Shown here: piece after piece, positions 1 to 64,000 of the stretch
How positions within the stretch are numbered: position 1 is the stretch's first letter
Layout of the letters: each line of letters opens with the position of its first letter
Assembly: GCF_001512305.1 (NCBI RefSeq)
Contig: NZ_LNUT01000005.1
Location: forward strand, 593,774-657,773
Direction: 5' to 3'
Origin: Arthrobacter sp. EPSL27
GTDB taxonomy: Bacteria > Actinomycetota > Actinomycetes > Actinomycetales > Micrococcaceae
Length of the DNA stretch: 64,000 nucleotides
Notes under the pieces: model-generated
Database searches by the model: none
Told to the model about the DNA's origin: nothing
The model's input: the letters and a program-made list of their open reading frames with translations, nothing else
Translations under genes and position numbers: made by a program

Positions 1-96
1 CGGCGGGGGAGGGGATGGGGTGCAGCCGGACAGGGTCGGCAAGGACAGCGCCACGAGCGCGAGCGTCGTCGCAAAAGGTCGGACATGCAGGGGCAT
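1..96 (-). CDS. Lipoprotein, 5' end only (partial at left edge)
   Basis: An open frame of 32 codons starts at an ATG whose complement is 94-96 and runs off the left edge. It encodes a classic lipoprotein signal: a basic N-region, a hydrophobic stretch (LALVALSLPTL), then lipobox LSGC with the lipidated cysteine at residue 25, followed by a Thr/Ser/Pro-rich linker. A GGAG ribosome site lies about 6 nt upstream of the ATG. The product should be exported and anchored on the outer face of the membrane. Its function cannot be told because the mature domain is outside the window. Confidence 0.7.
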   Translation of the reverse strand, partial: MPLHVRPFATTLALVALSLPTLSGCTPSPPPP

Positions 97-245
97 GCGC
101 GCTCCAGGGGCCGTGGGAATGTTCGCGTCAACGGAGTATGGGGACGCGCAGCTGCGGATGTCAAGAGACCGGTCAGCCCCACGGCTCTATCCTGGCTGAT
201 GCAGTGAAGGCATCATGGAGGGGTCTACCGAAAGCAGGTCAGCTG

Positions 246-1022
246 ATGCCGGACCGGGATCTAGTACGTCAGATTGTGACAGCAGGCGCCATAGGCGGCG
301 GGTTCCTGGTTGGCGTGAGCGGGGATTACGGGGACAGCAGGACCAGCCCCAGCCTGGTGCTGCCGTCCGGGTATGCCTTCGCTATCTGGACTCCGATATA
401 CGCCGGTCTCTTCAGCCACGCCATTTACCAGGTATTGCCGGCCCAACGCCGTGATCCGCTGTTGCGCCGGACCGGATGGGCCACCGCCTGCGCCGTGGGG
501 ATTTCAGGGTTCTGGGTGTGGACCCAGGACATCCCCGGCCTTGAACTGGTGCTCATTGCCGCAACGACGACGGCTGCTTTGACGGCGTATCTTCGGTCGA
601 GTCCGCAGCAGGAAACCGGAGCCCGGACAAGCCGGGATCACTGGCTGGTGCGCGTGCCGTTGGGACTTTTTGCCGGTTGGATATCGGTCGCCACTGTCGC
701 CGGCGGGGGTGAAGCTCTCATCGCAGCCGGTATCCGCGCACCGTGGCCCGGGGTGGAGGCGTGGAGCTCGGCGGTGCTGCTAGGAGCCGGTGCGGCAGCA
801 GGCGCCATTGCGTGGCGGCGGCCGGTGTCTTTCGCCTATGCCGCAGCCGTCAGCTGGGGTCTCGTCGCGGTTGCAGTCCGGAACATTCCGGACCACCCAA
901 TACCGGGGGTTGCCGCGCTGGTGGCCGGCGCAGCTGTGGCAGCCGCGGCTTTAGCCGGTGTGCGGAGACGCAAGAGGATCGACAGCAAGAACGAGAAGAA
1001 CGCAGCGCCCCGGGTCCGCTGA
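246..1022 (+). CDS. TspO/MBR-related tryptophan-rich membrane protein
   Basis: The 258-residue product is strongly hydrophobic with about six or seven membrane segments. It has the family-like motifs AFAIWTPIYAGL near residue 45 and WLVRVPLGLFAGWISVA near residue 140. TspO-family proteins bind porphyrins and sterol-like ligands and, in some bacteria, influence pigment and stress gene expression. This protein is longer than the usual 150-160 residues and belongs with the extended bacterial homologues. The ATG at 246 was chosen because the frame upstream is arginine-rich and not membrane-like; no strong ribosome site is visible. It converges with the sigma-like gene, with 14 bp between their ends. 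Confidence 0.65.
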   Translation: MPDRDLVRQIVTAGAIGGGFLVGVSGDYGDSRTSPSLVLPSGYAFAIWTPIYAGLFSHAIYQVLPAQRRDPLLRRTGWATACAVGISGFWVWTQDIPGLELVLIAATTTAALTAYLRSSPQQETGARTSRDHWLVRVPLGLFAGWISVATVAGGGEALIAAGIRAPWPGVEAWSSAVLLGAGAAAGAIAWRRPVSFAYAAAVSWGLVAVAVRNIPDHPIPGVAALVAGAAVAAAALAGVRRRKRIDSKNEKNAAPRVR

Positions 1023-1036
1023 CGGCATGAACTTAG

Positions 1037-1339
1037 TCAGGCGCTGGCGGGAGCAGGCAAGTAATGAGCGCGTGCCTGGATTGCCTGGCTGTAGGCAAGG
1101 GACAGCGCCCACGTCAGCGGAGTACCCTCCGAGGGCCTGTAGGCCGGGGCCTCGCACCAGATGGCCAGATAGGTCGCCTCGAGGACCGTTTGCGCCAGTT
1201 TCGCTTCCGGGATGATCCGGCGGATGAGGCCGTAGCAGCGAGCAGACGTATGCGTATAGAACCTCTCAAACGAAGGTCGGTCGGCGGATGCCACGGCTGC
1301 AAGCAGGCGCACGAGTTCCTCTTTCTGGTTGTCGTCCAT
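1037..1339 (-). CDS. Stand-alone sigma-70 region 2-like protein (truncated ECF type)
   Basis: The 100-residue product resembles only region 2 of an ECF sigma factor: a helix with DRPSFERFYTHTSARCYGLI, then AKLAQTVLEATYLAIW, then a GTPLTWALSLAYSQAIQARAH segment in the place where region 2.4 contacts the -10 element. There is no region 4, and the protein stops about 7 residues after region 2. Full ECF factors are about 170-200 residues. It could be a minimal sigma factor, an anti-sigma decoy, or a decayed remnant. The ATG at 1339 matches where the sigma similarity begins; an in-frame ATG at 1393 would add 18 residues. The repeats at 1404-1444 lie just upstream. Confidence 0.55.
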   Translation of the reverse strand: MDDNQKEELVRLLAAVASADRPSFERFYTHTSARCYGLIRRIIPEAKLAQTVLEATYLAIWCEAPAYRPSEGTPLTWALSLAYSQAIQARAHYLPAPASA

Positions 1340-1403
1340 TGGTGACCTAACACCTGCAGATACCGTCGCCGTCACTGTCACTCCACGATCCATTCAAATT
1401 TCG

Positions 1404-1444
1404 CTAGTTTGTCTAGTGTTATGCATGCTTAGTAGTTTGTCTAG
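1404..1444 (-). promoter_or_regulatory. Duplicated CTAG-bounded motif in the sigma-like gene promoter
   Basis: The 12-mer TAGTTTGTCTAG occurs exactly twice, at 1405-1416 and 1433-1444, 28 bp apart. Each copy is bounded by TAG/CTAG, and CTAG is rare in high-GC genomes. Read on the minus strand, the distal copy supplies TAGACA, followed after 16 bp by TAACAC, a plausible -35/-10 pair. The proximal copy then overlaps the start of transcription. The arrangement fits a regulator that occludes or activates this promoter. No binding protein is identified. Confidence 0.5.
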
Positions 1445-1698
1445 GCCGCGCGGGCCTCAATAGCGGGGGATTGTGGCTGGTGCGCTGGATCGCTGTCCAG
1501 CCTCGAATGACCGCCCTGGCCGAGCACCCTGCTGGAAGTCCTGCTCGACTCAGGCTCGTTGTCGACGATTCATGCCCCGGACCGAAGCGCGGCGCTCGAT
1601 CGCACGGAGCCCGGACTCTGCAACAGTGCGGATGTCAAATGCATGCGCCGGCGTAAAGGGGGAGGCGCATCACCGAGGCCTGGTGGGCAAATTCTGCA

Positions 1699-1733
1699 GT
1701 TGAATCAACTCAAGTTGACATAATGTTGATTAT
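1699..1733 (+). promoter_or_regulatory. Dyad and GTTGA-repeat cluster upstream of the polyketide operon
   Basis: Bases 1705-1718 form a perfect 6-2-6 dyad, TCAACT-CA-AGTTGA. GTTGA recurs at 1699, 1714 and 1725, and an overlapping GTTGA-A-TCAAC dyad covers 1699-1709. TTGACA (1715-1720) and CATAAT/GATTAT-like hexamers fall inside the cluster, so it probably overlaps a promoter. The AT-rich cluster stands out from its surroundings and lies about 130 bp before the start codon at 1864. The dyad resembles MerR-type operators in general shape; the regulator is unknown. Confidence 0.45.
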
Positions 1734-1863
1734 CGGCGTTCTGGTAACTGCCTCAGGAGGGCTTGTCCGGGCGGGTTCTCCGGTAGTTCCTGACCGATGG
1801 AATCACAGGCATCTCTGCGGACTGTTCCATTGTCATCTGCGCCAGCCTCATTGAGAATGAACC

Positions 1864-3093
1864 ATGACGGTCTACCTGAGGTCCCTCGAAACCGCTGTCC
1901 CGCCAACTGTCCTGGTCCAAACCGAAGCCCGCGATGTTTTTGCCGCCCAGCCGGGCCTGACGCGGCTCGGCACCCGGCTGGTCGCCACCTGCTTTGACTC
2001 CGCCGCCATCGACACCCGCTACACCGCTGTGGCGGAACTGACCAGTGACCGCCAGGCCGAAAACCCGCAGTTCTTCGACGCCGGCACCGGCCTGCTGCTC
2101 AGCCCCAGCACAAAAGCCCGCAACGATATCTTCGCCACTGAAGCCACCAAACTCTTCGTCGAGGCGGCCGCCAAGGCCCTGGAAGCCTGCCCGGAAATCA
2201 GTTTACTTGACATAACTCACCTCGTAACGGTCTCCTGCACCGGGTTTTTCAACCCCGGACCCGACTACAAAATCGTCCGCGCCCTGGGCCTGAATCCCGC
2301 GGTGCAGCGCTACCACCTCGGATTCATGGGCTGCTACGCGGCATTCCCCGCGCTGCGGGCCGCCAAGTCATTCTGCGACGCGGACCCGGACGCCGTCGTG
2401 CTGGTGGTCTGCGCGGAGCTCTGCTCGCTGCACGTGCGGACCTCCAATGACCCGGACACCATCATGGGCTCGGCCCTGTTCGCCGACGGCGCGGCGGCGG
2501 CCATTGTGACCGCCCGCGAGGACCCGGACCACCCTGCGCTGCTGCAACTGGACCACTTTGAGACGGTCCTGACGCCGGTGGGTGAGGAATCCATGGCGTG
2601 GAACATCGGGGACGAAGGATTCGAGATGGTCCTGGGCAACTACGTCCCGCACATCATCGACGACCACATCATCAGCGCCCTGGAACCGCTCCTCTCCCGG
2701 GAGCCGCACCTCCCGGGACTCCCCTACCGCGACATCCGGCACTGGGCCATCCATCCCGGCGGCCGCAGCATCCTGGACAAGGTGCAGTCCCGGCTGGACC
2801 TGAGCGACGAGCAGCTGGTGCCCGCCCGGGAAACCCTGCGCAATTACGGGAACATGAGCAGCGCCACCGTGCTGTTTGTCCTCCGGCACATCCTGGACCT
2901 TCCCCCGGCGGAAGGCCCCGACGGAGGCGCGGAGCGCATCTGCTCGATGGCTTTCGGCCCGGGGCTGACCGTGGAAACCGCGCTGTTTACCAAGCTGGCC
3001 AGCCCAGGCCGCGGGGAGGCAGCCCAGCCGGCCGCACGGCCTGCGGCAGTCTCGGAGTCCGAGGCGGCGCAGCCGGAATCGGCGCTGGCCTGA
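1864..3093 (+). CDS. Type III polyketide synthase (chalcone synthase family)
   Basis: This homodimeric enzyme family condenses a CoA-activated starter with malonyl-CoA units to give pyrones, resorcinols or related aromatics. The 409 residues contain the catalytic triad: Cys157 in LGFMGCYAA, His297 in WAIHPGG, and Asn330 in NYGNMSSAT. The last 30 or so residues are a low-complexity Ala/Glu/Pro tail outside the fold. The start ATG at 1864 has only a weak purine-rich ribosome site. It is the first gene of a three-gene operon, 6 bp before the methyltransferase. Starter length cannot be read from the sequence; the context suggests a long-chain acyl product that is methylated and then hydroxylated. 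Confidence 0.9.
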   Translation: MTVYLRSLETAVPPTVLVQTEARDVFAAQPGLTRLGTRLVATCFDSAAIDTRYTAVAELTSDRQAENPQFFDAGTGLLLSPSTKARNDIFATEATKLFVEAAAKALEACPEISLLDITHLVTVSCTGFFNPGPDYKIVRALGLNPAVQRYHLGFMGCYAAFPALRAAKSFCDADPDAVVLVVCAELCSLHVRTSNDPDTIMGSALFADGAAAAIVTAREDPDHPALLQLDHFETVLTPVGEESMAWNIGDEGFEMVLGNYVPHIIDDHIISALEPLLSREPHLPGLPYRDIRHWAIHPGGRSILDKVQSRLDLSDEQLVPARETLRNYGNMSSATVLFVLRHILDLPPAEGPDGGAERICSMAFGPGLTVETALFTKLASPGRGEAAQPAARPAAVSESEAAQPESALA

Positions 3094-3099
3094 GGCCCG

Positions 3100-3822
3100 G
3101 TGGACCTCCTGCAGTCGCGGGCGGCCCACGCCGTCGAGGAAATGGACCTGCCCGGCTGTGACCCTGCCCGGCTGGACCGGACCTACGCACAGTTTGCGCT
3201 GGTCAACCGGGCGGTGTCCGGCTGGCGGGGCATCTATGTCTCCCAGATCAGGCCCGGGCTCCGCCGGGGCACGCCGGCCACCCTGCTGGACATCGGCTGC
3301 GGGGGCGGGGACGTGCCGGTCATGCTGGCCCGCTGGGCATCACGGGACTCGCTCCGCCTGGAGATCACCGCCATCGATCCCGATCCGCGGGCCAGCCGCT
3401 TCGCCTCGGCCCGCCACACGGCCGCGGGCGTGACGTTCCGGCAGGCCACGGCCGCCGATCTAGCCGCCGAGGGGCTCAGTTTCGACCTGGTGGTATCCAA
3501 CCATGTGCTGCACCACCTGGCGGAGGACGAACTGCCGGGATTCCTGGCCGAGTCGGCCGCGCTCTGCCGCGGCAGGGTCATCCACAACGACCTCCGGCGC
3601 AGCCCCGCCGCTTACGCCCTCTTCTACGCCGGTGCCCTTCCCTTCACCGGCTCCTACATCCGGCAGGACGGGCTGACGTCCATCCGCCGCAGCTACACCC
3701 CCGCCGAACTCCAGGCGGCCGCTCCCCCGGGCTGGGACGTCCGCCGCCGCGCACCGTTCCGCAACCTGCTGGTCTTTGACGTGACGACAGACGGACGAGC
3801 AGCCGGGACCGCCCGTGCTTGA
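3100..3822 (+). CDS. Class I SAM-dependent methyltransferase of the polyketide operon
   Basis: The 240-residue protein has the SAM-binding motif LLDIGCGGGDVPV near residue 64, an acidic loop (AIDPDP) near residue 90, and a VVSNHVLHHL post-motif typical of small-molecule methyltransferases. It starts with GTG at 3100, 6 bp after the synthase stop, and overlaps the next gene by 8 bp, so it is co-translated. The likely role is methylation of the polyketide made upstream. In the Streptomyces griseus srs operon the equivalent step uses a membrane methyltransferase of a different family, so this would be a non-homologous replacement if the pathway is similar. Confidence 0.8.
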   Translation: MDLLQSRAAHAVEEMDLPGCDPARLDRTYAQFALVNRAVSGWRGIYVSQIRPGLRRGTPATLLDIGCGGGDVPVMLARWASRDSLRLEITAIDPDPRASRFASARHTAAGVTFRQATAADLAAEGLSFDLVVSNHVLHHLAEDELPGFLAESAALCRGRVIHNDLRRSPAAYALFYAGALPFTGSYIRQDGLTSIRRSYTPAELQAAAPPGWDVRRRAPFRNLLVFDVTTDGRAAGTARA

Positions 3823-4957
3823 TGTGCTGGTGATCGGCGGCGGACCCGTGGGACTGTTCACGGCGGCCCTGCTGCTGCAGGAGGGGGTCACCGTCCGGGT
3901 CCTGGAACAACGCACCTACGCCGAGCCGCACTCCCGGGCCATCGGGATCCATCCCCCGTCGCTGGACGCGCTGCAGGGCATCGGCCTGGCGCCCGGCCTG
4001 GTGGCGGAGGGGGTGCAGATCCGGCGCGGCCTCGCCCTGGCCGGCGGCCGGACACTTGCTGAGATGTCCTTTGCCGGGGTCTCGGACAGTTTCCCGTTCG
4101 TCCTCGCCCTGCCGCAGGCCCGGACGGCCGCCCTCCTGGAGCAGCGGGTCCGGCACCTCGACCCCGCAGCCCTCCACCGCGGTGTGCACGTCACGCACGT
4201 GCACGACGACGGCGCCCGGGTCACCGTGGATGCCACGTCGGACGGGGCTCCGGTCCGGTACACGGCCGCCGTCGCCATAGCCGCCGACGGCGTCCGGTCC
4301 GCCGTCCGCGCACAGTCCGGCATCCCGGTCCGGGCCAGGGACTATTCGGACAGCTATCTCATGGGCGACTTCGCCGACTCCACCGGCTTCGGCCCCGACG
4401 CGGCTCTGTTCCTCGAACCGGCGGGAATCGTGGAGTCCTTCCCGCTGCCCGGGAACCTGCGCCGCTGGGTGGTGCGGCTGGCTGGGTCCGGGAATGCCGG
4501 CAATGCCCGGGACGCCGGCTGGCTCGCGGACAGGATCCGCGAACGGACCGGCATCGGTGTGGATCCGGCGGGCAACAGCATGCTGAGCCGGTTCGGGGTC
4601 AGGTCGCGGCTGGTGCGACGGATGGTGGCCGGCCGCACGGTGTTGATCGGCGACGCCGCGCACGAGATCAGCCCCATCGGGGGCCAGGGCATGAACCTGG
4701 GCTGGCTGGACGCCGCCGCACTTGCTCCCGTGGTCCTCGACTGGCTGCGCGGCACACCTCCGGTGGCGGCGTTGCGGGACTTCGAGGCCCGCCGCATGGC
4801 CGCCGCCGCCCGCGCGGTGCGCCAGTCCGAGATCAACATGGCGCTGGGGCGGCCCCTGCCGGGGCTGCGCTGGCAGGTGCGGTGCCGCGCCATCGCCGCG
4901 GCCGGGGCCGTACCCGCGGTGAACGGATTCGCGGCACGCCGCTTCACCATGCAGTAA
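3815..4957 (+). CDS. FAD-dependent aromatic monooxygenase (PHBH fold)
   Basis: The 380 residues begin with the dinucleotide-binding motif VLVIGGGPVGLFTAALLL and carry the second FAD motif VLIGDAAHEISPIGGQGMN near residue 275, both typical of NAD(P)H-dependent flavoprotein hydroxylases such as p-hydroxybenzoate hydroxylase. It probably hydroxylates the aromatic ring produced by the synthase, which could yield a hydroquinone or quinone. The GTG start lies inside the end of the methyltransferase gene (8 bp overlap, GTGCTTGA), showing translational coupling. No membrane segment is seen. It converges with the SnoaL-like gene after 36 bp. Confidence 0.85.
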   Translation: MLDVLVIGGGPVGLFTAALLLQEGVTVRVLEQRTYAEPHSRAIGIHPPSLDALQGIGLAPGLVAEGVQIRRGLALAGGRTLAEMSFAGVSDSFPFVLALPQARTAALLEQRVRHLDPAALHRGVHVTHVHDDGARVTVDATSDGAPVRYTAAVAIAADGVRSAVRAQSGIPVRARDYSDSYLMGDFADSTGFGPDAALFLEPAGIVESFPLPGNLRRWVVRLAGSGNAGNARDAGWLADRIRERTGIGVDPAGNSMLSRFGVRSRLVRRMVAGRTVLIGDAAHEISPIGGQGMNLGWLDAAALAPVVLDWLRGTPPVAALRDFEARRMAAAARAVRQSEINMALGRPLPGLRWQVRCRAIAAAGAVPAVNGFAARRFTMQ

Positions 4958-4993
4958 GCCGCGCGGTTCTATTTTCCGGGAGGCGTCCGGGGA

Positions 4994-5413
4994 TCAGGCG
5001 GGTGTGAAGTAGCAGTCGTAGCTGTCCTGGCTGGCCACCCGGCCGTCCCGGACCTCGAAGACGGACACGATCCGCGCGCGGAGCACATCTCCGGCGTCCC
5101 AGTGGGGCAGGTCCATCAGCGTGGTGGCCGTCCACTCGGCTTCCACCACAACCCGGCTGCCCTCACACGTGGTCCGCTGCACCTCGAAACGCTGCCCGGA
5201 GACGACGCCGCGCGCAGCGTCCGCCCCGGCCAGCACGTCGCTGCGGCTGCGGGTCGCGCCGGCGGGAGCCAGCAGATGCGGCGCCTCGCGCAGCACATAG
5301 TCTTCCGCCAGGAAGGGGGCGACGGCCTCCGCGCCGCCGCCTGCTTCCAGGGTGCGCAGCAGGCCGAGCACACAATTCAACGGGGTCTGGGCCACGGGGC
5401 CGGAAGAAGTCAT
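4994..5413 (-). CDS. SnoaL-like (NTF2 fold) protein
   Basis: The 139-residue protein has the NTF2-like layout: an N-terminal helix, FLAEDYVLREAPHLL, a central VVVEAEWTATTLM strand and a terminal IVSVFEVRDGRVASQDSY strand. Members include polyketide cyclases and many uncharacterised small enzymes. It faces the polyketide operon tail to tail, so a role in cyclising or hydrolysing that product is possible but unproven. TAGTGT ends 5 nt before the ATG, suggesting a leaderless transcript. Confidence 0.65.
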   Translation of the reverse strand: MTSSGPVAQTPLNCVLGLLRTLEAGGGAEAVAPFLAEDYVLREAPHLLAPAGATRSRSDVLAGADAARGVVSGQRFEVQRTTCEGSRVVVEAEWTATTLMDLPHWDAGDVLRARIVSVFEVRDGRVASQDSYDCYFTPA

Positions 5414-5539
5414 GGATCGACACTAACCAACCCCGCCCGCCGGCGCCGCCATTTCGGCCCGGCAGGGCCCATCAGGGCGGGAACAGCGGTCACAGGAAAG
5501 CACAACCACTGCGGGGCTGCGCCGGAATACACTGGCCCC

Positions 5540-6568
5540 ATGGGCTGTTTCCCTCCCCTGCTCCGGGTACCCCCGCTGCCTCTGCGCTCCGCCATCCGTC
5601 CCGCCGTCCGTCCCGCCCGCCGGTCCCGGTTCCCGGTCCTGCGCAGCGCAGCCGCGGCGGCGGTCCTGGCCCTGACCGTGTCCTGCAGCGCAGGCCCCAC
5701 GGAACCCACCGACGCCGGCGGTCCGTCCGCACCGCCTGCCACGGCTGCGTTGGAGGCTTCGACGGCGGCTGCCGTTGCCCCTGCCGGCCCGGTCACCGCC
5801 ACCATCAACCAGCTCCGTGACAACTACGGCAACCACATCATCGCCATCCAGCTGACGAACACCACCGCCGGCCCGGTGACCGTCCTCGGCGCGGGGCTCA
5901 CCAGCGCGCTCTTCGCCGAGACCATCGAATGGCCGGCAACGCCTGGCGGGATCGAACTGCCGCCCGGCCAGACGAAGATCCTGCCGGCCCAACTGCGCGA
6001 TCCCGAATGCGGGCTCCAGACGGCCGGCCCGGACGAGGGCGCCACCGTGAAACTGGACCTCGACGCGGCCATGGCCGCCGCCACGGTGCCCGCCGCCGAC
6101 CCTTACGGCGTGCTGGGCCGTAACAACGCGGAGATGTGCCTCGCGGCAGCTGCCGCCGCCGTCGCCGGAATCCGGCTGGACCCCGAGCTGGCGGTGTCGG
6201 CCGACGGGCAAAGCGCCATCCTGGGGCTGGTCATCACACCGCGCACTACCCCCGGCGCCGTGAACCCCGACTCAACGTCCACCCTCACGATCAACTGGAT
6301 CGACGGGACCACCCTCCTCGGCGAAGACCCCGCAGCCCCCTGGCCGCGGTCCGTGTCGGTCCACACGGGCGGCGCCCCCCAGCACTTCGGGCTGGGCATC
6401 CGGCCCGCCCGCTGCGATCCGCACGCAATCGCCGACGACAAAGTGGGAACACTGCTGCCGCTGAGGGTGTCCGTGGGCGGCCGGGACGGCGTCCTGAAGA
6501 TCGACGCCGGCACGCTCCTGCGGGGCCGCATTTACGAATTCATGACGGCGGCTTGCGGACGCCAGTAG
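5540..6568 (+). CDS. Secreted lipoprotein of unknown function
   Basis: From the ATG at 5540 the 342-residue product has an arginine-rich N-region, a hydrophobic core (AAAAAVLALTV) and a cysteine in TVSC that could be lipidated; the -3 residue is Thr, so the lipobox is slightly atypical. A Pro/Ala/Thr linker follows. The mature part is strand-rich, with paired segments such as NHIIAIQLTNTTAGPVTVLGAG, suggesting immunoglobulin-like domains. I do not recognise a family. The frame stays open upstream to 5102, but the start at 5540 fits the signal peptide and a TACACT element 6 nt before it. Peptide deformylase follows after 9 bp. Confidence 0.7.
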   Translation: MGCFPPLLRVPPLPLRSAIRPAVRPARRSRFPVLRSAAAAAVLALTVSCSAGPTEPTDAGGPSAPPATAALEASTAAAVAPAGPVTATINQLRDNYGNHIIAIQLTNTTAGPVTVLGAGLTSALFAETIEWPATPGGIELPPGQTKILPAQLRDPECGLQTAGPDEGATVKLDLDAAMAAATVPAADPYGVLGRNNAEMCLAAAAAAVAGIRLDPELAVSADGQSAILGLVITPRTTPGAVNPDSTSTLTINWIDGTTLLGEDPAAPWPRSVSVHTGGAPQHFGLGIRPARCDPHAIADDKVGTLLPLRVSVGGRDGVLKIDAGTLLRGRIYEFMTAACGRQ

Positions 6569-6577
6569 TCTGTTGCC

Positions 6578-7240
6578 ATGTCTCCTGACGCCAAGCCGAC
6601 TGACTTCAGCGCCGCCCGCATCCACGAAACTGTCCAGCAGATACTGACCGCGGGGGTGCTTCCCGGCATCGTCCAGGCCGGCCACCCGGTGCTCCGGCAG
6701 CTCGCCGCGCCCTTCGACGGACAGCTGAGCGACGCCGAACTGGGCCAGCTGATCGACCTGATGCGCAGCGTCATGCACAAGGCCCCCGGGGTTGGACTGG
6801 CAGCGCCGCAGCTCGGCATCCCGCTGCAGCTTGCGGTGCTGGAGGACCAGTTCGACGTCGACCCCGACGTCGCCGCTGTCCGCGGCCGGGAGCCGCTGCC
6901 GTTCTTCGCCATGCTCAACCCGTCCTACGAGGCGCTGGGCGGATCCTCCGTCGCGTTCTACGAAGGCTGCCTGTCCGTCAACGGGCTCCAGGCCGCCGTC
7001 GCCCGGCCCGAAGCGGTGCGGCTGGACTTCACCGCCCCGGACGGGAACGCGCAGCAGCGGGAGTTCAGCGGCTGGCAGGCAAGGATTGTCCAGCACGAAA
7101 CCGACCACGTACACGGCATCCTGTATCTGGACCGCGCCGAGCTGCGGTCCATCAGCAGCAACGCCGAATACTCCGCGCGCTGGGCGCAGCCGGACATCAG
7201 CCTCGCCCGGCAGGAACTTGGATTCCTGCCGGGCGGCTGA
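6578..7240 (+). CDS. def: Peptide deformylase
   Basis: This enzyme removes the formyl group from the N-terminal methionine of new proteins. The three metal-site motifs are present in order: GVGLAAPQLGI (motif 1), EGCLS with the metal-binding Cys (motif 2), and QHETDH, the HExxH motif (motif 3). The 220-residue length fits actinobacterial forms, which carry an N-terminal extension. TAGTCT lies 6 nt before the ATG, so the mRNA may be leaderless with its promoter inside the end of the lipoprotein gene. It converges with the S9 peptidase gene, with only 6 bp between them. Confidence 0.93.
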   Translation: MSPDAKPTDFSAARIHETVQQILTAGVLPGIVQAGHPVLRQLAAPFDGQLSDAELGQLIDLMRSVMHKAPGVGLAAPQLGIPLQLAVLEDQFDVDPDVAAVRGREPLPFFAMLNPSYEALGGSSVAFYEGCLSVNGLQAAVARPEAVRLDFTAPDGNAQQREFSGWQARIVQHETDHVHGILYLDRAELRSISSNAEYSARWAQPDISLARQELGFLPGG

Positions 7241-7246
7241 GCCGGT

Positions 7247-9337
7247 TCAGGAGCCCGCGGCAGGGGCGGGGTTCGCCGCCGTCGGCAGGTAGCGCGCCCA
7301 CCACGCCAGGATCTGGTCGAAGCGCTGCTTGCGGTGGTGCGGGGTTCCCGAGCGCGAGAGCTCGTGGTTCTCTCCCGGGAAGACCAGGAACGCGGACTCC
7401 ACGCCCAGCTGCTTGAGCGCGGTGAAGTACCGCTGGCCCTGCTCCACCGGGCAGCGGAGGTCCTCTTCGCTGTGGATGACCAGGGCCGGGGTGCGCACCT
7501 GCTCCACCCGCGCCATCGGGCTTTGCGCCGCCATCTGCTCGGCGGAGCGGCCCGTGTACTCGCCGCCGAAGAACCAGCCGATGTCGGAGGAGCCGGTGAA
7601 GCTGACAGGATCCAGGAAGCCACGCTCCACAATGGCGGCTTTGAACCGGTGGTCGTGGCTGATGGTCCAGGCCGTGAGGTAGCCCCCGTAGGAGCCGCCC
7701 ATGATGCCGACCGCGCCGGCGTCGAGCTCGTCGAACTTGCCCAGCGCACCGTCAAGATAGGCCAGGACGTCCTGCATGTCCAGGGTGCCCATCTTTTCCT
7801 TGATGGCCCGGCCGTGGGCCTGCCCGTACCCTGCGGAACCGCGGGGGTTGCACATCAGGACGGCGTATCCGGCGGCGGCATAAACCTGCGCTTCGTCGAA
7901 GAGCGCACCCGTGAACTGTGCAAACGGGCCCCCGTGGATGTTCAGGAGCACCGGGTGGGGGCCCGGCCCGGCAGGCCGCACCAGCCAGCCGTGCACCGGG
8001 TAGCCGTCGGCCGAGGGGAACGTGAGCTCCACCGGCTCGATGATGCCGGCCTCGGAGCGCAGCCGCCCGGAGAAATCGGTCAGGACGCGCAGCCGCCCGC
8101 CGTCGGGCACCGCCACGTCCCCGGCGGTCTGCGCATCGGCGAAACTGACCACGAGCGATCCGCCGCCGGCGGCCGCCCCGATGACGGTGCGCGGGCCGTC
8201 CACCAGCACTTCCTGGTTCCCGGCAGCGGAGAACTCCACCAGCTCCACCGTTCCGCGGGAGGTGTTCAGCACCAGCGCCGAGTCCGGGCCCCGCAGCTCG
8301 ATCCTGCCATTGGAGCCAAGGTCCATCGTCTCCACGTCACTGAGCCGAGTGGCGTCACCGCCGGCCGTTGGCATCACGTACAGCGCGGTGTTGCGGGCCA
8401 CGAAGTCCTGGCCCGTGGCCCCCATGTCCTGGGCGAGGAAGAACAGCCACTGCCCGTCCTGCGACTGGCGTACGGCGTGCACGGCCAGCCGGCCGGTGTT
8501 GGCCGGAACGATCGCCTCCGGTTCCGCTGCCGTTTCTGTTCCTGGGGGGCATTTACCCGCCGGAATGCGGTAGATGCCGCTGGCCAGATCGGCGTCGCTG
8601 CCCTCGTGCAGGGCGGCTGTGAAGTAGATGGCCCGGCCGTCGGTGCTGTATGACGCGCCGTTGTGGTCAGTGGCTGCGGTAGTCAGCTGCCGCGCCGCCG
8701 GCAGCAGCGCGGCACCCGCGGCCTGCTCCCCGGCAGCGGACGGTTCAGCGGACGCGGCCTTCAGGGCCCGGCCGGCGGGCGCCACCTTGGGTTCCGCGCC
8801 CGGCTCCGGCGCCTCAACGAGGAAGAGCTGCACCGGCTTGTCCGCCGTGTACCCCACCCCGTTCATCCGGTACTGGTAATCCGTGATGAGCCGCGCGTCC
8901 TCGCCGCCGGCGGAGACCCCGTCGGTGGTGCCGTACCGGCCGGCTTCCGGGGTGCGGGCGCTGTAGACAACGTGCCTGGAGTCCGGCGACCACGCGAACT
9001 CCGTCACGCCCAGGGGCGCCGCCGTGACAAGCTGCGGCTCCCCGCCCCCGGCCTCCACGATGTGGAGCTGGGGCTTGCCGCCGGCCGCGGCCCGCAGGAA
9101 CGCCAGCGACTGTCCGTCCGGCGAGAAGGCGGGGGCCGTGTCGCGGAAACCGCGGGTCAGCCGGCGCGCCGGCTGGCCGCCGTCCGGGGACGTGCCCAGC
9201 GGCACCGTCCACAGCTGGCCGACGTAGGAGTCGGCGTCGAAGTCGGGCCGCACCACCGAGACCACGGCGCAGGTCCCGTCCGGGTGGACGGCAGGGGCGG
9301 ACACGGAATTCAGCAGAGGAAGATGTTCGGATTTCAC
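7247..9337 (-). CDS. S9 family peptidase (acylaminoacyl-peptidase/prolyl oligopeptidase type)
   Basis: The 696-residue protein has an N-terminal beta-propeller with repeated strands such as APAFSPDGQSLAFLR and FAWSPDSRHVVYSA, then an alpha/beta-hydrolase domain. The nucleophile motif is GIMGGSYGGYL, the acid is expected near LVIHSEEDLRCP, and the histidine is in FPGENHELS. It should cleave short peptides in the cytoplasm, as no signal peptide follows the chosen start. GTG at 9337 is preferred over the far upstream in-frame start because a TAGGCT element ends exactly 7 nt before it. It is divergent from the rRNA methyltransferase gene. Confidence 0.88.
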   Translation of the reverse strand: MKSEHLPLLNSVSAPAVHPDGTCAVVSVVRPDFDADSYVGQLWTVPLGTSPDGGQPARRLTRGFRDTAPAFSPDGQSLAFLRAAAGGKPQLHIVEAGGGEPQLVTAAPLGVTEFAWSPDSRHVVYSARTPEAGRYGTTDGVSAGGEDARLITDYQYRMNGVGYTADKPVQLFLVEAPEPGAEPKVAPAGRALKAASAEPSAAGEQAAGAALLPAARQLTTAATDHNGASYSTDGRAIYFTAALHEGSDADLASGIYRIPAGKCPPGTETAAEPEAIVPANTGRLAVHAVRQSQDGQWLFFLAQDMGATGQDFVARNTALYVMPTAGGDATRLSDVETMDLGSNGRIELRGPDSALVLNTSRGTVELVEFSAAGNQEVLVDGPRTVIGAAAGGGSLVVSFADAQTAGDVAVPDGGRLRVLTDFSGRLRSEAGIIEPVELTFPSADGYPVHGWLVRPAGPGPHPVLLNIHGGPFAQFTGALFDEAQVYAAAGYAVLMCNPRGSAGYGQAHGRAIKEKMGTLDMQDVLAYLDGALGKFDELDAGAVGIMGGSYGGYLTAWTISHDHRFKAAIVERGFLDPVSFTGSSDIGWFFGGEYTGRSAEQMAAQSPMARVEQVRTPALVIHSEEDLRCPVEQGQRYFTALKQLGVESAFLVFPGENHELSRSGTPHHRKQRFDQILAWWARYLPTAANPAPAAGS

Positions 9338-9452
9338 GAGTGAGAGCCTAGCCCCAGTTCTCCCGGCAGTGAAATACCTCACGTTTGCGCCGGCGCGGGC
9401 GGCCCTGCCCGGTGGTGCCCGCCGGGGCGGCGCCGCACCTAGGATGGACATT

Positions 9453-10346
9453 ATGCCCCCCGCTTCCTCCGCCTCCCTGCTGTGCCCGGTCTGCCGGGAC
9501 CGCCTGCACTTCCGCGGCGGGACCCGCCGCACGCTGGTGTGCCCGGCGGGGCACAGTTTCGACCCGGCCAGGCAGGGCTATTTCAATTTCCTCGTGGGCA
9601 AAGGCACCGTTTTCGAGGCGGACTCGGCGGACATGGTGGCGGCGCGCTTCGACTTCCTGTCCGCCGGCCACTACCGGCCCCTCGCCGACGCCGTCGCGGA
9701 CGCGGCGTTACCGGCTTTCGCCGGCAGCACCCCGGCGACGCCGGGAACGGTACTCGACGCCGGCACCGGCACCGGCCACTACCTCCGCGTGCTGCTGGAC
9801 CGGCTGACGGCAGCCGGGACGCGCGCGGAAGCCGTGGGCCTGGACATCTCGAAGTTCGCACTACGCCGGGCCGCCCGGCTGAACCCGGAAGCGGTGAATA
9901 TCGTCGCCGACGTGTGGCAGCCCCTGCCGGTCCCGGACGGGGTGGTCGACGTCGTCACCGTCGTCTTCGCGCCGCGCAACGCGGCGGAATTCGCCCGGGT
10001 GCTCCGCCCCGGTGGCCGCCTCGTTGTGGTGACCCCCCGGCCCGGCCACCTCGGTGAAATCGCGGGCGAAGCGGGACTGCTCGGGATCGACCCGGCCAAG
10101 GACCAGCGCCTCGCCGCCTCGCTGGGGCACAGCTTTTCGGCCCTTTCCGCCACGGACCTGGATGTGCCGCTCGCACTGCAGCCGGCCGACGTCGGCAGGC
10201 TGGCCCTCATGGGCCCGGCCGGGCATCATCTGGACCGCGGCGCGCTCGCAGCCATGACCGCCGGACTTCCGCCGGTGACGGACGTGTCCGCCCGCTTCCG
10301 GATCAGCGTCTTTGAGCCGCTTCACCATCACGGTCCGGTTACCTGA
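9453..10346 (+). CDS. RlmA/TlrB-type 23S rRNA guanine-N1 methyltransferase
   Basis: The 297-residue product begins with a zinc knuckle (CPVCRDRLHF then CPAGHSFDPARQGYFNFL), the hallmark of RlmA enzymes that methylate G745 or G748 of 23S rRNA. A SAM-binding domain follows (VLDAGTGTGHYLRVLL, then VFAPRNAAEFARVLRPGGRLV). Some members give macrolide resistance (TlrB), but the sequence alone does not show this here. A TAGGAT element ends 7 nt before the ATG at 9453, so the transcript is probably leaderless; an ATG at 9444 overlaps that element and is less likely. Confidence 0.8.
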   Translation: MPPASSASLLCPVCRDRLHFRGGTRRTLVCPAGHSFDPARQGYFNFLVGKGTVFEADSADMVAARFDFLSAGHYRPLADAVADAALPAFAGSTPATPGTVLDAGTGTGHYLRVLLDRLTAAGTRAEAVGLDISKFALRRAARLNPEAVNIVADVWQPLPVPDGVVDVVTVVFAPRNAAEFARVLRPGGRLVVVTPRPGHLGEIAGEAGLLGIDPAKDQRLAASLGHSFSALSATDLDVPLALQPADVGRLALMGPAGHHLDRGALAAMTAGLPPVTDVSARFRISVFEPLHHHGPVT

Positions 10347-10474
10347 AGGTTACGAGTTGGCCACTTTCGGCACCCGTCTTCCGCAGCCCTCCGCGGCCGG
10401 AGCCGTTCGGCTTAGGATGGAAGCACAGTTACTGAGGGTCTGTGCCTGCAGCCCCCGGGAGCGAAGGGGGAAAG

Positions 10475-10936
10475 ATGTTGGAATGGCTGCCTGAAAACTG
10501 GTGGGCCCTCTGGCTCACGGTGTTTTTGGTGTTCGCCGTGGTGGAGATGCTCACCCTTGACCTGTTCTTCATCATGCTCGGCGGCGGGGCCCTGGCCGGA
10601 CTCGTCGCATCACTGGCCGGCGCCGACCTTGGCCTGCAGATCATCGCCTTCTGTGTGGTCTCCCTCCTGATGATCGGCTTCGTACGGCCCGTCGCGCTGA
10701 AGCACCTCCACAAAGGACCGGCCGACCGCCGGAGCAACGTCGAGCGCCTCATCGGCGAATCCGCCCTGGTCATGGAACCCGTCAGCGCCAGCGGCGGACT
10801 GGTCAAGATCGGCGGGGACGTCTGGAGCGCCCGTTCGGAGACCGGAGTCCTGGCCCCCGGCCAGCATGCCGTGGTCAGCGCGATCGACGGCGCCACCGCC
10901 GTCGTCGCCCCGCAGCCGGAGACCGCCGCCCAATAG
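10475..10936 (+). CDS. NfeD-like membrane protein
   Basis: The 153-residue protein has two or three N-terminal membrane helices (LWLTVFLVFAVVEMLTLDLFF and IIAFCVVSLLMIGFV) followed by a soluble OB-fold domain with GESALVMEPVSASGGLVKIGGDVWSAR, the NfeD C-terminal signature. NfeD proteins act with SPFH/stomatin partners in membrane microdomains, and the next gene is such a partner. The ATG at 10475 has a GGGGGAAAG ribosome site. A TAGGAT -10 element lies at 10413-10418, giving a leader of roughly 50 nt. Confidence 0.85.
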   Translation: MLEWLPENWWALWLTVFLVFAVVEMLTLDLFFIMLGGGALAGLVASLAGADLGLQIIAFCVVSLLMIGFVRPVALKHLHKGPADRRSNVERLIGESALVMEPVSASGGLVKIGGDVWSARSETGVLAPGQHAVVSAIDGATAVVAPQPETAAQ

Positions 10937-11033
10937 CACGCACAAGAATTCCGGCGGCCGGCACCGGCCCCGGGCATGCGGCGGGACACCGCCGCAGACC
11001 ATGGCAAGACCAAATCTGGGGAATAGGTGATGT

Positions 11034-12065
11034 ATGGATATCGCAGTCGCAATCGTGCTGCTGGTGCTCGTTGCGTTCGTAATAATCGTGCTGGTCCGGG
11101 CGGTGCGGATCGTCCCGCAGGCCCGCGCCGGCGTCGTCGAACGGCTGGGTAAATACCAGCGGACGCTGAATCCCGGCCTCACGATCCTGATCCCGTTCGT
11201 GGACCGGCTGCTGCCGCTGCTCGACCTGCGTGAACAGGTGGTCTCCTTCCCGCCGCAGCCCGTCATCACCGAGGACAACCTGGTGGTCTCGATCGACACG
11301 GTGGTCTACTTCCAGGTCACCGACGCCCGTGCGGCCACCTACGAGATCGCCAACTACATTCAGGCAGTGGAGCAGCTGACCACCACCACCCTGCGCAACG
11401 TCGTCGGCGGCCTCAACCTCGAAGAGGCGCTGACCTCCCGCGACCAGATCAACGGGCAGCTGCGCGGCGTGCTGGATGAAGCCACCGGCCGCTGGGGCAT
11501 CCGGGTCTCCCGGGTTGAGCTCAAGGCCATTGATCCGCCCCACTCCATCCAGGATTCCATGGAGAAGCAGATGCGCGCCGAACGTGACCGCCGCGCTGCC
11601 ATCCTGACGGCGGAAGGCACCAAGCAGTCCGCCATCCTCACCGCTGAAGGCCAGCGGCAGTCCTCGATCCTCAAGGCCGAGGGTGACGCGAAGGCGGCCA
11701 TCCTCCGCGCTGACGGCGAGGCGCAGGCCATCCAGAAGGTGTTCGACGCCATCCACAAGGGAAACCCGGACCAGAAGCTCCTGGCCTACCAGTACCTGCA
11801 GACGCTGCCCAAGCTCGCCGAGGGATCGGCGAACAAGCTGTGGATCATCCCGAGCGAAGTCGGCGAAGCCCTCAAGGGCATCGGCAGTGCCCTCGGCGGA
11901 GCCAAGGACGGCCAGCCTGCGGAGGGGCTGTTCGGCCCGGATTCCGACGGCAAAACCGCGCCGGCCCAGGCCCGCACGGCGGCACCCGCCCCCGCCACTG
12001 CCCCTGCGCCTGCGGCAGATTCCGCACCCGGCGCGGGGAACGCCCCGGCCACACCGGAAGGCTAG
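11034..12065 (+). CDS. SPFH/band-7 (stomatin-like) membrane protein
   Basis: The 343-residue product has one N-terminal membrane anchor, then the SPFH domain (VRIVPQARAGVVERLGKY, ITEDNLVVSIDTVVYFQV) and a coiled-coil region with alternating Ala/Glu repeats (ILTAEGTKQSAILTAEGQ). The last 60 residues are a flexible Ala/Pro tail. It probably forms oligomeric scaffolds in the inner membrane that organise proteases or lipids, working with the NfeD protein 97 bp upstream. The ATG at 11034 has an AGGTGA ribosome site. Confidence 0.88.
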   Translation: MDIAVAIVLLVLVAFVIIVLVRAVRIVPQARAGVVERLGKYQRTLNPGLTILIPFVDRLLPLLDLREQVVSFPPQPVITEDNLVVSIDTVVYFQVTDARAATYEIANYIQAVEQLTTTTLRNVVGGLNLEEALTSRDQINGQLRGVLDEATGRWGIRVSRVELKAIDPPHSIQDSMEKQMRAERDRRAAILTAEGTKQSAILTAEGQRQSSILKAEGDAKAAILRADGEAQAIQKVFDAIHKGNPDQKLLAYQYLQTLPKLAEGSANKLWIIPSEVGEALKGIGSALGGAKDGQPAEGLFGPDSDGKTAPAQARTAAPAPATAPAPAADSAPGAGNAPATPEG

Positions 12066-12078
12066 GCAGCCACAGTTC

Positions 12079-12113
12079 ACGGGGAGGCATCCGCGCGTCG
12101 GGTGCCTCCCCGT
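12079..12113 (+). terminator. Hairpin terminator after the SPFH gene
   Basis: An 11-bp perfect stem (ACGGGGAGGCA with TGCCTCCCCGT) encloses a 13-nt loop and starts 13 bp after the stop codon. Only a weak T-rich tail follows. Confidence 0.65.
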
Positions 12114-12181
12114 TCTGCTGCCCCTTCCGGCACTGGGCAGGAGCCGGGCAGGAGCTGGGCCGTCGGGTGCGGCCCTACGGC

Positions 12182-12211
12182 TTTACCGTGGGTGTCGGCA
12201 CCCGGTATAAT
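12182..12211 (+). promoter_or_regulatory. Housekeeping-type promoter of rbpA
   Basis: A perfect TATAAT -10 box lies at 12206-12211. TTTACC, 18 bp upstream, is a weak -35 match. It would give a leader of about 195 nt. Confidence 0.55.
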
Positions 12212-12241
12212 TGTGTATTTGTCCGGCTGGTTCAGTCCGGT

Positions 12242-12267
12242 GGAACAATTCAGCTTCGCTAAACGTT
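12242..12267 (+). promoter_or_regulatory. SigR/SigH-like stress promoter of rbpA
   Basis: GGAAC (12242-12246) is followed after exactly 18 bp by GTT (12265-12267, within CGTTGAA). This matches the consensus of thiol-oxidative-stress sigma factors SigR (Streptomyces) and SigH (Mycobacterium). rbpA is a known SigR target in Streptomyces, which supports the call. Confidence 0.7.
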
Positions 12268-12412
12268 GAATCCTGTGACGACTTTTCGAGATAAGCATCC
12301 AGTTTCGACTAAACAAGCAGACGCAACGAACAGCACACCACGAGTCCGGCGAGGCCTCACGGCCCCGGCCACCGCAGGGCATGACCCTGCGGATTGAATA
12401 GAGGGAGAAAAG

Positions 12413-12760
12413 ATGAGCGATCGCAGCCTGCGGGGTATGCGCCTCGGCGCACAGAGCATGGAGACCGAATCCGGTGTTGAACCGGCTCCGCGCCAGCGGG
12501 TCGAGTACCGCTGCGAGGACGGCGAGCAGGTGTTCGTGACCTTCTCCTCCGAAGCGGAGATCCCCCCGGTCTGGGTATCGAAGACAGGCAAGGAAGCCTT
12601 GCTCGTCGACGGCGAACGCCCCGTGAACCTCAACGAGAAGGCAGTCCGCACCCACTGGGACATGCTCCTGGAGCGCCGCTCGCTTCCTGAGCTGGAGCAG
12701 ATCCTCGAGGACCGCCTCACCATCCTGCGCGAACGCCGCGGCGAACGGCGCTCCGCCTAG
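12413..12760 (+). CDS. rbpA: RNA polymerase-binding protein RbpA
   Basis: RbpA is an actinobacterial transcription factor that binds group 1 sigma factors and RNA polymerase, contacts promoter DNA and stabilises the open complex. The 115-residue product matches the family along its length: an N-terminal basic tail with RGMRLGAQSMETE, a core beta-barrel (EYRCEDGEQVFVTFSSEAEIPPVW) and a C-terminal sigma-interaction helix (THWDMLLERRSLPELEQILEDRL). A GGGAGAAA ribosome site precedes the ATG. Two promoters are visible upstream, one of stress type. It faces the mannosyltransferase gene, as rbpA and ppm1 do in mycobacteria. Confidence 0.95.
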   Translation: MSDRSLRGMRLGAQSMETESGVEPAPRQRVEYRCEDGEQVFVTFSSEAEIPPVWVSKTGKEALLVDGERPVNLNEKAVRTHWDMLLERRSLPELEQILEDRLTILRERRGERRSA

Positions 12761-12785
12761 GCCGCAGCAGCCGTGTAGGTTTTAA

Positions 12786-12835
12786 GCAAAAAGGGCCGGT
12801 CACGTCGTCAATGACGACTTGACCGGCCCTTTTGC
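12786..12835. terminator. Bidirectional terminator between rbpA and ppm1
   Basis: A long stem (GCAAAAAGGGCCGGTCA against TGACCGGCCCTTTTGC) has an inner CGTCGTCA/TGACGACT hairpin. A-run and T-run flanks on both sides serve both converging genes. Confidence 0.9.
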
Positions 12836-12849
12836 TATGGCTGCGGTCC

Positions 12850-13593
12850 TCAGGCCTTTTTGCCGGGGAGCTTCCCGGCAAGGGTGTTCCAGCGTGCGGC
12901 GAGGCCCCACTTGGTGACGTTGACCATGGCTTCAACCACAATGTTGCCGCTCATCTTCGAGGCGCCCAGCTCGCGCTCCACGAAGGTGATGGGCCGTTCG
13001 ACGATGGTCAGACCCAGCTTGGCGACGCGCCATGCCAGGTCCACCTGGAAGCCGTAACCCACCGAGTCGACGGTGTCCAGGTCCAGCTTCTCCAGGGTGC
13101 CGCGCCGGAATGCGCGGAAGCCGCCGGTGACGTCCTTGATCTTCACGCCCAGCATGATCCGGGCGTACGTGCTGCCCACCCGTGAAATGGCCTGGCGGTA
13201 CAGCGGCCAGTTGACCACGCTGCCGCCCGGAACCCAGCGGGAGCCCATGGCGAGGTCGGCGCCCTGCTCCACGGCCTCCAGCAGCTGGGGCAGCTGCTCC
13301 GGCTGGTGCGAGCCGTCGGCGTCCATCTCTACGAGGACGTCGTAGCCGGCGTCGAGGCCCCACTTGAAGCCTGCGATGTAGGCGGCGCCCAGGCCGGCCT
13401 TGCCAGCCCGGTGCAGGACGTGGACCTGGCTGTCCTCGGCGGCGATGCGGTCTGCCAGCTCTCCGGTCCCGTCGGGGCTGTTGTCGTCGACAACCAGGAC
13501 GTCGGAGCCCGGCACGGCAGTGCGGAGGCGCCCCAGCGTCTTGGGCAACGATTCCAGCTCGTTGTAGGTCGGGATGATGGTGAGGACGCGCAC
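12850..13593 (-). CDS. ppm1: Polyprenol-phosphate mannose synthase (GT2)
   Basis: This family-2 glycosyltransferase makes polyprenol-phosphate-mannose, the donor for lipoglycans and protein mannosylation. The 247 residues carry VLTIIPTYNE at the N-terminus, VVDDNSPDGT with the nucleotide-binding acids, VEMDADGSHQPE (the DAD-type metal site) and a RRGTLEKLDLDTV region, all typical of DPM1-like enzymes. It lacks the acyltransferase domain of mycobacterial Ppm1. GTG at 13593 is preferred because AAGGAAAGG sits just upstream; a TTG at 13623 is in frame but weaker. A TATAAT box lies about 75 bp upstream. Confidence 0.88.
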   Translation of the reverse strand: MRVLTIIPTYNELESLPKTLGRLRTAVPGSDVLVVDDNSPDGTGELADRIAAEDSQVHVLHRAGKAGLGAAYIAGFKWGLDAGYDVLVEMDADGSHQPEQLPQLLEAVEQGADLAMGSRWVPGGSVVNWPLYRQAISRVGSTYARIMLGVKIKDVTGGFRAFRRGTLEKLDLDTVDSVGYGFQVDLAWRVAKLGLTIVERPITFVERELGASKMSGNIVVEAMVNVTKWGLAARWNTLAGKLPGKKA

Positions 13594-14046
13594 AGCGGGC
13601 CTTTCCTTGGAGGGAGCGGTCAAGCGCCGGACGGACCGCTGGCAGCGGAGATCAGGCGCAACTGTCCATTATAGGCAGTCGCGGGACCCGGCTCTGGCCG
13701 GTGCCGGTCCCCGGGGCAGGTCCACTCGCTTCGGGCCAGTTGCGGCGGGGCGTGCAAGTACGCCGCCGGAACCGTTTTCTGCTGCGAAGTGGACCCGCCC
13801 CCTGGGAGTACCCATGGCCACAACCAGGGAAGCTGCCGTGAACGCGGCAACCTGGCACCGACCGGGGGACGTCCGGAGGCTGCGGTTTCCGCGACCCTCC
13901 GTGACCCTCAATGCTACGGGCGACCCCTGATCTGTCAACCGGTCCGTGACCTGCCGTTTCGTCCATCGCCGCAGGTCAGAGGCGCCTTGGTGCCGCTCAA
14001 GTTTCGGCGGCGGGCCGCTGTCCGGCGGCATCTGCCGCAGCGGATG
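13594..14046. other. Intergenic region upstream of ppm1
   Basis: Apart from the ppm1 promoter near 13670, I see nothing here that I can support. The overlapping short frames on both strands are arginine/proline-rich and look like GC-driven noise. Confidence 0.5.
13668..13673 (-). promoter_or_regulatory. -10 box of ppm1
   Basis: A perfect TATAAT reads on the minus strand, giving a leader of about 70 nt before the GTG at 13593. The -35 region is not well conserved. Confidence 0.55.
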
Positions 14047-15699
14047 TCAGCCGGTGAGGGCGCCGTTGGAGAACAGCTCCCGGCCGTCCCTGACGGTCTG
14101 CAGGCAGACGGGCTCGGCGCCGGTGTCCAGGGCGGGCAACAGCGGCGTCCGGGCGCGGGGGTCGGTGCTCCAGGACTGGACGCGCCCGTCCGCTACCTGG
14201 ACCATAAGCTCTTCGACCTCCCAGACGGCGAAGCTGGCAGGGGCGCCCGGCACCAGCTGGCCCGCCATCGGATTCCGGTACCTTGCGGCCCGCCAGCCGG
14301 CCCGTGTGTGGCCGAGGAACGCGGCGCGGGCGGAGATCTGTTCCGCCGGGCTGTTGTGCTGCAGGCAGGCCCTGACGCTGGCCCAGGGGCGCAGCGGCGT
14401 CACCGGGCTGTCACTGCCGAAGCACACCGGGACGCCGGCGGAGTAGAAGGACGCAAAGGGGTTCATTCCCTGCGCGCGGTCTCCCAGCCGCTGGCGGTAG
14501 AGTCCGTCGTCTCCGCCCCAGGCGGAGTCGAAGCCGGGCTGCGCGCTGACCGTCACCGAATACTTGGCCAGCCGGCTGATGGCGCTGGCATCGGCGAGTT
14601 CAACGTGTTCCAGCCGGTGGCCGGCGGCCCGGATTTTCTGCTCGCCCACCTCTGCTGCCGCCAGGTCCAGCGCTTCGAGCGCGGCGTCGAGGCCGGCGTC
14701 GCCAATGACGTGGAAACCCGCCTGCACGCCCAGCAGCGAGCATGCCACCAGGTGGGCCGCGGCTTCCGCTGGCGAAAGGTAGAGGCTGCCGCGCTCCCCC
14801 GCCGCGTCGTTGTAGTCCGCCCGCAGTGCGGCGGTGCGGGAGCCGATCGACCCGTCCATGTTCAGGTCTCCCGCCAGGCCGAGCACGGGCACGCCCAGCC
14901 CGTCGAGGATGGAGCGTGCGTGCTTCTCTGAGGTTGCCAGCTCACCCCAGTAGGGCAGGATCTCCGGCGCGGCGTCCGGACCCGCATTCCATGCTGCGGC
15001 GAGCCGGAGGTCCTCGGCGCCGCCGATGTGTGGCGCCGCCATTTCCGCCAGGGCCACGTAGCCGTTGGCGGCCGCCTCGGCGAGGGCCCGCTGCTGGTAG
15101 CCGCGGACCGCGTCGGCGGGGAGACGGCGTGCCGCCAGCCGGGCGGCCGTGTGCGCGGCGCGCTTGACCTGGCCCCCCGCGCCGGAGCCGTCCATCCCCT
15201 CGAGGCCTGCAGCCGCCGCCAGCGACGAGGAAACAAGCGCCGAGTGCACATCAACGCGGGAGAGATACACCGGGCGGCCGCCCGAGGCGCGTTCCAGCTC
15301 CTCGCGTGAGGGCAGGGCGGATTCGTCCCACTGGGTCTCGTCCCAGCCATGCCCCATCAGGGTGCCGCCGGTGCCGGTACCGCTGGAGGCGGCGACGGCG
15401 TCGAGCAGTTCCCGCGCGGAGCGGACGCCGCCGAGCTGCAGGCCGTCCAGGGCAATGCCCGTCTCCGTCAGGTGGACGTGGGAGTCAACGAATCCGGGCG
15501 CCAGGAGCGCGCCGTGCAGGTCGATGATGTCCATGGAGGAATCCGCGATCGACGTGGCAGCCTGTTCGGAACCGACCCAGGCGACCGTGTCGCCGTCGAC
15601 CAGCATCGCCGTCGCGAAGGGGTCGGCCGCAGTGTAGACGGAGCCGTTCCGATACAGCGTGACTTTGCGCTGCGCGGGGGTGGCCGGGGAATCGGTCAT
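14047..15699 (-). CDS. YtcJ-like metal-dependent amidohydrolase
   Basis: The 550-residue protein matches the amidohydrolase_3 family: the metal-binding HxH motif in GFVDSHVHLTETG near residue 70, a middle segment with GFHVIGDAGLDAALEAL (metal-site His), and CFGSDSPVTPLRPW with the conserved Asp near residue 430. These cytoplasmic enzymes hydrolyse amide or related bonds in small molecules; the substrate is unknown. ATG at 15699 has an AAGGAG ribosome site 10 nt upstream. It follows helY on the same strand after 92 bp and may form the end of that transcript. Confidence 0.82.
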   Translation of the reverse strand: MTDSPATPAQRKVTLYRNGSVYTAADPFATAMLVDGDTVAWVGSEQAATSIADSSMDIIDLHGALLAPGFVDSHVHLTETGIALDGLQLGGVRSARELLDAVAASSGTGTGGTLMGHGWDETQWDESALPSREELERASGGRPVYLSRVDVHSALVSSSLAAAAGLEGMDGSGAGGQVKRAAHTAARLAARRLPADAVRGYQQRALAEAAANGYVALAEMAAPHIGGAEDLRLAAAWNAGPDAAPEILPYWGELATSEKHARSILDGLGVPVLGLAGDLNMDGSIGSRTAALRADYNDAAGERGSLYLSPAEAAAHLVACSLLGVQAGFHVIGDAGLDAALEALDLAAAEVGEQKIRAAGHRLEHVELADASAISRLAKYSVTVSAQPGFDSAWGGDDGLYRQRLGDRAQGMNPFASFYSAGVPVCFGSDSPVTPLRPWASVRACLQHNSPAEQISARAAFLGHTRAGWRAARYRNPMAGQLVPGAPASFAVWEVEELMVQVADGRVQSWSTDPRARTPLLPALDTGAEPVCLQTVRDGRELFSNGALTG

Positions 15700-15791
15700 G
15701 GGCAGGGAACTCCTTGGTTGCAGGCAGCCGGCACGGGCCGGCCGGGTTCGACGGCGGTGGATAGGCCCGGCCGTACGGCCGGCCGCGGCGC

Positions 15792-18704
15792 TCAGGCCAC
15801 GGAAGAATAGGCGACGACGCCGCGCTTGATGAGTTTGATCGCGTCGCCGCACAGGCGCGCGACGCGCGGGTCAAGGGACGGGATCTTTGCCAGCTGGTCC
15901 AGCAGGTCGATGACCTGCTTCACCCAGCGGACAAAGTCGCCGGCGGCCAGGTCCGTGCCGCTGAGGACGTCCTGCAGGTGCCGGCCCTTGGCCCACTTGA
16001 AAATGGGCCAGACCAGGCCCAGTTCGGGTTCACCGGTCAGCGGGAGCTTGTTGGCTTCCTCGATGTCCTCCAGCACGGACCACTCCTGCACCACGATGTC
16101 CACCGCAGACTCGAGGGAGACGCTCGGCATCTTGGGCCGCAGCCCGCGGTCCTCGCGTTTGGCCTGGTAGACCAGGACGCTGGCCAGGGCTGCGACTTCC
16201 GCGGCGTCGAGGTCGCTGAAGGCACCCAGCCGCAAGGACTGGGAAATCAGCAGGTCCTTTTCGCCGTAGATCCGGCGCAGCCGCTGCCCGTCCGGGCTGA
16301 TGGCGGGCACTCCGGCGTCGGAGGTTTCCAGGTAGCCGTAGCTGGAGAGCACGCCGCACACCCGGTCGAAAGTCTTGGCGATGGTGTTGGTGCGGCCCTG
16401 GATCTGGCGGACCAGCCCGTCGGTCTCCTGGCGGAGCTTCCAGTAGCGCTCCGACCAGCGGGCGTGGTCCTCGCGTTCGCTGCAGCCGTGGCACGGGTGC
16501 GCGCGGAGTTCGCGGCGCAGCTGGGCGATCTTCTTCTCCTGGTCCGGCTGTGCCGCGGCCCTGCCGAAGTCATCGTTCCGGCTCGGCGGCGCCGGCGGCC
16601 GGTTTTCCCGGAGGGCGTTGCGGACCGAGGACGCGAGGTCGCGCCGCGACTTGGGCACCTTGGCGTTGAAGGATTTCGGAATCCGGACCCGGGTGATCGG
16701 GGCCAGCGGCCCTTCGACGTCCTGGGTGCCGATCCGGCGCAGCTGGTTGTCCAGCGTCATCACGGCGGGCCGCGGTTCGCGGGAGTGGTGGTCGGAGCTG
16801 AGCACCACGGCCAGGCCGGGCGCCTTGCCGGTGGGAACGTCCACGACGTCGCCGGGCTGCAGCCGGCTCAGGGAATCCTCGGTGACGGTCTTCCGGGCCC
16901 GGGAACTGGTCCTGGACGCGTTCTTTTCCGTGTCGGTGAGCGCCCGCCGGATCCGTGAGTACTCGGTGAAGTCCCCCAGGTGGCAGCTCATGGCCTTGCT
17001 GAAGCCGGCGAGGGACTCCTCGCGGCTGCGCACCTGCTTGGCCAGGCCCACCACGGAGCGGTCCGCTTGGAACTGGGCAAAGGAGGACTCGAGGATCTCC
17101 CGCGCCCGGGCCCGGCCGAACTGCGCCACCAGGTTGATGGACATGTTGTAAGTGGGCCGGAAGCTGGAGTTCAGCGGGTACGTGCGCCGTGACGCCAGGC
17201 CGGCCACCGAGGCCGGATCCGTGCCGGGCTGCCACAGGACCACGGCATGGCCTTCGACGTCGATCCCCCGCCGGCCGGCGCGGCCGGTGAGCTGGGTGTA
17301 CTCCCCCGCGGTGATGTTGACGTGCGCCTCACCGTTGAATTTGTCGAGCTTCTCCAGCACCACGGAGCGGGCCGGCATGTTGACGCCAAGCGCCAGGGTC
17401 TCGGTGGCGAACACGGCCTTCACCAGCCCGTCGACGAAGAGCTTCTCCACAACTTCCTTGAAGGTGGGCAGCATTCCGGCGTGGTGGGCGGCCAGCCCGC
17501 GCAGCAGCCCGTCCCGCCAGCTCCAGAACCCCAGGACGTCCAGGTCGTCCGGCGGGATGTCCTGGGCAGCCTCATCAACACGCCGGGCGATGATGAGCTG
17601 CTCCTGTTCGGTGGTGAGCCACAGGCCCGCGGCCACACACTGGGCGACGGCGGCGTCGCAGCCTGCGCGGGAGAAGATGAAGGTGATGGCCGGGAGCAGG
17701 TCCTGCCGGTCCAGGCTTGCGATGACCTGCGGGCGGCTTGCCTTCCGGACGGGGCTGCGCTGGCCGGACTGCTGGGCATCGTCCCGCTGGCCGTGCTGGT
17801 GGCGCTGCCGGCGCTGGTTGCGGCCGCCGTGGCCGAAGCGGCCGCGGAAGTTCATCTGGCTCTCGGCACGCGCCATCGACAGCAGTTCGGGGTTGACCTC
17901 GAAGCCGGGCCGGCTGCCGGTGTCCGCGCTCGCTACGGTCGCCGAGGCGGCGGTAGCCGCCGCCTCGGCGCTTCCGGCCTCCGGGGCGATCTCGTCGAAG
18001 GTGGTGTCCCCGGCGAAAAGGTCCACGATCTTCCGGCCCACCATGACGTGCTGCCAGAGCGGCACGGGCCGGTGCTCGGACACAATCACGTCGGTCTGCC
18101 CGCGGACCGTATCCAGCCAGGCGCCGAATTCCTCCGCATTGGACACGGTGGCGCTCAGCGAGGCGACCTGGACCTCACTCGGCAGGTGGATGATGACTTC
18201 CTCCCACACGGCGCCGCGGAAACGGTCAGCCAGGTAGTGGACCTCGTCCATCACCACAAAACCAAGGTCCGCCAGGGTGCTGGAGTCGGCGTAGAGCATG
18301 TTGCGGAGCACCTCGGTGGTCATCACCACCACCGGCGCGTCGCCGTTGATGCTGGTGTCGCCGGTCAGGAGGCCCACCCGGTCCGCCCCGTACTTGTCCG
18401 CCAGCTCGGAGTACTTCTGGTTGCTGAGGGCCTTGATCGGGGTGGTGTAGAACGCTTTGAGACCGCGCTGGAGCGCCAGGTAGATGGCGAATTCGCCCAC
18501 AATCGTCTTGCCGGCGCCCGTAGGGGCGGCCACCAGGACACCGCGTCCGGCCTGCAGGGAAAGGCACGCCTCGCGCTGGAAGTCGTCGAGTTCGAACGCC
18601 AGCGTACGGATGAACCCGCCCAGATAGGTTTTGGCTTCAGCGGCCCGCTCGGCACTTGCGCGGTAGCGTTCAGACGGCGAGGCAGGCCCGGATAGTGAAG
18701 ACAT
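15792..18704 (-). CDS. helY: SKI2/MTR4-like DEVH-box RNA helicase HelY
   Basis: The 970-residue ATP-dependent helicase has Walker A AAPTGAGKT near residue 60, DEVH near residue 153, the SAT motif (SLSATVSN), and motif VI QLTGRAGRRGID near residue 470. C-terminal helical domains typical of Ski2-type RNA helicases follow. An Arg/Gln/His-rich insertion near residues 290-315 is low complexity. It probably acts in RNA turnover. helY next to tatC/tatA is the mycobacterial arrangement. TAGGCT ends 6 nt before the ATG, so it may have its own leaderless promoter even though tatC lies only 24 bp upstream. Confidence 0.92.
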   Translation of the reverse strand: MSSLSGPASPSERYRASAERAAEAKTYLGGFIRTLAFELDDFQREACLSLQAGRGVLVAAPTGAGKTIVGEFAIYLALQRGLKAFYTTPIKALSNQKYSELADKYGADRVGLLTGDTSINGDAPVVVMTTEVLRNMLYADSSTLADLGFVVMDEVHYLADRFRGAVWEEVIIHLPSEVQVASLSATVSNAEEFGAWLDTVRGQTDVIVSEHRPVPLWQHVMVGRKIVDLFAGDTTFDEIAPEAGSAEAAATAASATVASADTGSRPGFEVNPELLSMARAESQMNFRGRFGHGGRNQRRQRHQHGQRDDAQQSGQRSPVRKASRPQVIASLDRQDLLPAITFIFSRAGCDAAVAQCVAAGLWLTTEQEQLIIARRVDEAAQDIPPDDLDVLGFWSWRDGLLRGLAAHHAGMLPTFKEVVEKLFVDGLVKAVFATETLALGVNMPARSVVLEKLDKFNGEAHVNITAGEYTQLTGRAGRRGIDVEGHAVVLWQPGTDPASVAGLASRRTYPLNSSFRPTYNMSINLVAQFGRARAREILESSFAQFQADRSVVGLAKQVRSREESLAGFSKAMSCHLGDFTEYSRIRRALTDTEKNASRTSSRARKTVTEDSLSRLQPGDVVDVPTGKAPGLAVVLSSDHHSREPRPAVMTLDNQLRRIGTQDVEGPLAPITRVRIPKSFNAKVPKSRRDLASSVRNALRENRPPAPPSRNDDFGRAAAQPDQEKKIAQLRRELRAHPCHGCSEREDHARWSERYWKLRQETDGLVRQIQGRTNTIAKTFDRVCGVLSSYGYLETSDAGVPAISPDGQRLRRIYGEKDLLISQSLRLGAFSDLDAAEVAALASVLVYQAKREDRGLRPKMPSVSLESAVDIVVQEWSVLEDIEEANKLPLTGEPELGLVWPIFKWAKGRHLQDVLSGTDLAAGDFVRWVKQVIDLLDQLAKIPSLDPRVARLCGDAIKLIKRGVVAYSSVA

Positions 18705-18728
18705 GCTTCCAGCCTAGTGCGCGTCGGG

Positions 18729-19565
18729 CTAGAGATTCTCCAGCTCGGAGCTCGGAGTCGCCTGGTCCGCGGTGGCTTCCGTCTCGGCGGCGCGTTTGAC
18801 GGCGCGGCGTTCCCGGCGGCGGTCATTGAGCAGGCACAGCCCGATGGCGGCGAAGAAGAGGAGCAGCATCGGCCCGGCAAGGTAGAACATGCTCATTGCG
18901 TCCGCTCCCGGCGCGGCCATGGCGGCGAAGAGGCAGACCAGGAAAACAGTGATGCGCCAGCTCTTGACCAGCTGCTTGCCCTTGACGATTCCCGCAAGGT
19001 TCAGCCCGACCAGGATCACCGGCAGCAGGAAGGCGATGCCGAAGGCCAGCAGGAGACGCAGCACAAACGACAGGTAGACCTGCGCGCTGATGAAGTTGGA
19101 TCCGCCGGACGGCGTGAAGTCGGTGAGCACCCGGACGGCGTTCGGCAGCACGAGCCACGCCAGCAGCACACCGCCTACAAACAGCGGCACGGCGGCGGCC
19201 ACAAAGGACAGGGCCAGCCGGCGTTCCTTCTTGTGCAGGCCGGGGACAATAAAGGCCCACAGCTGGTACAGCCATACGGGGCTGGCGATGATCAGGCCCA
19301 GGAAGACGGAGACCTGGATCATCAGGTCGAAGGAGCTTGCGACGCCGTCGAAGTTCAGCGTCGCCTGCCGGCCCTCGTTCCGGTTCAGGTCGCTGATGGG
19401 CTTGATCAGCGCCTCGAGCATGGGCTGGTAGACGAGGAAGCCAACGACGGTGGCCAGGACAACGGCAATCGCGGACTTGAAGAGCCTGTTCCGCAGTTCT
19501 TTCAGGTGGTCGAGGAGCGCCATCCTCCCCTCGGGGTTCGACCGGCGGCCCATGGTTACTGCCAC
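18729..19565 (-). CDS. tatC: Twin-arginine translocase subunit TatC
   Basis: TatC is the membrane receptor that recognises twin-arginine signal peptides of folded proteins. The 278 residues show six membrane helices, the N-terminal MALLDHLKELRNRLFKS motif that contacts signal peptides, and the conserved FTPSGGSNFISAQVYLSF segment in the third region. The C-terminal tail is charged and rich in Glu/Ala. GTG at 19565 lies 6 bp after tatA; an ATG at 19553 is an alternative start. The operon order is tatA-tatC-helY. Confidence 0.94.
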   Translation of the reverse strand: MAVTMGRRSNPEGRMALLDHLKELRNRLFKSAIAVVLATVVGFLVYQPMLEALIKPISDLNRNEGRQATLNFDGVASSFDLMIQVSVFLGLIIASPVWLYQLWAFIVPGLHKKERRLALSFVAAAVPLFVGGVLLAWLVLPNAVRVLTDFTPSGGSNFISAQVYLSFVLRLLLAFGIAFLLPVILVGLNLAGIVKGKQLVKSWRITVFLVCLFAAMAAPGADAMSMFYLAGPMLLLFFAAIGLCLLNDRRRERRAVKRAAETEATADQATPSSELENL

Positions 19566-19571
19566 GTGGTA

Positions 19572-19841
19572 CTAGGCGCGGTTCGGCGGCGGAACGTCGG
19601 TTCCGTCACCGGCGCGGGTTTCCGTGCCGGCGGACTTCGGGTGGTTGACGACGCGGCCTTCGACCGGCTCGGAACCGTCGGCGGCCTCCGGGGTGCCATC
19701 CTTCTTCATCTCCCGGACCTCGGACTTGAAGATGCGCATCGACTGGCCAAGGCTCCGGGCCATGCCGGGCAGCTTCGGTGCAGCAAAAAGCACCAGAGCC
19801 AGAACGATGATGATGATGAGATGCCAGCCTTCAAGCCTCAT
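19572..19841 (-). CDS. tatA: Sec-independent translocase subunit TatA
   Basis: The 89-residue protein has one N-terminal membrane helix (EGWHLIIIIVLALVLFAAPKLPGMA) followed by an amphipathic helix (RSLGQSMRIFKSEVREMKKD) and a disordered acidic tail, the standard TatA/E architecture. TatA oligomers form the export path that TatC recruits. AAGGACC precedes the ATG. It starts the tat operon, 41 bp downstream of the end of the small membrane protein gene. Confidence 0.93.
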   Translation of the reverse strand: MRLEGWHLIIIIVLALVLFAAPKLPGMARSLGQSMRIFKSEVREMKKDGTPEAADGSEPVEGRVVNHPKSAGTETRAGDGTDVPPPNRA

Positions 19842-19882
19842 GGGGGGAGGTCCTTTCGTTGAAATACATCCTACGTCGATGT

Positions 19883-20269
19883 CTATCTGAATTCGATGTC
19901 GCGCAGCCGCTGGGGCTGCCCGCGGTCCGTCTTGCGCTGGATGCGCCGCTGGCGGCGGGCGTCCTGACGGGCGAACTTGGATGCGCGGTAATCATGTCGC
20001 ATCTGCGCGGGTGACGCAAAAATTGCGGATCCGGGCCCGGGCCGGTCCTCCAGGCCGTCCTGGTGGCCGGACCCGGCGGGGTGGTCGCCGTCGCCGGCTT
20101 CGGCCGGCCGGGCTGCGGCGGGGACGGTGGAGAACCGCTCTGCCGCCTCTCCGAGGTCTTTGAGCGTCGCCATGAACTGCCGGTACAACCGGGCTCCGAG
20201 CACAACAAAGAACAGCAGGGACAACGCGACAAGCGCTATCCAGATCACGATCCAGGACCACCAAGGCAT
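19883..20269 (-). CDS. Small single-span membrane protein of unknown function
   Basis: The 128-residue product has one N-terminal membrane helix (WSWIVIWIALVALSLLFFVVLGARLY), a short coiled segment (FMATLKDLGEAAERF), and a long charged, Arg/Gln-rich cytoplasmic tail. I do not recognise a family. TAGACT ends 7 nt before the ATG, pointing to a leaderless mRNA. It lies between pafBC and tatA, so it could be a conserved passenger of the tat operon. Confidence 0.65.
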   Translation of the reverse strand: MPWWSWIVIWIALVALSLLFFVVLGARLYRQFMATLKDLGEAAERFSTVPAAARPAEAGDGDHPAGSGHQDGLEDRPGPGSAIFASPAQMRHDYRASKFARQDARRQRRIQRKTDRGQPQRLRDIEFR

Positions 20270-20295
20270 GCTGAGTAGTCTATCCGCCGCGCCCG

Positions 20296-22296
20296 CTAGT
20301 CCTCGTATTGGGCCAGGGCGGCGGCAAGCCACTGGCGTGATGCCTCCGCCACCCCGCCCGGTTCCAGGATCCGGGCGGTCCCGCCGTGCTGGGCCACGAA
20401 CATAGGCAGCCAGTCGGTGCTGCCGAAACGGATTTCAGCCAGCAGCCCGCCGTCGGGCAGTTCCGCCGTGCGCTCGGCGTAGTATTCGTCGGCGAGGCCG
20501 GCGCCACGGCGGGTGAGCTCCACTACCACGACGGCGTCGTCGTCGTTGGGGGTGAAGAGCTTCACGGGGACGCTGTCGCTGGCTTTCGCCGTTTCCGCGG
20601 CGGGTCGGCCGGTGGGTGCCAGGGCCTCGATCCGGTCCAGCCGGAAGTTCCGCAGGCCCTGCGCGGAGTGGCAGTAGGCCTCCAGGTACCAGGTGTTGTC
20701 CAGGGAATACAGCCGCAGGGGGTCGATGTCGCGTTCGGAGACGGTGTCCCGCAGCGGGGAGAAGTAGCGCAGCCGCAGCTGCGTGCCGCTGCGGATCGCT
20801 TCCCGTGCCGTCTCCAGGGCGGCCAGGTTGCCGGGGCCCACCTCGGGGGCGGACAGGGCGGCGGCTTTGAGCCCCTCCTCCCCCGCCGCTGCCATGAGTT
20901 TGAGCGTGACGGATTCCAGCGCGCCGCCCTCGGCCAGTTCCGGCAGGCCGTTGAGTGTTTCCAGCCCGGTGAGGAGGGCGCAGGCCTCCTCGACGGTGAA
21001 CCGGACGGGCCGTTTAAGGTCGAGGTCCTGGCTGATGGTGACGTGGTCGTCGTCCCACTGGATGTCCAGCAGGTCGTCCGGATAGCCCTCGGGAAGGCCG
21101 GAGCAGATCAGGATGCGGAGGTCGGCCTCCAGCTCCTGCCGGGTGATGCCGAAGTTCGCCGCCACTTCGCTGATGTGGAGGCCCTGGTTGTGTACCAGGA
21201 ACGGCACCAGCTGCAGCATCCGGGCGAGCTGGTCCTCGGAGGTGCGCTTGCGGGGGTGCCGGGGCGCCCCGCCCTGCGGGGATCCCGCCGGGAAGGCGAT
21301 TGCCGGGACGGGCGCGGCGGTAAAGGCCGCGGCTGCCGTGAGGCGGCGCCGCACGGACGTCACCAGTTCGGGCGGGGAGACAACCCGGACCCGGGGCCCG
21401 TAGGAGGCAAGCTCCTCCGCCAGGGTCTCGACGTCCCGGTACGGCACGCTGAGGCGGTCGCGTCCTGCCTGGGGCGGAGCGGCGGCAGGGCCGGGTGCGG
21501 CGGCGTGCGCCCGGGTGCGGAGCCCGTGCAGCGCGCCCGCCGCGACGTCGACGACGGCGGACTGGACCGGCAGTTCCGGCAGGGACGAGAGTTCCTCGCG
21601 GACGTTGAAATCCGACGGCGGGGCGAAGCGTTCCTTCGTCAGGACGGTCACCGCGGAGGTGAAGCGGGAGAGCCGGAAGAAGCGTTTGTCCCCGCGCGCC
21701 CGGTCATGGCCGACGAGGTACCACTGGCCAAAGCGGCTGCCCAGACCCCAGGGTTCCACCAGCCGCTCCTCTTCTTTGCCGGTGCTCCCGGCGAGGTAGC
21801 GGAAACTGACAGGGTGCTGGGCGTGCATGGCGGCGACCAGGTCTTCAAAGGCCTGGCCGGCGGGGCGGATCCGTGGCTGCACCCCGGCCGGGAGTTCGGC
21901 GTCGGCCAGTCCCCCCGAGGCCTGCAGCTTGCGCACGGCGTTGACCGCCGCGGAGCCCAGGGCGGCGTGTTCCCAGAGCTGGGCCGCGAGGATGAGGACG
22001 GTGCACTCTGCCGGCGTGAGGCTCACGTCCGGAAGCCGGTTGGATTCCTTGCCGATCCGGTAGCGGGTGGTGGCCGGATCGTCCGAGCCCCAGCCCTTGT
22101 CCGTGACGGTCTCGACGTCGAAGCCGATGCGCCGCAGCTCGTTCTTGTCCCGCTCGAACATCCGGCCGAACGCGACGTCCGTGCTGGTGGTGTCGTGGTA
22201 GACCTTGTCCCTCAGCTCGCTGCGGCGCAGGCCGTAGGTGGTGTTGAGGAGGGCGATGAGCAGGTTCAGGAGGCGTTCTGTACGTGAGGCTGACAC
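20296..22296 (-). CDS. pafBC: PafBC fusion: DNA-damage transcription activator with two WYL modules
   Basis: PafB and PafC form the heterodimeric WYL-domain activator of the LexA-independent DNA-damage response in actinobacteria. Here both halves are one 666-residue chain. The PafB-like half begins with a winged helix (TERLLNLLIALLNTTYGLRRSEL) and has a WYL domain near residues 140-215 (PVSFRYLAGSTG, WGLGSRFGQWYLVGHD). After a linker the PafC-like half begins near residue 345 (LARMLQLVPFLVHNQGLHISEVA), with its WYL segment near LRYFSPLRDTVSERDIDPLRL. Natural fusion is known from Arthrobacter. TACCCT ends 6 nt before the GTG start. It sits beside the proteasome genes, as in mycobacteria. Confidence 0.9.
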   Translation of the reverse strand: MSASRTERLLNLLIALLNTTYGLRRSELRDKVYHDTTSTDVAFGRMFERDKNELRRIGFDVETVTDKGWGSDDPATTRYRIGKESNRLPDVSLTPAECTVLILAAQLWEHAALGSAAVNAVRKLQASGGLADAELPAGVQPRIRPAGQAFEDLVAAMHAQHPVSFRYLAGSTGKEEERLVEPWGLGSRFGQWYLVGHDRARGDKRFFRLSRFTSAVTVLTKERFAPPSDFNVREELSSLPELPVQSAVVDVAAGALHGLRTRAHAAAPGPAAAPPQAGRDRLSVPYRDVETLAEELASYGPRVRVVSPPELVTSVRRRLTAAAAFTAAPVPAIAFPAGSPQGGAPRHPRKRTSEDQLARMLQLVPFLVHNQGLHISEVAANFGITRQELEADLRILICSGLPEGYPDDLLDIQWDDDHVTISQDLDLKRPVRFTVEEACALLTGLETLNGLPELAEGGALESVTLKLMAAAGEEGLKAAALSAPEVGPGNLAALETAREAIRSGTQLRLRYFSPLRDTVSERDIDPLRLYSLDNTWYLEAYCHSAQGLRNFRLDRIEALAPTGRPAAETAKASDSVPVKLFTPNDDDAVVVVELTRRGAGLADEYYAERTAELPDGGLLAEIRFGSTDWLPMFVAQHGGTARILEPGGVAEASRQWLAAALAQYED

Positions 22297-22332
22297 CCCG
22301 CAAGGGTACTAAAGTCGCTGCCCGAAACAGAC

Positions 22333-22382
22333 AAAAGCGCGGCAACAGCCGGAAGAAACTTTCCGATTGTTACCGCGCTTTT
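22333..22382 (-). terminator. Terminator after the FKBP isomerase gene
   Basis: AAAAGCGCGG pairs with CCGCGCTTTT around an inner AACA/TGTT and GGAA/TTCC stem. The A and T flanks allow termination on both strands. Confidence 0.8.
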
Positions 22383-22451
22383 GGCGGGTGGGTGGGCCCA
22401 CGCCGGCGAGGGCCCCGGCCCGAGCTTGCGAGGGCAGGGAGCCGGTGGGGA

Positions 22452-22847
22452 CTAGCGGACGGCGACGAGGTCCACCACGAAGATCAGTGCCTCGTTGGGG
22501 CCGATGGCTCCGCCGGCGCCGCGCGAGCCGTAAGCCAGCTCGGACGGGATTTCCAGCCGGCGGCGGCCGCCGACCTTCATGCCCAGCAGGCCCTGGTCCC
22601 AGCCCTGGATGACCTGGCCGACGCCGACGCGGAAGTCGAGCGGCGCGCCGCGGCCCCAGGATGCGTCAAACTCTTCGCCGGTGGACCAGGCCACGCCGAC
22701 GTAGTGGGTGGAGACGGTGTCGCCCGGCTTGGCTTCGGCGCCGTCGCCCTCAATCAGGTCGGTGATGACCAGTTCGGTGGGGACGTCGCCTTCCGGGAAA
22801 TCAATCTCCGGCTTCTGGCGGTCGATGTTGCGCTGTCCAAATGACAT
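22452..22847 (-). CDS. FKBP-type peptidyl-prolyl isomerase (cytoplasmic)
   Basis: The 131-residue single-domain FKBP has the conserved GDTVSTHYVGV, GEEFDASWGRGAPLDFRVG, VIQGWDQGLLGMKVG and RRRLEIPSELAYGSRGAG elements that line the active site. It catalyses cis-trans isomerisation of X-Pro bonds. No signal peptide is present, so it is cytoplasmic. AGAAGGAG precedes the ATG by 6 nt. It lies 44 bp downstream of the lipoprotein FKBP, as a tandem pair. Confidence 0.92.
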   Translation of the reverse strand: MSFGQRNIDRQKPEIDFPEGDVPTELVITDLIEGDGAEAKPGDTVSTHYVGVAWSTGEEFDASWGRGAPLDFRVGVGQVIQGWDQGLLGMKVGGRRRLEIPSELAYGSRGAGGAIGPNEALIFVVDLVAVR

Positions 22848-22891
22848 GGTGGCTCCTTCTGGGGTGGCTTGGGGTGGGAAAAGATGCGGGG

Positions 22892-23824
22892 TTACTTGAC
22901 GCCCAGGATGTCGACGACGAAGACGAGGTCGCCCTTGGCGTCGCCCTGGCCCTCTGCGCCGTAGGCAAGGTCCTGCGGGATGACCAGGAGGACCCGTGAG
23001 CCCACGGTCTTGCCAGCCAGGCCCTGGGTCCAGCCCTTGATCACGCCGGTGAGGGGGAAGGTGGCCTTCTCGCCGCGTTCAAAGCTGGAGTCGAAGACCT
23101 TGCCGCCGGCCAGGGCCACACCCACGTAGTTCACGGTGAGGGTGTCGGTCTCCTTGACCACGGGGCCGTTGCCCTTGATGAGGTCCTGGGATACCAGGGC
23201 GGTCGGGGCGGCTGCGCCTTCGACGGAGATCTCCGGGACGCCCTTGTCGTTTTCTTTGACGGTCGGCAGGCCGGCCGGCGGGGTGACGGTCTCGCCCTCA
23301 GGCTTGTCCAGGACCTTGGGTGCGTCCTTGGCGGAGATCACCTTGACGACGAGGAGCTGGGTGGGCTGCGCTTCGGCGCCCTCAGCGGCAGCGGCACCGG
23401 GAACGGCAAGCGCCAGGTGGGAACCGATCTTCGCGCCCACGAAGGCGTTGTAGATGACGGGGCTGTCCTTCTTGAGCTCGTCGGTGAGTTCGAGTTCCTC
23501 GGGGTCGTTCGGGAACGTGTCCTCGAGGGTGGAGCCGTCTTTGCCACTGAGGGCAACGATGGAGATACCGGCGATCTGGTTCGCCTTGACGCGGTCGCCG
23601 TTGCCCTCCGTGACCACCTTGACGGTGGGTTCCTTGACCTCGAGGGGCTGGGTGAATTCGACACCGGGCGCCTTCTTGTCGCCGTTCTCCGTCAGCTTGA
23701 TGGAGTCCAGCTTGGCGGTGTCGCCGGCGGACTGGCTGGTGGGTTCAGGTGCTGCAGGTTCGCCGCCGCCGCAGGCAGTCAGCAGCAGCAGTCCGGGAAG
23801 AAGAATTGCTAGTAGTCGGCGCAC
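22892..23824 (-). CDS. Lipoprotein FKBP-type peptidyl-prolyl isomerase
   Basis: The 310-residue protein starts (GTG) with a lipoprotein signal, RRLLAILLPGLLLLTAC, giving a lipidated Cys18. The C-terminal 100 residues form an FKBP domain (DTLTVNYVGVALAGGKVFDSSFERGEKATF, VIKGWTQGLAGKTVGSRVLLVIP). Between them lies a second, more diverged FKBP-like segment (residues 80-160, with VIYNAFVGAKIGSHLALAVPG), so it may be a two-domain isomerase. It would act on exported proteins at the outer membrane face. It follows pafA after 110 bp. Confidence 0.88.
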   Translation of the reverse strand: MRRLLAILLPGLLLLTACGGGEPAAPEPTSQSAGDTAKLDSIKLTENGDKKAPGVEFTQPLEVKEPTVKVVTEGNGDRVKANQIAGISIVALSGKDGSTLEDTFPNDPEELELTDELKKDSPVIYNAFVGAKIGSHLALAVPGAAAAEGAEAQPTQLLVVKVISAKDAPKVLDKPEGETVTPPAGLPTVKENDKGVPEISVEGAAAPTALVSQDLIKGNGPVVKETDTLTVNYVGVALAGGKVFDSSFERGEKATFPLTGVIKGWTQGLAGKTVGSRVLLVIPQDLAYGAEGQGDAKGDLVFVVDILGVK

Positions 23825-23934
23825 TTAGGAACTTTCGTCGGGGCAGGATGGACGCCTCGCCGGGCAGCTGCCAGCGGCAAAGCAAGCGTGGCCGTTAAAC
23901 GGCACTTCTCCAGAATAACGCGGAAAGCTGGGTG

Positions 23935-25299
23935 TCAGCCCATAGAGTCCAGGAGAGCGTCCACACGTTCGTCGACGCTGCGGAACGGGTCTTTGCACAG
24001 CAGGGTCTGGTGGGCGCGGTCGTTGAGCTTCAGGTGCACCCAGTCCACGGTGTAGTCCCGGCCCAGTTCCTGGGCCCGTCGGACGAAGTCCCCGCGGAGC
24101 TTGGCGCGGGTGGTCTGCGGCGGCGCGTCCACCGCGTCCTTGATGGCGGTGTCGTCCACCACGCGGCGCACGGCGCCGCGGGACTGGAGCAGGTAGTACA
24201 GCCCGCGGGTGCGGGAGATGTCGTGGTAGGTCAGGTCCAGCTGGGCGATGCGCGGCGCGTCCAGTCCGAGGTTATGCCGGGAGCGGTAGTTGTCCATGAG
24301 CTTCTTCTTGATGGCCCAGTCCACCTCGGTGTCGATCTTGCTGGTGTCGCCGCTTTCGATCGCGTCGAGCGTGCGCTCCCAGAGGTCCAGGATCAGCGGG
24401 ACGTGGGCGTTGTGGGCGCCGTTTTCGGCCACGAACGCCGTGACTTTGCCCAAGTATTCGCGCTGGATTTCCAGGGCGGTGAGCTGCCGGCCGTTGGCCA
24501 GCCGGACCAGGGCGCGGCCGCTGAGGTCGTGGGAGATTTCCCGGATGCTGCGGATGGGGTTTTCCATCCGCATGTCGCGCATGATCACCCCGGCCTCGAT
24601 CATGCGCAGGATCAGGTCGACGGTGCCGACCTTGAGCAGCGCGGTGGTCTCGGACATGTTGGAGTCGCCCACGATCACGTGCAGCCGGCGGTAGAACTCG
24701 GCGTCGGCGTGCGGCTCATCCCGGGTGTTGATGATGGGCCGGGACCTGGTGGTGGCGGAGGAGACGCCCTCCCAGATGTGGTCGGCGCGCTGGGAGAACG
24801 CGAAGGTGGCCCCGTGCGGGGTCTTGAGGATCTTGCCGGCGCCCGCGATGAGCTGCCGGGTGACCAGGAACGGGATGAGGATCTCGGCCTGCCGGGAGAA
24901 CTCGCCGCGCCGCGGGATCAGGTAGTTCTCATGGCTGCCGTAGGAGTTCCCGGCGGAGTCGGTGTTGTTCTTGAACAGGTACACGGTGCCGTTGAAACCC
25001 TCAGCAGCGAGCCGTTCCTGCGCCTCGTCGACGAGGTCGTCCAGGATCAGTTCCCCGGCCCGGTCGTGCGCGATGAGCTGGGCCAGGTCGTCGCATTCGG
25101 CGGTGGCGTACTCCGGGTGGGAGCCGACGTCGAGGTACAGCCGGGACCCGTTGGTGAGGAACACGTTGGAGGACCTCCCCCAGCTGACCACTTTGCGGAA
25201 CAGGTAGCGGGCCACCTCCTCGGGGGCCAGCGGACGGGACTCCGGGGAGGAATAGGAAATCCCGAACTCGGTTTCGATGCCGAAAATGCGCTTGTCCAT
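23935..25299 (-). CDS. pafA: Pup-protein ligase PafA
   Basis: PafA joins the C-terminal glutamate of Pup to substrate lysines using ATP, marking them for the proteasome. The 454 residues have the glutamine-synthetase-like fold: [10 protein letters not shown] at the N-terminus with the metal-binding Glu, [12 protein letters not shown], the [18 protein letters not shown] loop and [11 protein letters not shown] further on. The C-terminal domain ([18 protein letters not shown]) contacts Pup. The start is 1 bp after the prcA stop, with GGAGAAC just upstream, so the two are translationally coupled. Confidence 0.96.
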
Positions 25300-25300
25300 C

Positions 25301-26008
25301 TCAGTTCTCCTCAGCCAGCAATGCCGTGATGTCCTCGTCCTCGAGCCGGCGGAAGGCGCGGCGGGTGCCGCGGCTGCTTTCCGAGGCGCGGTCCAGGACG
25401 GCTACCTCCACGGCCGACGCCGGCAGCGTGGCAGTTTCCTTGTCCGCGACGAGGCCGGACAGCGCGAGTCTGATGGCCCCGGCGAAATCGAGTTCGCCCT
25501 GCCAGCCCGCCGCGACGGCCTCGGAAACCTTGTCCGCCTGCCCGCCCATCACGATGAAGCCCTTCTCATCGGCGATCGAGCCGTCGAAGGTCAGCCGGTA
25601 GAGGTGGTCCGCGTCCGGAGAGGACCCCACCTCGGCGACGGCGAGTTCCACCTCGAAGGGCTTCTGCTCGGCCGTGAAGACGGCGCCCAGGCTTTGGGCG
25701 TAGACGCTGGCCAGGCCCCGGGCCGTTACGTCCTCGCGGTCGTACGAGTAGCCGCGCACGTCGGCGTAGCGCACCCCGGCCTGGCGGAGGCTCTCGAACT
25801 CGTTGTATTTGCCCACCGCGGCGAAGGCGATCTTGTCGTAGATCTCGCCGATTTTGTGCAGTGACGGTGAGGGGTTCTCGGCCACGAGGGCGATCCCGTC
25901 GCGGCAGCTGATGACCACCACGGAGCGCCCGCGCGCGATGCCTTTCCGCGCGAAATCCGCGCGGTCCTTCATCAGCTGCTCGGGCGATACGTAGAACTGC
26001 TGGGTCAT
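25301..26008 (-). CDS. prcA: 20S proteasome alpha subunit
   Basis: This 235-residue alpha subunit forms the outer rings of the actinobacterial 20S proteasome and gates substrate entry. Its N-terminus ([27 protein letters not shown]) is the gate-forming helix, followed by [17 protein letters not shown] and [20 protein letters not shown]. The C-terminal tail is acidic ([13 protein letters not shown]). It begins 1 bp after the prcB stop, so the alpha and beta subunits are made in step. Confidence 0.95.
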
Positions 26009-26009
26009 C

Positions 26010-26834
26010 TCAGGCCTCCCGCCGGGCTGCGGCCCGGGATTCGATGATGGTGCCGGCCATGGCGGCGAGTTCCCGCTCCGGGACGCGGACGGCGCCTGAG
26101 CGGTTGACGATGTACACCACGGGCCACAGCTGGCGGACGGGGTCCGGGCCGCCGGTGGCGGAGTCGTCGTCGGCGGCGTCGTAGAGCGCCTCGACGGCGA
26201 CGGCGACGGCGTCCTGCTCGGAGAGGTTGGGCCGCCAGAGTTTCTTGAGCGCGCCGCGGGCAAACACGGAACCTGACCCGACCGAGTGGTGTTCCTGCTC
26301 CTCGTACCGGCCGCCGGTGACGTCGTAGGAGAAGAGCCGGCCGACGCCGGCGGGGCGGTCGAAGCCCGCGAACAGGGGAACCACGGCGAGGCCCTGCATC
26401 GCCATCGGCAGGTTGCTGCGGATCATGGCGCCCAGCCGGTTGGCCTTGCCGTCGAGGCTGAGCAGGGTGCCTTCGATCTTCTCGTAGTGTTCGAGTTCAA
26501 CCTGGAACAGCCGGGTGATGTCGAGGGCGATGCCCGCGGTGCCGGCGATGCCGAGCACCGAATACTGGTCCGCGGGAAAGACCTTTTCGATGTGCCTGCT
26601 GGCGATGATGTTGCCCATGGTGGCGCGCCGGTCCCCGGCCATGAGTACCCCGCCGGCGTAGCTGAGGCCGACGATGGTGGTTCCGTGCGGCGCCTGAAGC
26701 GGCGCTGCACCTGCGGGGCTGCCGGCCGGCAGGTGCTGGCCGAACGGTAACAGGTCGGGGCGCTGGCGCTGGAGGTGTTCGGTGAAGGAGGACGTGGCGG
26801 TGGCTGCTACCTGGTTGGCGGTGGTTTCCTGCAC
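26010..26834 (-). CDS. prcB: 20S proteasome beta subunit (catalytic)
   Basis: The 274-residue precursor carries a 51-residue propeptide that is cleaved at HG|TTIVG, exposing the catalytic Thr52. The mature enzyme has [20 protein letters not shown] with the active-site Asp/Arg-Lys region and [14 protein letters not shown], typical of actinobacterial beta subunits. GTG at 26834 has a GAGGGAG ribosome site. It lies 88 bp downstream of pup, in the order mpa-dop-pup-prcB-prcA-pafA. Confidence 0.95.
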
Positions 26835-26922
26835 TGGTGCACTCCCTCAACGTAGTGGATCAACGGCTTGCGGTCCTCAGCCCCGTTCGGCGCAGCTCCT
26901 GGCCGGCGGTGGCCGGGCCGCC

Positions 26923-27126
26923 CTATTGGCCGCCCTTTTGGACGAAGGCCCGGACGAACTCTTCGGCGTTGGACTCCAGCACGCCGTCGATCTCGTCGAG
27001 CAGGTCGTCCACGCCCTGGGTGGCGGCTGATGCCTGTCCTTCCGCGGGTGCCGGCGGGGCCGCGGGGACGTCCTCGTCGACCTCGGTGTCCCGCGACTGC
27101 GGCTGCTGCTGCTCCTGGCCTGCCAT
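26923..27126 (-). CDS. pup: Prokaryotic ubiquitin-like protein Pup
   Basis: This 67-residue, mostly disordered modifier is conjugated to proteins destined for the proteasome. The N-terminal half is Gln/Glu/Pro-rich, and the C-terminal half carries the helix that docks on Mpa (VDDLLDEIDGVLESNAEEFVRAFV). It ends GGQ, so Dop must deamidate it to GGE before ligation. AGAAGGAGA precedes the ATG at 27126; the longer open frame upstream is not Pup-like. Confidence 0.96.
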   Translation of the reverse strand: MAGQEQQQPQSRDTEVDEDVPAAPPAPAEGQASAATQGVDDLLDEIDGVLESNAEEFVRAFVQKGGQ

Positions 27127-27214
27127 TGCTTTCTCCTTCTGTCCGCCCCTCGTCGCGAGGGACTTCCTGTAAGCCATATTGCCACGCGCGGGGCTCCCGC
27201 GGGGCTCTTTGTGG

Positions 27215-28825
27215 TCAGGAACCGGGAGGGAGTCCCAGCAGTTCGGAGAGGAACGGCCCGGCTTCCCGGTGGCGGGCGAAAAGTCCGCCGGTGAGGGCTT
27301 CTGTTCCGCGCAGCGGTTCCCGGGTGGGGACCCGCTGGAGCCTGCCGCGGCCGGGCACATCGAAGATCACCGAGTCCCAGCTGGCGCCCACCACGTCGGC
27401 GCCGAAGCGGCTGACGCAGCGGCCCCGGAAGAACGCCCGCGTGTCCGACGGCGGTTCGGTGACCGCCCGCTGGATGGCGGCGTCGTCGACCAGCCGCTGC
27501 ATGCGGTCCCGGGCCAGCAGCCGGTAGTACAGCCCCTTTTCGGGCCGGATGTCGGCCCACTGCAGGTCCACGAGGCCCAGCCGCGCGTGGCCCCAGTCCA
27601 GCCCGTCGCGTTCCCGGTAGCCATCCAGCAGGGAGAGCTTGGCGAGCCACTCCACGGAGGATGCGGCCGCCGCCCGGTCGCTGCCGAGCTGGGTCAGCGT
27701 CGCCGACCAGCGTTCCAGTACCCCGTGGGTGTGCCCGTCGCCGTCCACGGCGTCGGCGACGCCGGTGTCCTGGGCGTGCTTCGCGGCAGCCTCGAAGTAG
27801 ATCCACTGGAGGTCCAGGGCGGTGATCCGCCGCCCGTCGAGGAGCCGCAGGGTGGCCGTGAGCGTGGTGTCGTGGCTGACCGCCTGCAACGCGGCCACCG
27901 GTTCGTGCACTTCGATCTTGGGCGCCAGCCCGGCCTCAATGAGGCTCAGCACCATCGCGGTGCTGCCGAATTTGAGGTAGTTGGAGGCCTGGCTGAGGTT
28001 GGCGTCGCCGATGATCACGTGCAGCCTGCGGTACTTGTCCGCCGTCGCGTGGGGCTCATCGCGGGTGTTGATGATGGGCCGGCGGATGGTGGTTTCGAGG
28101 CCCACTTCGGTCTCGAAGAAGTCGGCCCGCTGGCTGATCTGGTAGCCGGGCCGGGAGCCGTCCTGCTTCATGCCCACCCGCCCGGCCCCGCAGATCACCT
28201 GGCGGGTGACGAAGAACGGGGTCAGTCCGCGGACGATGTCGCCGAACGGCACGCTGCGGGGCATGAGGTAGTTCTCATGGGAGCCGTAGGAGACCGACTT
28301 GTTGTCGGTGTTGTTCTTGTACAGGTTGATGGGGGGCAGGTCCGGGTCGGCGGCGAGCCGGCGCACGGCGGCCAGGGCCACTAGGTCTCCGGCGGCATCC
28401 CACGCCACGGCGTCCCGCGGGTTGGTCACCTCCGGGCTGGAGTACTCAGGGTGGGCATGGTCGACATAGAGCCGGGCTCCGTTGCCGAGGACCATGTTCA
28501 TCAGCAGCGTGCCGGACTCGTCCTCGCCGTCGGCTTCCAGTTCCTGCCGGCCATAGGCGAGGGCGACGGCCTCGGCGTCGAGCACGGGAGGCTGGTCGGT
28601 GAGCTGTTCCGGTTCGGCCCGGCTCCGCTCCAGCGTCCAGCCCCGGGCATCATGCAGGGGCTCCTCGTCGGTGTAGTCCCAGCGGGTTTCGGCGCCGCCC
28701 GCGGCGCGCTGCCGGGTCACCTGGGCGTAGGCCTGGATCACCCGGGCGGACATCATGGTGGCGTTGGCCCCCGGCGCGGAGGGCGCATGGATGCCGTACT
28801 CGGTCTCCGAGCCCATGACCCGCAT
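27215..28825 (-). CDS. dop: Pup deamidase/depupylase Dop
   Basis: Dop converts the C-terminal Gln of Pup to Glu and also removes Pup from substrates. It is a PafA paralogue: VMGSETEYGIHAPS near the N-terminus, a Dop-loop region after [34 protein letters not shown], and the C-terminal RVPTREPLRGTEAL segment. ATG at 28825 (536 residues) aligns with known Dop starts; a GTG at 28867 overlaps the mpa stop as GTGA and would add 14 residues. It is followed by pup after 88 bp. Confidence 0.94.
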   Translation of the reverse strand: MRVMGSETEYGIHAPSAPGANATMMSARVIQAYAQVTRQRAAGGAETRWDYTDEEPLHDARGWTLERSRAEPEQLTDQPPVLDAEAVALAYGRQELEADGEDESGTLLMNMVLGNGARLYVDHAHPEYSSPEVTNPRDAVAWDAAGDLVALAAVRRLAADPDLPPINLYKNNTDNKSVSYGSHENYLMPRSVPFGDIVRGLTPFFVTRQVICGAGRVGMKQDGSRPGYQISQRADFFETEVGLETTIRRPIINTRDEPHATADKYRRLHVIIGDANLSQASNYLKFGSTAMVLSLIEAGLAPKIEVHEPVAALQAVSHDTTLTATLRLLDGRRITALDLQWIYFEAAAKHAQDTGVADAVDGDGHTHGVLERWSATLTQLGSDRAAAASSVEWLAKLSLLDGYRERDGLDWGHARLGLVDLQWADIRPEKGLYYRLLARDRMQRLVDDAAIQRAVTEPPSDTRAFFRGRCVSRFGADVVGASWDSVIFDVPGRGRLQRVPTREPLRGTEALTGGLFARHREAGPFLSELLGLPPGS

Positions 28826-28863
28826 GGCTCCGCCGGCGGGCAGCCCGCCCGGCACGCCTGCCG

Positions 28864-30654
28864 TCACAGGTACTGGCCCGTGCTCGGCATCGTCTCGATG
28901 GATTTGCCGGGCTCCTGCCCCGCCTTGCCCTGGACGATGGTGCGGATGTACGTGATGCGTTCGCCCTTCTTGCCCGAGATCCGTGCCCAGTCGTCCGGGT
29001 TGGTGGTGTTCGGCATGTCCTCGTGCTCGCGGAACTCGTCGACGACGGCACGCAGCAGGTGGTCGATCCGGATGCCCTTCTGGCCCACGGTGAGGAGGTC
29101 CTTGATGGCGTACTTCTTGGCCCGGTCCACGACGTTCTGCACCACGGCCCCCGAATTGAAGTCCTTGAAATAGAGCATCTCGGTGTCGCCGTTGGCGTAC
29201 GTGACCTCGAGGTACTCGTTGGACTTGTCTGTGGAGTACATGGCCTCGACGGTGCGCTGGACCATGGCGTCCACGGTGGCCTGGACGTCCCCGTGGTGCT
29301 CGGCGAGGTCCGACTCGTGGAACGGCAGGTCGGCGGTGATGTACTTGTTGAAGATGTCCGCCGCGGCTTCCGCGTCGGGGCGGTGGATCTTTACCTTCAC
29401 GTCCAGCCGGCCCGGGCGCAGGATGGCCGGGTCGATCATGTCCTCGCGGTTGGACGCGCCGATCACAATGACGTTGTCCAGCCGCTCGACGCCGTCGATC
29501 TCGCTGAGCAGCTGCGGCACGATGGTGGTTTCGACGTCGGAGGAGATGCCGGTGCCGCGGGTGCGGAACAGCGAGTCCATCTCATCGAAGAAGACCACCA
29601 CGGGGCTGCCCTCGGAGGCCTTCTCCCGGGCGCGGGCGAAGATCAGCCGGATGTGCCGTTCGGTTTCACCGACGTACTTGTCCAGCAGTTCGGGGCCCTT
29701 GATGTTCAGGAAGTAGCTCTTCATGTCCGTCTTGCCGGTGCGTTCGGCGGCCCGGGCGGCGAGCGAATTGGCGACGGCCTTCGCGATCAGTGTCTTGCCG
29801 CAGCCCGGCGGGCCGTAGAGCAGGATGCCCTTGGGCGCCTTGAGGCCATGTTCGCGGTAGAGGTCCGGGTGCAGGAACGGCAGTTCCACGGCGTCGCGGA
29901 TCTGCTCGATCTGCGGTCCCAGCCCGCCGATGTCCTGGTAGGTGATGTCCGGCACCTCTTCGAGGACCAGGTTCTCCACCTCGGAGCGCGGGATCTTCTC
30001 GAGGGCGTACCCGGTGCGCGAGTCGATCGAGAGGGCATCGCCCACCCGCAGCGTTTGCGCGAGCAGGGGGCCGGAAATCCGGACCACACGTTCCTCGTCC
30101 GCGCGGCCCACCACCAGCGCACGGTCGGTGCCGAGCATTTCCTTCAGCGTGACCAGGTCGCCGGCGCGTTCGTAGCCCAGCCCGGCGACCACCAGCAGCG
30201 CCTCGTTCAGGAGCACCTCCTGGCCGACGGCGAGCTGGTTGATGTTGACCAGCGGGCTGATGCCCACCCGCATCTTGCGCCCGGCGTTGAAGATGTCCAC
30301 CGATTCCTCGGTGGCGGCCTGCCCGCCGTTGACCGCGGACGGAATCCGTTTCGGGTTCAACTGGAGGATGGTGCCGAAGCTGTACGGCGGCTGGCCCTCC
30401 TGGTCAAGGGCGTTCTTCAGCCGGAGGATCTCCTGCTTCGCGGTTTCCAGCATGGCCACGAGCTTGGAGTTGTTTTGCGTGGCGGCGGCGAGCTGGCGGT
30501 CAATATGCCGGAGCTTGTCCCGGAGGATATTGACCTGCCGCTCGGCCACGGACAGCTCGCTGGCGGCGTAGCGCTCCCCTTCGCCCTGCGTTTGCCCCGC
30601 GGCAGCCGCCGCGTCCTCTGCCGGCAGGCCCGGATCAGTGTTCGGAGTCTCCAT
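28864..30654 (-). CDS. mpa: Proteasome-associated AAA ATPase Mpa/ARC
   Basis: This 596-residue unfoldase recognises Pup and feeds substrates into the 20S core. It has an N-terminal coiled coil ([20 protein letters not shown]), two OB-fold interdomains, then one AAA module with Walker [17 protein letters not shown] near residue 280 and Walker [12 protein letters not shown] near residue 355. It ends in GQYL, the motif that docks in the proteasome alpha ring. dop follows directly. In other actinobacteria the gene is called arc. Confidence 0.96.
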
Positions 30655-30736
30655 CGTGCATCAGCCCCTTCCTACGCTTCTATTAAGACATTAGCCCCAA
30701 GAAGCCGGGTGCCGCTGAAGACTTCCGAAATACGGA

Positions 30737-31828
30737 CTACTTCGTAATATCCGGAGCGTCTTTGACGTTTGTCCCGGCGATCGCGTCCCGGGCGGCCCGC
30801 CGCAGCTTCTTGTCCGACACGGCCCGCTCCCCCACGGCTCCCGGGGTCCACGCGTTGACGTCCGCTTCGGCGAATTCCGTCTTGGACGGGCGGCGCTTGA
30901 CGGAGATGCCCGTGACGCCGTCGGCCAGCCGCCGGGTGACCAGGAGGAACCCGGTGTGCGCCACCATCCGGTGGTCCGGGCGCACGGCCAGGCCTTCGAG
31001 GTGCCAGCCGCGGACCATGGACTCCCAGGCGTCAGGCTCAGTGAAGCGGCCGTCGGCGCGGATGGCCTCGGCGGTGCGGGACAGCTGCGTCACAGTGGCG
31101 ACATAGTTGATCCACACGCCGCCCGGCGCCAGCACGGTGGCGACGGCGTCGAGGCATTCCCACGGGGCCAGCATGTCCAGGACCACCCGGTCCACGGAGC
31201 CGGGCTCTTCGGTGCGGACCACTTCCTCCTGGAAATCGCCGAGCGAGATCTGCCAGGCCGGGTGCGGGCCGCCAAAGATGGTCTCGACGTTGCCGCGGGC
31301 AATGTCGGCGAATTCTTCGCGGCGTTCGAACGAGTGCAGGTAGCCGTTGTCCCCCACCGCGCGGAGCAGCGAGATGGACAGCGCGCCGGAACCGACGCCG
31401 GCTTCGACGACGCGTGCGCCGGGGAAGATGTCCGCCATGGTGACGATCTGGCCGGCATCCTTGGGGTAGACGACGGCTGCGCCGCGGGGCATCGACAGCA
31501 CGAAGTCCGAGAGCAGGGGCCGCAGGGTCTGGTACTGCTGGCCAACGTTGTTGACCACCACCGAGCCGTCGGGCTGGCCGATGATCTCATCGTGGTTCAG
31601 GAAGCCGCGGTGCGTGTGGAAGGCGCCGCCGGCCTCGAGAGTGATGGTGTTCATGCGGCCGCGCTCGTCGGTGAGCTGGACGCGCTCACCTTCGCGGAAC
31701 GGTCCGCGGCGGCGGGCGGCGCCGGCCGGGGAGGCTGCGGCCGGGGACGCGGCATTTGCCGTGGCTGCCGCTGTGCCGGCGGTTCCGGCGTAGTCCTGGC
31801 TGGTGCCGGCGGCGGTGTCGGTGCTCAT
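30737..31828 (-). CDS. trmI: tRNA (adenine-58-N1)-methyltransferase TrmI
   Basis: The 363-residue enzyme makes m1A58 in the T-loop of tRNA. After an Ala-rich N-terminal extension of about 40 residues come the family's small domain (RRGPFREGERVQLTDERGRM), the SAM site ARVVEAGVGSGALSISLLRAVG and the catalytic region DRVVLDMLAPWECLDAV. The C-terminal 50 residues are a basic extension (KLRRAARDAIAGTNVKD). GAGGAA lies 9 nt before the ATG. trmI next to mpa is conserved in mycobacteria. Confidence 0.93.
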   Translation of the reverse strand: MSTDTAAGTSQDYAGTAGTAAATANAASPAAASPAGAARRRGPFREGERVQLTDERGRMNTITLEAGGAFHTHRGFLNHDEIIGQPDGSVVVNNVGQQYQTLRPLLSDFVLSMPRGAAVVYPKDAGQIVTMADIFPGARVVEAGVGSGALSISLLRAVGDNGYLHSFERREEFADIARGNVETIFGGPHPAWQISLGDFQEEVVRTEEPGSVDRVVLDMLAPWECLDAVATVLAPGGVWINYVATVTQLSRTAEAIRADGRFTEPDAWESMVRGWHLEGLAVRPDHRMVAHTGFLLVTRRLADGVTGISVKRRPSKTEFAEADVNAWTPGAVGERAVSDKKLRRAARDAIAGTNVKDAPDITK

Positions 31829-31875
31829 GAAAATGTTCCTCGCTCTTGGAAAGCTGTGTGGACCGGCAGGTAACT

Positions 31876-33078
31876 CTACCGGTTCTGGCCGTACATCCGC
31901 TTGCCCGCTCCGGGCCCCTTGCCGGTGAGGGCTCCCACGACGGCGGACTGCCGCAGCAGCCCGGTGACGGTTCCGTCCCGGTCGACGACGGCGTATTCCA
32001 GCCCGTCGAGCTGGGCCAGGTACTGGATCAGCTCCTGGCCCCGGGACCACTCGGGCACGTAGGCGCCGTCCCCGAGGGCGTAGGACACGGCCGTGAGGGG
32101 CGTCGCCGCGGTGGCGCCCGCGGGAACCGTGGCAAGTGCGCCGGCGTCGACCACCGCGGCGGGCCGGCCGTCCGGGCGGTAGAGGACCACGTTGGGAACG
32201 GCCCCGGTAGCAGGATGGGGCGCCAGCGCCAGCACGTCGGCCACGGTGGCCGACTCGGGCAGGCCCACCGCGGGTTCCGCCAGTTCGCCGGCGGCAACGA
32301 GCGGCAGCCGCCCCCGCAGCCTGGCCTGCTGGATGGAGGCCGAGGCCCCCATCCAGAGGAAGCCGCCGACCAGCACCGTGATGACTGTCATAAGCAGGTC
32401 CGGTTCGCCGCCGCTGAGCAGGGGAAGCGCCAGAAACCAGCCCACCAGGGCCACCACGATGATCCGGCCGCCCCAGCCGGCCGCCACGGTGCCCTTTTCC
32501 TGGCTGCCGGTTATCTTCCAGACGGCGGATTCCACCAGCCGGCCGCCGTCCAGCGGCAATCCGGGCAGGACATTGAAGATGCCGATCAGCAGGTTGGCCC
32601 AGAGGAAGATGTTGGCCAGAATGGCCGGCACTCCCCTGAGGTCGCCCGCGGTCAGCAGGAGCCAGCCTCCGGCGGCGAGGACAAAGTTCGCCGCCGGGCC
32701 GGCCATGGCCACCACAACGGAGCGGCCCGGCGAAGCGGTAAAGCTCTCGAACTGGGTGTGTCCGCCCCACAAGTTAAGGACGATCTTCTCGCTGGGCCAG
32801 CGGTAGATCTTGGCGGTCAGGGCGTGGGCGAGTTCGTGCACCAGGACTGACACCGCCAGAAGCACGGCGTAGGCGAACGCCACGAGGTACGCGCCGAAGC
32901 CCAGCCGCGGGTTATTGGCCTGCAGGACGGGCCCGTAGGCGATCACCGTGAACGCCGCGATGATAAACCAGGAGTAGGCGAGGATCACCGGGATGCCGGC
33001 GATGCGCCCCAGCGGGATGCCCTCTCTGCGGGCCGGTTTCTGCGGGTTCTGCCCGCTGCGGGTTCCGGTGTCAGCCAT
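31876..33078 (-). CDS. Site-2-type intramembrane metalloprotease with CBS region (M50)
   Basis: The 400-residue membrane protein has the zinc site HELAH in VSVLVHELAHALTAK near residue 75 and the third ligand in NVLPGLPLDGGRL near residue 180, within about six helices. The C-terminal 150 residues form a CBS-domain pair, as in the Rip3-like branch of actinobacterial site-2 proteases. Such enzymes cleave membrane anti-sigma factors or signal remnants; the target here is unknown. It overlaps the HAD gene by 8 bp and precedes trmI by 47 bp. Confidence 0.88.
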   Translation of the reverse strand: MADTGTRSGQNPQKPARREGIPLGRIAGIPVILAYSWFIIAAFTVIAYGPVLQANNPRLGFGAYLVAFAYAVLLAVSVLVHELAHALTAKIYRWPSEKIVLNLWGGHTQFESFTASPGRSVVVAMAGPAANFVLAAGGWLLLTAGDLRGVPAILANIFLWANLLIGIFNVLPGLPLDGGRLVESAVWKITGSQEKGTVAAGWGGRIIVVALVGWFLALPLLSGGEPDLLMTVITVLVGGFLWMGASASIQQARLRGRLPLVAAGELAEPAVGLPESATVADVLALAPHPATGAVPNVVLYRPDGRPAAVVDAGALATVPAGATAATPLTAVSYALGDGAYVPEWSRGQELIQYLAQLDGLEYAVVDRDGTVTGLLRQSAVVGALTGKGPGAGKRMYGQNR

Positions 33079-33817
33079 GGACCGGCTCCTGCGCGGCGGG
33101 GGCCTGGCCGAACGTGGCGTCGGGGAATTCGTGGCGCAGGGCCACCAGTTCTTCAAGGTCGGCCACGGTGCGCCCCTCCAGGGTGTCCCACATGGCGCGC
33201 CGCGGGTCGTGGGGCAGGGGAACGATGTGCGGGATGGCGACCGTGGGCACTCCGGAGGCGACGGCGGCAGCCACGCCCGGTTCGGAGTCCTCGAGCGCCA
33301 CGCAGTGGTGCAGGCCAAGGTCCGGGTCCTGCTCCTGCAGCAGCGAGACCGCCGTGAGGTAAGCCTCGGGGTGCGGCTTGCCCTGGGTGACGGTGTCTCC
33401 GGTGACCAGGAAGTCGAAGTAGGGCCGGGGCAGGCTGGCCACGATCTCCCGGGCCAGCGGCGCCTCGGACATGGTCACAAGCACGCAGCGGATTCCGGCC
33501 GTATGGAGATCTTCGAGGAGTTCGCGGGCGCCGGGGCGCCAGGGCACGGATTCGCGGACCTGGCGGATGACGTGCTGGGTGAGGGTGTCGATGATCTCCC
33601 GGCGCTCCAGCCGGACGCCGGCTTCCTGCAGCAGGCCCGCGGAGAAGACCAGCGACTGTCCCACCAGCTGCATAGCCTTCTCGTGCGACCACTGCCCGCC
33701 GTGCGCGGCCACCAGGGCGTGTTCGGCTTCGATCCAGTAGGGCTCGGTGTCGACGATGGTGCCGTCCATGTCCCAGAGTGCGGCTTTGAGCAGGGGCTGG
33801 GACACTGAGGATTGCAT
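33071..33817 (-). CDS. HAD-superfamily hydrolase (phosphoglucomutase/phosphatase-like)
   Basis: The 248-residue protein has HAD motif I ALWDMDGTIVDTEP with the nucleophile and acid/base aspartates, motif II in CVLVTMSEAP, and motifs III/IV in GKPHPEAYL and ALEDSEPGVAAAVASG. The cap is an inserted helical bundle (type C1), as in beta-phosphoglucomutase-like phosphatases. The substrate is not evident. TAGACT ends 7 nt before the ATG, suggesting that this is the leaderless first gene of the HAD-M50-trmI group. It is divergent from the PAC2 gene. Confidence 0.86.
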   Translation of the reverse strand: MQSSVSQPLLKAALWDMDGTIVDTEPYWIEAEHALVAAHGGQWSHEKAMQLVGQSLVFSAGLLQEAGVRLERREIIDTLTQHVIRQVRESVPWRPGARELLEDLHTAGIRCVLVTMSEAPLAREIVASLPRPYFDFLVTGDTVTQGKPHPEAYLTAVSLLQEQDPDLGLHHCVALEDSEPGVAAAVASGVPTVAIPHIVPLPHDPRRAMWDTLEGRTVADLEELVALRHEFPDATFGQAPAAQEPVHG

Positions 33818-33946
33818 GCTTTCCAGTCTACGGTGCGGCCCTGTGCGGGTCCTGAGAGTACGCCTACGGCGAATATCGCCTGGCCGTCCGTGATCCCGGC
33901 GCTTCATTCCATGCGTGGCGCGGGTGCTTGGACGTAGGGTGAGGGG

Positions 33947-34852
33947 ATGAACAGCTTCGAGGTAGACCCAGCGGAAGCGGCCGGCGCGCCCGAGCCGGAA
34001 CGGCTGTTGCAGCCCGTACCCGCGGGACGGCGGATCACGGTACTGCTCGCCGCCTTTGAAGGCTGGAACGACGCCGGCGAGGCCGCCAGTGATGCTTTGC
34101 GCTACCTCAACAAGCTCTGGGGCGGCAAGAAGGTCGGGTCGATCGACGCGGACGAGTACTACGATTTCCAGTTCACGCGTCCCACGATCCGCCGCACGGC
34201 CTCCGGGGAGCGGAAGATCAAGTGGCCCTCGACCCGCATTTTCAAGGCGAGCGTGCCGGACTCCAACGTGGACGTCATTTTCGTCCAGGGCACGGAACCG
34301 TCCTACAAGTGGCGGGCGTACACCGCTGAGCTGCTGGTCCATGCCGAGGCGCTCCATGTGGACTATGTGATCCTGGTCGGCGCCCTGCTGGCCGACGTGC
34401 CGCACAGCCGGCCGATTCCGGTGAGCGCGTCCACGGATGACCCGGCGCTGCGGGAGCGGATGGACCTTGAGGCCTCGCAGTATGAGGGCCCGGTGGGGAT
34501 CGTCGGGGTGCTCGCGGAGGTGGCCCTCCTGGCGGGACTGCCCACGGTCTCGCTCTGGGCGGCCGTGCCGCACTACGTGGCGCAGGCACCCTCCCCCAAG
34601 GCGCAGCTGGCGCTGCTGCACCGGATCGAGGAGCTCCTGCAGGTCCCGCTTGACACCCAGGAACTCGCCGAGGAATCGGACGCGTGGGAGCGGGGCGTTG
34701 ATGAACTCGCCACCGAAGACCCCGAGATCGCGGCGTACGTCCGTCAGCTCGAGGAGGCGAAGGACACCGCGGACCTCCCTGAGGCCAGCGGCGAGTCGAT
34801 TGCCCGGGAATTTGAGCGCTACCTCAAGCGCCGCGGCAAGGACAAGCCCTAG
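33947..34852 (+). CDS. PAC2-family protein
   Basis: The 301-residue product belongs to the PAC2 (proteasome assembly chaperone 2-like) family: ITVLLAAFEGWNDAGEAASDAL near residue 25, SIDADEYYDFQFTRP near residue 65, and VGIVGVLAEVALLAGLPTVSLWAAVPHYVA near residue 180. In archaea and eukaryotes relatives help build proteasomes; the actinobacterial role is not established. Its place next to the Pup-proteasome block is suggestive, and a homologue lies in the same neighbourhood in M. tuberculosis. TAGGGT ends 6 nt before the ATG, and GAGGGG is also there as a possible ribosome site. Confidence 0.88.
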   Translation: MNSFEVDPAEAAGAPEPERLLQPVPAGRRITVLLAAFEGWNDAGEAASDALRYLNKLWGGKKVGSIDADEYYDFQFTRPTIRRTASGERKIKWPSTRIFKASVPDSNVDVIFVQGTEPSYKWRAYTAELLVHAEALHVDYVILVGALLADVPHSRPIPVSASTDDPALRERMDLEASQYEGPVGIVGVLAEVALLAGLPTVSLWAAVPHYVAQAPSPKAQLALLHRIEELLQVPLDTQELAEESDAWERGVDELATEDPEIAAYVRQLEEAKDTADLPEASGESIAREFERYLKRRGKDKP

Positions 34853-34916
34853 GGACCGCCGGCCGGAGCCCCGCCCTGCGGGACCCGGCTCGCGTCCGGC
34901 GCTTAGTGTTCAGCGC

Positions 34917-36197
34917 CTAGAGTTCGACGCCGAGCAGGGCGTTGACGGCGTCGCTCACCAGGGCGGCGTCCGCCGCGGATCCGCTGTGGCCGTCCGCAAG
35001 CGCCGTGGCGGCCCACTCGTCGACGGCCGCGACGGCCCCCGGTGCATTGAGGTCGTTGGAGAGTTCCTCGCGCATCCGCGCAACCACCCCGGCGGCGGAG
35101 CCCTCAGGGGCCGCGTCGAGGGCCGCGCGCCAGGTGCGCAGCCGGTCCTTCGCGGCCGCGAAACCCTCATCGGTCCAGGACCAGTCGCTGCGGTAGTGGT
35201 GGGCCACGATGGCCAGCCGGATCGCGGCCGGTTCCTCACCGGCAGCGCGGAGCCTGGAGACGAGGACCAGGTTTCCCTTGGACTTGCTCATTTTTTCGCC
35301 GTCGAGGCCCACCATTCCGGCGTGCGCGAAGTGTTGCGCCAGCGGCACGCCGGACAGCGAGTACGCGTGCCCGGCACCCATCTCGTGGTGCGGGAAGACC
35401 AGGTCCGAGCCGCCGCCCTGGACGGTGAACGGGGCGGGGAGGTATTTCTGGGCAATCACGGTGCATTCGATGTGCCATCCGGGCCGGCCTGCGCCCAGTT
35501 CCCCACCGGGCCAGCTGGGTTCGCCCTCGCGGGCCACCCGCCAGAGCAGCGGGTCCAGAGCCTGGCGCTTGCCGGCGCGGCCGGGATCGCCGCCGCGTTC
35601 GGCGAAAAGTTCCAGCATCTCGGCGTCGGACAGCCCGGAAATCGCGCCAAGGGTCCAGGCGTCCGTGGTCTCGGCGGAATGCTTGCCCGCCGCTTCGACG
35701 TCGTAATAGACATCCCCGTCAGGTTCGCCGGGGCCGCCGGCCACACGGTAGGCCAGCCCGCGCTGCAGCAGCAGCTCGATGGCCGGCACAATCAGCGGGA
35801 TCGCCTCGACGGCGCCGACGTACTGGTCCGGGGCCAGGACGTTGAGGGCTTCCATGTCCGTCTGGAACAGCTCGATCTGACTCGCTGCGAGGTCGCGCCA
35901 GTCCACACCGGTGGCCGTGGCGCGCTCCAGCAGGGGATCGTCGACGTCGGTGACGTTCTGGACATAGGACACCTGCTGCCGGCCGTCCCGCCAGGCGCGG
36001 TTGAGGAGGTCGAACGCGACGTAGCTGGCCGCGTGGCCCATGTGGGTGGCGTCATACGGGGTGATTCCGCAGACATACATGGACTGTTCGCCCGTGGCGC
36101 CGAGGGTCACGACGGCACCTTTGGCGGTGTCGAACAGGCGGAGGGCAGGCATGCTGCCGGGGAGCTGGGGAACGGGGCGGGAGATCCAGGACTTCAC
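34917..36197 (-). CDS. mshC: Cysteine:glucosaminyl-inositol ligase MshC (mycothiol synthesis)
   Basis: MshC joins cysteine to GlcN-inositol in the penultimate step of mycothiol synthesis. The 426-residue protein resembles cysteinyl-tRNA synthetase: [21 protein letters not shown] with the zinc Cys and HxGH motif, [28 protein letters not shown] and the ATP-binding KMSKSKGN. The short C-terminal part, lacking a tRNA-binding domain, and the N-terminal [15 protein letters not shown] tag mark MshC rather than CysS. The GTG start has TAGGCT 6 nt upstream, so it may be transcribed on its own as well as from uppP. Confidence 0.94.
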
Positions 36198-36212
36198 AGC
36201 CCAAGCCTAGTG

Positions 36213-37046
36213 CTAGGCGCTGATGACGTTGAAACCGAGCAGCACGTAGAGGGCCAGGCCCAGCAGAATCCGGTACCAGACGAAGAGCCGGTAGCTGTGG
36301 GTGGACACGTACTTCAGGAACCAGCCGATGATGATGTACCCCACCACGAAAGCAACCGCGGTGGCGAGGGCTGTTTCCGGGAGGCTGTACGGGCCGGTGA
36401 TGCCGTCCTTGGTGACCACCTTGTAGAGCTGGTAGAGGCCGCTGCCGAAGACCGCCGGAATGGCCAGCAGGAACGAGTAACGGGCCGCCGCCTCACGGGT
36501 GTAGCCCATCAGCAGGCCCGCGGTGATGGTGCCACCGGAGCGGGAAACGCCGGGAATCAGGGCCATGGCCTGCGCCAGGCCGTACAGGATGCCGTGTTTG
36601 TAAGTCAGCTGGGTCAGGTCGCGGTCCTGGCGTCCGACGGCGTCGGCCACGGCCAGGATCATGCCGAAGACAATCAGCATGGTGGCCACAATCCAGAGGC
36701 TGCGGAGCACGGACTCGATCTGGTCCTGGAACAGCAGGCCAAGGACGATGATCGGGAGGCTGCCCAGGATCACCAGCCAGCCCATCCGGGCGTCGGGATC
36801 ATTCCGGGGCACCTTGCCCATCAGGGATCCGGTCCAGGCCTTGATGATCCGCACGATGTCCCGCCAGAAGTACACCACCACAGCCGTTTCGGTGCCGAGC
36901 TGGGTGATGGCGGTGAAGGCGGCCCCGGGATCCGCAGCGTTGGGGAGGAAGGAGCCGACAATCCGCAGATGGGCGCTAGAGGAAATCGGGAGGAATTCTG
37001 TCAGTCCCTGCACAAGGCCCAGAAAGGCCGCTTCAAACCAGTTCAC
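36213..37046 (-). CDS. uppP: Undecaprenyl-diphosphatase UppP (BacA type)
   Basis: This integral membrane phosphatase recycles undecaprenyl-diphosphate for cell-wall synthesis and can raise bacitracin tolerance. From GTG 37046 it is 277 residues with about eight helices, carrying [18 protein letters not shown] (catalytic Glu/Ser region) and the second motif [15 protein letters not shown] start at 37100 is possible but adds a non-membrane tail, and TAGGGT lies 8 nt before the GTG. mshC begins 15 bp after its stop, matching mycobacterial gene order. Confidence 0.93.
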
Positions 37047-37098
37047 GTTTATAGACCCTACGTCATGGAGCCAGCCGAATCCCCGTAAGCTTGCTGAC

Positions 37099-38034
37099 AT
37101 GCAGCAGCGTTATGTCGGCAACAGTGGGTTGCGCGTATCCTCCCTCTCCCTCGGCACCATGTCCTGGGCACGGGAGACCGATGAGCAGGATGCTTCGGCG
37201 CTGCTCCGCACCTTCGTGGACGGCGGCGGCACCCTGATCGACACAGCCGCGTCCTATGCCGACGGCCAGGCCGAGGCGATGCTGGGCAGCATGCTGGGCG
37301 ACGTCGTGGCGCGATCCGAGGTGGTCATCTCCACCAAGGCGGGGCTGACGACGTCGGACGGCCGGCGCAGCGTCGACACCTCCCGGAACGGGATGCTCTC
37401 CGGACTGGACGCCAGCCTGGCCCGGCTGGGCACCGACTACGTGGACCTGTGGTTCGCCCACGCCTGGGACCCCAACGTCCCGCTGGAGGAAACCCTCTCC
37501 GCCCTCGAATTCGCGGTCCGCTCGGGCCGGGCCCGCTATGCGGGCGTCTCCAACTTCAACGGCTGGCAGACGGCGAAGGCTGCCGCGGTGGCGGGGTTCC
37601 CGCTGGTGGCCAACCAGTCGGAGTACTCCCTGCTGCGCCGCTCCCCCGAGGCGGAACTCATTCCCGCCGTCGAGGACGCCGGCCTGGGCCTGATGGCCTG
37701 GGGCCCGGCGGGGCGCGGGGTGCTGAGCGGCAAGTACCGCGGGCACATTCCGGCCGATTCACGCGCGGCCCATTCGCGGCTGGCCGGCTATGTGGAACCG
37801 TACCTGGAGGGCGCGGCGTCACGGGTGGTGGAAGCCGTGGCGATGGCGGCGAAAGGCCTGGGCCGGACCGCGCTGGACGTGTCCCTCAGCTGGCTGCTGG
37901 CCCAGCCGGGTGTGGCGACGGCCATTGTGGGCGCGCGCACGCCGGTGCAGCTGAAGGAAATCCTGGATTCAACGCTGGCGCCGCTTCCGCCGCAGATCGC
38001 GCAGGCGCTGGAAGACGTGTCCAGTCCCGCCTGA
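37099..38034 (+). CDS. Aldo/keto reductase
   Basis: The 311-residue TIM-barrel oxidoreductase uses NADPH. The catalytic tetrad is visible: Asp in [12 protein letters not shown], the Tyr in the same segment, Lys in VVISTKAG and His in [11 protein letters not shown]. Cofactor residues occur in [15 protein letters not shown]. The branch resembles KCNAB/YghZ-like AKRs, and the substrate is unknown. TAAGCT ends 7 nt before the ATG, giving a leaderless divergent promoter with uppP. Confidence 0.9.
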
Positions 38035-38042
38035 GCGGGCCA

Positions 38043-38061
38043 TTCCCCCGCTGCGGGGGAA
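38043..38061. terminator. Short bidirectional hairpin
   Basis: TTCCCCC pairs with GGGGGAA around a GCTGC loop, just between the converging reductase and acidic-protein genes. Confidence 0.5.
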
Positions 38062-38062
38062 C

Positions 38063-38329
38063 TCAGTCCTGGAGGATTTCCAGGTCTTCCTCGTCGTCGA
38101 TATCCTCGTCGTCGTCCTCGTCGCTGTCGTCTTCGATCACCTCGAGCGGCGTCACTTCGCCGTACGCTTCGTAGAGCGCGTCCTCGTAGACTTCAAAGGC
38201 ATCCGCTACAGCGAAGAACGCTGCCTCGACCGCGGGATCCCCGGCTCCCCGGCGCGCCGACGCGCTGGCGAGGTGTTCCTCCAGCGCAGACGTCAGGGAC
38301 TGAAGCGCGACACGCGGATCGATGCTCAT
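38063..38329 (-). CDS. Small acidic protein of unknown function
   Basis: The 88-residue product has a helical first half (LQSLTSALEEHLASASA, then EAAFFAVADAFEVYEDALYEAYGE) and a very acidic tail (EDDSDEDDDEDIDDEEDLE). No family is recognised. TAACGT ends 6 nt before the ATG, which supports it as a real leaderless gene. It is divergent from the DUF5703 gene. The acidic tail could mimic DNA or bind a basic partner; this is speculation. Confidence 0.65.
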   Translation of the reverse strand: MSIDPRVALQSLTSALEEHLASASARRGAGDPAVEAAFFAVADAFEVYEDALYEAYGEVTPLEVIEDDSDEDDDEDIDDEEDLEILQD

Positions 38330-38368
38330 GACTTCACGTTAGCCGGAAAAGGTAGAAAATGGAGAGCA

Positions 38369-38602
38369 ATGAAGGAACATTTTCTGAGCAGCTCGGTCCG
38401 GCGGGAACGGGACTATGTGAGGCAGTACGAGTACCTCGTACTGACGGTCAGTCCCGAGGATTCCCTGCCCGAAGCGCGCCGCCGCCTCGTGGAGCATTCC
38501 GAGTACGGCAAGTGGGAACTTGAGCGCAGTGTGCTGTACCTGGGCGGCGGCCGCCGCTTCTGGCTGCGCCGCCGGGTGACCCAGGTCCAAAGGACCGTCT
38601 AG
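38369..38602 (+). CDS. DUF5703-family small protein
   Basis: The 77-residue protein is basic, with YVRQYEYLVLTVSPEDSLPEARRRLVEHSEYGKWELERSVLYLGGGRRFWLRRR, matching the actinobacterial DUF5703 family (M. tuberculosis Rv2137c type). Its function is unknown. Its homologue lies beside uppP and mshC in mycobacteria, so it belongs to the same conserved block. The ATG at 38369 has GGAG 4 nt upstream. It ends 31 bp before the converging flavoprotein gene. Confidence 0.7.
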   Translation: MKEHFLSSSVRRERDYVRQYEYLVLTVSPEDSLPEARRRLVEHSEYGKWELERSVLYLGGGRRFWLRRRVTQVQRTV

Positions 38603-38632
38603 GGTTCTGGAGTCCAACGGACCGTCTGGTTC

Positions 38633-39808
38633 CTATGCTGTCTCGAGCGGTCCCAGCCAGGCGTTGGCCACGGTGTTGTGCGCGGATTCGTCGTCCGAGG
38701 GGTGGAACATTCCCGCCAGCACGTCGCGGTAGAGCCGTTCCAGTTCGGAGCCGCGGAAATAGCTGGAGCCCCCGGATACCCGGATGGCCAGGTCCACCAC
38801 GGTGCGGGCCGTCTCCGTCGCACTGACCTTCAACCCCACCAGTTTCGGGAACCACTGGCCGCCGTGGTCGGCCAGCGCGTCGACGTCGGCGGCAACGCTG
38901 GAGAGCTGCGGGTACAGCGCGTCCATCGCCATGGCGGCGTCGGCCACCTTCCAGCGGATGTCCGGGTCCTGGGCGTAGCTGCGGCCGCCGTTCTTGAACG
39001 ACGTGCGCCGCTTCACTGCCTCGACCCCCAGCACCAGCGCCCGTTCGCCGATGCCCGTGTAGACCGCGGCCAGCAGCGTCTCGAAGCAGGCGAAGATGGC
39101 GAAGATCAGCGGGTCCGCATTGGGACCGACGGGAAGCTTCCGGAAGATCCGCTCGGCGGGCACCACGGCGCCGTCCAGCACGGTGGTGTTCGACTGGCTG
39201 GCGCGCATGCCCAGGGTGTCCCAGTCGGCCAGGATTTCGTAGCCGGGGGTGTCCCTGGTGATGAAGCCGTGGACCAATTGCCCTTCGCCGTCGCCGGCCG
39301 AGGTGTCCTTGCCGAAGATCCCCAGCCGGGTCCATGCCGGCGAGAGGCTGGTAAAGATTTTGCGGCCGGTGAACGAGTAGCCGCCGCCCGTGTCCGGGAC
39401 GGCGACGGTCCGGGAGTCGAAGAGGACCGAATCGTTCCCCGCCTCCGAGTTCCCGAACGCGAAGATCTCGCCCTGCGCGGCTTCCTTGAGGACGAAGTCC
39501 AGCGAGGAGTCGCCGCGGGCGGCCAGGACGTGCGCGACGCCGGTCCACACGAGGTGCATGTTGACCGCCAGCGCGGTGGCAGGGGCCGCCGTGGCCAGGC
39601 GCCGCTGCAGCTGCGCCGCCTCCGCGAGCCCGAGCCCCAGCCCGCCGTCGGCCGCCGGGACGAAGATCTTGAGGTAACCGGCCGCCGCGAGGTCCTCCAG
39701 GTCCTCGCTGAAAAAGGCGTTGTCGCGGTCGTACCCGGCGGCACGGCCGCGGATCCGGTCGAGCAGGGATTCGGGCAGGACGTCGGTCAGGAGATCGTCA
39801 AGGCGCAT
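38633..39808 (-). CDS. Acyl-CoA dehydrogenase-fold flavoprotein
   Basis: The 391-residue protein has the N-terminal helical domain (AAGYLKIFVPAADGGLGLGL), the flavin-binding middle domain (FAFGNSEAGND, GRKIFTSLSPAW, TLGMRASQSNTTVLDGAVVP) and the C-terminal helical domain (GGSSYFRGSELERLYRDVLAG). I see no clear catalytic Glu of classical dehydrogenases, so it may instead be a flavin-dependent monooxygenase of the DszC type. It follows the M20 peptidase by 15 bp on the same strand. Confidence 0.75.
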   Translation of the reverse strand: MRLDDLLTDVLPESLLDRIRGRAAGYDRDNAFFSEDLEDLAAAGYLKIFVPAADGGLGLGLAEAAQLQRRLATAAPATALAVNMHLVWTGVAHVLAARGDSSLDFVLKEAAQGEIFAFGNSEAGNDSVLFDSRTVAVPDTGGGYSFTGRKIFTSLSPAWTRLGIFGKDTSAGDGEGQLVHGFITRDTPGYEILADWDTLGMRASQSNTTVLDGAVVPAERIFRKLPVGPNADPLIFAIFACFETLLAAVYTGIGERALVLGVEAVKRRTSFKNGGRSYAQDPDIRWKVADAAMAMDALYPQLSSVAADVDALADHGGQWFPKLVGLKVSATETARTVVDLAIRVSGGSSYFRGSELERLYRDVLAGMFHPSDDESAHNTVANAWLGPLETA

Positions 39809-39823
39809 GGTCAGCTCTCAGCC

Positions 39824-41128
39824 TCAGTAGTTGGTGAGCAGGGTGTCCAGCACGCGTGCGCCGAACTTGAGGGAGTCGGTGGGGACACGCTCGTCCACAC
39901 CGTGGAACATGCCGGTGAAGTCCAGTTCGTCCGGGAGCTGGAGCGGCGCGAAGCCGTAGCCGGTGATCCCCAGCCGGCTCAGGGACTTGTTGTCGGTCCC
40001 GCCCGAGAGTGTGTAGGGCAGGACCTTGGCGCCGGGGTCCTCGGTGTGCAGGGCATCGATCATAGCGTCCACCAGGTTGCCGGCGAACGGAACCTCAAGC
40101 GAGACGTCGTTGTGGACGTAGCTGACGTCCACACCGGCGCCGGCCAGCTCCCGGACGGTTTCCAGGACGTGCTCCTCCTGGCCGGGCAGGGTCCGGGCAT
40201 CGATAAGGGCCTCCGCCGATTCGGGGATCACGTTGTGCTTGTAGCCTCCCTTGAGCAGGGTGGGGTTGGTGGTGTTCTGCAGGGTGGCGCCGACGAACCG
40301 GGCCACCGTGCCGAGTTCCTTGAGGATCTTGTCGGGGTCGTCCGGATCGAATTCCACGCCCGTGAGTTCGGTCACGCCGTCGAGGAACTGCCGCGTGGTG
40401 GGGGTCAGCTCCACCGGCCAGTTGTACTCCCCGATGCGGGACACGGCGCTGGCGAGCCGCGTGACGGCGTTGTCGGTGTTGATCTGGGAGCCGTGGCCGG
40501 CGCGCCCGTGGGCCACGAGGCGGAGCCAGGAGAGGCCTTTCTCCGCCGTCTGCAGCAGGTAGGTGCGCTGGCCGCCGATGGTGGCGGAGAAGCCGCCCAC
40601 CTCCGAGATGGCCTCGGTGGCGCCCTCAAAGAGTTCCGGCCGCTTTTCGATCGCGTACCGGGCGCCGTAGGTGCCGCCGGCTTCCTCGTCGGCGAAGAAC
40701 GCGAAGATCAGGTCCCGCTTGGGCTTGCGGCCGGTGCGGGCGAAATTCCGCATGACGGCGAGGATCATGGCGTCCATGTCCTTCATGTCCACGGCGCCGC
40801 GTCCCCAGATCATGCCGTCCTTGAGTTCGGCGCCAAACGGATCCACCGACCACTGGTCGCGGAGCGCGGGGACAACATCAAGGTGCCCGTGGACCACCAG
40901 GGCGCTGGCGGAGGGGTCCTCCCCTGCCATCCTGGTCACCACGCTGGCACGCCCCGGGGCGGCCTCGAAGATTTCGGCGTCGAGTCCCACTTCTGCCATC
41001 AGCCCCGCGGTGTATTCGGCGGCCGCCCGCTCCCCCGGGCCGGAGCCGTCGCCGTAGTTGGACGTGTCGATCCGGATCAGTTCCTGGCAGATGCGGACTA
41101 CCTCGTCCTCGGGCCTGATATCAGTCAT
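39824..41128 (-). CDS. M20 family metallopeptidase/deacylase
   Basis: The 434-residue dizinc enzyme has the family motifs VVHGHLDVVP (first metal His and Asp), WGRGAVDMKDMDA (bridging Asp) and FFADEEAGG (catalytic Glu pair), with the dimerisation domain between. It resembles ArgE/DapE-type dipeptidases and deacylases and is cytoplasmic. GAGGAG precedes the ATG by 6 nt. It is the upstream gene of a likely pair with the flavoprotein; no pathway is obvious from the pairing. Confidence 0.88.
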   Translation of the reverse strand: MTDIRPEDEVVRICQELIRIDTSNYGDGSGPGERAAAEYTAGLMAEVGLDAEIFEAAPGRASVVTRMAGEDPSASALVVHGHLDVVPALRDQWSVDPFGAELKDGMIWGRGAVDMKDMDAMILAVMRNFARTGRKPKRDLIFAFFADEEAGGTYGARYAIEKRPELFEGATEAISEVGGFSATIGGQRTYLLQTAEKGLSWLRLVAHGRAGHGSQINTDNAVTRLASAVSRIGEYNWPVELTPTTRQFLDGVTELTGVEFDPDDPDKILKELGTVARFVGATLQNTTNPTLLKGGYKHNVIPESAEALIDARTLPGQEEHVLETVRELAGAGVDVSYVHNDVSLEVPFAGNLVDAMIDALHTEDPGAKVLPYTLSGGTDNKSLSRLGITGYGFAPLQLPDELDFTGMFHGVDERVPTDSLKFGARVLDTLLTNY

Positions 41129-41291
41129 GTTTCACTCCTCGTGGCGGCGGCTCTGTTGTTGCTTCAGCCTACCCACACCACCCTGCCGGGCCCCGATTAT
41201 TTGTTTACGGAAAAGTCGTGCTAGAGTCTTTCTCGCTGCTTCGGAGAAATCCAAAACGCTGAAAGGCGAAAAGGTTTCCCGAATACCACCT

Positions 41292-41374
41292 GCGCGGGTG
41301 GCGGAATGGCAGACGCGCTAGCTTGAGGTGCTAGTCCTCGAAAGGGGGTGGGGGTTCAAGTCCCCCTCCGCGCA
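41292..41374 (+). tRNA. tRNA-Leu (anticodon GAG)
   Basis: The 83-nt gene folds as a class II tRNA: acceptor GCGCGGG/TCCGCGC with discriminator A, a D-arm beginning TGGCGGAATGGCAGACGCG, anticodon stem CTAGC/GCTAG enclosing TTGAGGT (anticodon GAG at 41325-41327), a long variable arm, and GGTTCAAGTCC in the T-arm. CCA is not encoded. TAGAGT at 41222-41227 is a plausible -10 box. Confidence 0.96.
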
Positions 41375-41382
41375 CAACAGGA

Positions 41383-41422
41383 AAAGGCCCTGGAATCCTA
41401 TGGATTCCAGGGCCTTTCTGTT
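41383..41422 (+). terminator. Strong terminator after tRNA-Leu
   Basis: A perfect 16-bp stem (AAAGGCCCTGGAATCC with GGATTCCAGGGCCTTT) has a 3-nt loop and a short CTGTT tail, 8 bp after the tRNA. Confidence 0.9.
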
Positions 41423-41478
41423 ATCGACTTCCTCCCCCTGGCCGGGCCAGGGGGTGGCTGAACCGCTGCCGCCCGGTT

Positions 41479-42216
41479 CTACTGATAAGTCAGGCTGAGG
41501 AGCATTGCCTTCAGCTGGCGGTATTGTTCTGAGCCCATCCAGGCTTCCGCGGCGGCGGGAGTTTCAAAAGCGGCTTTGGATACTGGTCCACCGAAGACGA
41601 CCGAGGCGGTCAGGACGCCGTTGGGCAGCATCACCTGGTTGGATCCGGAGCTGCCGTCGGGTGCCAGGAATTCGCCGGCGCGCCGGACGTCCATGAAGTA
41701 ATGCGCGGGGTCTGCGGTTCCCGGGTACTCGTCGTACGCGAAGCCGAACTCCGTGGCCTCCCCTGCCGCGGGGGAAATCCCGGGGACCGGTGCGTGGTCC
41801 AGGACAGTCCGCCGGGCCGGGCCGGCGGCGCCGTCGCCGTACATTCCACTGAACACGCTGGCCACTTCAGCGCCGGAGGCGTCGTGGACGGTCGCGTGGA
41901 ACGAGGTCTTCTGCGCTTCGGCATCGAGGGCTGGCCCCGGCCTGGTGTTGACCGTCCAGCCTGCCGGGTGGGTGAAGGAGACGTGGCCATCCGGGAACGT
42001 GAAGGTCTCCAGTGCCGGCGCCTGTGGTGTCTCCGGGGCCGGTGTCGCCGTCCCGCTCGAAACCGCGGGCCCGGCGGAAGACGGTGTTGTCGGTGTTGTC
42101 GTGGTTGTCGCTATTTGCGTGTTCTGCGGGGCCTGCGGGGCGGCGCAGCCGGTAGTAAGGATGAGCCCTGCCAGTGCGGCTGCGGCCAGGGTGGTGTGGA
42201 TGGTGTTCTTCGTCAT
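41479..42216 (-). CDS. Lipoprotein of unknown function
   Basis: The 245-residue precursor begins with a lipoprotein signal (TLAAAALAGLILTTGC, lipidated Cys24) and a Thr/Ser/Pro linker up to about residue 65. The mature domain contains FTFPDGHVSFTHPAGWTVN, reminiscent of small secreted beta-proteins, and ends SEQYRQLKAMLLSLTYQ. No family is recognised. GGGGGAAA lies 6 nt before the ATG. It follows the small membrane protein gene after 26 bp. Confidence 0.75.
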   Translation of the reverse strand: MTKNTIHTTLAAAALAGLILTTGCAAPQAPQNTQIATTTTTPTTPSSAGPAVSSGTATPAPETPQAPALETFTFPDGHVSFTHPAGWTVNTRPGPALDAEAQKTSFHATVHDASGAEVASVFSGMYGDGAAGPARRTVLDHAPVPGISPAAGEATEFGFAYDEYPGTADPAHYFMDVRRAGEFLAPDGSSGSNQVMLPNGVLTASVVFGGPVSKAAFETPAAAEAWMGSEQYRQLKAMLLSLTYQ

Positions 42217-42242
42217 AGTGTTTCCCCCTCGTGCTGGCCGGA

Positions 42243-42644
42243 TCATTCGCTGCTGGAACTCGGTTCCGGCCACTTCCACCGGCCGTCCGGCATGATTTTG
42301 TAGACCACCGCACCGAAGAGCAGGTCGCTGGTCCCGGCGGGGTCGCCGCCGTGCCGGACGTACTCTGCCTTGACTCTCCGTCCGCGGCGCTGCATGGCCC
42401 CCACACACCACCACAGGCCCGCGAGGCCGCCCAGTGCGATGACTCCCATGAGCGCATAGCCATCCTCGACGCCGAGGCAGGCACCAACGACGAAGGCCAG
42501 GCCGCCGGCGACTGCGGCGCAGAACGCCCCCTGAAGCACCACGGTGAACCACAGCGAGGAATTCGGAGGCCGGTTCCCGATCCCGTAGAGAGAGTCTTCG
42601 TGCTCTTTGGTGAGGCGCCGGCTCAGGTCGTCGAGGGGGTTCAT
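42243..42644 (-). CDS. Small membrane protein of unknown function
   Basis: The 133-residue product has two central membrane helices (LWFTVVLQGAFCAAVAGGLAFVVGACLG and YALMGVIALGGLAGLWWCVG) flanked by charged soluble ends; the tail ends WKWPEPSSSSE. AGGAAAG precedes the ATG at 42644. It is probably co-transcribed with the lipoprotein downstream, so the two may work together in the envelope. No homologue is recognised. Confidence 0.65.
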   Translation of the reverse strand: MNPLDDLSRRLTKEHEDSLYGIGNRPPNSSLWFTVVLQGAFCAAVAGGLAFVVGACLGVEDGYALMGVIALGGLAGLWWCVGAMQRRGRRVKAEYVRHGGDPAGTSDLLFGAVVYKIMPDGRWKWPEPSSSSE

Positions 42645-42756
42645 TGGGTTCTTTCCTGTCGTCACTGGATACTTCATCTGTCGGGTCCGCGTTTGAAGTC
42701 TAGCCAGTGGGGCACTCCGCTGCTCCCCTGCGCAAGCGCCCTGCAGCCTGGACCGC

Positions 42757-44943
42757 TCAGACGGCAGGGCCCTCCACCGTGGCGTGCAGCGCGGACCGGA
42801 CGGTGCCGACGAGCGACCGGAAACCGGGGTCGGACTGCAGCGAGTCCAGGAGCACGGGTCCGCGCGGGCCGGCCAGCGGGACGCGCCAGTTGGGGTACTC
42901 CGTGCTGGTGCCCGGCTGGTTCTGGGTCCGGGTTTCGCCCACCGCGTCAACCAGCGCGACGCCCAGCAGGGACGAGGGGGTCAAGGTGGTGAAGGCGTAG
43001 AGCGCCTCGACCGTGCCCTGGACGTCCTGGTGCCCGGCCGCCGGCAGGAGGCCGCGTTCCCGCAGGAGCTTGAACACCGCCTGCTGCTCCGCGGCGGCCT
43101 CGGCGCGCTCCTCGTGGACCGGACGCCGCAGCAGGCCCAAGGATTCGCGCAGGGTGACGTGTTCCCCGGCGAGGTAGCCGGCGGTCGGGGGCAGGTCATG
43201 GGTGTTGACGCTGGTCAGGCACTGCTGCCGGTAGCGTTCCGGCAGGAGCGGGCCGTCGTCGTCGTGCTCGAACCAAAGGATCGAGGTGCCGAAGATCCCG
43301 CGCTCGGCGAGGTAGTCCCGTACCCACGGCTCGAACACGCCCAGGTCCTCACCGATCACTATTGCCCCGGCCCGCTGCGCCTCCAGCGCCAGGATGCCGA
43401 TCAGCGCCTCATGGTCGTAGTAGACGTACGTGCCCTCGCCGGGTCCGGCGCCGTCGGGAATCCACCACAGCCGGAACAGGCCCAGAATGTGGTCCACCCG
43501 GATCCCGCCGGCATGGCGCAGCACGGTCCGCAGCATGTCCCGGTAGGCGGCGTACCCGGATTCGGCGAGCCGGCCGGGATGCCAAGGCGGCTGCGTCCAG
43601 TCCTGGCCCTGCTGGTTGAACATGTCCGGGGGTGCGCCCACGGTGACGTTCCGTGCCAGCACCCCGGCCAGGGACCAGTCGTCCGCGCCGCCGGGCTTGA
43701 CGCCCACCGCAAGATCGTGGATGACGCCGATCTCCATGCCTGACCGCCGGGCCGCGTGCTGGGCGGCCTCGAGCTGCTGGTCGCACAGCCACTGCAGCCA
43801 GCGGTGGAATTCGATCCGGCCGGAGAGCAGGGTCCGCTGCTCCCGGCAGTAGGCGGTGTCGGGGGCGGACGCCACGCCCGCCCATTCGGGCGCACCGGGA
43901 CCCAGCTTCTCGGAGAGGGCGCACCAGAGGGCGAAATCATCGAGCCCCTGCCCCTCCCCGGCGCAGAAGTCCGCAAACGCGCGGGCACGTGCCGGGTCGC
44001 GCGGGACCCCGAACACCAGCTCCAGGGCGGCGAGTTTCGCCGCGTAGCAGGCGTTCCGGTCCAGCAGCGCGGCGGAGTGGTTCGCTGCGTGCTGCTGCCC
44101 GGCCAGCCGCTCCACCTCGGACCGTCCGGCCGGGTCGAGGTAGCCGTATTCGGGGATCTCCTCCACCCGGAGGTAGAGCGGGTTGAAGTACCGCCGGGTG
44201 GTGGGCAGGTAGGGCGAGTCTTCGACCGGCGGCCGGGCCTCGGCGGCGTGCAGCGGATTGACCAGGACGAACCCGGCGCCCTCCTGCCCTGACATGGTGG
44301 CGAGGTCCGCGAGGTCGGCGAAGTCGCCGATCCCCCAGGACCGCGATGAACGGACGGAGTAGAGCTGCGCGGTCAGTCCCCAGTTCCGCCGTCCTGACCT
44401 GCCCGATGAAATGAGCGCCGCGGTGGTCTGGAGCTGCCGGGGTGTTACTACCAGCGGGCATTGCGCGGCGGTCCCCTCGTTCTCTGCCACCAGCTGGTGC
44501 CAGCCGAGGGGCACCGTGGCCGGGACGGCGAAGGCAGCACGGCCGGTGAGGACGCCGTCGACGTCCACCGGCGCATCCCAGTTCTCCCGCTGTTCCACCG
44601 GATACCTGCTGCCGTCTTCGGCGGCGATCCAGACGTTGACGGCACTCCCGTGCGGGACGTGGACGTGGACCAGCAGCTCCTGCCCCTCGCGGGCGACGGC
44701 GACCGGCGGCAGGAGGCGGCGCCACGGTGCCAGCCGGGCCGCCGCCAGTGCCGTCTCCATCTCTGCCGCATCCCCGGCGGCAACGCCCAGCGCTGAGAGG
44801 ACACCGCGCAGTGTGCTGTCCGGGACGGACCGCTCGACGCCGTCCCACCCCCAGTAGGAAGTCCCCACGCCATGTGCTGCCGCGAGCTGGCGCAGCAGAT
44901 CGGTGGTGCCGGGCCCGTTGTCGTGATGCATGCCATCAGCCAT
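42757..44943 (-). CDS. malQ: 4-alpha-glucanotransferase MalQ (GH77)
   Basis: This enzyme rearranges alpha-1,4-glucans during maltodextrin and glycogen metabolism. The 728 residues include a long N-terminal domain and the GH77 barrel with the motifs GIRVDHILGLFRLWWIP (nucleophile Asp), VIGEDLGVFEP (catalytic Glu) and SVNTHDLPPTAGY (transition-state Asp). It is cytoplasmic. TAGAGT ends 6 nt before the ATG, so the mRNA is likely leaderless. It is not clustered with the glycogen genes at 56-59 kb. Confidence 0.94.
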   Translation of the reverse strand: MADGMHHDNGPGTTDLLRQLAAAHGVGTSYWGWDGVERSVPDSTLRGVLSALGVAAGDAAEMETALAAARLAPWRRLLPPVAVAREGQELLVHVHVPHGSAVNVWIAAEDGSRYPVEQRENWDAPVDVDGVLTGRAAFAVPATVPLGWHQLVAENEGTAAQCPLVVTPRQLQTTAALISSGRSGRRNWGLTAQLYSVRSSRSWGIGDFADLADLATMSGQEGAGFVLVNPLHAAEARPPVEDSPYLPTTRRYFNPLYLRVEEIPEYGYLDPAGRSEVERLAGQQHAANHSAALLDRNACYAAKLAALELVFGVPRDPARARAFADFCAGEGQGLDDFALWCALSEKLGPGAPEWAGVASAPDTAYCREQRTLLSGRIEFHRWLQWLCDQQLEAAQHAARRSGMEIGVIHDLAVGVKPGGADDWSLAGVLARNVTVGAPPDMFNQQGQDWTQPPWHPGRLAESGYAAYRDMLRTVLRHAGGIRVDHILGLFRLWWIPDGAGPGEGTYVYYDHEALIGILALEAQRAGAIVIGEDLGVFEPWVRDYLAERGIFGTSILWFEHDDDGPLLPERYRQQCLTSVNTHDLPPTAGYLAGEHVTLRESLGLLRRPVHEERAEAAAEQQAVFKLLRERGLLPAAGHQDVQGTVEALYAFTTLTPSSLLGVALVDAVGETRTQNQPGTSTEYPNWRVPLAGPRGPVLLDSLQSDPGFRSLVGTVRSALHATVEGPAV

Positions 44944-44952
44944 GGGGCCACT

Positions 44953-45492
44953 CTAGACGCTGGATCCGCTCCCCGTCCCGGGCCGGTGGACGTGGGCTTC
45001 ACCGACCAGTTCGTGCAGGCCTTCAACGGCGCGGGCCAGCGAGAGTCCGGGGGTGGCGACGATCAGCGGCATCAGGAGCGTGTTCTCCTTCTCCAGGTGC
45101 AGGCCGAAGATGTTCCGGATGGATCCGGCAGCCACAGCGGCGTCCACCCCGGTGGATCCCCGCAGTTCCTCGACCAGGCCGACGATCACCTGGTGCTCAG
45201 CCAGCATCCCGTCCACCAGCAGCCGGCCCTCCGGCAGGTTGCGGGGCCCGCCATAAAGGGGCCCCTCCTCGGCGAGCGCGTGCGGAACCAGGTCGTCCTC
45301 GCACCATTCCACCAGCACTTCATGCGCGCTGTGCTCCGCCACCGCGTCCCGCCCCCGGACGGCGTTCACGAGCGTCTCCGTCAAGGCCGTGAGGCGCTTA
45401 AGCATGCCCGCGTGGTGGCGCTCCACCGCTGCCAGGGCTTCCGCTTCCTCATCGGCGTTTTTGGGGCCGGTGCCGGCCGCTGGCTGATCCAT
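44953..45492 (-). CDS. Hemerythrin HHE domain protein
   Basis: The 179-residue all-helical protein has the HHE metal-binding pattern: HHAGML near residue 27, HEVLVEWCEDDLVPHALAEE near residue 58, GMLAEHQVIVGLVEEL near residue 95 and GLHLEKENTLLMPLI near residue 128. Such domains bind a di-iron or other metal centre and take part in oxygen, NO or iron-related stress. AGGAGA precedes the ATG at 45492. It is upstream of malQ on the same strand, but malQ seems to have its own promoter. Confidence 0.8.
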   Translation of the reverse strand: MDQPAAGTGPKNADEEAEALAAVERHHAGMLKRLTALTETLVNAVRGRDAVAEHSAHEVLVEWCEDDLVPHALAEEGPLYGGPRNLPEGRLLVDGMLAEHQVIVGLVEELRGSTGVDAAVAAGSIRNIFGLHLEKENTLLMPLIVATPGLSLARAVEGLHELVGEAHVHRPGTGSGSSV

Positions 45493-45719
45493 GACGTCTC
45501 CTGCTTCTGCTGACTGCGGGCTGTACTGGCTCAAGGCTGTACTGACTGCTGGCCCCGGAGGCTCTTTTCCCCACTCTACGGCCGGGATCCGCCCGGGCAC
45601 CGGGCCTTTCGGCCCGGACATCCGCCCCCGCAGGTGCCACCATGCCGGCGCTGATTCCGCCGCTGATGACGGCTGCGCCTTTAGACGCAGCTGCAGCGTC
45701 CGCGCTAGCCTTGCAGCCT

Positions 45720-46097
45720 ATGGTCGACGTCGAAAAGTTCCGGATCCTCCTCCAGGAGGAGCGCCGCCGTAAACTGGCCCTCCTCCCCGCGCTTGGCCGC
45801 GATATCTCCTCAGTGAACGCCGCCCGGCAGGATTCGAACGTCGACGACGAACACGACCCCGAAGGCGCGACCATAGCCTTTGAGCTTTCCCAGGCCTCGG
45901 CCCTCCTGGAGCAGAGCCGCCAGGGCCTTGCGCAGGTCGACGCGGCCCTGGAGCGGATCGATGTCGGCACCTACGGCATCTGCGCCGTGTGCGGGGAACC
46001 CATCGCCGAGGGCAGGCTGGAGGCCAGGCCCTGGACCCCCTACTGCATCCAACACAGCGCGGGCCCCGCCGGAAGGCCGCCGGGACCACGGGCATGA
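45720..46097 (+). CDS. DksA/TraR-type zinc-finger protein
   Basis: The 125-residue protein has a helical coiled coil (EKFRILLQEERRRKLALLPALG, then EQSRQGLAQVDAALERIDVGTYG) and a C-terminal zinc finger, CAVCGEPIAEGRLEARPW followed by YCIQH. The fourth ligand is His instead of the usual Cys (C3H). DksA relatives bind the RNA polymerase secondary channel; whether this one does is unknown. TAGCCT ends 8 nt before the ATG. It overlaps the next gene by 4 bp (ATGA). Confidence 0.85.
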   Translation: MVDVEKFRILLQEERRRKLALLPALGRDISSVNAARQDSNVDDEHDPEGATIAFELSQASALLEQSRQGLAQVDAALERIDVGTYGICAVCGEPIAEGRLEARPWTPYCIQHSAGPAGRPPGPRA

Positions 46098-46873
46098 ACG
46101 ACGCTGCCGAGACCTGGTGGCAGCGGATCGTCGCCGGGTTCGCCCACTCCCCCGCCCCGACCGTTACGGGCACGGAACTGGCCCTGGTCATCCTCCTGGC
46201 CGTCGCCCTTTGCCTTCCGCGGGCCACCTGGCGGCACTTCGGGCTGCTGGCCACCGTGACCCACGAGCTTGGCCACGCTTTCGCCGCGCTGATGACGGGG
46301 CAGCGTGTGGGCGGCATCCGCCTGGGCCTGGACCACTCGGGTACCACCACCACGTACAGCCGGAGACCCCTGGCCGCCGTCTGGTCCACGTTCTGGGGAT
46401 ATCCGGTGCCTGCCGTGGTGGGCGCGGCGATGGTCTGGAGCGGCTTCAACGGCTGGGGCCCGGCGGCGATGTCCGTCGGGACCCTCATCCTCCTGGCCTC
46501 GTTCCTCTTTATCCGCAACGGCGCCGGGCTCCTGATCACTGCCGCTGCGGTGCTGGCCGCCGTCCTGCTCGTGCTGTTCGTCCCGCCCGAGTTCACCGGC
46601 CATGTCATGATCGTGCTGGGCCTGGCCCTGCTCGTGGCCGCCGTCCGGGATCTGGGCAAGCTGGCCACGGTGCACCTGAAACGGCGGGACCGGCTGGCGA
46701 CGTCGGATGCGTACCTGCTCTCCCGCGCCACCCCGGTCCCCGCGGCCGTCTGGATCGTGCTGTTCGCCGCCGTCGTCGGTGCCGCCTGGTGGGTTGCCTG
46801 GCAGCCCATGTCGGAGGTGTTCGCATTCCTGCCGTCCGCCCTCCTGCAGGGTCAGGGCGCGGCCCCGGCTTAG
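46094..46873 (+). CDS. M50B-like membrane metalloprotease
   Basis: The 259-residue protein has about seven membrane helices and the zinc motif HELGH in TVTHELGHAFAALMTG near residue 57, typical of the peptidase_M50B-like family of actinobacteria. Unlike the protease at 31876-33078, it lacks CBS domains. Its substrate is unknown. Its start overlaps the DksA-like stop (ATGA), so the two are translationally coupled, a pairing that hints at a link between transcription control and membrane proteolysis. Confidence 0.82.
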   Translation: MNDAAETWWQRIVAGFAHSPAPTVTGTELALVILLAVALCLPRATWRHFGLLATVTHELGHAFAALMTGQRVGGIRLGLDHSGTTTTYSRRPLAAVWSTFWGYPVPAVVGAAMVWSGFNGWGPAAMSVGTLILLASFLFIRNGAGLLITAAAVLAAVLLVLFVPPEFTGHVMIVLGLALLVAAVRDLGKLATVHLKRRDRLATSDAYLLSRATPVPAAVWIVLFAAVVGAAWWVAWQPMSEVFAFLPSALLQGQGAAPA

Positions 46874-46882
46874 GCTGGGACC

Positions 46883-47947
46883 ATGAGCACACTACACACG
46901 GACGATCCAGGATTCAGCACCAAGGGTGCCTACGTCACCGGCGGCGCGGAGTTCACCCGGGACACCAACTACATCGAGGACCGGATCACCCGCGACGGCG
47001 CTCCCGGCCGGAACGGCGAGCCGGGCTGGCCGGTGGAGCCGGGCCGCTACCGGCTGGTCGCGGCCCGAGCCTGTCCGTGGGCTAACCGGACCGTGATCGT
47101 GCGGCGGCTGCTGGGCCTCGAGGACGCCATCTCCCTCGGCCAGCCCGGGCCCACCCATGACGCACGCTCCTGGACGTTCGACCTGGATCCCGGCGGCAAG
47201 GATCCGGTACTGGGAATGGAACGGATCCAGGAGGCCTACTTCCGCCGGTTCCCGGACTATCCCCGCGGCATCACGGTCCCTGCGATCGTCGACGTCGCCA
47301 GCGGCCAGGTGGTGACCAACAACTTCCCGCAGATCACCCTCGACTTTTCCACCGAGTGGACCGCCTACCACCGGCCGGGCGCACCCGACCTGTACCCGGA
47401 GGCCCTGCGTACGGAGATCGACGCGGTGAACAAGAGGGTCTTCACCGAAGTGAACAACGGCGTCTACCGCTGCGGCTTCGCAGGGTCCCAGGAGGCCTAC
47501 GACTCAGCCTACGAGCGGCTCTGGACCGCCCTGGACTGGCTGGAGGAGCGCCTTGCCGCGCAGCGGTACCTGGTGGGAGACACCATCACCGAGGCCGACG
47601 TCCGGCTTTTCACCACGCTGGTGCGGTTTGACGCCGTCTACCACGGGCATTTCAAGTGCAACCGGCAGAAGCTCACCGAGATGCCCGCACTGTGGGCGTA
47701 CGCCCGCGACCTGTTCCAGACACCCGGGTTCGGCGACACCATCGACTTCGTGCAGATCAAGCAGCACTATTACATCGTCCATGAGGACATCAACCCCACA
47801 GGCATCGTCCCGGCGGGCCCGGCGCTGGACGGCTGGCTGTCCGCCCACGGCCGTGAGGCGCTCGGCGGCCGCCCCTTCGGCGAAGGAACGCCGCCGGGGC
47901 CTGTCCGGGCCGGGGAAGAGGTGGCCCCGGGGCACGGGGCAGGCTAA
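46883..47947 (+). CDS. Xi-class glutathione S-transferase/hydroquinone reductase-like
   Basis: The 354-residue protein matches the ECM4/YqjG (Xi) family: RACPWANRTVIVRRLLGL with the catalytic Cys64, the TVPAIVDVASGQVVTNNFPQI thioredoxin-fold segment, and the C-terminal helical domain with YLVGDTITEADVRLFTTLVRFD. In other bacteria these enzymes reduce glutathionyl-hydroquinones. Actinobacteria make mycothiol instead, so the likely substrate is a mycothiol adduct. TAGGCT ends 6 nt before the ATG. Confidence 0.9.
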   Translation: MSTLHTDDPGFSTKGAYVTGGAEFTRDTNYIEDRITRDGAPGRNGEPGWPVEPGRYRLVAARACPWANRTVIVRRLLGLEDAISLGQPGPTHDARSWTFDLDPGGKDPVLGMERIQEAYFRRFPDYPRGITVPAIVDVASGQVVTNNFPQITLDFSTEWTAYHRPGAPDLYPEALRTEIDAVNKRVFTEVNNGVYRCGFAGSQEAYDSAYERLWTALDWLEERLAAQRYLVGDTITEADVRLFTTLVRFDAVYHGHFKCNRQKLTEMPALWAYARDLFQTPGFGDTIDFVQIKQHYYIVHEDINPTGIVPAGPALDGWLSAHGREALGGRPFGEGTPPGPVRAGEEVAPGHGAG

Positions 47948-48010
47948 ACCGGCGGCTCCCCCGGGTTCGTCCAGTTGTCGCAGCAACGTCCCGCCCCTAG
48001 GGTGAGCCGG

Positions 48011-49144
48011 ATGACTACTACAGACGAGGCCACGCACACAGGGGGTCCCTCCCTGCCTTCGCGGCTCTGGCGGACCGTGTCCGCCAACATCCGCGCGGCG
48101 CTGCTTTGGCCCCGGCTGCAGCTGGCCCTGAAGGCAGGGCTGGCGGCAGGCATCGCCTTCGCGATCGCCCCCTATATGCCCGGTTCCGCGGCGAACTACC
48201 CCTACTACGCTCCGCTGGGCGCGCTGGTGGCGATGTACGAGCACGTCGCCGGTTCGGTGCGGCAGGGTGTCCAGGCGCTCGCAGGCCTGGCTGTCGGGGT
48301 GGGTCTGGCCTTTGTGCTGTTCATCCTCGGCAGCCCGTCGCCGCTGACGGTAGGCGTTGTGATGGCGTTCGGCGTGATCCTGGCCGGTATCCCGAAGATC
48401 GGCGCGGGCCGGGACTGGATCCCGACGGCGGCGCTGCTGGTCCTGCTGGTGGGCGGCCACGACCCGGACCAGTTCTCCTTCGGCTATCTCCTCCAGATGG
48501 GGGTGGGGGTCTCGGTGGGCATCCTGGTGAACCTCCTGGTGTTCCCGCCGCTGCACTTCCGCGCCGCCGAGCTCAGCATCGCGGAACTGCGCCTGGCGCT
48601 CGCCGAGCAGCTCTGGGACATGGCCAAGGCCCTGAAGGAGAGCTGGCCGCCCGAACACGAAGACTGGGCAAAGAGGTCCGACTCGCTTGAGGCCTCCGCG
48701 CGGTCCGTCCGCCTGGCCGTGGAGAAGGCCGACGCCAGCCGCCGCGCCAATCCCCGGCGCCGGCTCCACCCCCGGGACATTGAGCAGGACTACCGGGACC
48801 TGCGGGACCTGGAACGGGTGACCTTCCACGTCCAGGACGTGACGCAGGTCCTCTCGGACGTCATCTGGGCCAAGGACACCCCCTTCGTGGTGCCGGATGA
48901 ATTCGCGGCCCCCCTCGCTGACGCCATGGCCTCCGTGGGAGACGTCCTGCGCGCGGTCGAGGAGGAGAGCCCGGAAAAGCAGGTGGAGCAGATCAAGGCC
49001 GCCGACGCCGGCGTCCGGGAACTGACGGTACGGGTGGGCGCCGAGGAAGCGGCAACGGATGCCCCGAGCGCTGTCGAATCGATCCTGTTGAGCCTGCACC
49101 GGGTGCTCCGCGTGGCGAAGTCCGCCGCCGCGGACCGGGCCTAG
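48011..49144 (+). CDS. FUSC/aromatic acid exporter-like membrane protein
   Basis: The 377-residue protein has about six N-terminal membrane helices (LQLALKAGLAAGIAFAIAPYM, LVAMYEHVAGSVRQGVQALAGLAVGVGLAFVLFILG) followed by a long charged coiled-coil domain from about residue 185. This fits the FUSC/ArAE family, which exports aromatic acids and other small molecules. A strong promoter is visible: TTGTCG (47975-47980), 17 bp, TAGGGT (47998-48003), with the ATG only 7 nt further. Confidence 0.8.
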   Translation: MTTTDEATHTGGPSLPSRLWRTVSANIRAALLWPRLQLALKAGLAAGIAFAIAPYMPGSAANYPYYAPLGALVAMYEHVAGSVRQGVQALAGLAVGVGLAFVLFILGSPSPLTVGVVMAFGVILAGIPKIGAGRDWIPTAALLVLLVGGHDPDQFSFGYLLQMGVGVSVGILVNLLVFPPLHFRAAELSIAELRLALAEQLWDMAKALKESWPPEHEDWAKRSDSLEASARSVRLAVEKADASRRANPRRRLHPRDIEQDYRDLRDLERVTFHVQDVTQVLSDVIWAKDTPFVVPDEFAAPLADAMASVGDVLRAVEEESPEKQVEQIKAADAGVRELTVRVGAEEAATDAPSAVESILLSLHRVLRVAKSAAADRA

Positions 49145-49187
49145 CCGCCGCCGCGTCGCCCGACGGGGGAGAATGCACCGGCACAGA

Positions 49188-49236
49188 CAACGACGGCGGT
49201 GCCCTCCCCTCTCCGGGGCGGGCACCGCCGTCGTTG
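49188..49236. terminator. Bidirectional hairpin between the FUSC and hydratase genes
   Basis: A perfect 17-bp stem (CAACGACGGCGGTGCCC with GGGCACCGCCGTCGTTG) has a 15-nt loop. It lies between converging genes and has no T-run. Confidence 0.75.
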
Positions 49237-49252
49237 GTGCAGCCGGGTGCAG

Positions 49253-50164
49253 TTAGAGCGCTGCCACTGAACCGCTGAAGTGCTTGCGGCCGGACCGCGC
49301 GTTCCAGGCGACATAGTCCGAGCGCTGCCACGCGCCGTCGTCGCCCTGCGTGGTGTTGATGTCCAGGGCCACGCGGGCCGGCAGGAACACCGGCGCCTCG
49401 AAGGACACGTCCCAGCTGAAGGCATCACCTTTGGCGGCCCCGACGTCGGCAAGCGCCCTCGACGCCAGGTACATGCCGTGCGCGATGGACCGCCGCATCC
49501 CCAGGGCCTTGGCCGAGAGGACGCTCAGGTGGATCGGGTTGAAATCGCCGGACACGGCCGCGTAGGCGCGCCCGGTGTCCACGCCCAGCTGCCACAGCGC
49601 CGTGGGATCCGGCGCCGAGAAGGCCGCCGGGGCCGGCGCGGCCGAGGGCTTGTCGATGCCGGGCAGGTACACGCCCTTGGCCAGGTAGGTCGACACACCG
49701 CGCCAGCTGACGGCGTCCTCCCCAGTGCGGCGCACCTCGGTGACAACGTCCAGCTGGGTGCCCGCCCGGTGGCCGCGCAGGTCCTCGGACCACGACCGGA
49801 TGTCCAGGGCGTCTGTGAACCGCAGGGGCTCTGACTGCACCACCCGGTTCTGCAAGTGGATCATGCCCAGCAGCGGCAGCGGGAAGTCATCCCGGTTCAT
49901 GACACTCATGGCCAGCGGGAACGCCAGGGCGTGGACGAAACCGGCCGGCAGCACGTCGCTCGCGCTCTCGCCGATCAGGTGCTGGTACGCTGTGAGGTTC
50001 TCCACTGCCGCCTTGACGCCGCGGACCTCGTGCCGTGTCGCCGGCAGCCCGTTCCCCGCGTGGGTGCCCAGTACCCGCCGGCGCGCCGCAGTGGCGGCTG
50101 CGTTGACGTACAGCTTGGACAGCGACGGCATCTCGCCCAGGATGACGGGCTGCGCTGGGGTCAT
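49253..50164 (-). CDS. MaoC-like double-hotdog hydratase (HtdX type)
   Basis: The 303-residue enzyme hydrates or dehydrates acyl-CoA intermediates. The C-terminal hotdog has the catalytic hydratase-2 motif in AAVSGDFNPIHLSVLSAKALGM (Asp and His) followed by IAHGMYLASRAL; the N-terminal hotdog is degenerate. Its start overlaps the reductase stop by 4 bp (ATGA), giving a coupled dehydratase/reductase pair like mycobacterial HtdX-FabG4 (Rv0241c-Rv0242c). Confidence 0.88.
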   Translation of the reverse strand: MTPAQPVILGEMPSLSKLYVNAAATAARRRVLGTHAGNGLPATRHEVRGVKAAVENLTAYQHLIGESASDVLPAGFVHALAFPLAMSVMNRDDFPLPLLGMIHLQNRVVQSEPLRFTDALDIRSWSEDLRGHRAGTQLDVVTEVRRTGEDAVSWRGVSTYLAKGVYLPGIDKPSAAPAPAAFSAPDPTALWQLGVDTGRAYAAVSGDFNPIHLSVLSAKALGMRRSIAHGMYLASRALADVGAAKGDAFSWDVSFEAPVFLPARVALDINTTQGDDGAWQRSDYVAWNARSGRKHFSGSVAAL

Positions 50165-51546
50165 GCCCCCACCAGGTTCTGCCCGCAGACGCGCAGTACT
50201 TCGCCGGAGATGCCGCCGGCGGCGTCACTGGCCAGGAACGCGATGGCCTCGGCCACATCGCCCGGCCGGCCGCCCTGCTGCAGCGAGTTCAGCCTGCGGG
50301 CGATCTCGCGGGTGGCAAAGGGGATTTTCGCGGTCATTTCCGTCTCGATGAAGCCGGGCGCGACGGCGTTGATCGAGCCGCCGTGCGTGCCGATCAGCGG
50401 AGCGGTGGCCCGGACCATGCCCATCACGCCGCCCTTGGAGGCGCCATAGTTGGTCTGGCCGCGGTTGCCGGCGATGCCGCTGGTCGAGGCGACGGAGACA
50501 ATCCGGGGTGAGTTCCGGAAGTGCTCCGAGGCGAGGAGCGCCTCGTTGATCCGAAGCTGCGCGGCGATGTTGACCGCGATCACCGAGTTCCAGCGTCCCT
50601 GGTCCATGTTGGCAAGCAGTTTGTCCCGGGTGATGCCGGCGTTGTGGATCACGATGTCCAGCCGCCCGTGGCGTTCCACGGCGTGGTCAATGATCCGCTG
50701 CCCGGCGTCCTCGCGGGTGATGTCCAGCTGCAGGGCCGTACCGTGGACCTCGTTGGCCACCGCGGCGAGGTGGTCCCCGGCGGCCGGGATGTCGACGGCC
50801 ACCACGGTGGCGCCGTCCCGGTGCAGGGTGCGGGCAATCGCGGCACCGATTCCGCGCGCGGCCCCGGTCACGACGGCGACCTTGCCCGCCAGCGGCTTCT
50901 CGGCGTCGGCCGGCAGCTGGCCCTCGGCCGAGCGGACCGTGAGGAACTGCCCGTCGACGAAGGCTGAGCGGCCGGACAGGAAGAACCAGAGCGCGCCGAG
51001 GGTGCTGGGGCTGGTGGTGCCGGCGCCGTCGGCCAGGAGGATGCCGTTGGCCGTGGCCCCGGCGCGGAGCTCCTTGGCCAGCGAGCGGACGAGCCCGTCC
51101 ACGCCCTGCCGCGCCGCGGCGGCGGCCGGATCGGCAGCGCCTGGGTTTGCAGCGTCTGCGTTTGCAGCGTCTGCGTTTGCAGCGTCCGCTGCACTGCGGG
51201 AGATGGTGACGACGCGGGCGTTGGCTGCCAGGTCGCGGAGGGACGTGGCCGCGGTCAGGACCGGCTTCTCCAGGTCCTCCGGGCGGCTCAGCTCGTCCAG
51301 CACCAGGATGATGGCGCCGAGTTTTTCCTTGGGCACCGCGTGGCGGCGCACGTCAAGGTTCCAGGACAGCAGCGTCGAGGCCAGCGCATCCGCGCCGCTG
51401 CCGGCGCCCTGGACCAGGACGGGCCCGGTGACCAGCGGCTGGCCCGGAGTGTGCCGCCGCAGCGCCATCGGCTGGGGCAGCCCCAGTTTTTTGGCGATGT
51501 CCCGGCCGAGGCCGTGGCTCACCAGCTGTGTGTATTTGTCGGTCAT
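50161..51546 (-). CDS. FabG4-type 3-oxoacyl reductase with N-terminal flavodoxin-like domain
   Basis: The 461-residue protein has an N-terminal Rossmann-like domain (residues 1-200) and a C-terminal SDR domain with TGAARGIGAAIARTL (cofactor), NAGITRDKLL, Ser in VSVASTSG and the YGASK catalytic Tyr/Lys. This double-domain form matches mycobacterial FabG4, which reduces long-chain 3-oxoacyl-CoA. Three 15-bp repeats lie in the N-terminal domain (51144-51188). It follows the thiolase after 9 bp. Confidence 0.9.
   Translation of the reverse strand: MTDKYTQLVSHGLGRDIAKKLGLPQPMALRRHTPGQPLVTGPVLVQGAGSGADALASTLLSWNLDVRRHAVPKEKLGAIILVLDELSRPEDLEKPVLTAATSLRDLAANARVVTISRSAADAANADAANADAANPGAADPAAAAARQGVDGLVRSLAKELRAGATANGILLADGAGTTSPSTLGALWFFLSGRSAFVDGQFLTVRSAEGQLPADAEKPLAGKVAVVTGAARGIGAAIARTLHRDGATVVAVDIPAAGDHLAAVANEVHGTALQLDITREDAGQRIIDHAVERHGRLDIVIHNAGITRDKLLANMDQGRWNSVIAVNIAAQLRINEALLASEHFRNSPRIVSVASTSGIAGNRGQTNYGASKGGVMGMVRATAPLIGTHGGSINAVAPGFIETEMTAKIPFATREIARRLNSLQQGGRPGDVAEAIAFLASDAAGGISGEVLRVCGQNLVGA
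51144..51188 (-). repeat. 3 x 15-bp in-frame repeat inside the FabG4-type gene
   Basis: GTTTGCAGCGTCTGC occurs at 51144-51158 and 51159-51173, then once with a single change at 51174-51188. On the coding strand it encodes a reiterated Ala-Asp-Ala-Ala-Asn unit near residues 119-134, probably a surface loop. Confidence 0.85.
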
Positions 51547-51555
51547 CGGTTCCCC

Positions 51556-52950
51556 CTAGTGTGCTTCAAGAATAGCGACGACGCCCTGGCCGCCGGCGGC
51601 GCAGATGGAGATCAGGCCACGCGCGGGACGGCCGTCGACGTTGCCCTTCGCGTGGAGCATCTTGGCGAGCGAGGCGACAATCCGTCCGCCGGTGGCCGCG
51701 AAGGGGTGGCCTGCGGCGAGGGACGAGCCGTTGACGTTGAGCTTGGACCGGTCGATGCTGCCGAAGGCCCCGTCCAGGCCGAGGCGGGTGCGGCCGAATT
51801 CCTCGTCCTCCCACGCGGCCAGGGTGCTGAGCACGGTGCCGGCGAAAGCCTCGTGGATTTCGAAGAAGTCGAAGTCCGAGAGGGTGAGTCCGTTGCGGGC
51901 CAGCAGGCGCGGCACGGCGAAGGCCGGTGCCATGAGGAGCCCGTCCTTGCCGTGGACGAAGTCCACGGCAGCCGCCTCGCCGTCAACCACGGTAGCCAGT
52001 TTGGGCAGGTCGTGGGCGTCGGCCCACTCCTCGGAGCCAAGCAGCACGGTGGAGGCGCCGTCGGTCAGCGGGGTGGAGTTGCCGGCCGTCATGGTTGCCG
52101 CGGATCCCAGGCTCTTGCCGAAAACGGGCTTGAGCGCCGCCAGCTTCTCCAGGCTGGTGTCGGCACGGAGGTTGGAGTCCCGCGCCAGGCCGCGGTACGG
52201 GGTCAGCAGGTCATCGAAGAATCCGGCGTCGTAGGCGGCCGCGAGGTTGCGGTGGCTGTTGAAGGCCAGCTCGTCCTGTGCCTCGCGGGTGATCTTCCAC
52301 TGGGCGGTGGTGAGGGCCTGGTGTTCGCCCATGGAGAGGCCGGTGCGGGGTTCGCCCGTGCTGGGGGCATCGGGGGCGAGGTCCTTGGGGCGGAGCCGGC
52401 TGAGGACCTGCAGCCGCTGCGGCAGTGTTTTGGCGCGGTTCAGGTCCAGGAGCACCTCGCGCAGGCCCTCGCTGACGGCGATCGGAGCGTCCGAGGCGGA
52501 GTCCACGCCGCCGGCAATGGCCGAATCGATCTGGCCCAGCTTGATTTTGTTGGCGAGGCCGAGGACCGTCTCAAGCCCGGTGGCGCAGGCCTGCTGCAGG
52601 TCGTACGCCGGGGTCTCGGCGGACAGTGCGGAGCCCAGCACCGCCTCGCGGGTCAGGTTGAAGTCACGGGAGTGCTTAAGCACAGCTCCCGCGGCAACTT
52701 CGCCGATGCGCTCGTCCTGCAGGCCGTATCGGGCGATCAGCCCGTCGAGGGCGGCGGTCAGCATGTCCTGGTTCGAGGACTTGGTGTAGGCGCCGCCGGT
52801 GCGGGCGAACGGGATGCGGTTGCCGCCCACGATGACTGCCTTGCGGAGCTGCGGGGTGGCAGCGCGGTCCGGTACCGGGCCGGCGGCCGGGGTGGTTGCT
52901 GCGCGGGCAGGGTCCTGAGGTCCGGGTGCGGACTGTCCGTTGACGGACAT
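51556..52950 (-). CDS. Acetyl-CoA C-acyltransferase (thiolase, FadA/FadI type)
   Basis: This enzyme cleaves 3-oxoacyl-CoA with CoA (or condenses two acyl-CoAs). The 464 residues contain the nucleophilic Cys in LQQACATGLETVLG, the second-base His in FEIHEAFAGTVLSTLA, and a C-terminal GQG loop with ISICAAGGQGVVAI, where the second active-site Cys lies. The N-terminal 30 residues are Ala/Pro-rich. AGGAGA precedes the ATG. It is the first gene of the operon and is divergent from the TetR gene across the palindrome at 52981-53013. Confidence 0.92.
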   Translation of the reverse strand: MSVNGQSAPGPQDPARAATTPAAGPVPDRAATPQLRKAVIVGGNRIPFARTGGAYTKSSNQDMLTAALDGLIARYGLQDERIGEVAAGAVLKHSRDFNLTREAVLGSALSAETPAYDLQQACATGLETVLGLANKIKLGQIDSAIAGGVDSASDAPIAVSEGLREVLLDLNRAKTLPQRLQVLSRLRPKDLAPDAPSTGEPRTGLSMGEHQALTTAQWKITREAQDELAFNSHRNLAAAYDAGFFDDLLTPYRGLARDSNLRADTSLEKLAALKPVFGKSLGSAATMTAGNSTPLTDGASTVLLGSEEWADAHDLPKLATVVDGEAAAVDFVHGKDGLLMAPAFAVPRLLARNGLTLSDFDFFEIHEAFAGTVLSTLAAWEDEEFGRTRLGLDGAFGSIDRSKLNVNGSSLAAGHPFAATGGRIVASLAKMLHAKGNVDGRPARGLISICAAGGQGVVAILEAH

Positions 52951-52980
52951 GGGCTGTCTCCTTCGATCAAAGCGGGTTAC

Positions 52981-53013
52981 CGATACCCAGCGTACCTGAT
53001 ACGCTGGGTATCG
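52981..53013. promoter_or_regulatory. Perfect 14-5-14 palindrome, likely TetR operator
   Basis: CGATACCCAGCGTA (52981-52994) and TACGCTGGGTATCG (53000-53013) are exact inverted repeats around CCTGA. The right arm supplies a TACGCT -10 box and ends on the first base of the TetR start codon. By symmetry the left arm supplies TACGCT for the thiolase operon. One bound regulator could therefore control both directions. Confidence 0.88.
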
Positions 53014-53801
53014 TGAACAACTCCCAGACCGGCCTTCCCGGCGGACCCGCGGCCGACGCCGCCGGCACTCCTGCCGGCAGTGTGGACGGCCGCGCCTCCC
53101 GCTGGCAGTCGCACCGCGAAGAGCGGCGCCGGGAACTCATTAAGTCGGCCCGGAAAGCCGTGCATGCGCTCGGCAGCGATGCCTCGATGGAGGAGATCGC
53201 CGCCGCCGCGGGCACGTCCAAGTCCGTGTTCTACCGTTACTTCGGGGACAAAGCCGGGCTGCAGCAGGCCGTCGGCGAAGTGGTGCTGAGCCAGATGCAG
53301 CGCCGCATCCAGGAAGCCGCCCAGGGCGCCCAGACCCCCCGCGAGGGCCTGTTCGCGATGGTGTCCGCTTACCTGCAGATGGCCGAAACCAGCCCGAACG
53401 TCTACACCTTCGTGACGCGCTACACCCCCGGTGACGCCGGCGCCGCCAACAGCACCATCGCCACCGCGGGAGCCCTGGGCCACTTCTTTGCCGCGATCAG
53501 CGACATGATTGCCCGGCCCATGCACAGCCACCTTGGCGACTCCGCCGGCCGGGAAGCGGCCATCGGATACTGGCCCAACGCGGCCATCGGCCTGGTCCGG
53601 AACGCCGGCGAACAATGGCTCGCCAGCCCGCCGTCGCCCGCCAAGCCCGACCAGGAGGCCATGGCCCGCCAGATCACCGACTGGCTCTGCCTCGGCATCG
53701 CGCCCGCGCTCCGGTCCGGCCCCAACACCGCCGCTCCAGCACCCACACCAGCACCGACATCAGCACCGACCTTGTCAGAACCAAAGAAGGAATCGACATG
53801 A
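53013..53801 (+). CDS. TetR-family transcriptional regulator
   Basis: The 262-residue protein has a disordered N-terminus of about 35 residues, then a TetR HTH (HREERRRELIKSARKAVHALGSDASMEEIAAAAGTSKSVFYRYFGDKAGL). The ligand domain follows, and the tail is Pro/Thr/Ala-rich. It probably represses the fatty-acid genes on both sides and senses an acyl-CoA, by analogy with FadR-like TetR proteins. The GTG start lies 7 nt after TACGCT in the palindrome, so its own transcript is leaderless and autoregulated. It overlaps the oxidase gene by 4 bp (ATGA). Confidence 0.9.
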   Translation: MNNSQTGLPGGPAADAAGTPAGSVDGRASRWQSHREERRRELIKSARKAVHALGSDASMEEIAAAAGTSKSVFYRYFGDKAGLQQAVGEVVLSQMQRRIQEAAQGAQTPREGLFAMVSAYLQMAETSPNVYTFVTRYTPGDAGAANSTIATAGALGHFFAAISDMIARPMHSHLGDSAGREAAIGYWPNAAIGLVRNAGEQWLASPPSPAKPDQEAMARQITDWLCLGIAPALRSGPNTAAPAPTPAPTSAPTLSEPKKEST

Positions 53802-55990
53802 CCGAACTGGCAGACCGCCCCGCGGGCGCCGAACGCACCACCGCAGCCCAGGCCACGGCCGGCCGCACCACCCCAGGCACGGCGCCGGCCCCCGCTGCAG
53901 GTCCGTCGGCCCCCGGCGTTGACGTCGCCGCACTGGGCGAGCTGCTGCTGGGAAAGTGGGCAGACATCCGCCGTGCCTCCCGGGAACTTGCCGGCCAGCC
54001 GGAACTGCACAAGACCGAGGGCCTCACCCACACCGAACACCGCCGGCGCGTGTTCGGCCAGCTGAAGATCCTCGTGGACAACGGGGCGGTGCACCGCGCG
54101 TTCCCCGTGTCAGTCGGCGGCGCCGACGAGCACGGCGGCAACGTGGCCGGCTTCCAGGAGCTGGTCATCGCCGACCCCTCACTGCAGATCAAAGCCGGTG
54201 TGCAGTGGGGCCTCTTCGGCTCCGCCGTGAACCACCTCGGCACCGAGGAGCACCACGCCAAGTGGCTGCCCGGCATCATGAGCCTGGACATCCCCGGCTG
54301 CTTCGCCATGACCGAGACCGGGCACGGCTCCGACGTCGCCAGCATCGCCACGACCGCCACGTACGATCCCGCCACCGAGGAATTCGTGGTGCACACGCCC
54401 TTCCGTGCGGCGTGGAAGGACTACATCGGCAACGCGGCCGTCGACGGCCTGGCCGCCGTCGTCTTCGCCCAGCTGATCACCAATGGCGTCAACCACGGCG
54501 TCCACGCGTTCTACATGGACCTCCGGAACCCGGAGACGAAAGAGTTCCTGCCCGGCATCGGCGGCGAGGACGACGGCGTCAAGGGCGGCCTGAACGGGAT
54601 CGACAACGGCCGGCTGCACTTCACCCACGTCCGGATCCCGCGCACCAACCTGCTCAACCGCTACGGCAACGTCGACGCCGACGGCACCTACACCTCCCCC
54701 ATCGCCAGCCCGGGCCGGCGCTTCTTCACCATGCTGGGCACGCTGGTGCAGGGCCGGGTCTCCCTGGACGGCGCCGCCGTCACGGCCTCGAAGCTTGCGC
54801 TCAAGACGGCCATCCAGTACGCCACGGAACGCCGCCAGTTCAACGCGTCCTCGCAGACCGACGAGGAGGTGCTGCTGGACTACCAGCGGCACCAGCGCCG
54901 GCTGTTCACCCGGCTGGCCACGACGTACGCCGCCGGCTTCGCCAGCGAACAGCTGCTGCAGAAGTTCGACGACGTCTTCTCCGGCCGCGCCGACACGGAC
55001 GAGGACCGCCAGGACCTGGAAACCCTCGCGGCGGCGCTCAAGCCGCTGAGCACCTGGCACGCCCTGGACACCCTGCAGGAATGCCGCGAAGCCTGCGGCG
55101 GCGCCGGCTTCCTGATCGAGAACCGGTTCGCGTCGCTGCGGGCGGACCTGGACGTCTACGCCACCTTCGAAGGCGACAACACGGTCCTCCTCCAGCTGGT
55201 GGCCAAGCGGCTGCTGGCCGACTACGCCAAGGAGTTCCGCACCGTGAACTTCGGCGTGCTGGCCCGCTACGTCGTGGGCCAGGCCACCGACGCCGCCATC
55301 CACCGGACCGGCCTGCGCGGCGTGGCGCAGTTCATGGCTGACTCCGGTTCGGTGCAGAAAGCCGCCATCGCCATCAAGGACGAGGCCAGCCAGCGTGCGC
55401 TCCTGACGGACCGGGTGCAGACCATGGTCGCCGAGGTCGGGTCCGCCCTCAAGGGCGCCAACAAGCTGCCGCAGCACCAGGGCGCGGATCTGTTCAACCA
55501 GCACCAGAACGAGCTCATCGAAGCCGCCCAGGCGCACGCCGAGCTGCTGCAGTGGGAGGCCTTCACCGAGGCGCTGGGCCAGGTCACGGATCCCGGCACC
55601 AAGAAGGTCCTCACGTGGCTGCGCGACCTCTTCGGTCTTTCCCTGATCGAGGCCAACCTGTCCTGGTACCTGATGAACGGCCGGCTGTCCATGCAGCGGG
55701 CCCGGACGCTGGGTGACTACATTAACCGGCTCCTGGTCAAGATCCGCCCGCATGCCCTCGATCTGGTAGACGCCTTCGGGTTTGGCCCCGAGCACCTCCG
55801 GGCGAACATCGCCACGGGCGCCGAGAAGGTCCGCCAGGACGAGGCCCGGGAGTACTTCCGGCAGCAGCGCGCCAGCGGCGACGCCCCGGTGGATGAGAAG
55901 ATCCTGCTCGCCCGCAAGGGCCACGGAACCAAGACTCAGGGAACTAAGACTCACGGTACCAAGACTCAGGTAACGGCAACGCGCGGCTGA
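53798..55990 (+). CDS. Acyl-CoA oxidase-like flavoprotein
   Basis: The 730-residue enzyme matches acyl-CoA oxidases rather than classical dehydrogenases: FAMTETGHGSDVASIATTATYDP in the flavin domain, LHFTHVRIPRTNLLNRYG, and the catalytic glutamate, Glu458, in FEGDNTVLLQ. It introduces a trans-2 double bond into acyl-CoA and may pass electrons to oxygen, making hydrogen peroxide. It begins 4 bp inside the TetR stop. In mycobacteria the matching locus has the dehydrogenase fadE5. The C-terminal tail carries GTKTQ-type repeats. Confidence 0.88.
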   Translation: MTELADRPAGAERTTAAQATAGRTTPGTAPAPAAGPSAPGVDVAALGELLLGKWADIRRASRELAGQPELHKTEGLTHTEHRRRVFGQLKILVDNGAVHRAFPVSVGGADEHGGNVAGFQELVIADPSLQIKAGVQWGLFGSAVNHLGTEEHHAKWLPGIMSLDIPGCFAMTETGHGSDVASIATTATYDPATEEFVVHTPFRAAWKDYIGNAAVDGLAAVVFAQLITNGVNHGVHAFYMDLRNPETKEFLPGIGGEDDGVKGGLNGIDNGRLHFTHVRIPRTNLLNRYGNVDADGTYTSPIASPGRRFFTMLGTLVQGRVSLDGAAVTASKLALKTAIQYATERRQFNASSQTDEEVLLDYQRHQRRLFTRLATTYAAGFASEQLLQKFDDVFSGRADTDEDRQDLETLAAALKPLSTWHALDTLQECREACGGAGFLIENRFASLRADLDVYATFEGDNTVLLQLVAKRLLADYAKEFRTVNFGVLARYVVGQATDAAIHRTGLRGVAQFMADSGSVQKAAIAIKDEASQRALLTDRVQTMVAEVGSALKGANKLPQHQGADLFNQHQNELIEAAQAHAELLQWEAFTEALGQVTDPGTKKVLTWLRDLFGLSLIEANLSWYLMNGRLSMQRARTLGDYINRLLVKIRPHALDLVDAFGFGPEHLRANIATGAEKVRQDEAREYFRQQRASGDAPVDEKILLARKGHGTKTQGTKTHGTKTQVTATRG
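55925..55969 (+). repeat. 3 x 15-bp in-frame repeat at the oxidase C-terminus
   Basis: GGAACCAAGACTCAG, GGAACTAAGACTCAC and GGTACCAAGACTCAG follow each other, encoding GTKTQ, GTKTH and GTKTQ near the end of the oxidase. The tail is likely flexible and variable in length between strains. Confidence 0.85.
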
Positions 55991-56006
55991 TCCCGCCCGG
56001 GACACC

Positions 56007-56053
56007 ACGACGGCGCCGCCCCCGGTGAAATTCACCGGAGGCGGCGCCGTCGT
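56007..56053. terminator. Bidirectional terminator between the oxidase and glgM genes
   Basis: ACGACGGCGCCGCC pairs with GGCGGCGCCGTCGT, and an inner CCGGTGAA/TTCACCGG stem closes the loop. It lies between two converging genes. Confidence 0.85.
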
Positions 56054-56078
56054 CGTCGTTTGTCCTGCTAAGAAGGGG

Positions 56079-57284
56079 TCAGGAACCCGCGGGGAGCACC
56101 GACCGGTAGACCTCAAGGGTGGTTTCCGTGATGGATTCCCAGGAGAAGTGCTCCTCTGCCCGGCGGCGTCCGGCCTGGCCCATGGCGCGGGCCCGCTCAG
56201 GATCGGAGACCACCTCGGTGAGTGCCGCGGCGAACTCCGAGACGAACTTTTCCGGGTCCAGCGGTGTGCCGGTCCCGTCCGTGACCTGTTCGATGTCGAC
56301 CAGCAGGCCGGTCTCGCCGTGCTGCACCACCTCGGGGATCCCGCCGGTGGCGCTGGCCACGACGGCGGCGCCGCAGGCCATGGCTTCGAGGTTGACGATG
56401 CCGAGGGGTTCGTAGATGGACGGGCAGGCGAAGGCCGTGGCGTGGCTGAGGACCTGGATGAGTTCGTTCCGCGGCAGCATGCGCTCCACCAGGACCACGC
56501 CGCCGCGCTGGGCCTGCAGGCCCTCGATGAGGACGGCGGTTTCGGCGGCCAGCTCGGGGGTGTCTGCCGCGCCGAGGCACAGGACCAGCTGGACGTCCGC
56601 CGGGAGTTTGGCGGCGGCGCGCAGCAGGTACGGCACACCCTTCTGCCGGGTGTTGCGGCCCACGAAGACCACGCTGGGCCGGGACGGATCAATCCCCAGG
56701 CCGCGGACGACGTCGTCGCCCTCGTCCCGGTTCCACAGGCTCACGTCGATGCCGTTGTGCACCACCTTGACCTTGGCCGGATCCACCTCGGGGTAGCTGC
56801 GCAGGATGTCCTGGCGCATGCCCTCGGACACGGCAATGATGGCGGCTGCCGCCTCGTACGCGGTCTTTTCCACCCAGGAGGACAGGGCGTAGCCGCCCCC
56901 GAGCTGCTCGGCCTTCCACGGGCGCAGCGGTTCCAGGCTGTGGGCGCTGAGCACGTGCGGGATGCCGTGAAGCAGCGAGGCGATGTGCCCGGCCATGTTG
57001 GCGTACCACGTGTGGGAGTGCACCAGGTCGGCGCCGGCGATGTCCGGGACGATCCGCAGGTCCACGCCCAGGGTCTGCACGGCGGCGTTCGCGCCGGCCA
57101 GGTCCTCGGGCACGGCATAGGAGGTCACTGACGCGCCGTGATAGCCGGGTTCCCGGGGCGCACCAAAGGCCCGGACCTGGAGATCGACGTGCTGGGCCAG
57201 AACGCGGCTGAGCTCGGCCACGTGGACCCCGGCGCCGCCGTAGATTTCGGGCGGGAATTCTTTGGTCACAATGTCTATACGCAC
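56079..57284 (-). CDS. glgM: GT4 glycogen/alpha-maltose-1-phosphate synthase (GlgA/GlgM)
   Basis: The 401-residue GT4 enzyme has VTKEFPPEIYGGAGVHVAELSR at the N-terminus, LVHSHTWYANMAGHIA, and the nucleotide-binding PSIYEPLGIVNLEAMACGAAVVAS near residue 305. In actinobacteria this gene divergent from glgC encodes GlgM, which transfers glucose from ADP-glucose to glucose-1-phosphate to make maltose-1-phosphate; it is often labelled glgA. TACCTT ends 7 nt before the GTG start, so the mRNA is probably leaderless. Confidence 0.9.
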   Translation of the reverse strand: MRIDIVTKEFPPEIYGGAGVHVAELSRVLAQHVDLQVRAFGAPREPGYHGASVTSYAVPEDLAGANAAVQTLGVDLRIVPDIAGADLVHSHTWYANMAGHIASLLHGIPHVLSAHSLEPLRPWKAEQLGGGYALSSWVEKTAYEAAAAIIAVSEGMRQDILRSYPEVDPAKVKVVHNGIDVSLWNRDEGDDVVRGLGIDPSRPSVVFVGRNTRQKGVPYLLRAAAKLPADVQLVLCLGAADTPELAAETAVLIEGLQAQRGGVVLVERMLPRNELIQVLSHATAFACPSIYEPLGIVNLEAMACGAAVVASATGGIPEVVQHGETGLLVDIEQVTDGTGTPLDPEKFVSEFAAALTEVVSDPERARAMGQAGRRRAEEHFSWESITETTLEVYRSVLPAGS

Positions 57285-57386
57285 AAACCCCAAGGTAGTC
57301 GTTACGGTGGAACTGATCTAGTGTGAAGACGTTCGGGCGTGCCGGACTGTTTTGGGGAAGTACAACGGCGTTCAGGAGCGTTCACC

Positions 57387-58796
57387 ATGCCGAATAGGAA
57401 AGTTTTGGCCATCGTCCTCGCAGGCGGCGAGGGAAACCGGCTTATGCCGCTGACGGCGGACCGGGCCAAGCCCGGCGTGCCGTTTGCCGGCAGTTACCGG
57501 CTTATCGACTTCGCGCTGTCCAACCTGGTCAATTCGCGCTACCTGCAGATCGTGGTCCTGACGCAGTACAAGTCGCACAGCCTGGACCGCCACATTTCCG
57601 AAACGTGGCGCATGTCCACCCAGCTGGGCAACTACATCGCCTCCGTGCCCGCGCAGCAGCGTGTGGGCAAGAGCTGGTTCCTCGGCAGCGCCAATGCCAT
57701 CTACCAGTCCCTGAACCTGATCCATGACGCCAACCCGGACATCGTCGTCGTCGTGGGCGCGGACCACGTCTACCGGATGGACTTTGCCCAGATGGTGGAC
57801 CAGCACATCGCAAGCGGCGCCAAGGCCACTGTCGCGGCGGTCCGCCAGCCGCTGAACATGGCAGACCAGTTCGGTGTCATCGAGGTGGACCCGAACAACC
57901 CGGAGAAGATTGCCGCCTTCGTCGAGAAGCCGTCCTCCACCCCGGGACTGGCCGCCGACCCCACCCAGTTCCTCGCGTCCATGGGAAATTACGTCTTCAA
58001 CGCCGACGCCCTGGTGGAGGCCCTGCACGTCGATGCCGAACGGCTCGACACCAAGCACGACATGGGCGGCGACATCATCCCCTACTTCGTCGACAAGGGC
58101 GAGGCCGGGGTCTACGACTTCACGCTGAACGAGATCCCCGGCTCCACGGAACGCGACCGCACCTACTGGCGCGACGTGGGCACCATCGACTCGTTCTATG
58201 ACGCGCACATGGACCTCATCTCGCCGGTGCCGGTGTTCAACCTGTACAACTCCGAGTGGCCGATTTACACCCGGCAGAGCATTTCCCCGCCGGCCAAGTT
58301 CGTCCGCGGCGAGAAGAACACGGTGGGAACGGCCCTGGATTCGATCGTCGCCAGCGGCGTGGTGATCTCCGGCGGCATCGTGGAAGGCTCCGTCCTCTCC
58401 AACGACGTCTACGTGGGCACCTCCAGCCGCGTGCTGGACTCCGTCCTCATGGACAAGGTGACCATCGGTGCAGGCGCCGTGGTCAAGCGCGCCATCATCG
58501 ACAAGAACGTCAAGGTCCCGGCGGGCGCGGCGATCGGCCTCGACTCCGAACTGGACCGGGCCCGCGGCTTCAAGGTCACCGATTCGGGCATCACCGTCCT
58601 GTCCAAGGGACAGGTGGTCCCGGAACCCGGCGAGCAGGAGCGTGCCCTGTCAGCCGCCAACCTGATCCTGGTACCGGATGCGGTGCGTGCCGCCACCGAG
58701 AACTGGCCCGCCCTGCGCGAGTCCGTGGACAAGGTGGCGGAAGTGCAGGCGGCCGCCGTCGGCGTGACCGGACAGCAGTCTTCCAGCGCCACGTAG
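57387..58796 (+). CDS. glgC: Glucose-1-phosphate adenylyltransferase GlgC
   Basis: GlgC makes ADP-glucose for glycogen and maltose-1-phosphate. The 469 residues have the nucleotidyltransferase motif [24 protein letters not shown] at the N-terminus, [30 protein letters not shown] with the metal-binding Asp, the substrate segment [11 protein letters not shown], and a C-terminal left-handed beta-helix with repeats like [13 protein letters not shown]. The ATG at 57387 has AGGAG 7 nt upstream. It is divergent from glgM, as in mycobacteria. Confidence 0.95.
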
Positions 58797-58812
58797 CCCT
58801 TCCGGCAGCTCT

Positions 58813-58844
58813 GGGAGCCCGGCGGCAGCGTCCGCCGGGCTCCC
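58813..58844 (+). terminator. Hairpin terminator after glgC
   Basis: A perfect 13-bp stem (GGGAGCCCGGCGG with CCGCCGGGCTCCC) has a 6-nt loop, 16 bp after the stop. No T-run follows; the SDR -10 box comes 10 bp later. Confidence 0.75.
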
Positions 58845-58866
58845 TGCAGGCTGTAAAATTGACGGA

Positions 58867-60330
58867 ATGAGCTCCCCCGATCTGCCGTCCGATCTGACCG
58901 CCGAGGAAATCCAGACCTGCCTCAAGGTCCTGGACAGCATCCACCTCTACGACGAGGAGCACCCGGACTACCTCTCGGTCCGCCGCGCCACCGGCAAGAT
59001 GTTCAAAGCCGTCAAGCGGCACCGCCGGGTCAGCAAGCGCGACCTGATCGCCGAGGCTGACCGTGCCGTGATCGCCCAGACCGCGACGGCAGCCCCGGAC
59101 CGGATCGACGATGAAACCCGCGGGAACAAACTGGCCCCGTCCACCACCGGGAGCATCGCCGGGCACCTGATCAGGTCCAGGCCCTGCTACATCTGCAAAC
59201 AGCACTACACCCAGGTGGATGCCTTCTACCACCAGCTGTGCCCGGAATGCGCGGCTTTCAGCCACAGCAAGCGCGACGCCACGACGGACCTCACCGGCCG
59301 CCGGGCCCTCCTCACCGGCGGGCGGGCAAAGATCGGCATGTACATCGCCCTGCGCCTGCTCCGCGACGGCGCGCACACCACCATCACCACACGCTTCCCC
59401 AAGGACGCCGCCCGGCGGTTCGGGGCCATGGAGGACAGCGGCGAGTGGCTGCACCGGCTGCGGATTGTCGGCATCGACCTGCGTGACCCCTCCCAGGTGA
59501 TGGCGCTGACCGATTCCCTGGACGCGGCGGGACCGCTCGACATCATCATCAACAACGCGGCCCAGACCGTGCGCCGCTCCGGCAACGCCTACAAGCCCCT
59601 GGTCGACGCCGAGGACGAGCCCCTGCCCGCGGCCCTGCAGGCGGCCAACGGCGGCCCGGAACTGGTCACCTTCGGCCACGCCCACGACAAGCACCCGCTG
59701 GCGCTGGCGAGCAGCGTCCTGGACCACCCGGTGCTGGCCGGCGACGCCATCACGTCCCTGGCGCTGTCCACCGGCTCGGCTTCCCTGGAGCGCATTGCCG
59801 CCGGTACTGCCATCGACGCCGGCGGCTTGGTCCCGGACCTCGCGGCCATCAACAGCTGGACCCAGGTGGTGGACGAGGTGGACCCCCTGGAGATGCTCGA
59901 AGTCCAACTCTGCAACGTCACGGCACCGTTCCTCCTGGTCAGCCGCCTCCGGGGCGCCATGAAGCGCTCCACGGCGCGGCGCAAGTACATCGTGAACGTC
60001 AGCGCCATGGAAGGCCAGTTCTCCCGCGCATACAAGGGCCCCGGCCACCCGCACACCAACATGGCCAAAGCGGCGCTGAACATGATGACCAGGACCAGCG
60101 CCCAGGAGATGCTGGACGCCGACGGCATCCTCATGACCGCCGTCGACACCGGCTGGATCACCGATGAGCGGCCGCACCACACGAAGGTCCGCCTCATGGA
60201 GGAAGGTTTCCACGCTCCCCTGGACCTTGTGGACGGGGCAGCCCGGGTCTACGACCCGATTGTGATGGGCGAGGCCGGCGAGGACCAGTACGGCGTCTTC
60301 CTGAAGGACTACAAGCCGAGCCCCTGGTAG
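58867..60330 (+). CDS. Atypical SDR with N-terminal zinc ribbon
   Basis: The 487-residue protein has a unique N-terminal region (1-150) with a C-x2-C pair at Cys107/Cys110 and another at Cys125/Cys128, a probable zinc ribbon. An SDR domain follows: RRALLTGGRAKIGMYIALRLL, DIIINNAAQTVRRSG, and Ser379 in IVNVSAMEG. The lysine is Lys401 (NMAKAAL), but the residue four before it is Thr397, not the catalytic Tyr; a Tyr389 lies eight residues upstream. A large insert separates the NNAA motif and the active site. The substrate is unknown. TAAAAT ends 7 nt before the ATG. Confidence 0.8.
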   Translation: MSSPDLPSDLTAEEIQTCLKVLDSIHLYDEEHPDYLSVRRATGKMFKAVKRHRRVSKRDLIAEADRAVIAQTATAAPDRIDDETRGNKLAPSTTGSIAGHLIRSRPCYICKQHYTQVDAFYHQLCPECAAFSHSKRDATTDLTGRRALLTGGRAKIGMYIALRLLRDGAHTTITTRFPKDAARRFGAMEDSGEWLHRLRIVGIDLRDPSQVMALTDSLDAAGPLDIIINNAAQTVRRSGNAYKPLVDAEDEPLPAALQAANGGPELVTFGHAHDKHPLALASSVLDHPVLAGDAITSLALSTGSASLERIAAGTAIDAGGLVPDLAAINSWTQVVDEVDPLEMLEVQLCNVTAPFLLVSRLRGAMKRSTARRKYIVNVSAMEGQFSRAYKGPGHPHTNMAKAALNMMTRTSAQEMLDADGILMTAVDTGWITDERPHHTKVRLMEEGFHAPLDLVDGAARVYDPIVMGEAGEDQYGVFLKDYKPSPW

Positions 60331-60362
60331 ACGGCGGCCAGCACAGGCGGCCGGCGCGGGCC

Positions 60363-60407
60363 AGGGGTCTTATGGCCCTAATGGGGCACCGGGACTCTCC
60401 GTAACGT
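60363..60407 (+). promoter_or_regulatory. DosR-like box and -10 element of the PPOX gene
   Basis: AGGGGTCTTATGGCCCTA (60363-60380) resembles the mycobacterial DosR box (GGGACT-WW-AGTCCC type), matching about 11 of 14 positions. It lies 22 bp before a TAACGT -10 element (60402-60407), which is 8 nt before the ATG, so the box centre is near -43. Its core CTTATGGCCCT differs by one base from a sequence in the stress-protein promoter. Confidence 0.55.
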
Positions 60408-60415
60408 GGGTCCAC

Positions 60416-60886
60416 ATGAACACAGAGACTACGCCTGCGCCCGATTTCGGACTGTCCCTTGACCAGTGCTGGGTATTGCTGGACACCGAAGTCGTGGGGC
60501 GGATCGCCCTGATCATCGACGGGCATCCCGAGATTTTTCCGGTGAACTTCGTGCTGGACCGCCGCTCCATCGTGTTCCGCACCGCCGGCGGCTCCAAGCT
60601 GTGGGCCGCCATGACAGCGAAGCCCGTGGCATTCGAAATCGACGGATACGACTCCCATGAACAGGCGGCCTGGAGCGTGGTGGCCCGCGGCGAGGTGCAG
60701 CTGATCGAGAGCCAGGAGGAGAAGGAAGCCGTCGACGCGCGGCTGCTGGAGCCGTGGCAGCCGGGCGACAAGGACTTCTACGTGCGGCTGGCGCCCAAGG
60801 CCCTGACCGGGCGCCGCTTCAAGGTCATCAAGCCGGACCTGTGGAGCACCCGCCTCGCCGACCCGCGGCGGGCGTCCTTCGAGTAG
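60416..60886 (+). CDS. Pyridoxamine-5'-phosphate oxidase family (FMN-binding split barrel) protein
   Basis: The 156-residue protein has the split-barrel pattern of PPOX-like proteins: CWVLLDTEVVGRIALIIDGHPEIFPVNFVLDRRSIVFRTAGGSKL, then AWSVVARGEVQLIES and FYVRLAPKALTGRRFKVIKPDLWSTR. It may bind FMN, F420 or heme; enzymatic activity is unknown. PPOX-like proteins are part of the mycobacterial DosR regulon, and a DosR-like box is upstream here. TAACGT ends 8 nt before the ATG. Confidence 0.85.
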   Translation: MNTETTPAPDFGLSLDQCWVLLDTEVVGRIALIIDGHPEIFPVNFVLDRRSIVFRTAGGSKLWAAMTAKPVAFEIDGYDSHEQAAWSVVARGEVQLIESQEEKEAVDARLLEPWQPGDKDFYVRLAPKALTGRRFKVIKPDLWSTRLADPRRASFE

Positions 60887-60922
60887 GCGGCGCCGGGCCC
60901 TCGGGCCGCCCCGTCGCGGTGC

Positions 60923-61411
60923 CTAGTCGGCCTTCGCTGTCTTCTGTTCCGCCTTCTTCGGTTCCGCGTTCTTTGCTTCCGGGGAATGGACCACCAGCAC
61001 GGGGCAGTGCGCGTGGGCCACCAGCGCCGAGCTCACGGATCCGATCAGCATCCCGCCGAAGCCCCCGTGCCCGCGGCGTCCCACCACCAGCAGGTCGGCG
61101 TCCCGGCTGGCCTCGATCAGGGTGTGCCGGGGGTGGCCCTGCACGAGCCGCGTTTCGACGTTGGCCGGAGTTTCCGCCCCGAAGGCCTTCTCCACTGTCT
61201 CCTGCAGGATCTCGCCGGCGCGGACGTCAAAGTCGTCAATGCCCATGGCAATGTACCCGTCGTAGACCGGGGGGACGTCCCAGCTGGCCAGCGCCACCAG
61301 CGTGGCCGCGAGCGGTTTGGCAAGGTTCTGGGCCTGGCGCAAGGCCTCAACCGACGCCTCGGAACCGTCGACTCCCACCACGATTGTCCGGATGTCACTG
61401 GCTTCGGTCAT
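60923..61411 (-). CDS. Universal stress protein (UspA family)
   Basis: The 162-residue protein has the UspA fold: TIVVGVDGSEASVEALRQAQNLA at the N-terminus, and the ATP-binding motif G-2x-G-9x-G-[ST] in VVGRRGHGGFGGMLIGSVSSALVAHAHCPVLVV. The C-terminal tail is Lys/Ala/Glu-rich. USPs bind ATP and support survival in stasis or hypoxia. AAGGGATC is the ribosome site. Its leader contains four 14-bp repeats, and its promoter has a DosR-like box. Confidence 0.9.
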   Translation of the reverse strand: MTEASDIRTIVVGVDGSEASVEALRQAQNLAKPLAATLVALASWDVPPVYDGYIAMGIDDFDVRAGEILQETVEKAFGAETPANVETRLVQGHPRHTLIEASRDADLLVVGRRGHGGFGGMLIGSVSSALVAHAHCPVLVVHSPEAKNAEPKKAEQKTAKAD

Positions 61412-61424
61412 TGCAGATCCCTTC

Positions 61425-61480
61425 GTTGGAGAGCTGGCGTTGGAGAGCTGGCTATGGACAGCTGACATTGGACAGCTGGC
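61425..61480 (-). repeat. 4 x 14-bp tandem repeat in the stress-protein 5' leader
   Basis: Four units follow with no spacer: two identical GTTGGAGAGCTGGC (61425-61438, 61439-61452), TATGGACAGCTGAC (61453-61466) and ATTGGACAGCTGGC (61467-61480). All share TGGAnAGCTGnC. The run ends 6 bp from the -10 box (61487-61492, minus strand), so it fills the untranslated leader just before the ribosome site. Confidence 0.85.
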
Positions 61481-61486
61481 GCGTCC

Positions 61487-61535
61487 AGCCTACATTGGTC
61501 GGCCGTCCGCGGTCCCTGCTAGGGCCAAAAGTCAT
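61487..61535 (-). promoter_or_regulatory. Promoter and DosR-like box of the stress-protein gene
   Basis: TAGGCT at 61487-61492 (minus strand) is the -10 element. On the same strand ATGACTTTTGGCCCT (61521-61535) resembles a DosR box, centred near -48 from the predicted start. Its core, CTTTTGGCCCT, matches the PPOX gene box except for one base. Confidence 0.55.
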
Positions 61536-61798
61536 GGGCCCGGCAAGCGTGGCAACCCGGCGGGACCAAGGACCCTTGCCCTCGCCTTCCGCGGGGAGAA
61601 AAATGGCAGTCGCCGGGAATGCACAACAGCCCCGGCGGGGGAACGGAAAAAAGATTCCTGACGACGGCGGCACGGGCAACAGCGACAGCGGGACCCGCGT
61701 CGGCGACAATGGATACAGCAGGCCCGCAGGCCCGGTCTGCGGAACGGGCTGGGGAGCCGCACGACACACGGCAGCGCAAGCCGCCGGACGGGAGAATC

Positions 61799-62527
61799 AT
61801 GATTGCCTGGTCAGACGCAGGTCTCGGCGCACCCGACGGGGAAAAGTCCGTCATCCGCGTCTTTATCCTCGACGACCACGAGCTGGTCAGGCGCGGCCTG
61901 CAGGAGCTCCTCGAGGGTGAGGGTTTCCAGGTCGTCGGCAGCTCCGGCTCCGCCGTCGAGGCCACCCGCCGCATACCGGCCCTCCATCCCGACGTCTGCG
62001 TCCTCGACGCCCGGCTCCCGGACGGGACCGGAATCGAGGTCTGCCGCGACGTGCGATCGATCGACCCGTCACTGAACTGCATCATCCTGACCAGCTTCGA
62101 CGACGAACAGGCCCTCCGCGGCGCCGTGCTGGCGGGCGCCAGCGGCTACGTCCTGAAGGAAATCGGGGGCACGGACCTGATCGGGGCGCTGCGCCGGGCC
62201 GCCGCGGGCGAATCGCTGTTCGAGGACGGGGTCGCGGCGGGCATCGTGGAAAGCCTCGTGGAGACCGACGAAGTGGACCCCCGCACGGCGTCCCTGACAC
62301 CCCAGGAACGCCGGGTGCTGGAACTGGTGGGCGGCGGACTGACCAACCGCCAGATCGCCGCGGAAATGTTCCTGGCCGAGAAGACCGTCAAGAACTACGT
62401 CTCCTCGCTGCTGGCCAAGCTGGGCTTCGAACGGCGCACCCAGGCCGCAGTTTTTATTGCCGGCCCGGCGGCGCCGGCACAGCCCGCCGGCCACCCCGAG
62501 GCATCCCGCTCACACAGCGTCCGCTAG
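61799..62527 (+). CDS. DosR/NarL-type response regulator
   Basis: The 242-residue regulator has a receiver domain (VIRVFILDDHELVRRGLQELLEGEG) with the phospho-Asp in VCVLDARLPDGTGIEVC and Lys in SGYVLKEIGG, then a LuxR-type HTH (LTPQERRVLELVGGGLTNRQIAAEMFLAEKTVKNYVSSLLAKLGFERRTQAAVF). The KNYVS...LLAKLG...ERRTQAAVF segment is characteristic of the DosR/DevR group. An N-terminal extension of 17 residues precedes the receiver. GGGAGAA lies just before the ATG. It converges with its likely kinase. Confidence 0.9.
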   Translation: MIAWSDAGLGAPDGEKSVIRVFILDDHELVRRGLQELLEGEGFQVVGSSGSAVEATRRIPALHPDVCVLDARLPDGTGIEVCRDVRSIDPSLNCIILTSFDDEQALRGAVLAGASGYVLKEIGGTDLIGALRRAAAGESLFEDGVAAGIVESLVETDEVDPRTASLTPQERRVLELVGGGLTNRQIAAEMFLAEKTVKNYVSSLLAKLGFERRTQAAVFIAGPAAPAQPAGHPEASRSHSVR

Positions 62528-62549
62528 CTGTTCTGCCCATGCAGGTCAG

Positions 62550-64000
<1,451 letters not shown>

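Follow-up and report, generated by a model that had tools for sequence, protein, structure and literature searches.

A conserved three-gene type III polyketide operon in Arthrobacter with a predicted phenolic lipid product

The window, a 64,000-nucleotide stretch of the Arthrobacter sp. EPSL27 genome, carries an operon composed of a type III polyketide synthase, a class I methyltransferase, and a PHBH-type FAD monooxygenase, as assigned by ORF and Pfam checks. The synthase and methyltransferase genes are separated by a gap of 6 bp, and the methyltransferase and monooxygenase genes overlap by 8 bp. The ORFs, starts, stops, gap, and overlap of these packed genes, as given in an earlier sequence-only reading of this DNA, were all reproduced. 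The features of the locus are as follows:

1828..1859, + strand, bipartite promoter-like element CATTGT-N20-AGAATG, from a comparison of upstream stretches
1864..3093, + strand, type III polyketide synthase, ATG start, 409 aa
3100..3822, + strand, class I SAM-dependent methyltransferase, GTG start, 240 aa
3815..4957, + strand, PHBH-type FAD monooxygenase, GTG start, 380 aa
4994..5413, - strand, SnoaL_2-domain protein, convergent on the operon and judged not to be a member of the system, 139 aa

The synthase matches Chal_sti_synt_N (113.9 bits) and Chal_sti_synt_C (89.9 bits). Its catalytic residues are C157, H297, and N330, the positions at which an intact triad had been read. This triad aligns in 137 of 138 other synthases (24/24 plus 113/114), and the sole exception is L060, where the synthase gene is split between frames. 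The second gene had been described as a soluble class I methyltransferase, and it indeed matches Methyltransf_25 (55.7 bits) and has the motif DIGCGGG at residue 64. The assignment of the third gene as a PHBH-type hydroxylase holds as well. Its product matches FAD_binding_3 (PF01494) over residues 2-338 with 172.7 bits, contains the motifs GGGPVG (8), DGVRS (158), and GDAAH (279), and is a predicted aromatic ring hydroxylase.

Within the family, the synthase is found in 99 of 149 genomes, and the methyltransferase in 93 of those 99. All three genes occur together and in the same order at 20 of 20 inspected family loci, and the arrangement is therefore not a matter of chance. The same three homologous genes, again in this order, are present in Deinococcus, and three-gene homologous operons are also found in Microbacteriaceae and in some Bacteroidota, Balneolota, and Spirochaetota. 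The monooxygenase lineage of the window occurs at loci L161, L167, L172, L183, and L188; at L172, the gene lies 5' of the synthase. At 5 of 28 loci of the window’s clade, a window-type monooxygenase is missing within 3.5 kb, and in one genus all six genomes with a synthase lack the methyltransferase. Since tailoring genes are absent in some relatives, not every operon of this kind ends in a quinone. In a search of 24 loci for further conserved neighbors, every family present in at least 10 loci proved, judged from the position of a single example, to be one of the three operon genes or an ORF that overlaps one. Families next in frequency reached 7 loci and reflect the synteny of the host genus. 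A truncated sigma-factor-like ORF upstream of the operon (1037-1393) had no counterpart at any of 20 loci.

The upstream element of the window ends 4 nt 5' of the synthase ATG. The motif was first drawn from 38 upstream stretches compared by eye, and it is present at 19 of 31 family loci but in none of 200 sets of shuffles. In the form CATTGT-N20/21-ASAATG, ending 4-5 nt before the synthase start, it occurs in 32 of the 99 synthase genomes. A sigma-70-like match is located at 1830-1858, and the region holds 2 such matches in total over its two strands, compared with 0.2 in shuffles. These features suggest that the element is the promoter of a leaderless transcript, or else an operator. A search of the window’s own genome for a regulon yielded one other strict match, which is not 5' of any gene start, and no shared regulon was found. 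This match is intergenic and lies behind an ORF that, by eye, resembles triosephosphate isomerase.

A tree of 99 synthases has a branch (SH-aLRT 91) that sets off 70 rows, among them the window enzyme and those of hid-like and planctomycete operons, from PKS11, PKS18, and a THN synthase. The hid side of this tree is represented by hid-like Cyanobium and Synechococcus loci and by planctomycetes, with HidC and the expressed planctomycete synthases left out, and the srs side is anchored by PKS11 and by srs-like loci with an ICMT neighbor, with SrsA and PkqA themselves left out. The window synthase lies outside a 16-row cyanobacterial and planctomycete group, making it a distant member of the hid/planctomycete side. 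Its identity to a Paludisphaera planctomycete plasmid enzyme, itself uncharacterized, is 38%. At that distance it groups with alkylresorcinol-type operons and not with a known, different product class, the grouping that the sequence-only reading had said would refute its proposal.

Active site positions bear on the predicted product. The synthase has W246 at the CHS-256 position, which we take to be position 281 of ArsB, and M255 at the CHS-265 position. Trp at ArsB position 281 is treated as a resorcinol mark in one report (PMC9927152), and Met at the Phe265 position is described for the HidC clade (PMC8086630). Trp at the equivalent of CHS Gly256 is present in 114 of 114 synthases on the window’s side of the tree; the same residue appears in 17 of 24 rows of the opposite side, so the mark is not strict. 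In our alignment, CylI, described as an alkylresorcinol synthase (PMC8086630), has Leu at this position. From its sequence, the window enzyme is a predicted alkylresorcinol synthase.

The methyltransferase belongs to NCBIfam NF004851/PRK06202 (327.5 bits against a cut-off of 243). NF004851 is the best match for 10 of 10 operon methyltransferases submitted, although only 3 exceed its cut-off; those of Paludisphaera (232.4) and Cyanobium (219.2) fall below it. A member of this family lies near the synthase, defined as at least 100 bits and within 3.5 kb, at 94 of 114 loci on the window’s side of the tree and in 0 of 24 other rows. Synthase and methyltransferase are co-inherited, with a Spearman correlation of 0.80 between their tree distances over 95 operons, a value reached in 0 of 500 permutations. 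The enzyme is predicted to methylate the resorcinol on carbon or oxygen. The monooxygenase is of a lineage different from both the hid-like and the srs-like flavoenzymes (its alignment with the Paludisphaera oxidoreductase spans only 56 residues, E 1e-4), and thus its substrate cannot be read from theirs.

The three genes probably form an operon for a modified phenolic lipid, that is, an alkylresorcinol that is methylated, ring-hydroxylated, and perhaps carried on to a quinone. The starter of the synthase would most likely be a fatty acyl-CoA (or acyl-ACP) of medium or long chain, which three malonyl units would extend to a tetraketide, with aldol condensation then forming the ring of a 5-alkylresorcinol. 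Methylation of a ring carbon or a phenol oxygen by the class I methyltransferase would follow, and the flavin monooxygenase would hydroxylate the ring to yield a hydroquinone, which could oxidize to a benzoquinone; methylation and hydroxylation may follow a different order. The promoter-like element directly 5' of the first gene would drive all three genes as one leaderless transcript. The product may have a membrane, antioxidant, or redox role.

Among other readings, one in which the product stays a phenol ether is possible but tentative. Such a phenolic lipid would be hierridin-like, carrying O-methyl and hydroxyl groups, and might serve as an antioxidant, a membrane component, or an antibiotic. 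The methyltransferase family is common to the window and the hid-like Cyanobium locus, phenolic hydroxyls are the reported target of HidA (PMC10896814), and the gene order hidC-hidA-hidB, or PKS-methyltransferase-oxidoreductase, exists among hid clusters (PMC8086630). However, the flavoenzymes are of different lineages, and the Gimesia maris methyltransferase, co-expressed with its oxidoreductase, is described as adding one methyl, probably on carbon (PMC10896814). A benzoquinone that serves oxygen-limited respiration as an alternative electron carrier is rather unlikely. Polyketide quinones of this function, made by a PKS-methyltransferase-oxidoreductase operon, are described for Mycobacterium smegmatis and a Streptomyces, and the machinery is called conserved across actinomycetes (PMC9927152). 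The window shares its gene functions and gene order with these quinone operons, as does Deinococcus, and a breadth of 99 of 149 genomes fits a physiological role. Yet the synthase and methyltransferase lie outside the srs-like lineages, and some relatives lack the monooxygenase or the methyltransferase. The genome also has a menB homolog above cut-off, so menaquinone is probably made. It is improbable that the synthase yields alkylpyrones in place of resorcinols, with the methyltransferase O-methylating the pyrone. Both modes of ring closure are known among type III PKSs, Bacillus enzymes are reported to produce pyrones (PMC8086630), and mycobacterial PKS18 is named as alkylpyrone-making (PMC5916927). 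But PKS18 and 2-pyrone synthase have Leu where the window enzyme has W246 (not a strict mark), the synthase groups with alkylresorcinol-type operons, and a ring hydroxylase would be better suited to an aromatic ring.

It is hardly credible that the convergent gene is a fourth member of the system, with its SnoaL-like product serving as cyclase. The ORF does match SnoaL_2 (52.5 bits), and its gene adjoins the operon in the window and in 6 of 7 fetched host-genus loci. However, peptide deformylase and RlmA-like genes keep their position at all 7 host-genus loci, which marks the adjacency as local synteny, and the SnoaL gene is absent from all 13 loci inspected in other genera. The earlier idea of a possible cyclase partner came with a proposed check of conservation with the operon, and this co-occurrence fails: the gene is present in 14 of 149 genomes against 99 of 149 for the synthase, and its six matches outside the host genus are in genomes with no synthase match. 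Type III synthases also cyclize by themselves. The protein was accordingly rejected as a partner.

Gene sets of this kind are already known. For the window’s own synthase clade, a branch found in soil actinobacteria and Deinococcus, the literature search returned no characterized product. Type III PKS clusters of such bacteria appear in antiSMASH-based papers, one of the clusters being described as having no known counterpart (PMC12025171, PMC11078813). Roughly two of every three genomes sampled from a family of soil actinobacteria encode the synthase, and its placement with alkylresorcinol-type operons offers a concrete product hypothesis. Natural losses, of the methyltransferase in one genus and of the monooxygenase at five loci, offer material for direct comparison. 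Should the product prove to be a redox-active quinone, polyketide quinones would have more than one origin.

Comparison with known systems separates function from descent. The operon had been likened to srs of Streptomyces griseus, with a methyltransferase of another family. As a minimal set of synthase, methyltransferase, and hydroxylase, it does resemble srsABC and the pkqABC operon of Mycobacterium smegmatis in gene functions and order (PMC9927152, PMC6669644). The difference in methyltransferase also stands: the SrsB type is assigned to the ICMT family (PMC6669644), and an ICMT-family enzyme is found in the srs-like loci L076, L079, and L096, whereas the window has NF004851. The likeness does not extend to descent. 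The srs/pkq side of the synthase tree (PKS11 and the srs-like stand-ins) is opposite the window’s, and filing the operon under srs/pkq was rejected on tree position and methyltransferase family. As in the window, the third gene of srs-like loci encodes a flavoenzyme that matches PF01494, but its sequence lineage is a different one. By descent, the synthase and methyltransferase go with hidABC (hierridin) and planctomycete operons, which share the window’s side of the tree (through hid-like loci, HidC being absent), have NF004851 as the best methyltransferase match, and consist of three genes. Their usual order is methyltransferase-oxidoreductase-PKS, unlike the PKS-methyltransferase-monooxygenase order of the window, and their oxidoreductase is another flavoprotein lineage. 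Planctomycete synthases are reported to produce alkylresorcinols in C. glutamicum (PMC10896814). The agq cluster of Actinoplanes missouriensis is similar by description, as a type III PKS alkylresorcinol is further decorated (PMC10896814), but its product is prenylated and the window operon has no prenyltransferase. Tentatively, the operon might represent a third, separately assembled polyketide-quinone route, in which a hid-side synthase and methyltransferase were combined with a PHBH-type hydroxylase whose recruitment was independent of both srs and hid. Such a route would be common to Micrococcales, Deinococcus, and some Bacteroidota, Balneolota, and Spirochaetota, would have a dedicated leaderless promoter in part of one actinobacterial family, and would supplement menaquinone with a further redox or membrane lipid.

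For the three genes of the operon, an ORF check confirms the starts, 6-bp gap, and 8-bp overlap given by the sequence-only reading, and alignment places the catalytic triad of the synthase at exactly the positions it had named, C157, H297, and N330. The features are:

1828 to 1859, forward strand: element upstream of the operon
1864 to 3093, forward strand: type III polyketide synthase
3100 to 3822, forward strand: methyltransferase
3815 to 4957, forward strand: PHBH-type FAD monooxygenase
4994 to 5413, reverse strand: SnoaL-like ORF, convergent with the operon

Pfam assigns chalcone/stilbene synthase N- and C-terminal domains to the synthase, class I methyltransferase domains to the second gene, FAD_binding_3 to monooxygenase residues 2-338, and SnoaL_2 to the ORF on the opposite strand. 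Flavin motifs were found in the monooxygenase and a SAM motif in the methyltransferase. The 4.18-Mb genome yields one synthase match, the window's own, by protein search and by Chal_sti_synt_C family search.

The synthase (E up to 1e-3) was found in 99 and the methyltransferase (E up to 1e-20) in 93 of 149 genomes from the host's family, all 93 falling within the 99. This family is probably the Micrococcaceae, to judge from G+C content, genome size, and the family beside it in the survey, which groups with named Microbacteriaceae. The six that lack a methyltransferase match (G006, G037, G084, G104, G121, and G135) all belong to one genus, g7. All three genes occur together in the same order in the 20 family neighbourhoods fetched. 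In g7 (loci fetched from five of these six genomes), the synthase is followed by the monooxygenase, and no methyltransferase match lies within these stretches. In the window's clade of the synthase tree, the methyltransferase adjoins the synthase in 28/28 loci (window not counted), and a similar monooxygenase lies within 3.5 kb of it in 23. The synthase is thus the core, and either tailoring gene can be absent. The five g7 loci (L190-L194) share two additional upstream genes, which in the two loci tested encode an APP1-type phosphatidate phosphatase and a GNAT-AAA fusion. In three clade loci where the monooxygenase is missing, a nitroreductase-family gene is nearby, on the operon's strand in L068 and L069 and convergent in L092; perhaps another flavoenzyme replaces the monooxygenase there.

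A quick IQ-TREE phylogeny of 99 synthases (SH-aLRT support only, midpoint root for drawing) places the window's enzyme in a Micrococcales and Deinococcus group of 29 rows (SH-aLRT 99), which also includes L068 and L069 from other orders of the class. This group is nested in one of 34 rows with Bacteroidota, Balneolota, Spirochaetota, and Verrucomicrobiota (SH-aLRT 99), itself nested in one of 70 rows with cyanobacterial and planctomycete enzymes (SH-aLRT 91). PKS11, PKS18, and a tetrahydroxynaphthalene synthase fall outside. The Cyanobium and Synechococcus loci are termed hid-like, after the hierridin operon, from gene content and order, HidC itself being outside the tree sample.

A methyltransferase of the operon's kind lies close to the synthase in 94/114 loci of the 70-row side versus 0/24 other rows, in a sample that is not neutral, since the profile was built from eight operon methyltransferases and the scan query from synthases of such operons. 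Of the 20 loci without a match, four are close to where their stretch ends; the other misses are real absences or methyltransferases too divergent to match. The NCBIfam family NF004851 is the best match for all ten operon methyltransferases submitted, three above and seven below its cut-off. Synthase and methyltransferase tree distances correlate across 95 operons (Spearman 0.80; 0/500 permutations). In the three outside-group loci whose neighbour was tested (L076, L079, and L096), an ICMT-family methyltransferase adjoins the synthase, the family stated for SrsB-type methyltransferases (PMC6669644).

The window's monooxygenase is 51% identical to that of Deinococcus radiodurans over 350 residues and about 40% to those of two Bacteroidota loci, and it aligns weakly with srs-like, hid-like, and alphaproteobacterial flavoenzymes. 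All compared flavoenzymes match PF01494 and are therefore distant members of one superfamily. From these alignments, we infer that the third gene was swapped in the course of evolution.

Beyond the family, 226/394 genomes of the class survey have a synthase match of some kind; among the matches listed, 27 show at least 50% identity, one 46%, and the others at most 43%. Two Deinococcus records inspected contain the complete operon, with synthases 54 and 59% identical to the window's. The synthase-methyltransferase-flavin monooxygenase order recurs on plasmids of Roseomonas, Methylobacterium, and Falsirhodobacter, and a planctomycete plasmid has the order methyltransferase-oxidoreductase-synthase. 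A genome-collection scan, whose query set began with the planctomycete synthase, retained the best 80 of 590 relatives; many of these pair a methyltransferase of the operon's kind with a flavoenzyme, and their sources include cyanobacteria, planctomycetes, acidobacteria, Bacteroidota, Balneolota, and Spirochaetota, among others. On a Microbacterium plasmid (L060 5505-9543), both the synthase gene and the methyltransferase gene are split between frames, and the monooxygenase is followed by a polyketide-cyclase/SRPBCC gene. On a Novosphingobium plasmid (L106 2563-6206), a type III PKS and a FAD monooxygenase adjoin ACP and ketosynthase genes, an arrangement that would be consistent with the use of ACP-bound starters there.

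The proposal that the SnoaL-like protein is a cyclase partner did not survive a check of its conservation. Its gene adjoins the operon in 6/7 fetched host-genus loci versus 0/13 loci of other genera. Of the 149 family genomes, 14 contain it. Eight belong to the host genus, one of them with a weak match on a different contig; the other six come from genera g19 and g26, and all six lack a synthase match. The neighbouring peptide deformylase and RlmA-like genes hold their position in 7/7 host-genus loci, and the SnoaL gene was rejected as an operon partner and regarded as a mere neighbour. Elsewhere in the surroundings, a 118-aa ORF (1037-1393, reverse strand) matches ECF sigma factors over their first half only (best match SigK-like, positions 8-95 of 194) and is a putative truncated or remnant sigma factor; none of the 20 related loci has a counterpart near the operon.

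The upstream element consists of CATTGT, 20-21 variable bases, and AGAATG or ACAATG, with 4-5 nt separating it from the synthase ATG. It precedes the synthase in 19/31 family loci, was not found in the other 12, and appeared in none of 200 mononucleotide shuffle sets. Across the family, 47/149 genomes contain the strict pattern, at 62 places in all; 32 of these, each in a different genome, end 4 or 5 nt ahead of a synthase start and 30 lie elsewhere. It is at the synthase in every genome of g1 (8), g25 (2), g28 (5), and g32 (7), and in 5/7 genomes each of g8 and g24. Relaxing the pattern slightly gives two matches in the window's own genome, where the sole other strict match (L195 1501-1531) is intergenic and not directly ahead of a gene start. 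With its 17-18 bp spacing, the element looks like a sigma-70 promoter, and transcription from it is predicted to start directly at the start codon. The two half-sites form inverted repeats as well, so the element may be an operator. A -10-like hexamer, TANNNT, ends 5-6 nt before the start codon in 6/38 loci, where a background rate of 0.026 per search window would give about 1/38. All six (L056, L058, L085, L091, L092, and L188) lack the CATTGT element, and the hexamer's position would fit leaderless starts there as well.

W246 of the synthase aligns with Leu261 of 2-pyrone synthase, which we take to be Gly256 in chalcone synthase numbering, and presumably corresponds to ArsB position 281. M255 aligns with Phe265 of chalcone synthase, and Met is found there in 110/114 relatives of the 70-row side. 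Trp at the ArsB position has been linked with resorcinol formation (PMC9927152). Trp occupies the W246 position in 114/114 relatives of the 70-row side, but also in 17/24 other rows, and CylI has Leu there (alignment); the residue is therefore a mere hint. In another study, C. glutamicum expressing planctomycete synthases made pentadecyl- and heptadecylresorcinols, and one methyl, probably on carbon, was added when the Gimesia methyltransferase and oxidoreductase were co-expressed (PMC10896814). By extension from these products, the operon would first make an alkylresorcinol, which would then be methylated and next hydroxylated, the hydroxylated product possibly going on to a quinone.

No characterised product for this synthase branch was found in open-licence literature. 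Mycobacterial polyketide quinones are reportedly the subject of Anand et al. in 2015, and SrsB is said to be that of Nakano et al. in 2012. AntiSMASH-based papers already list type III PKS clusters for such bacteria, and one of them gives a Pseudarthrobacter cluster without a similar known cluster (PMC12025171, PMC11078813). The tree split fits published clades, one with SrsA, PKS10, and PKS11 and another that joins HidC and ArsB/C with plant enzymes (PMC8086630). The operon is a known kind of system on a separate branch.
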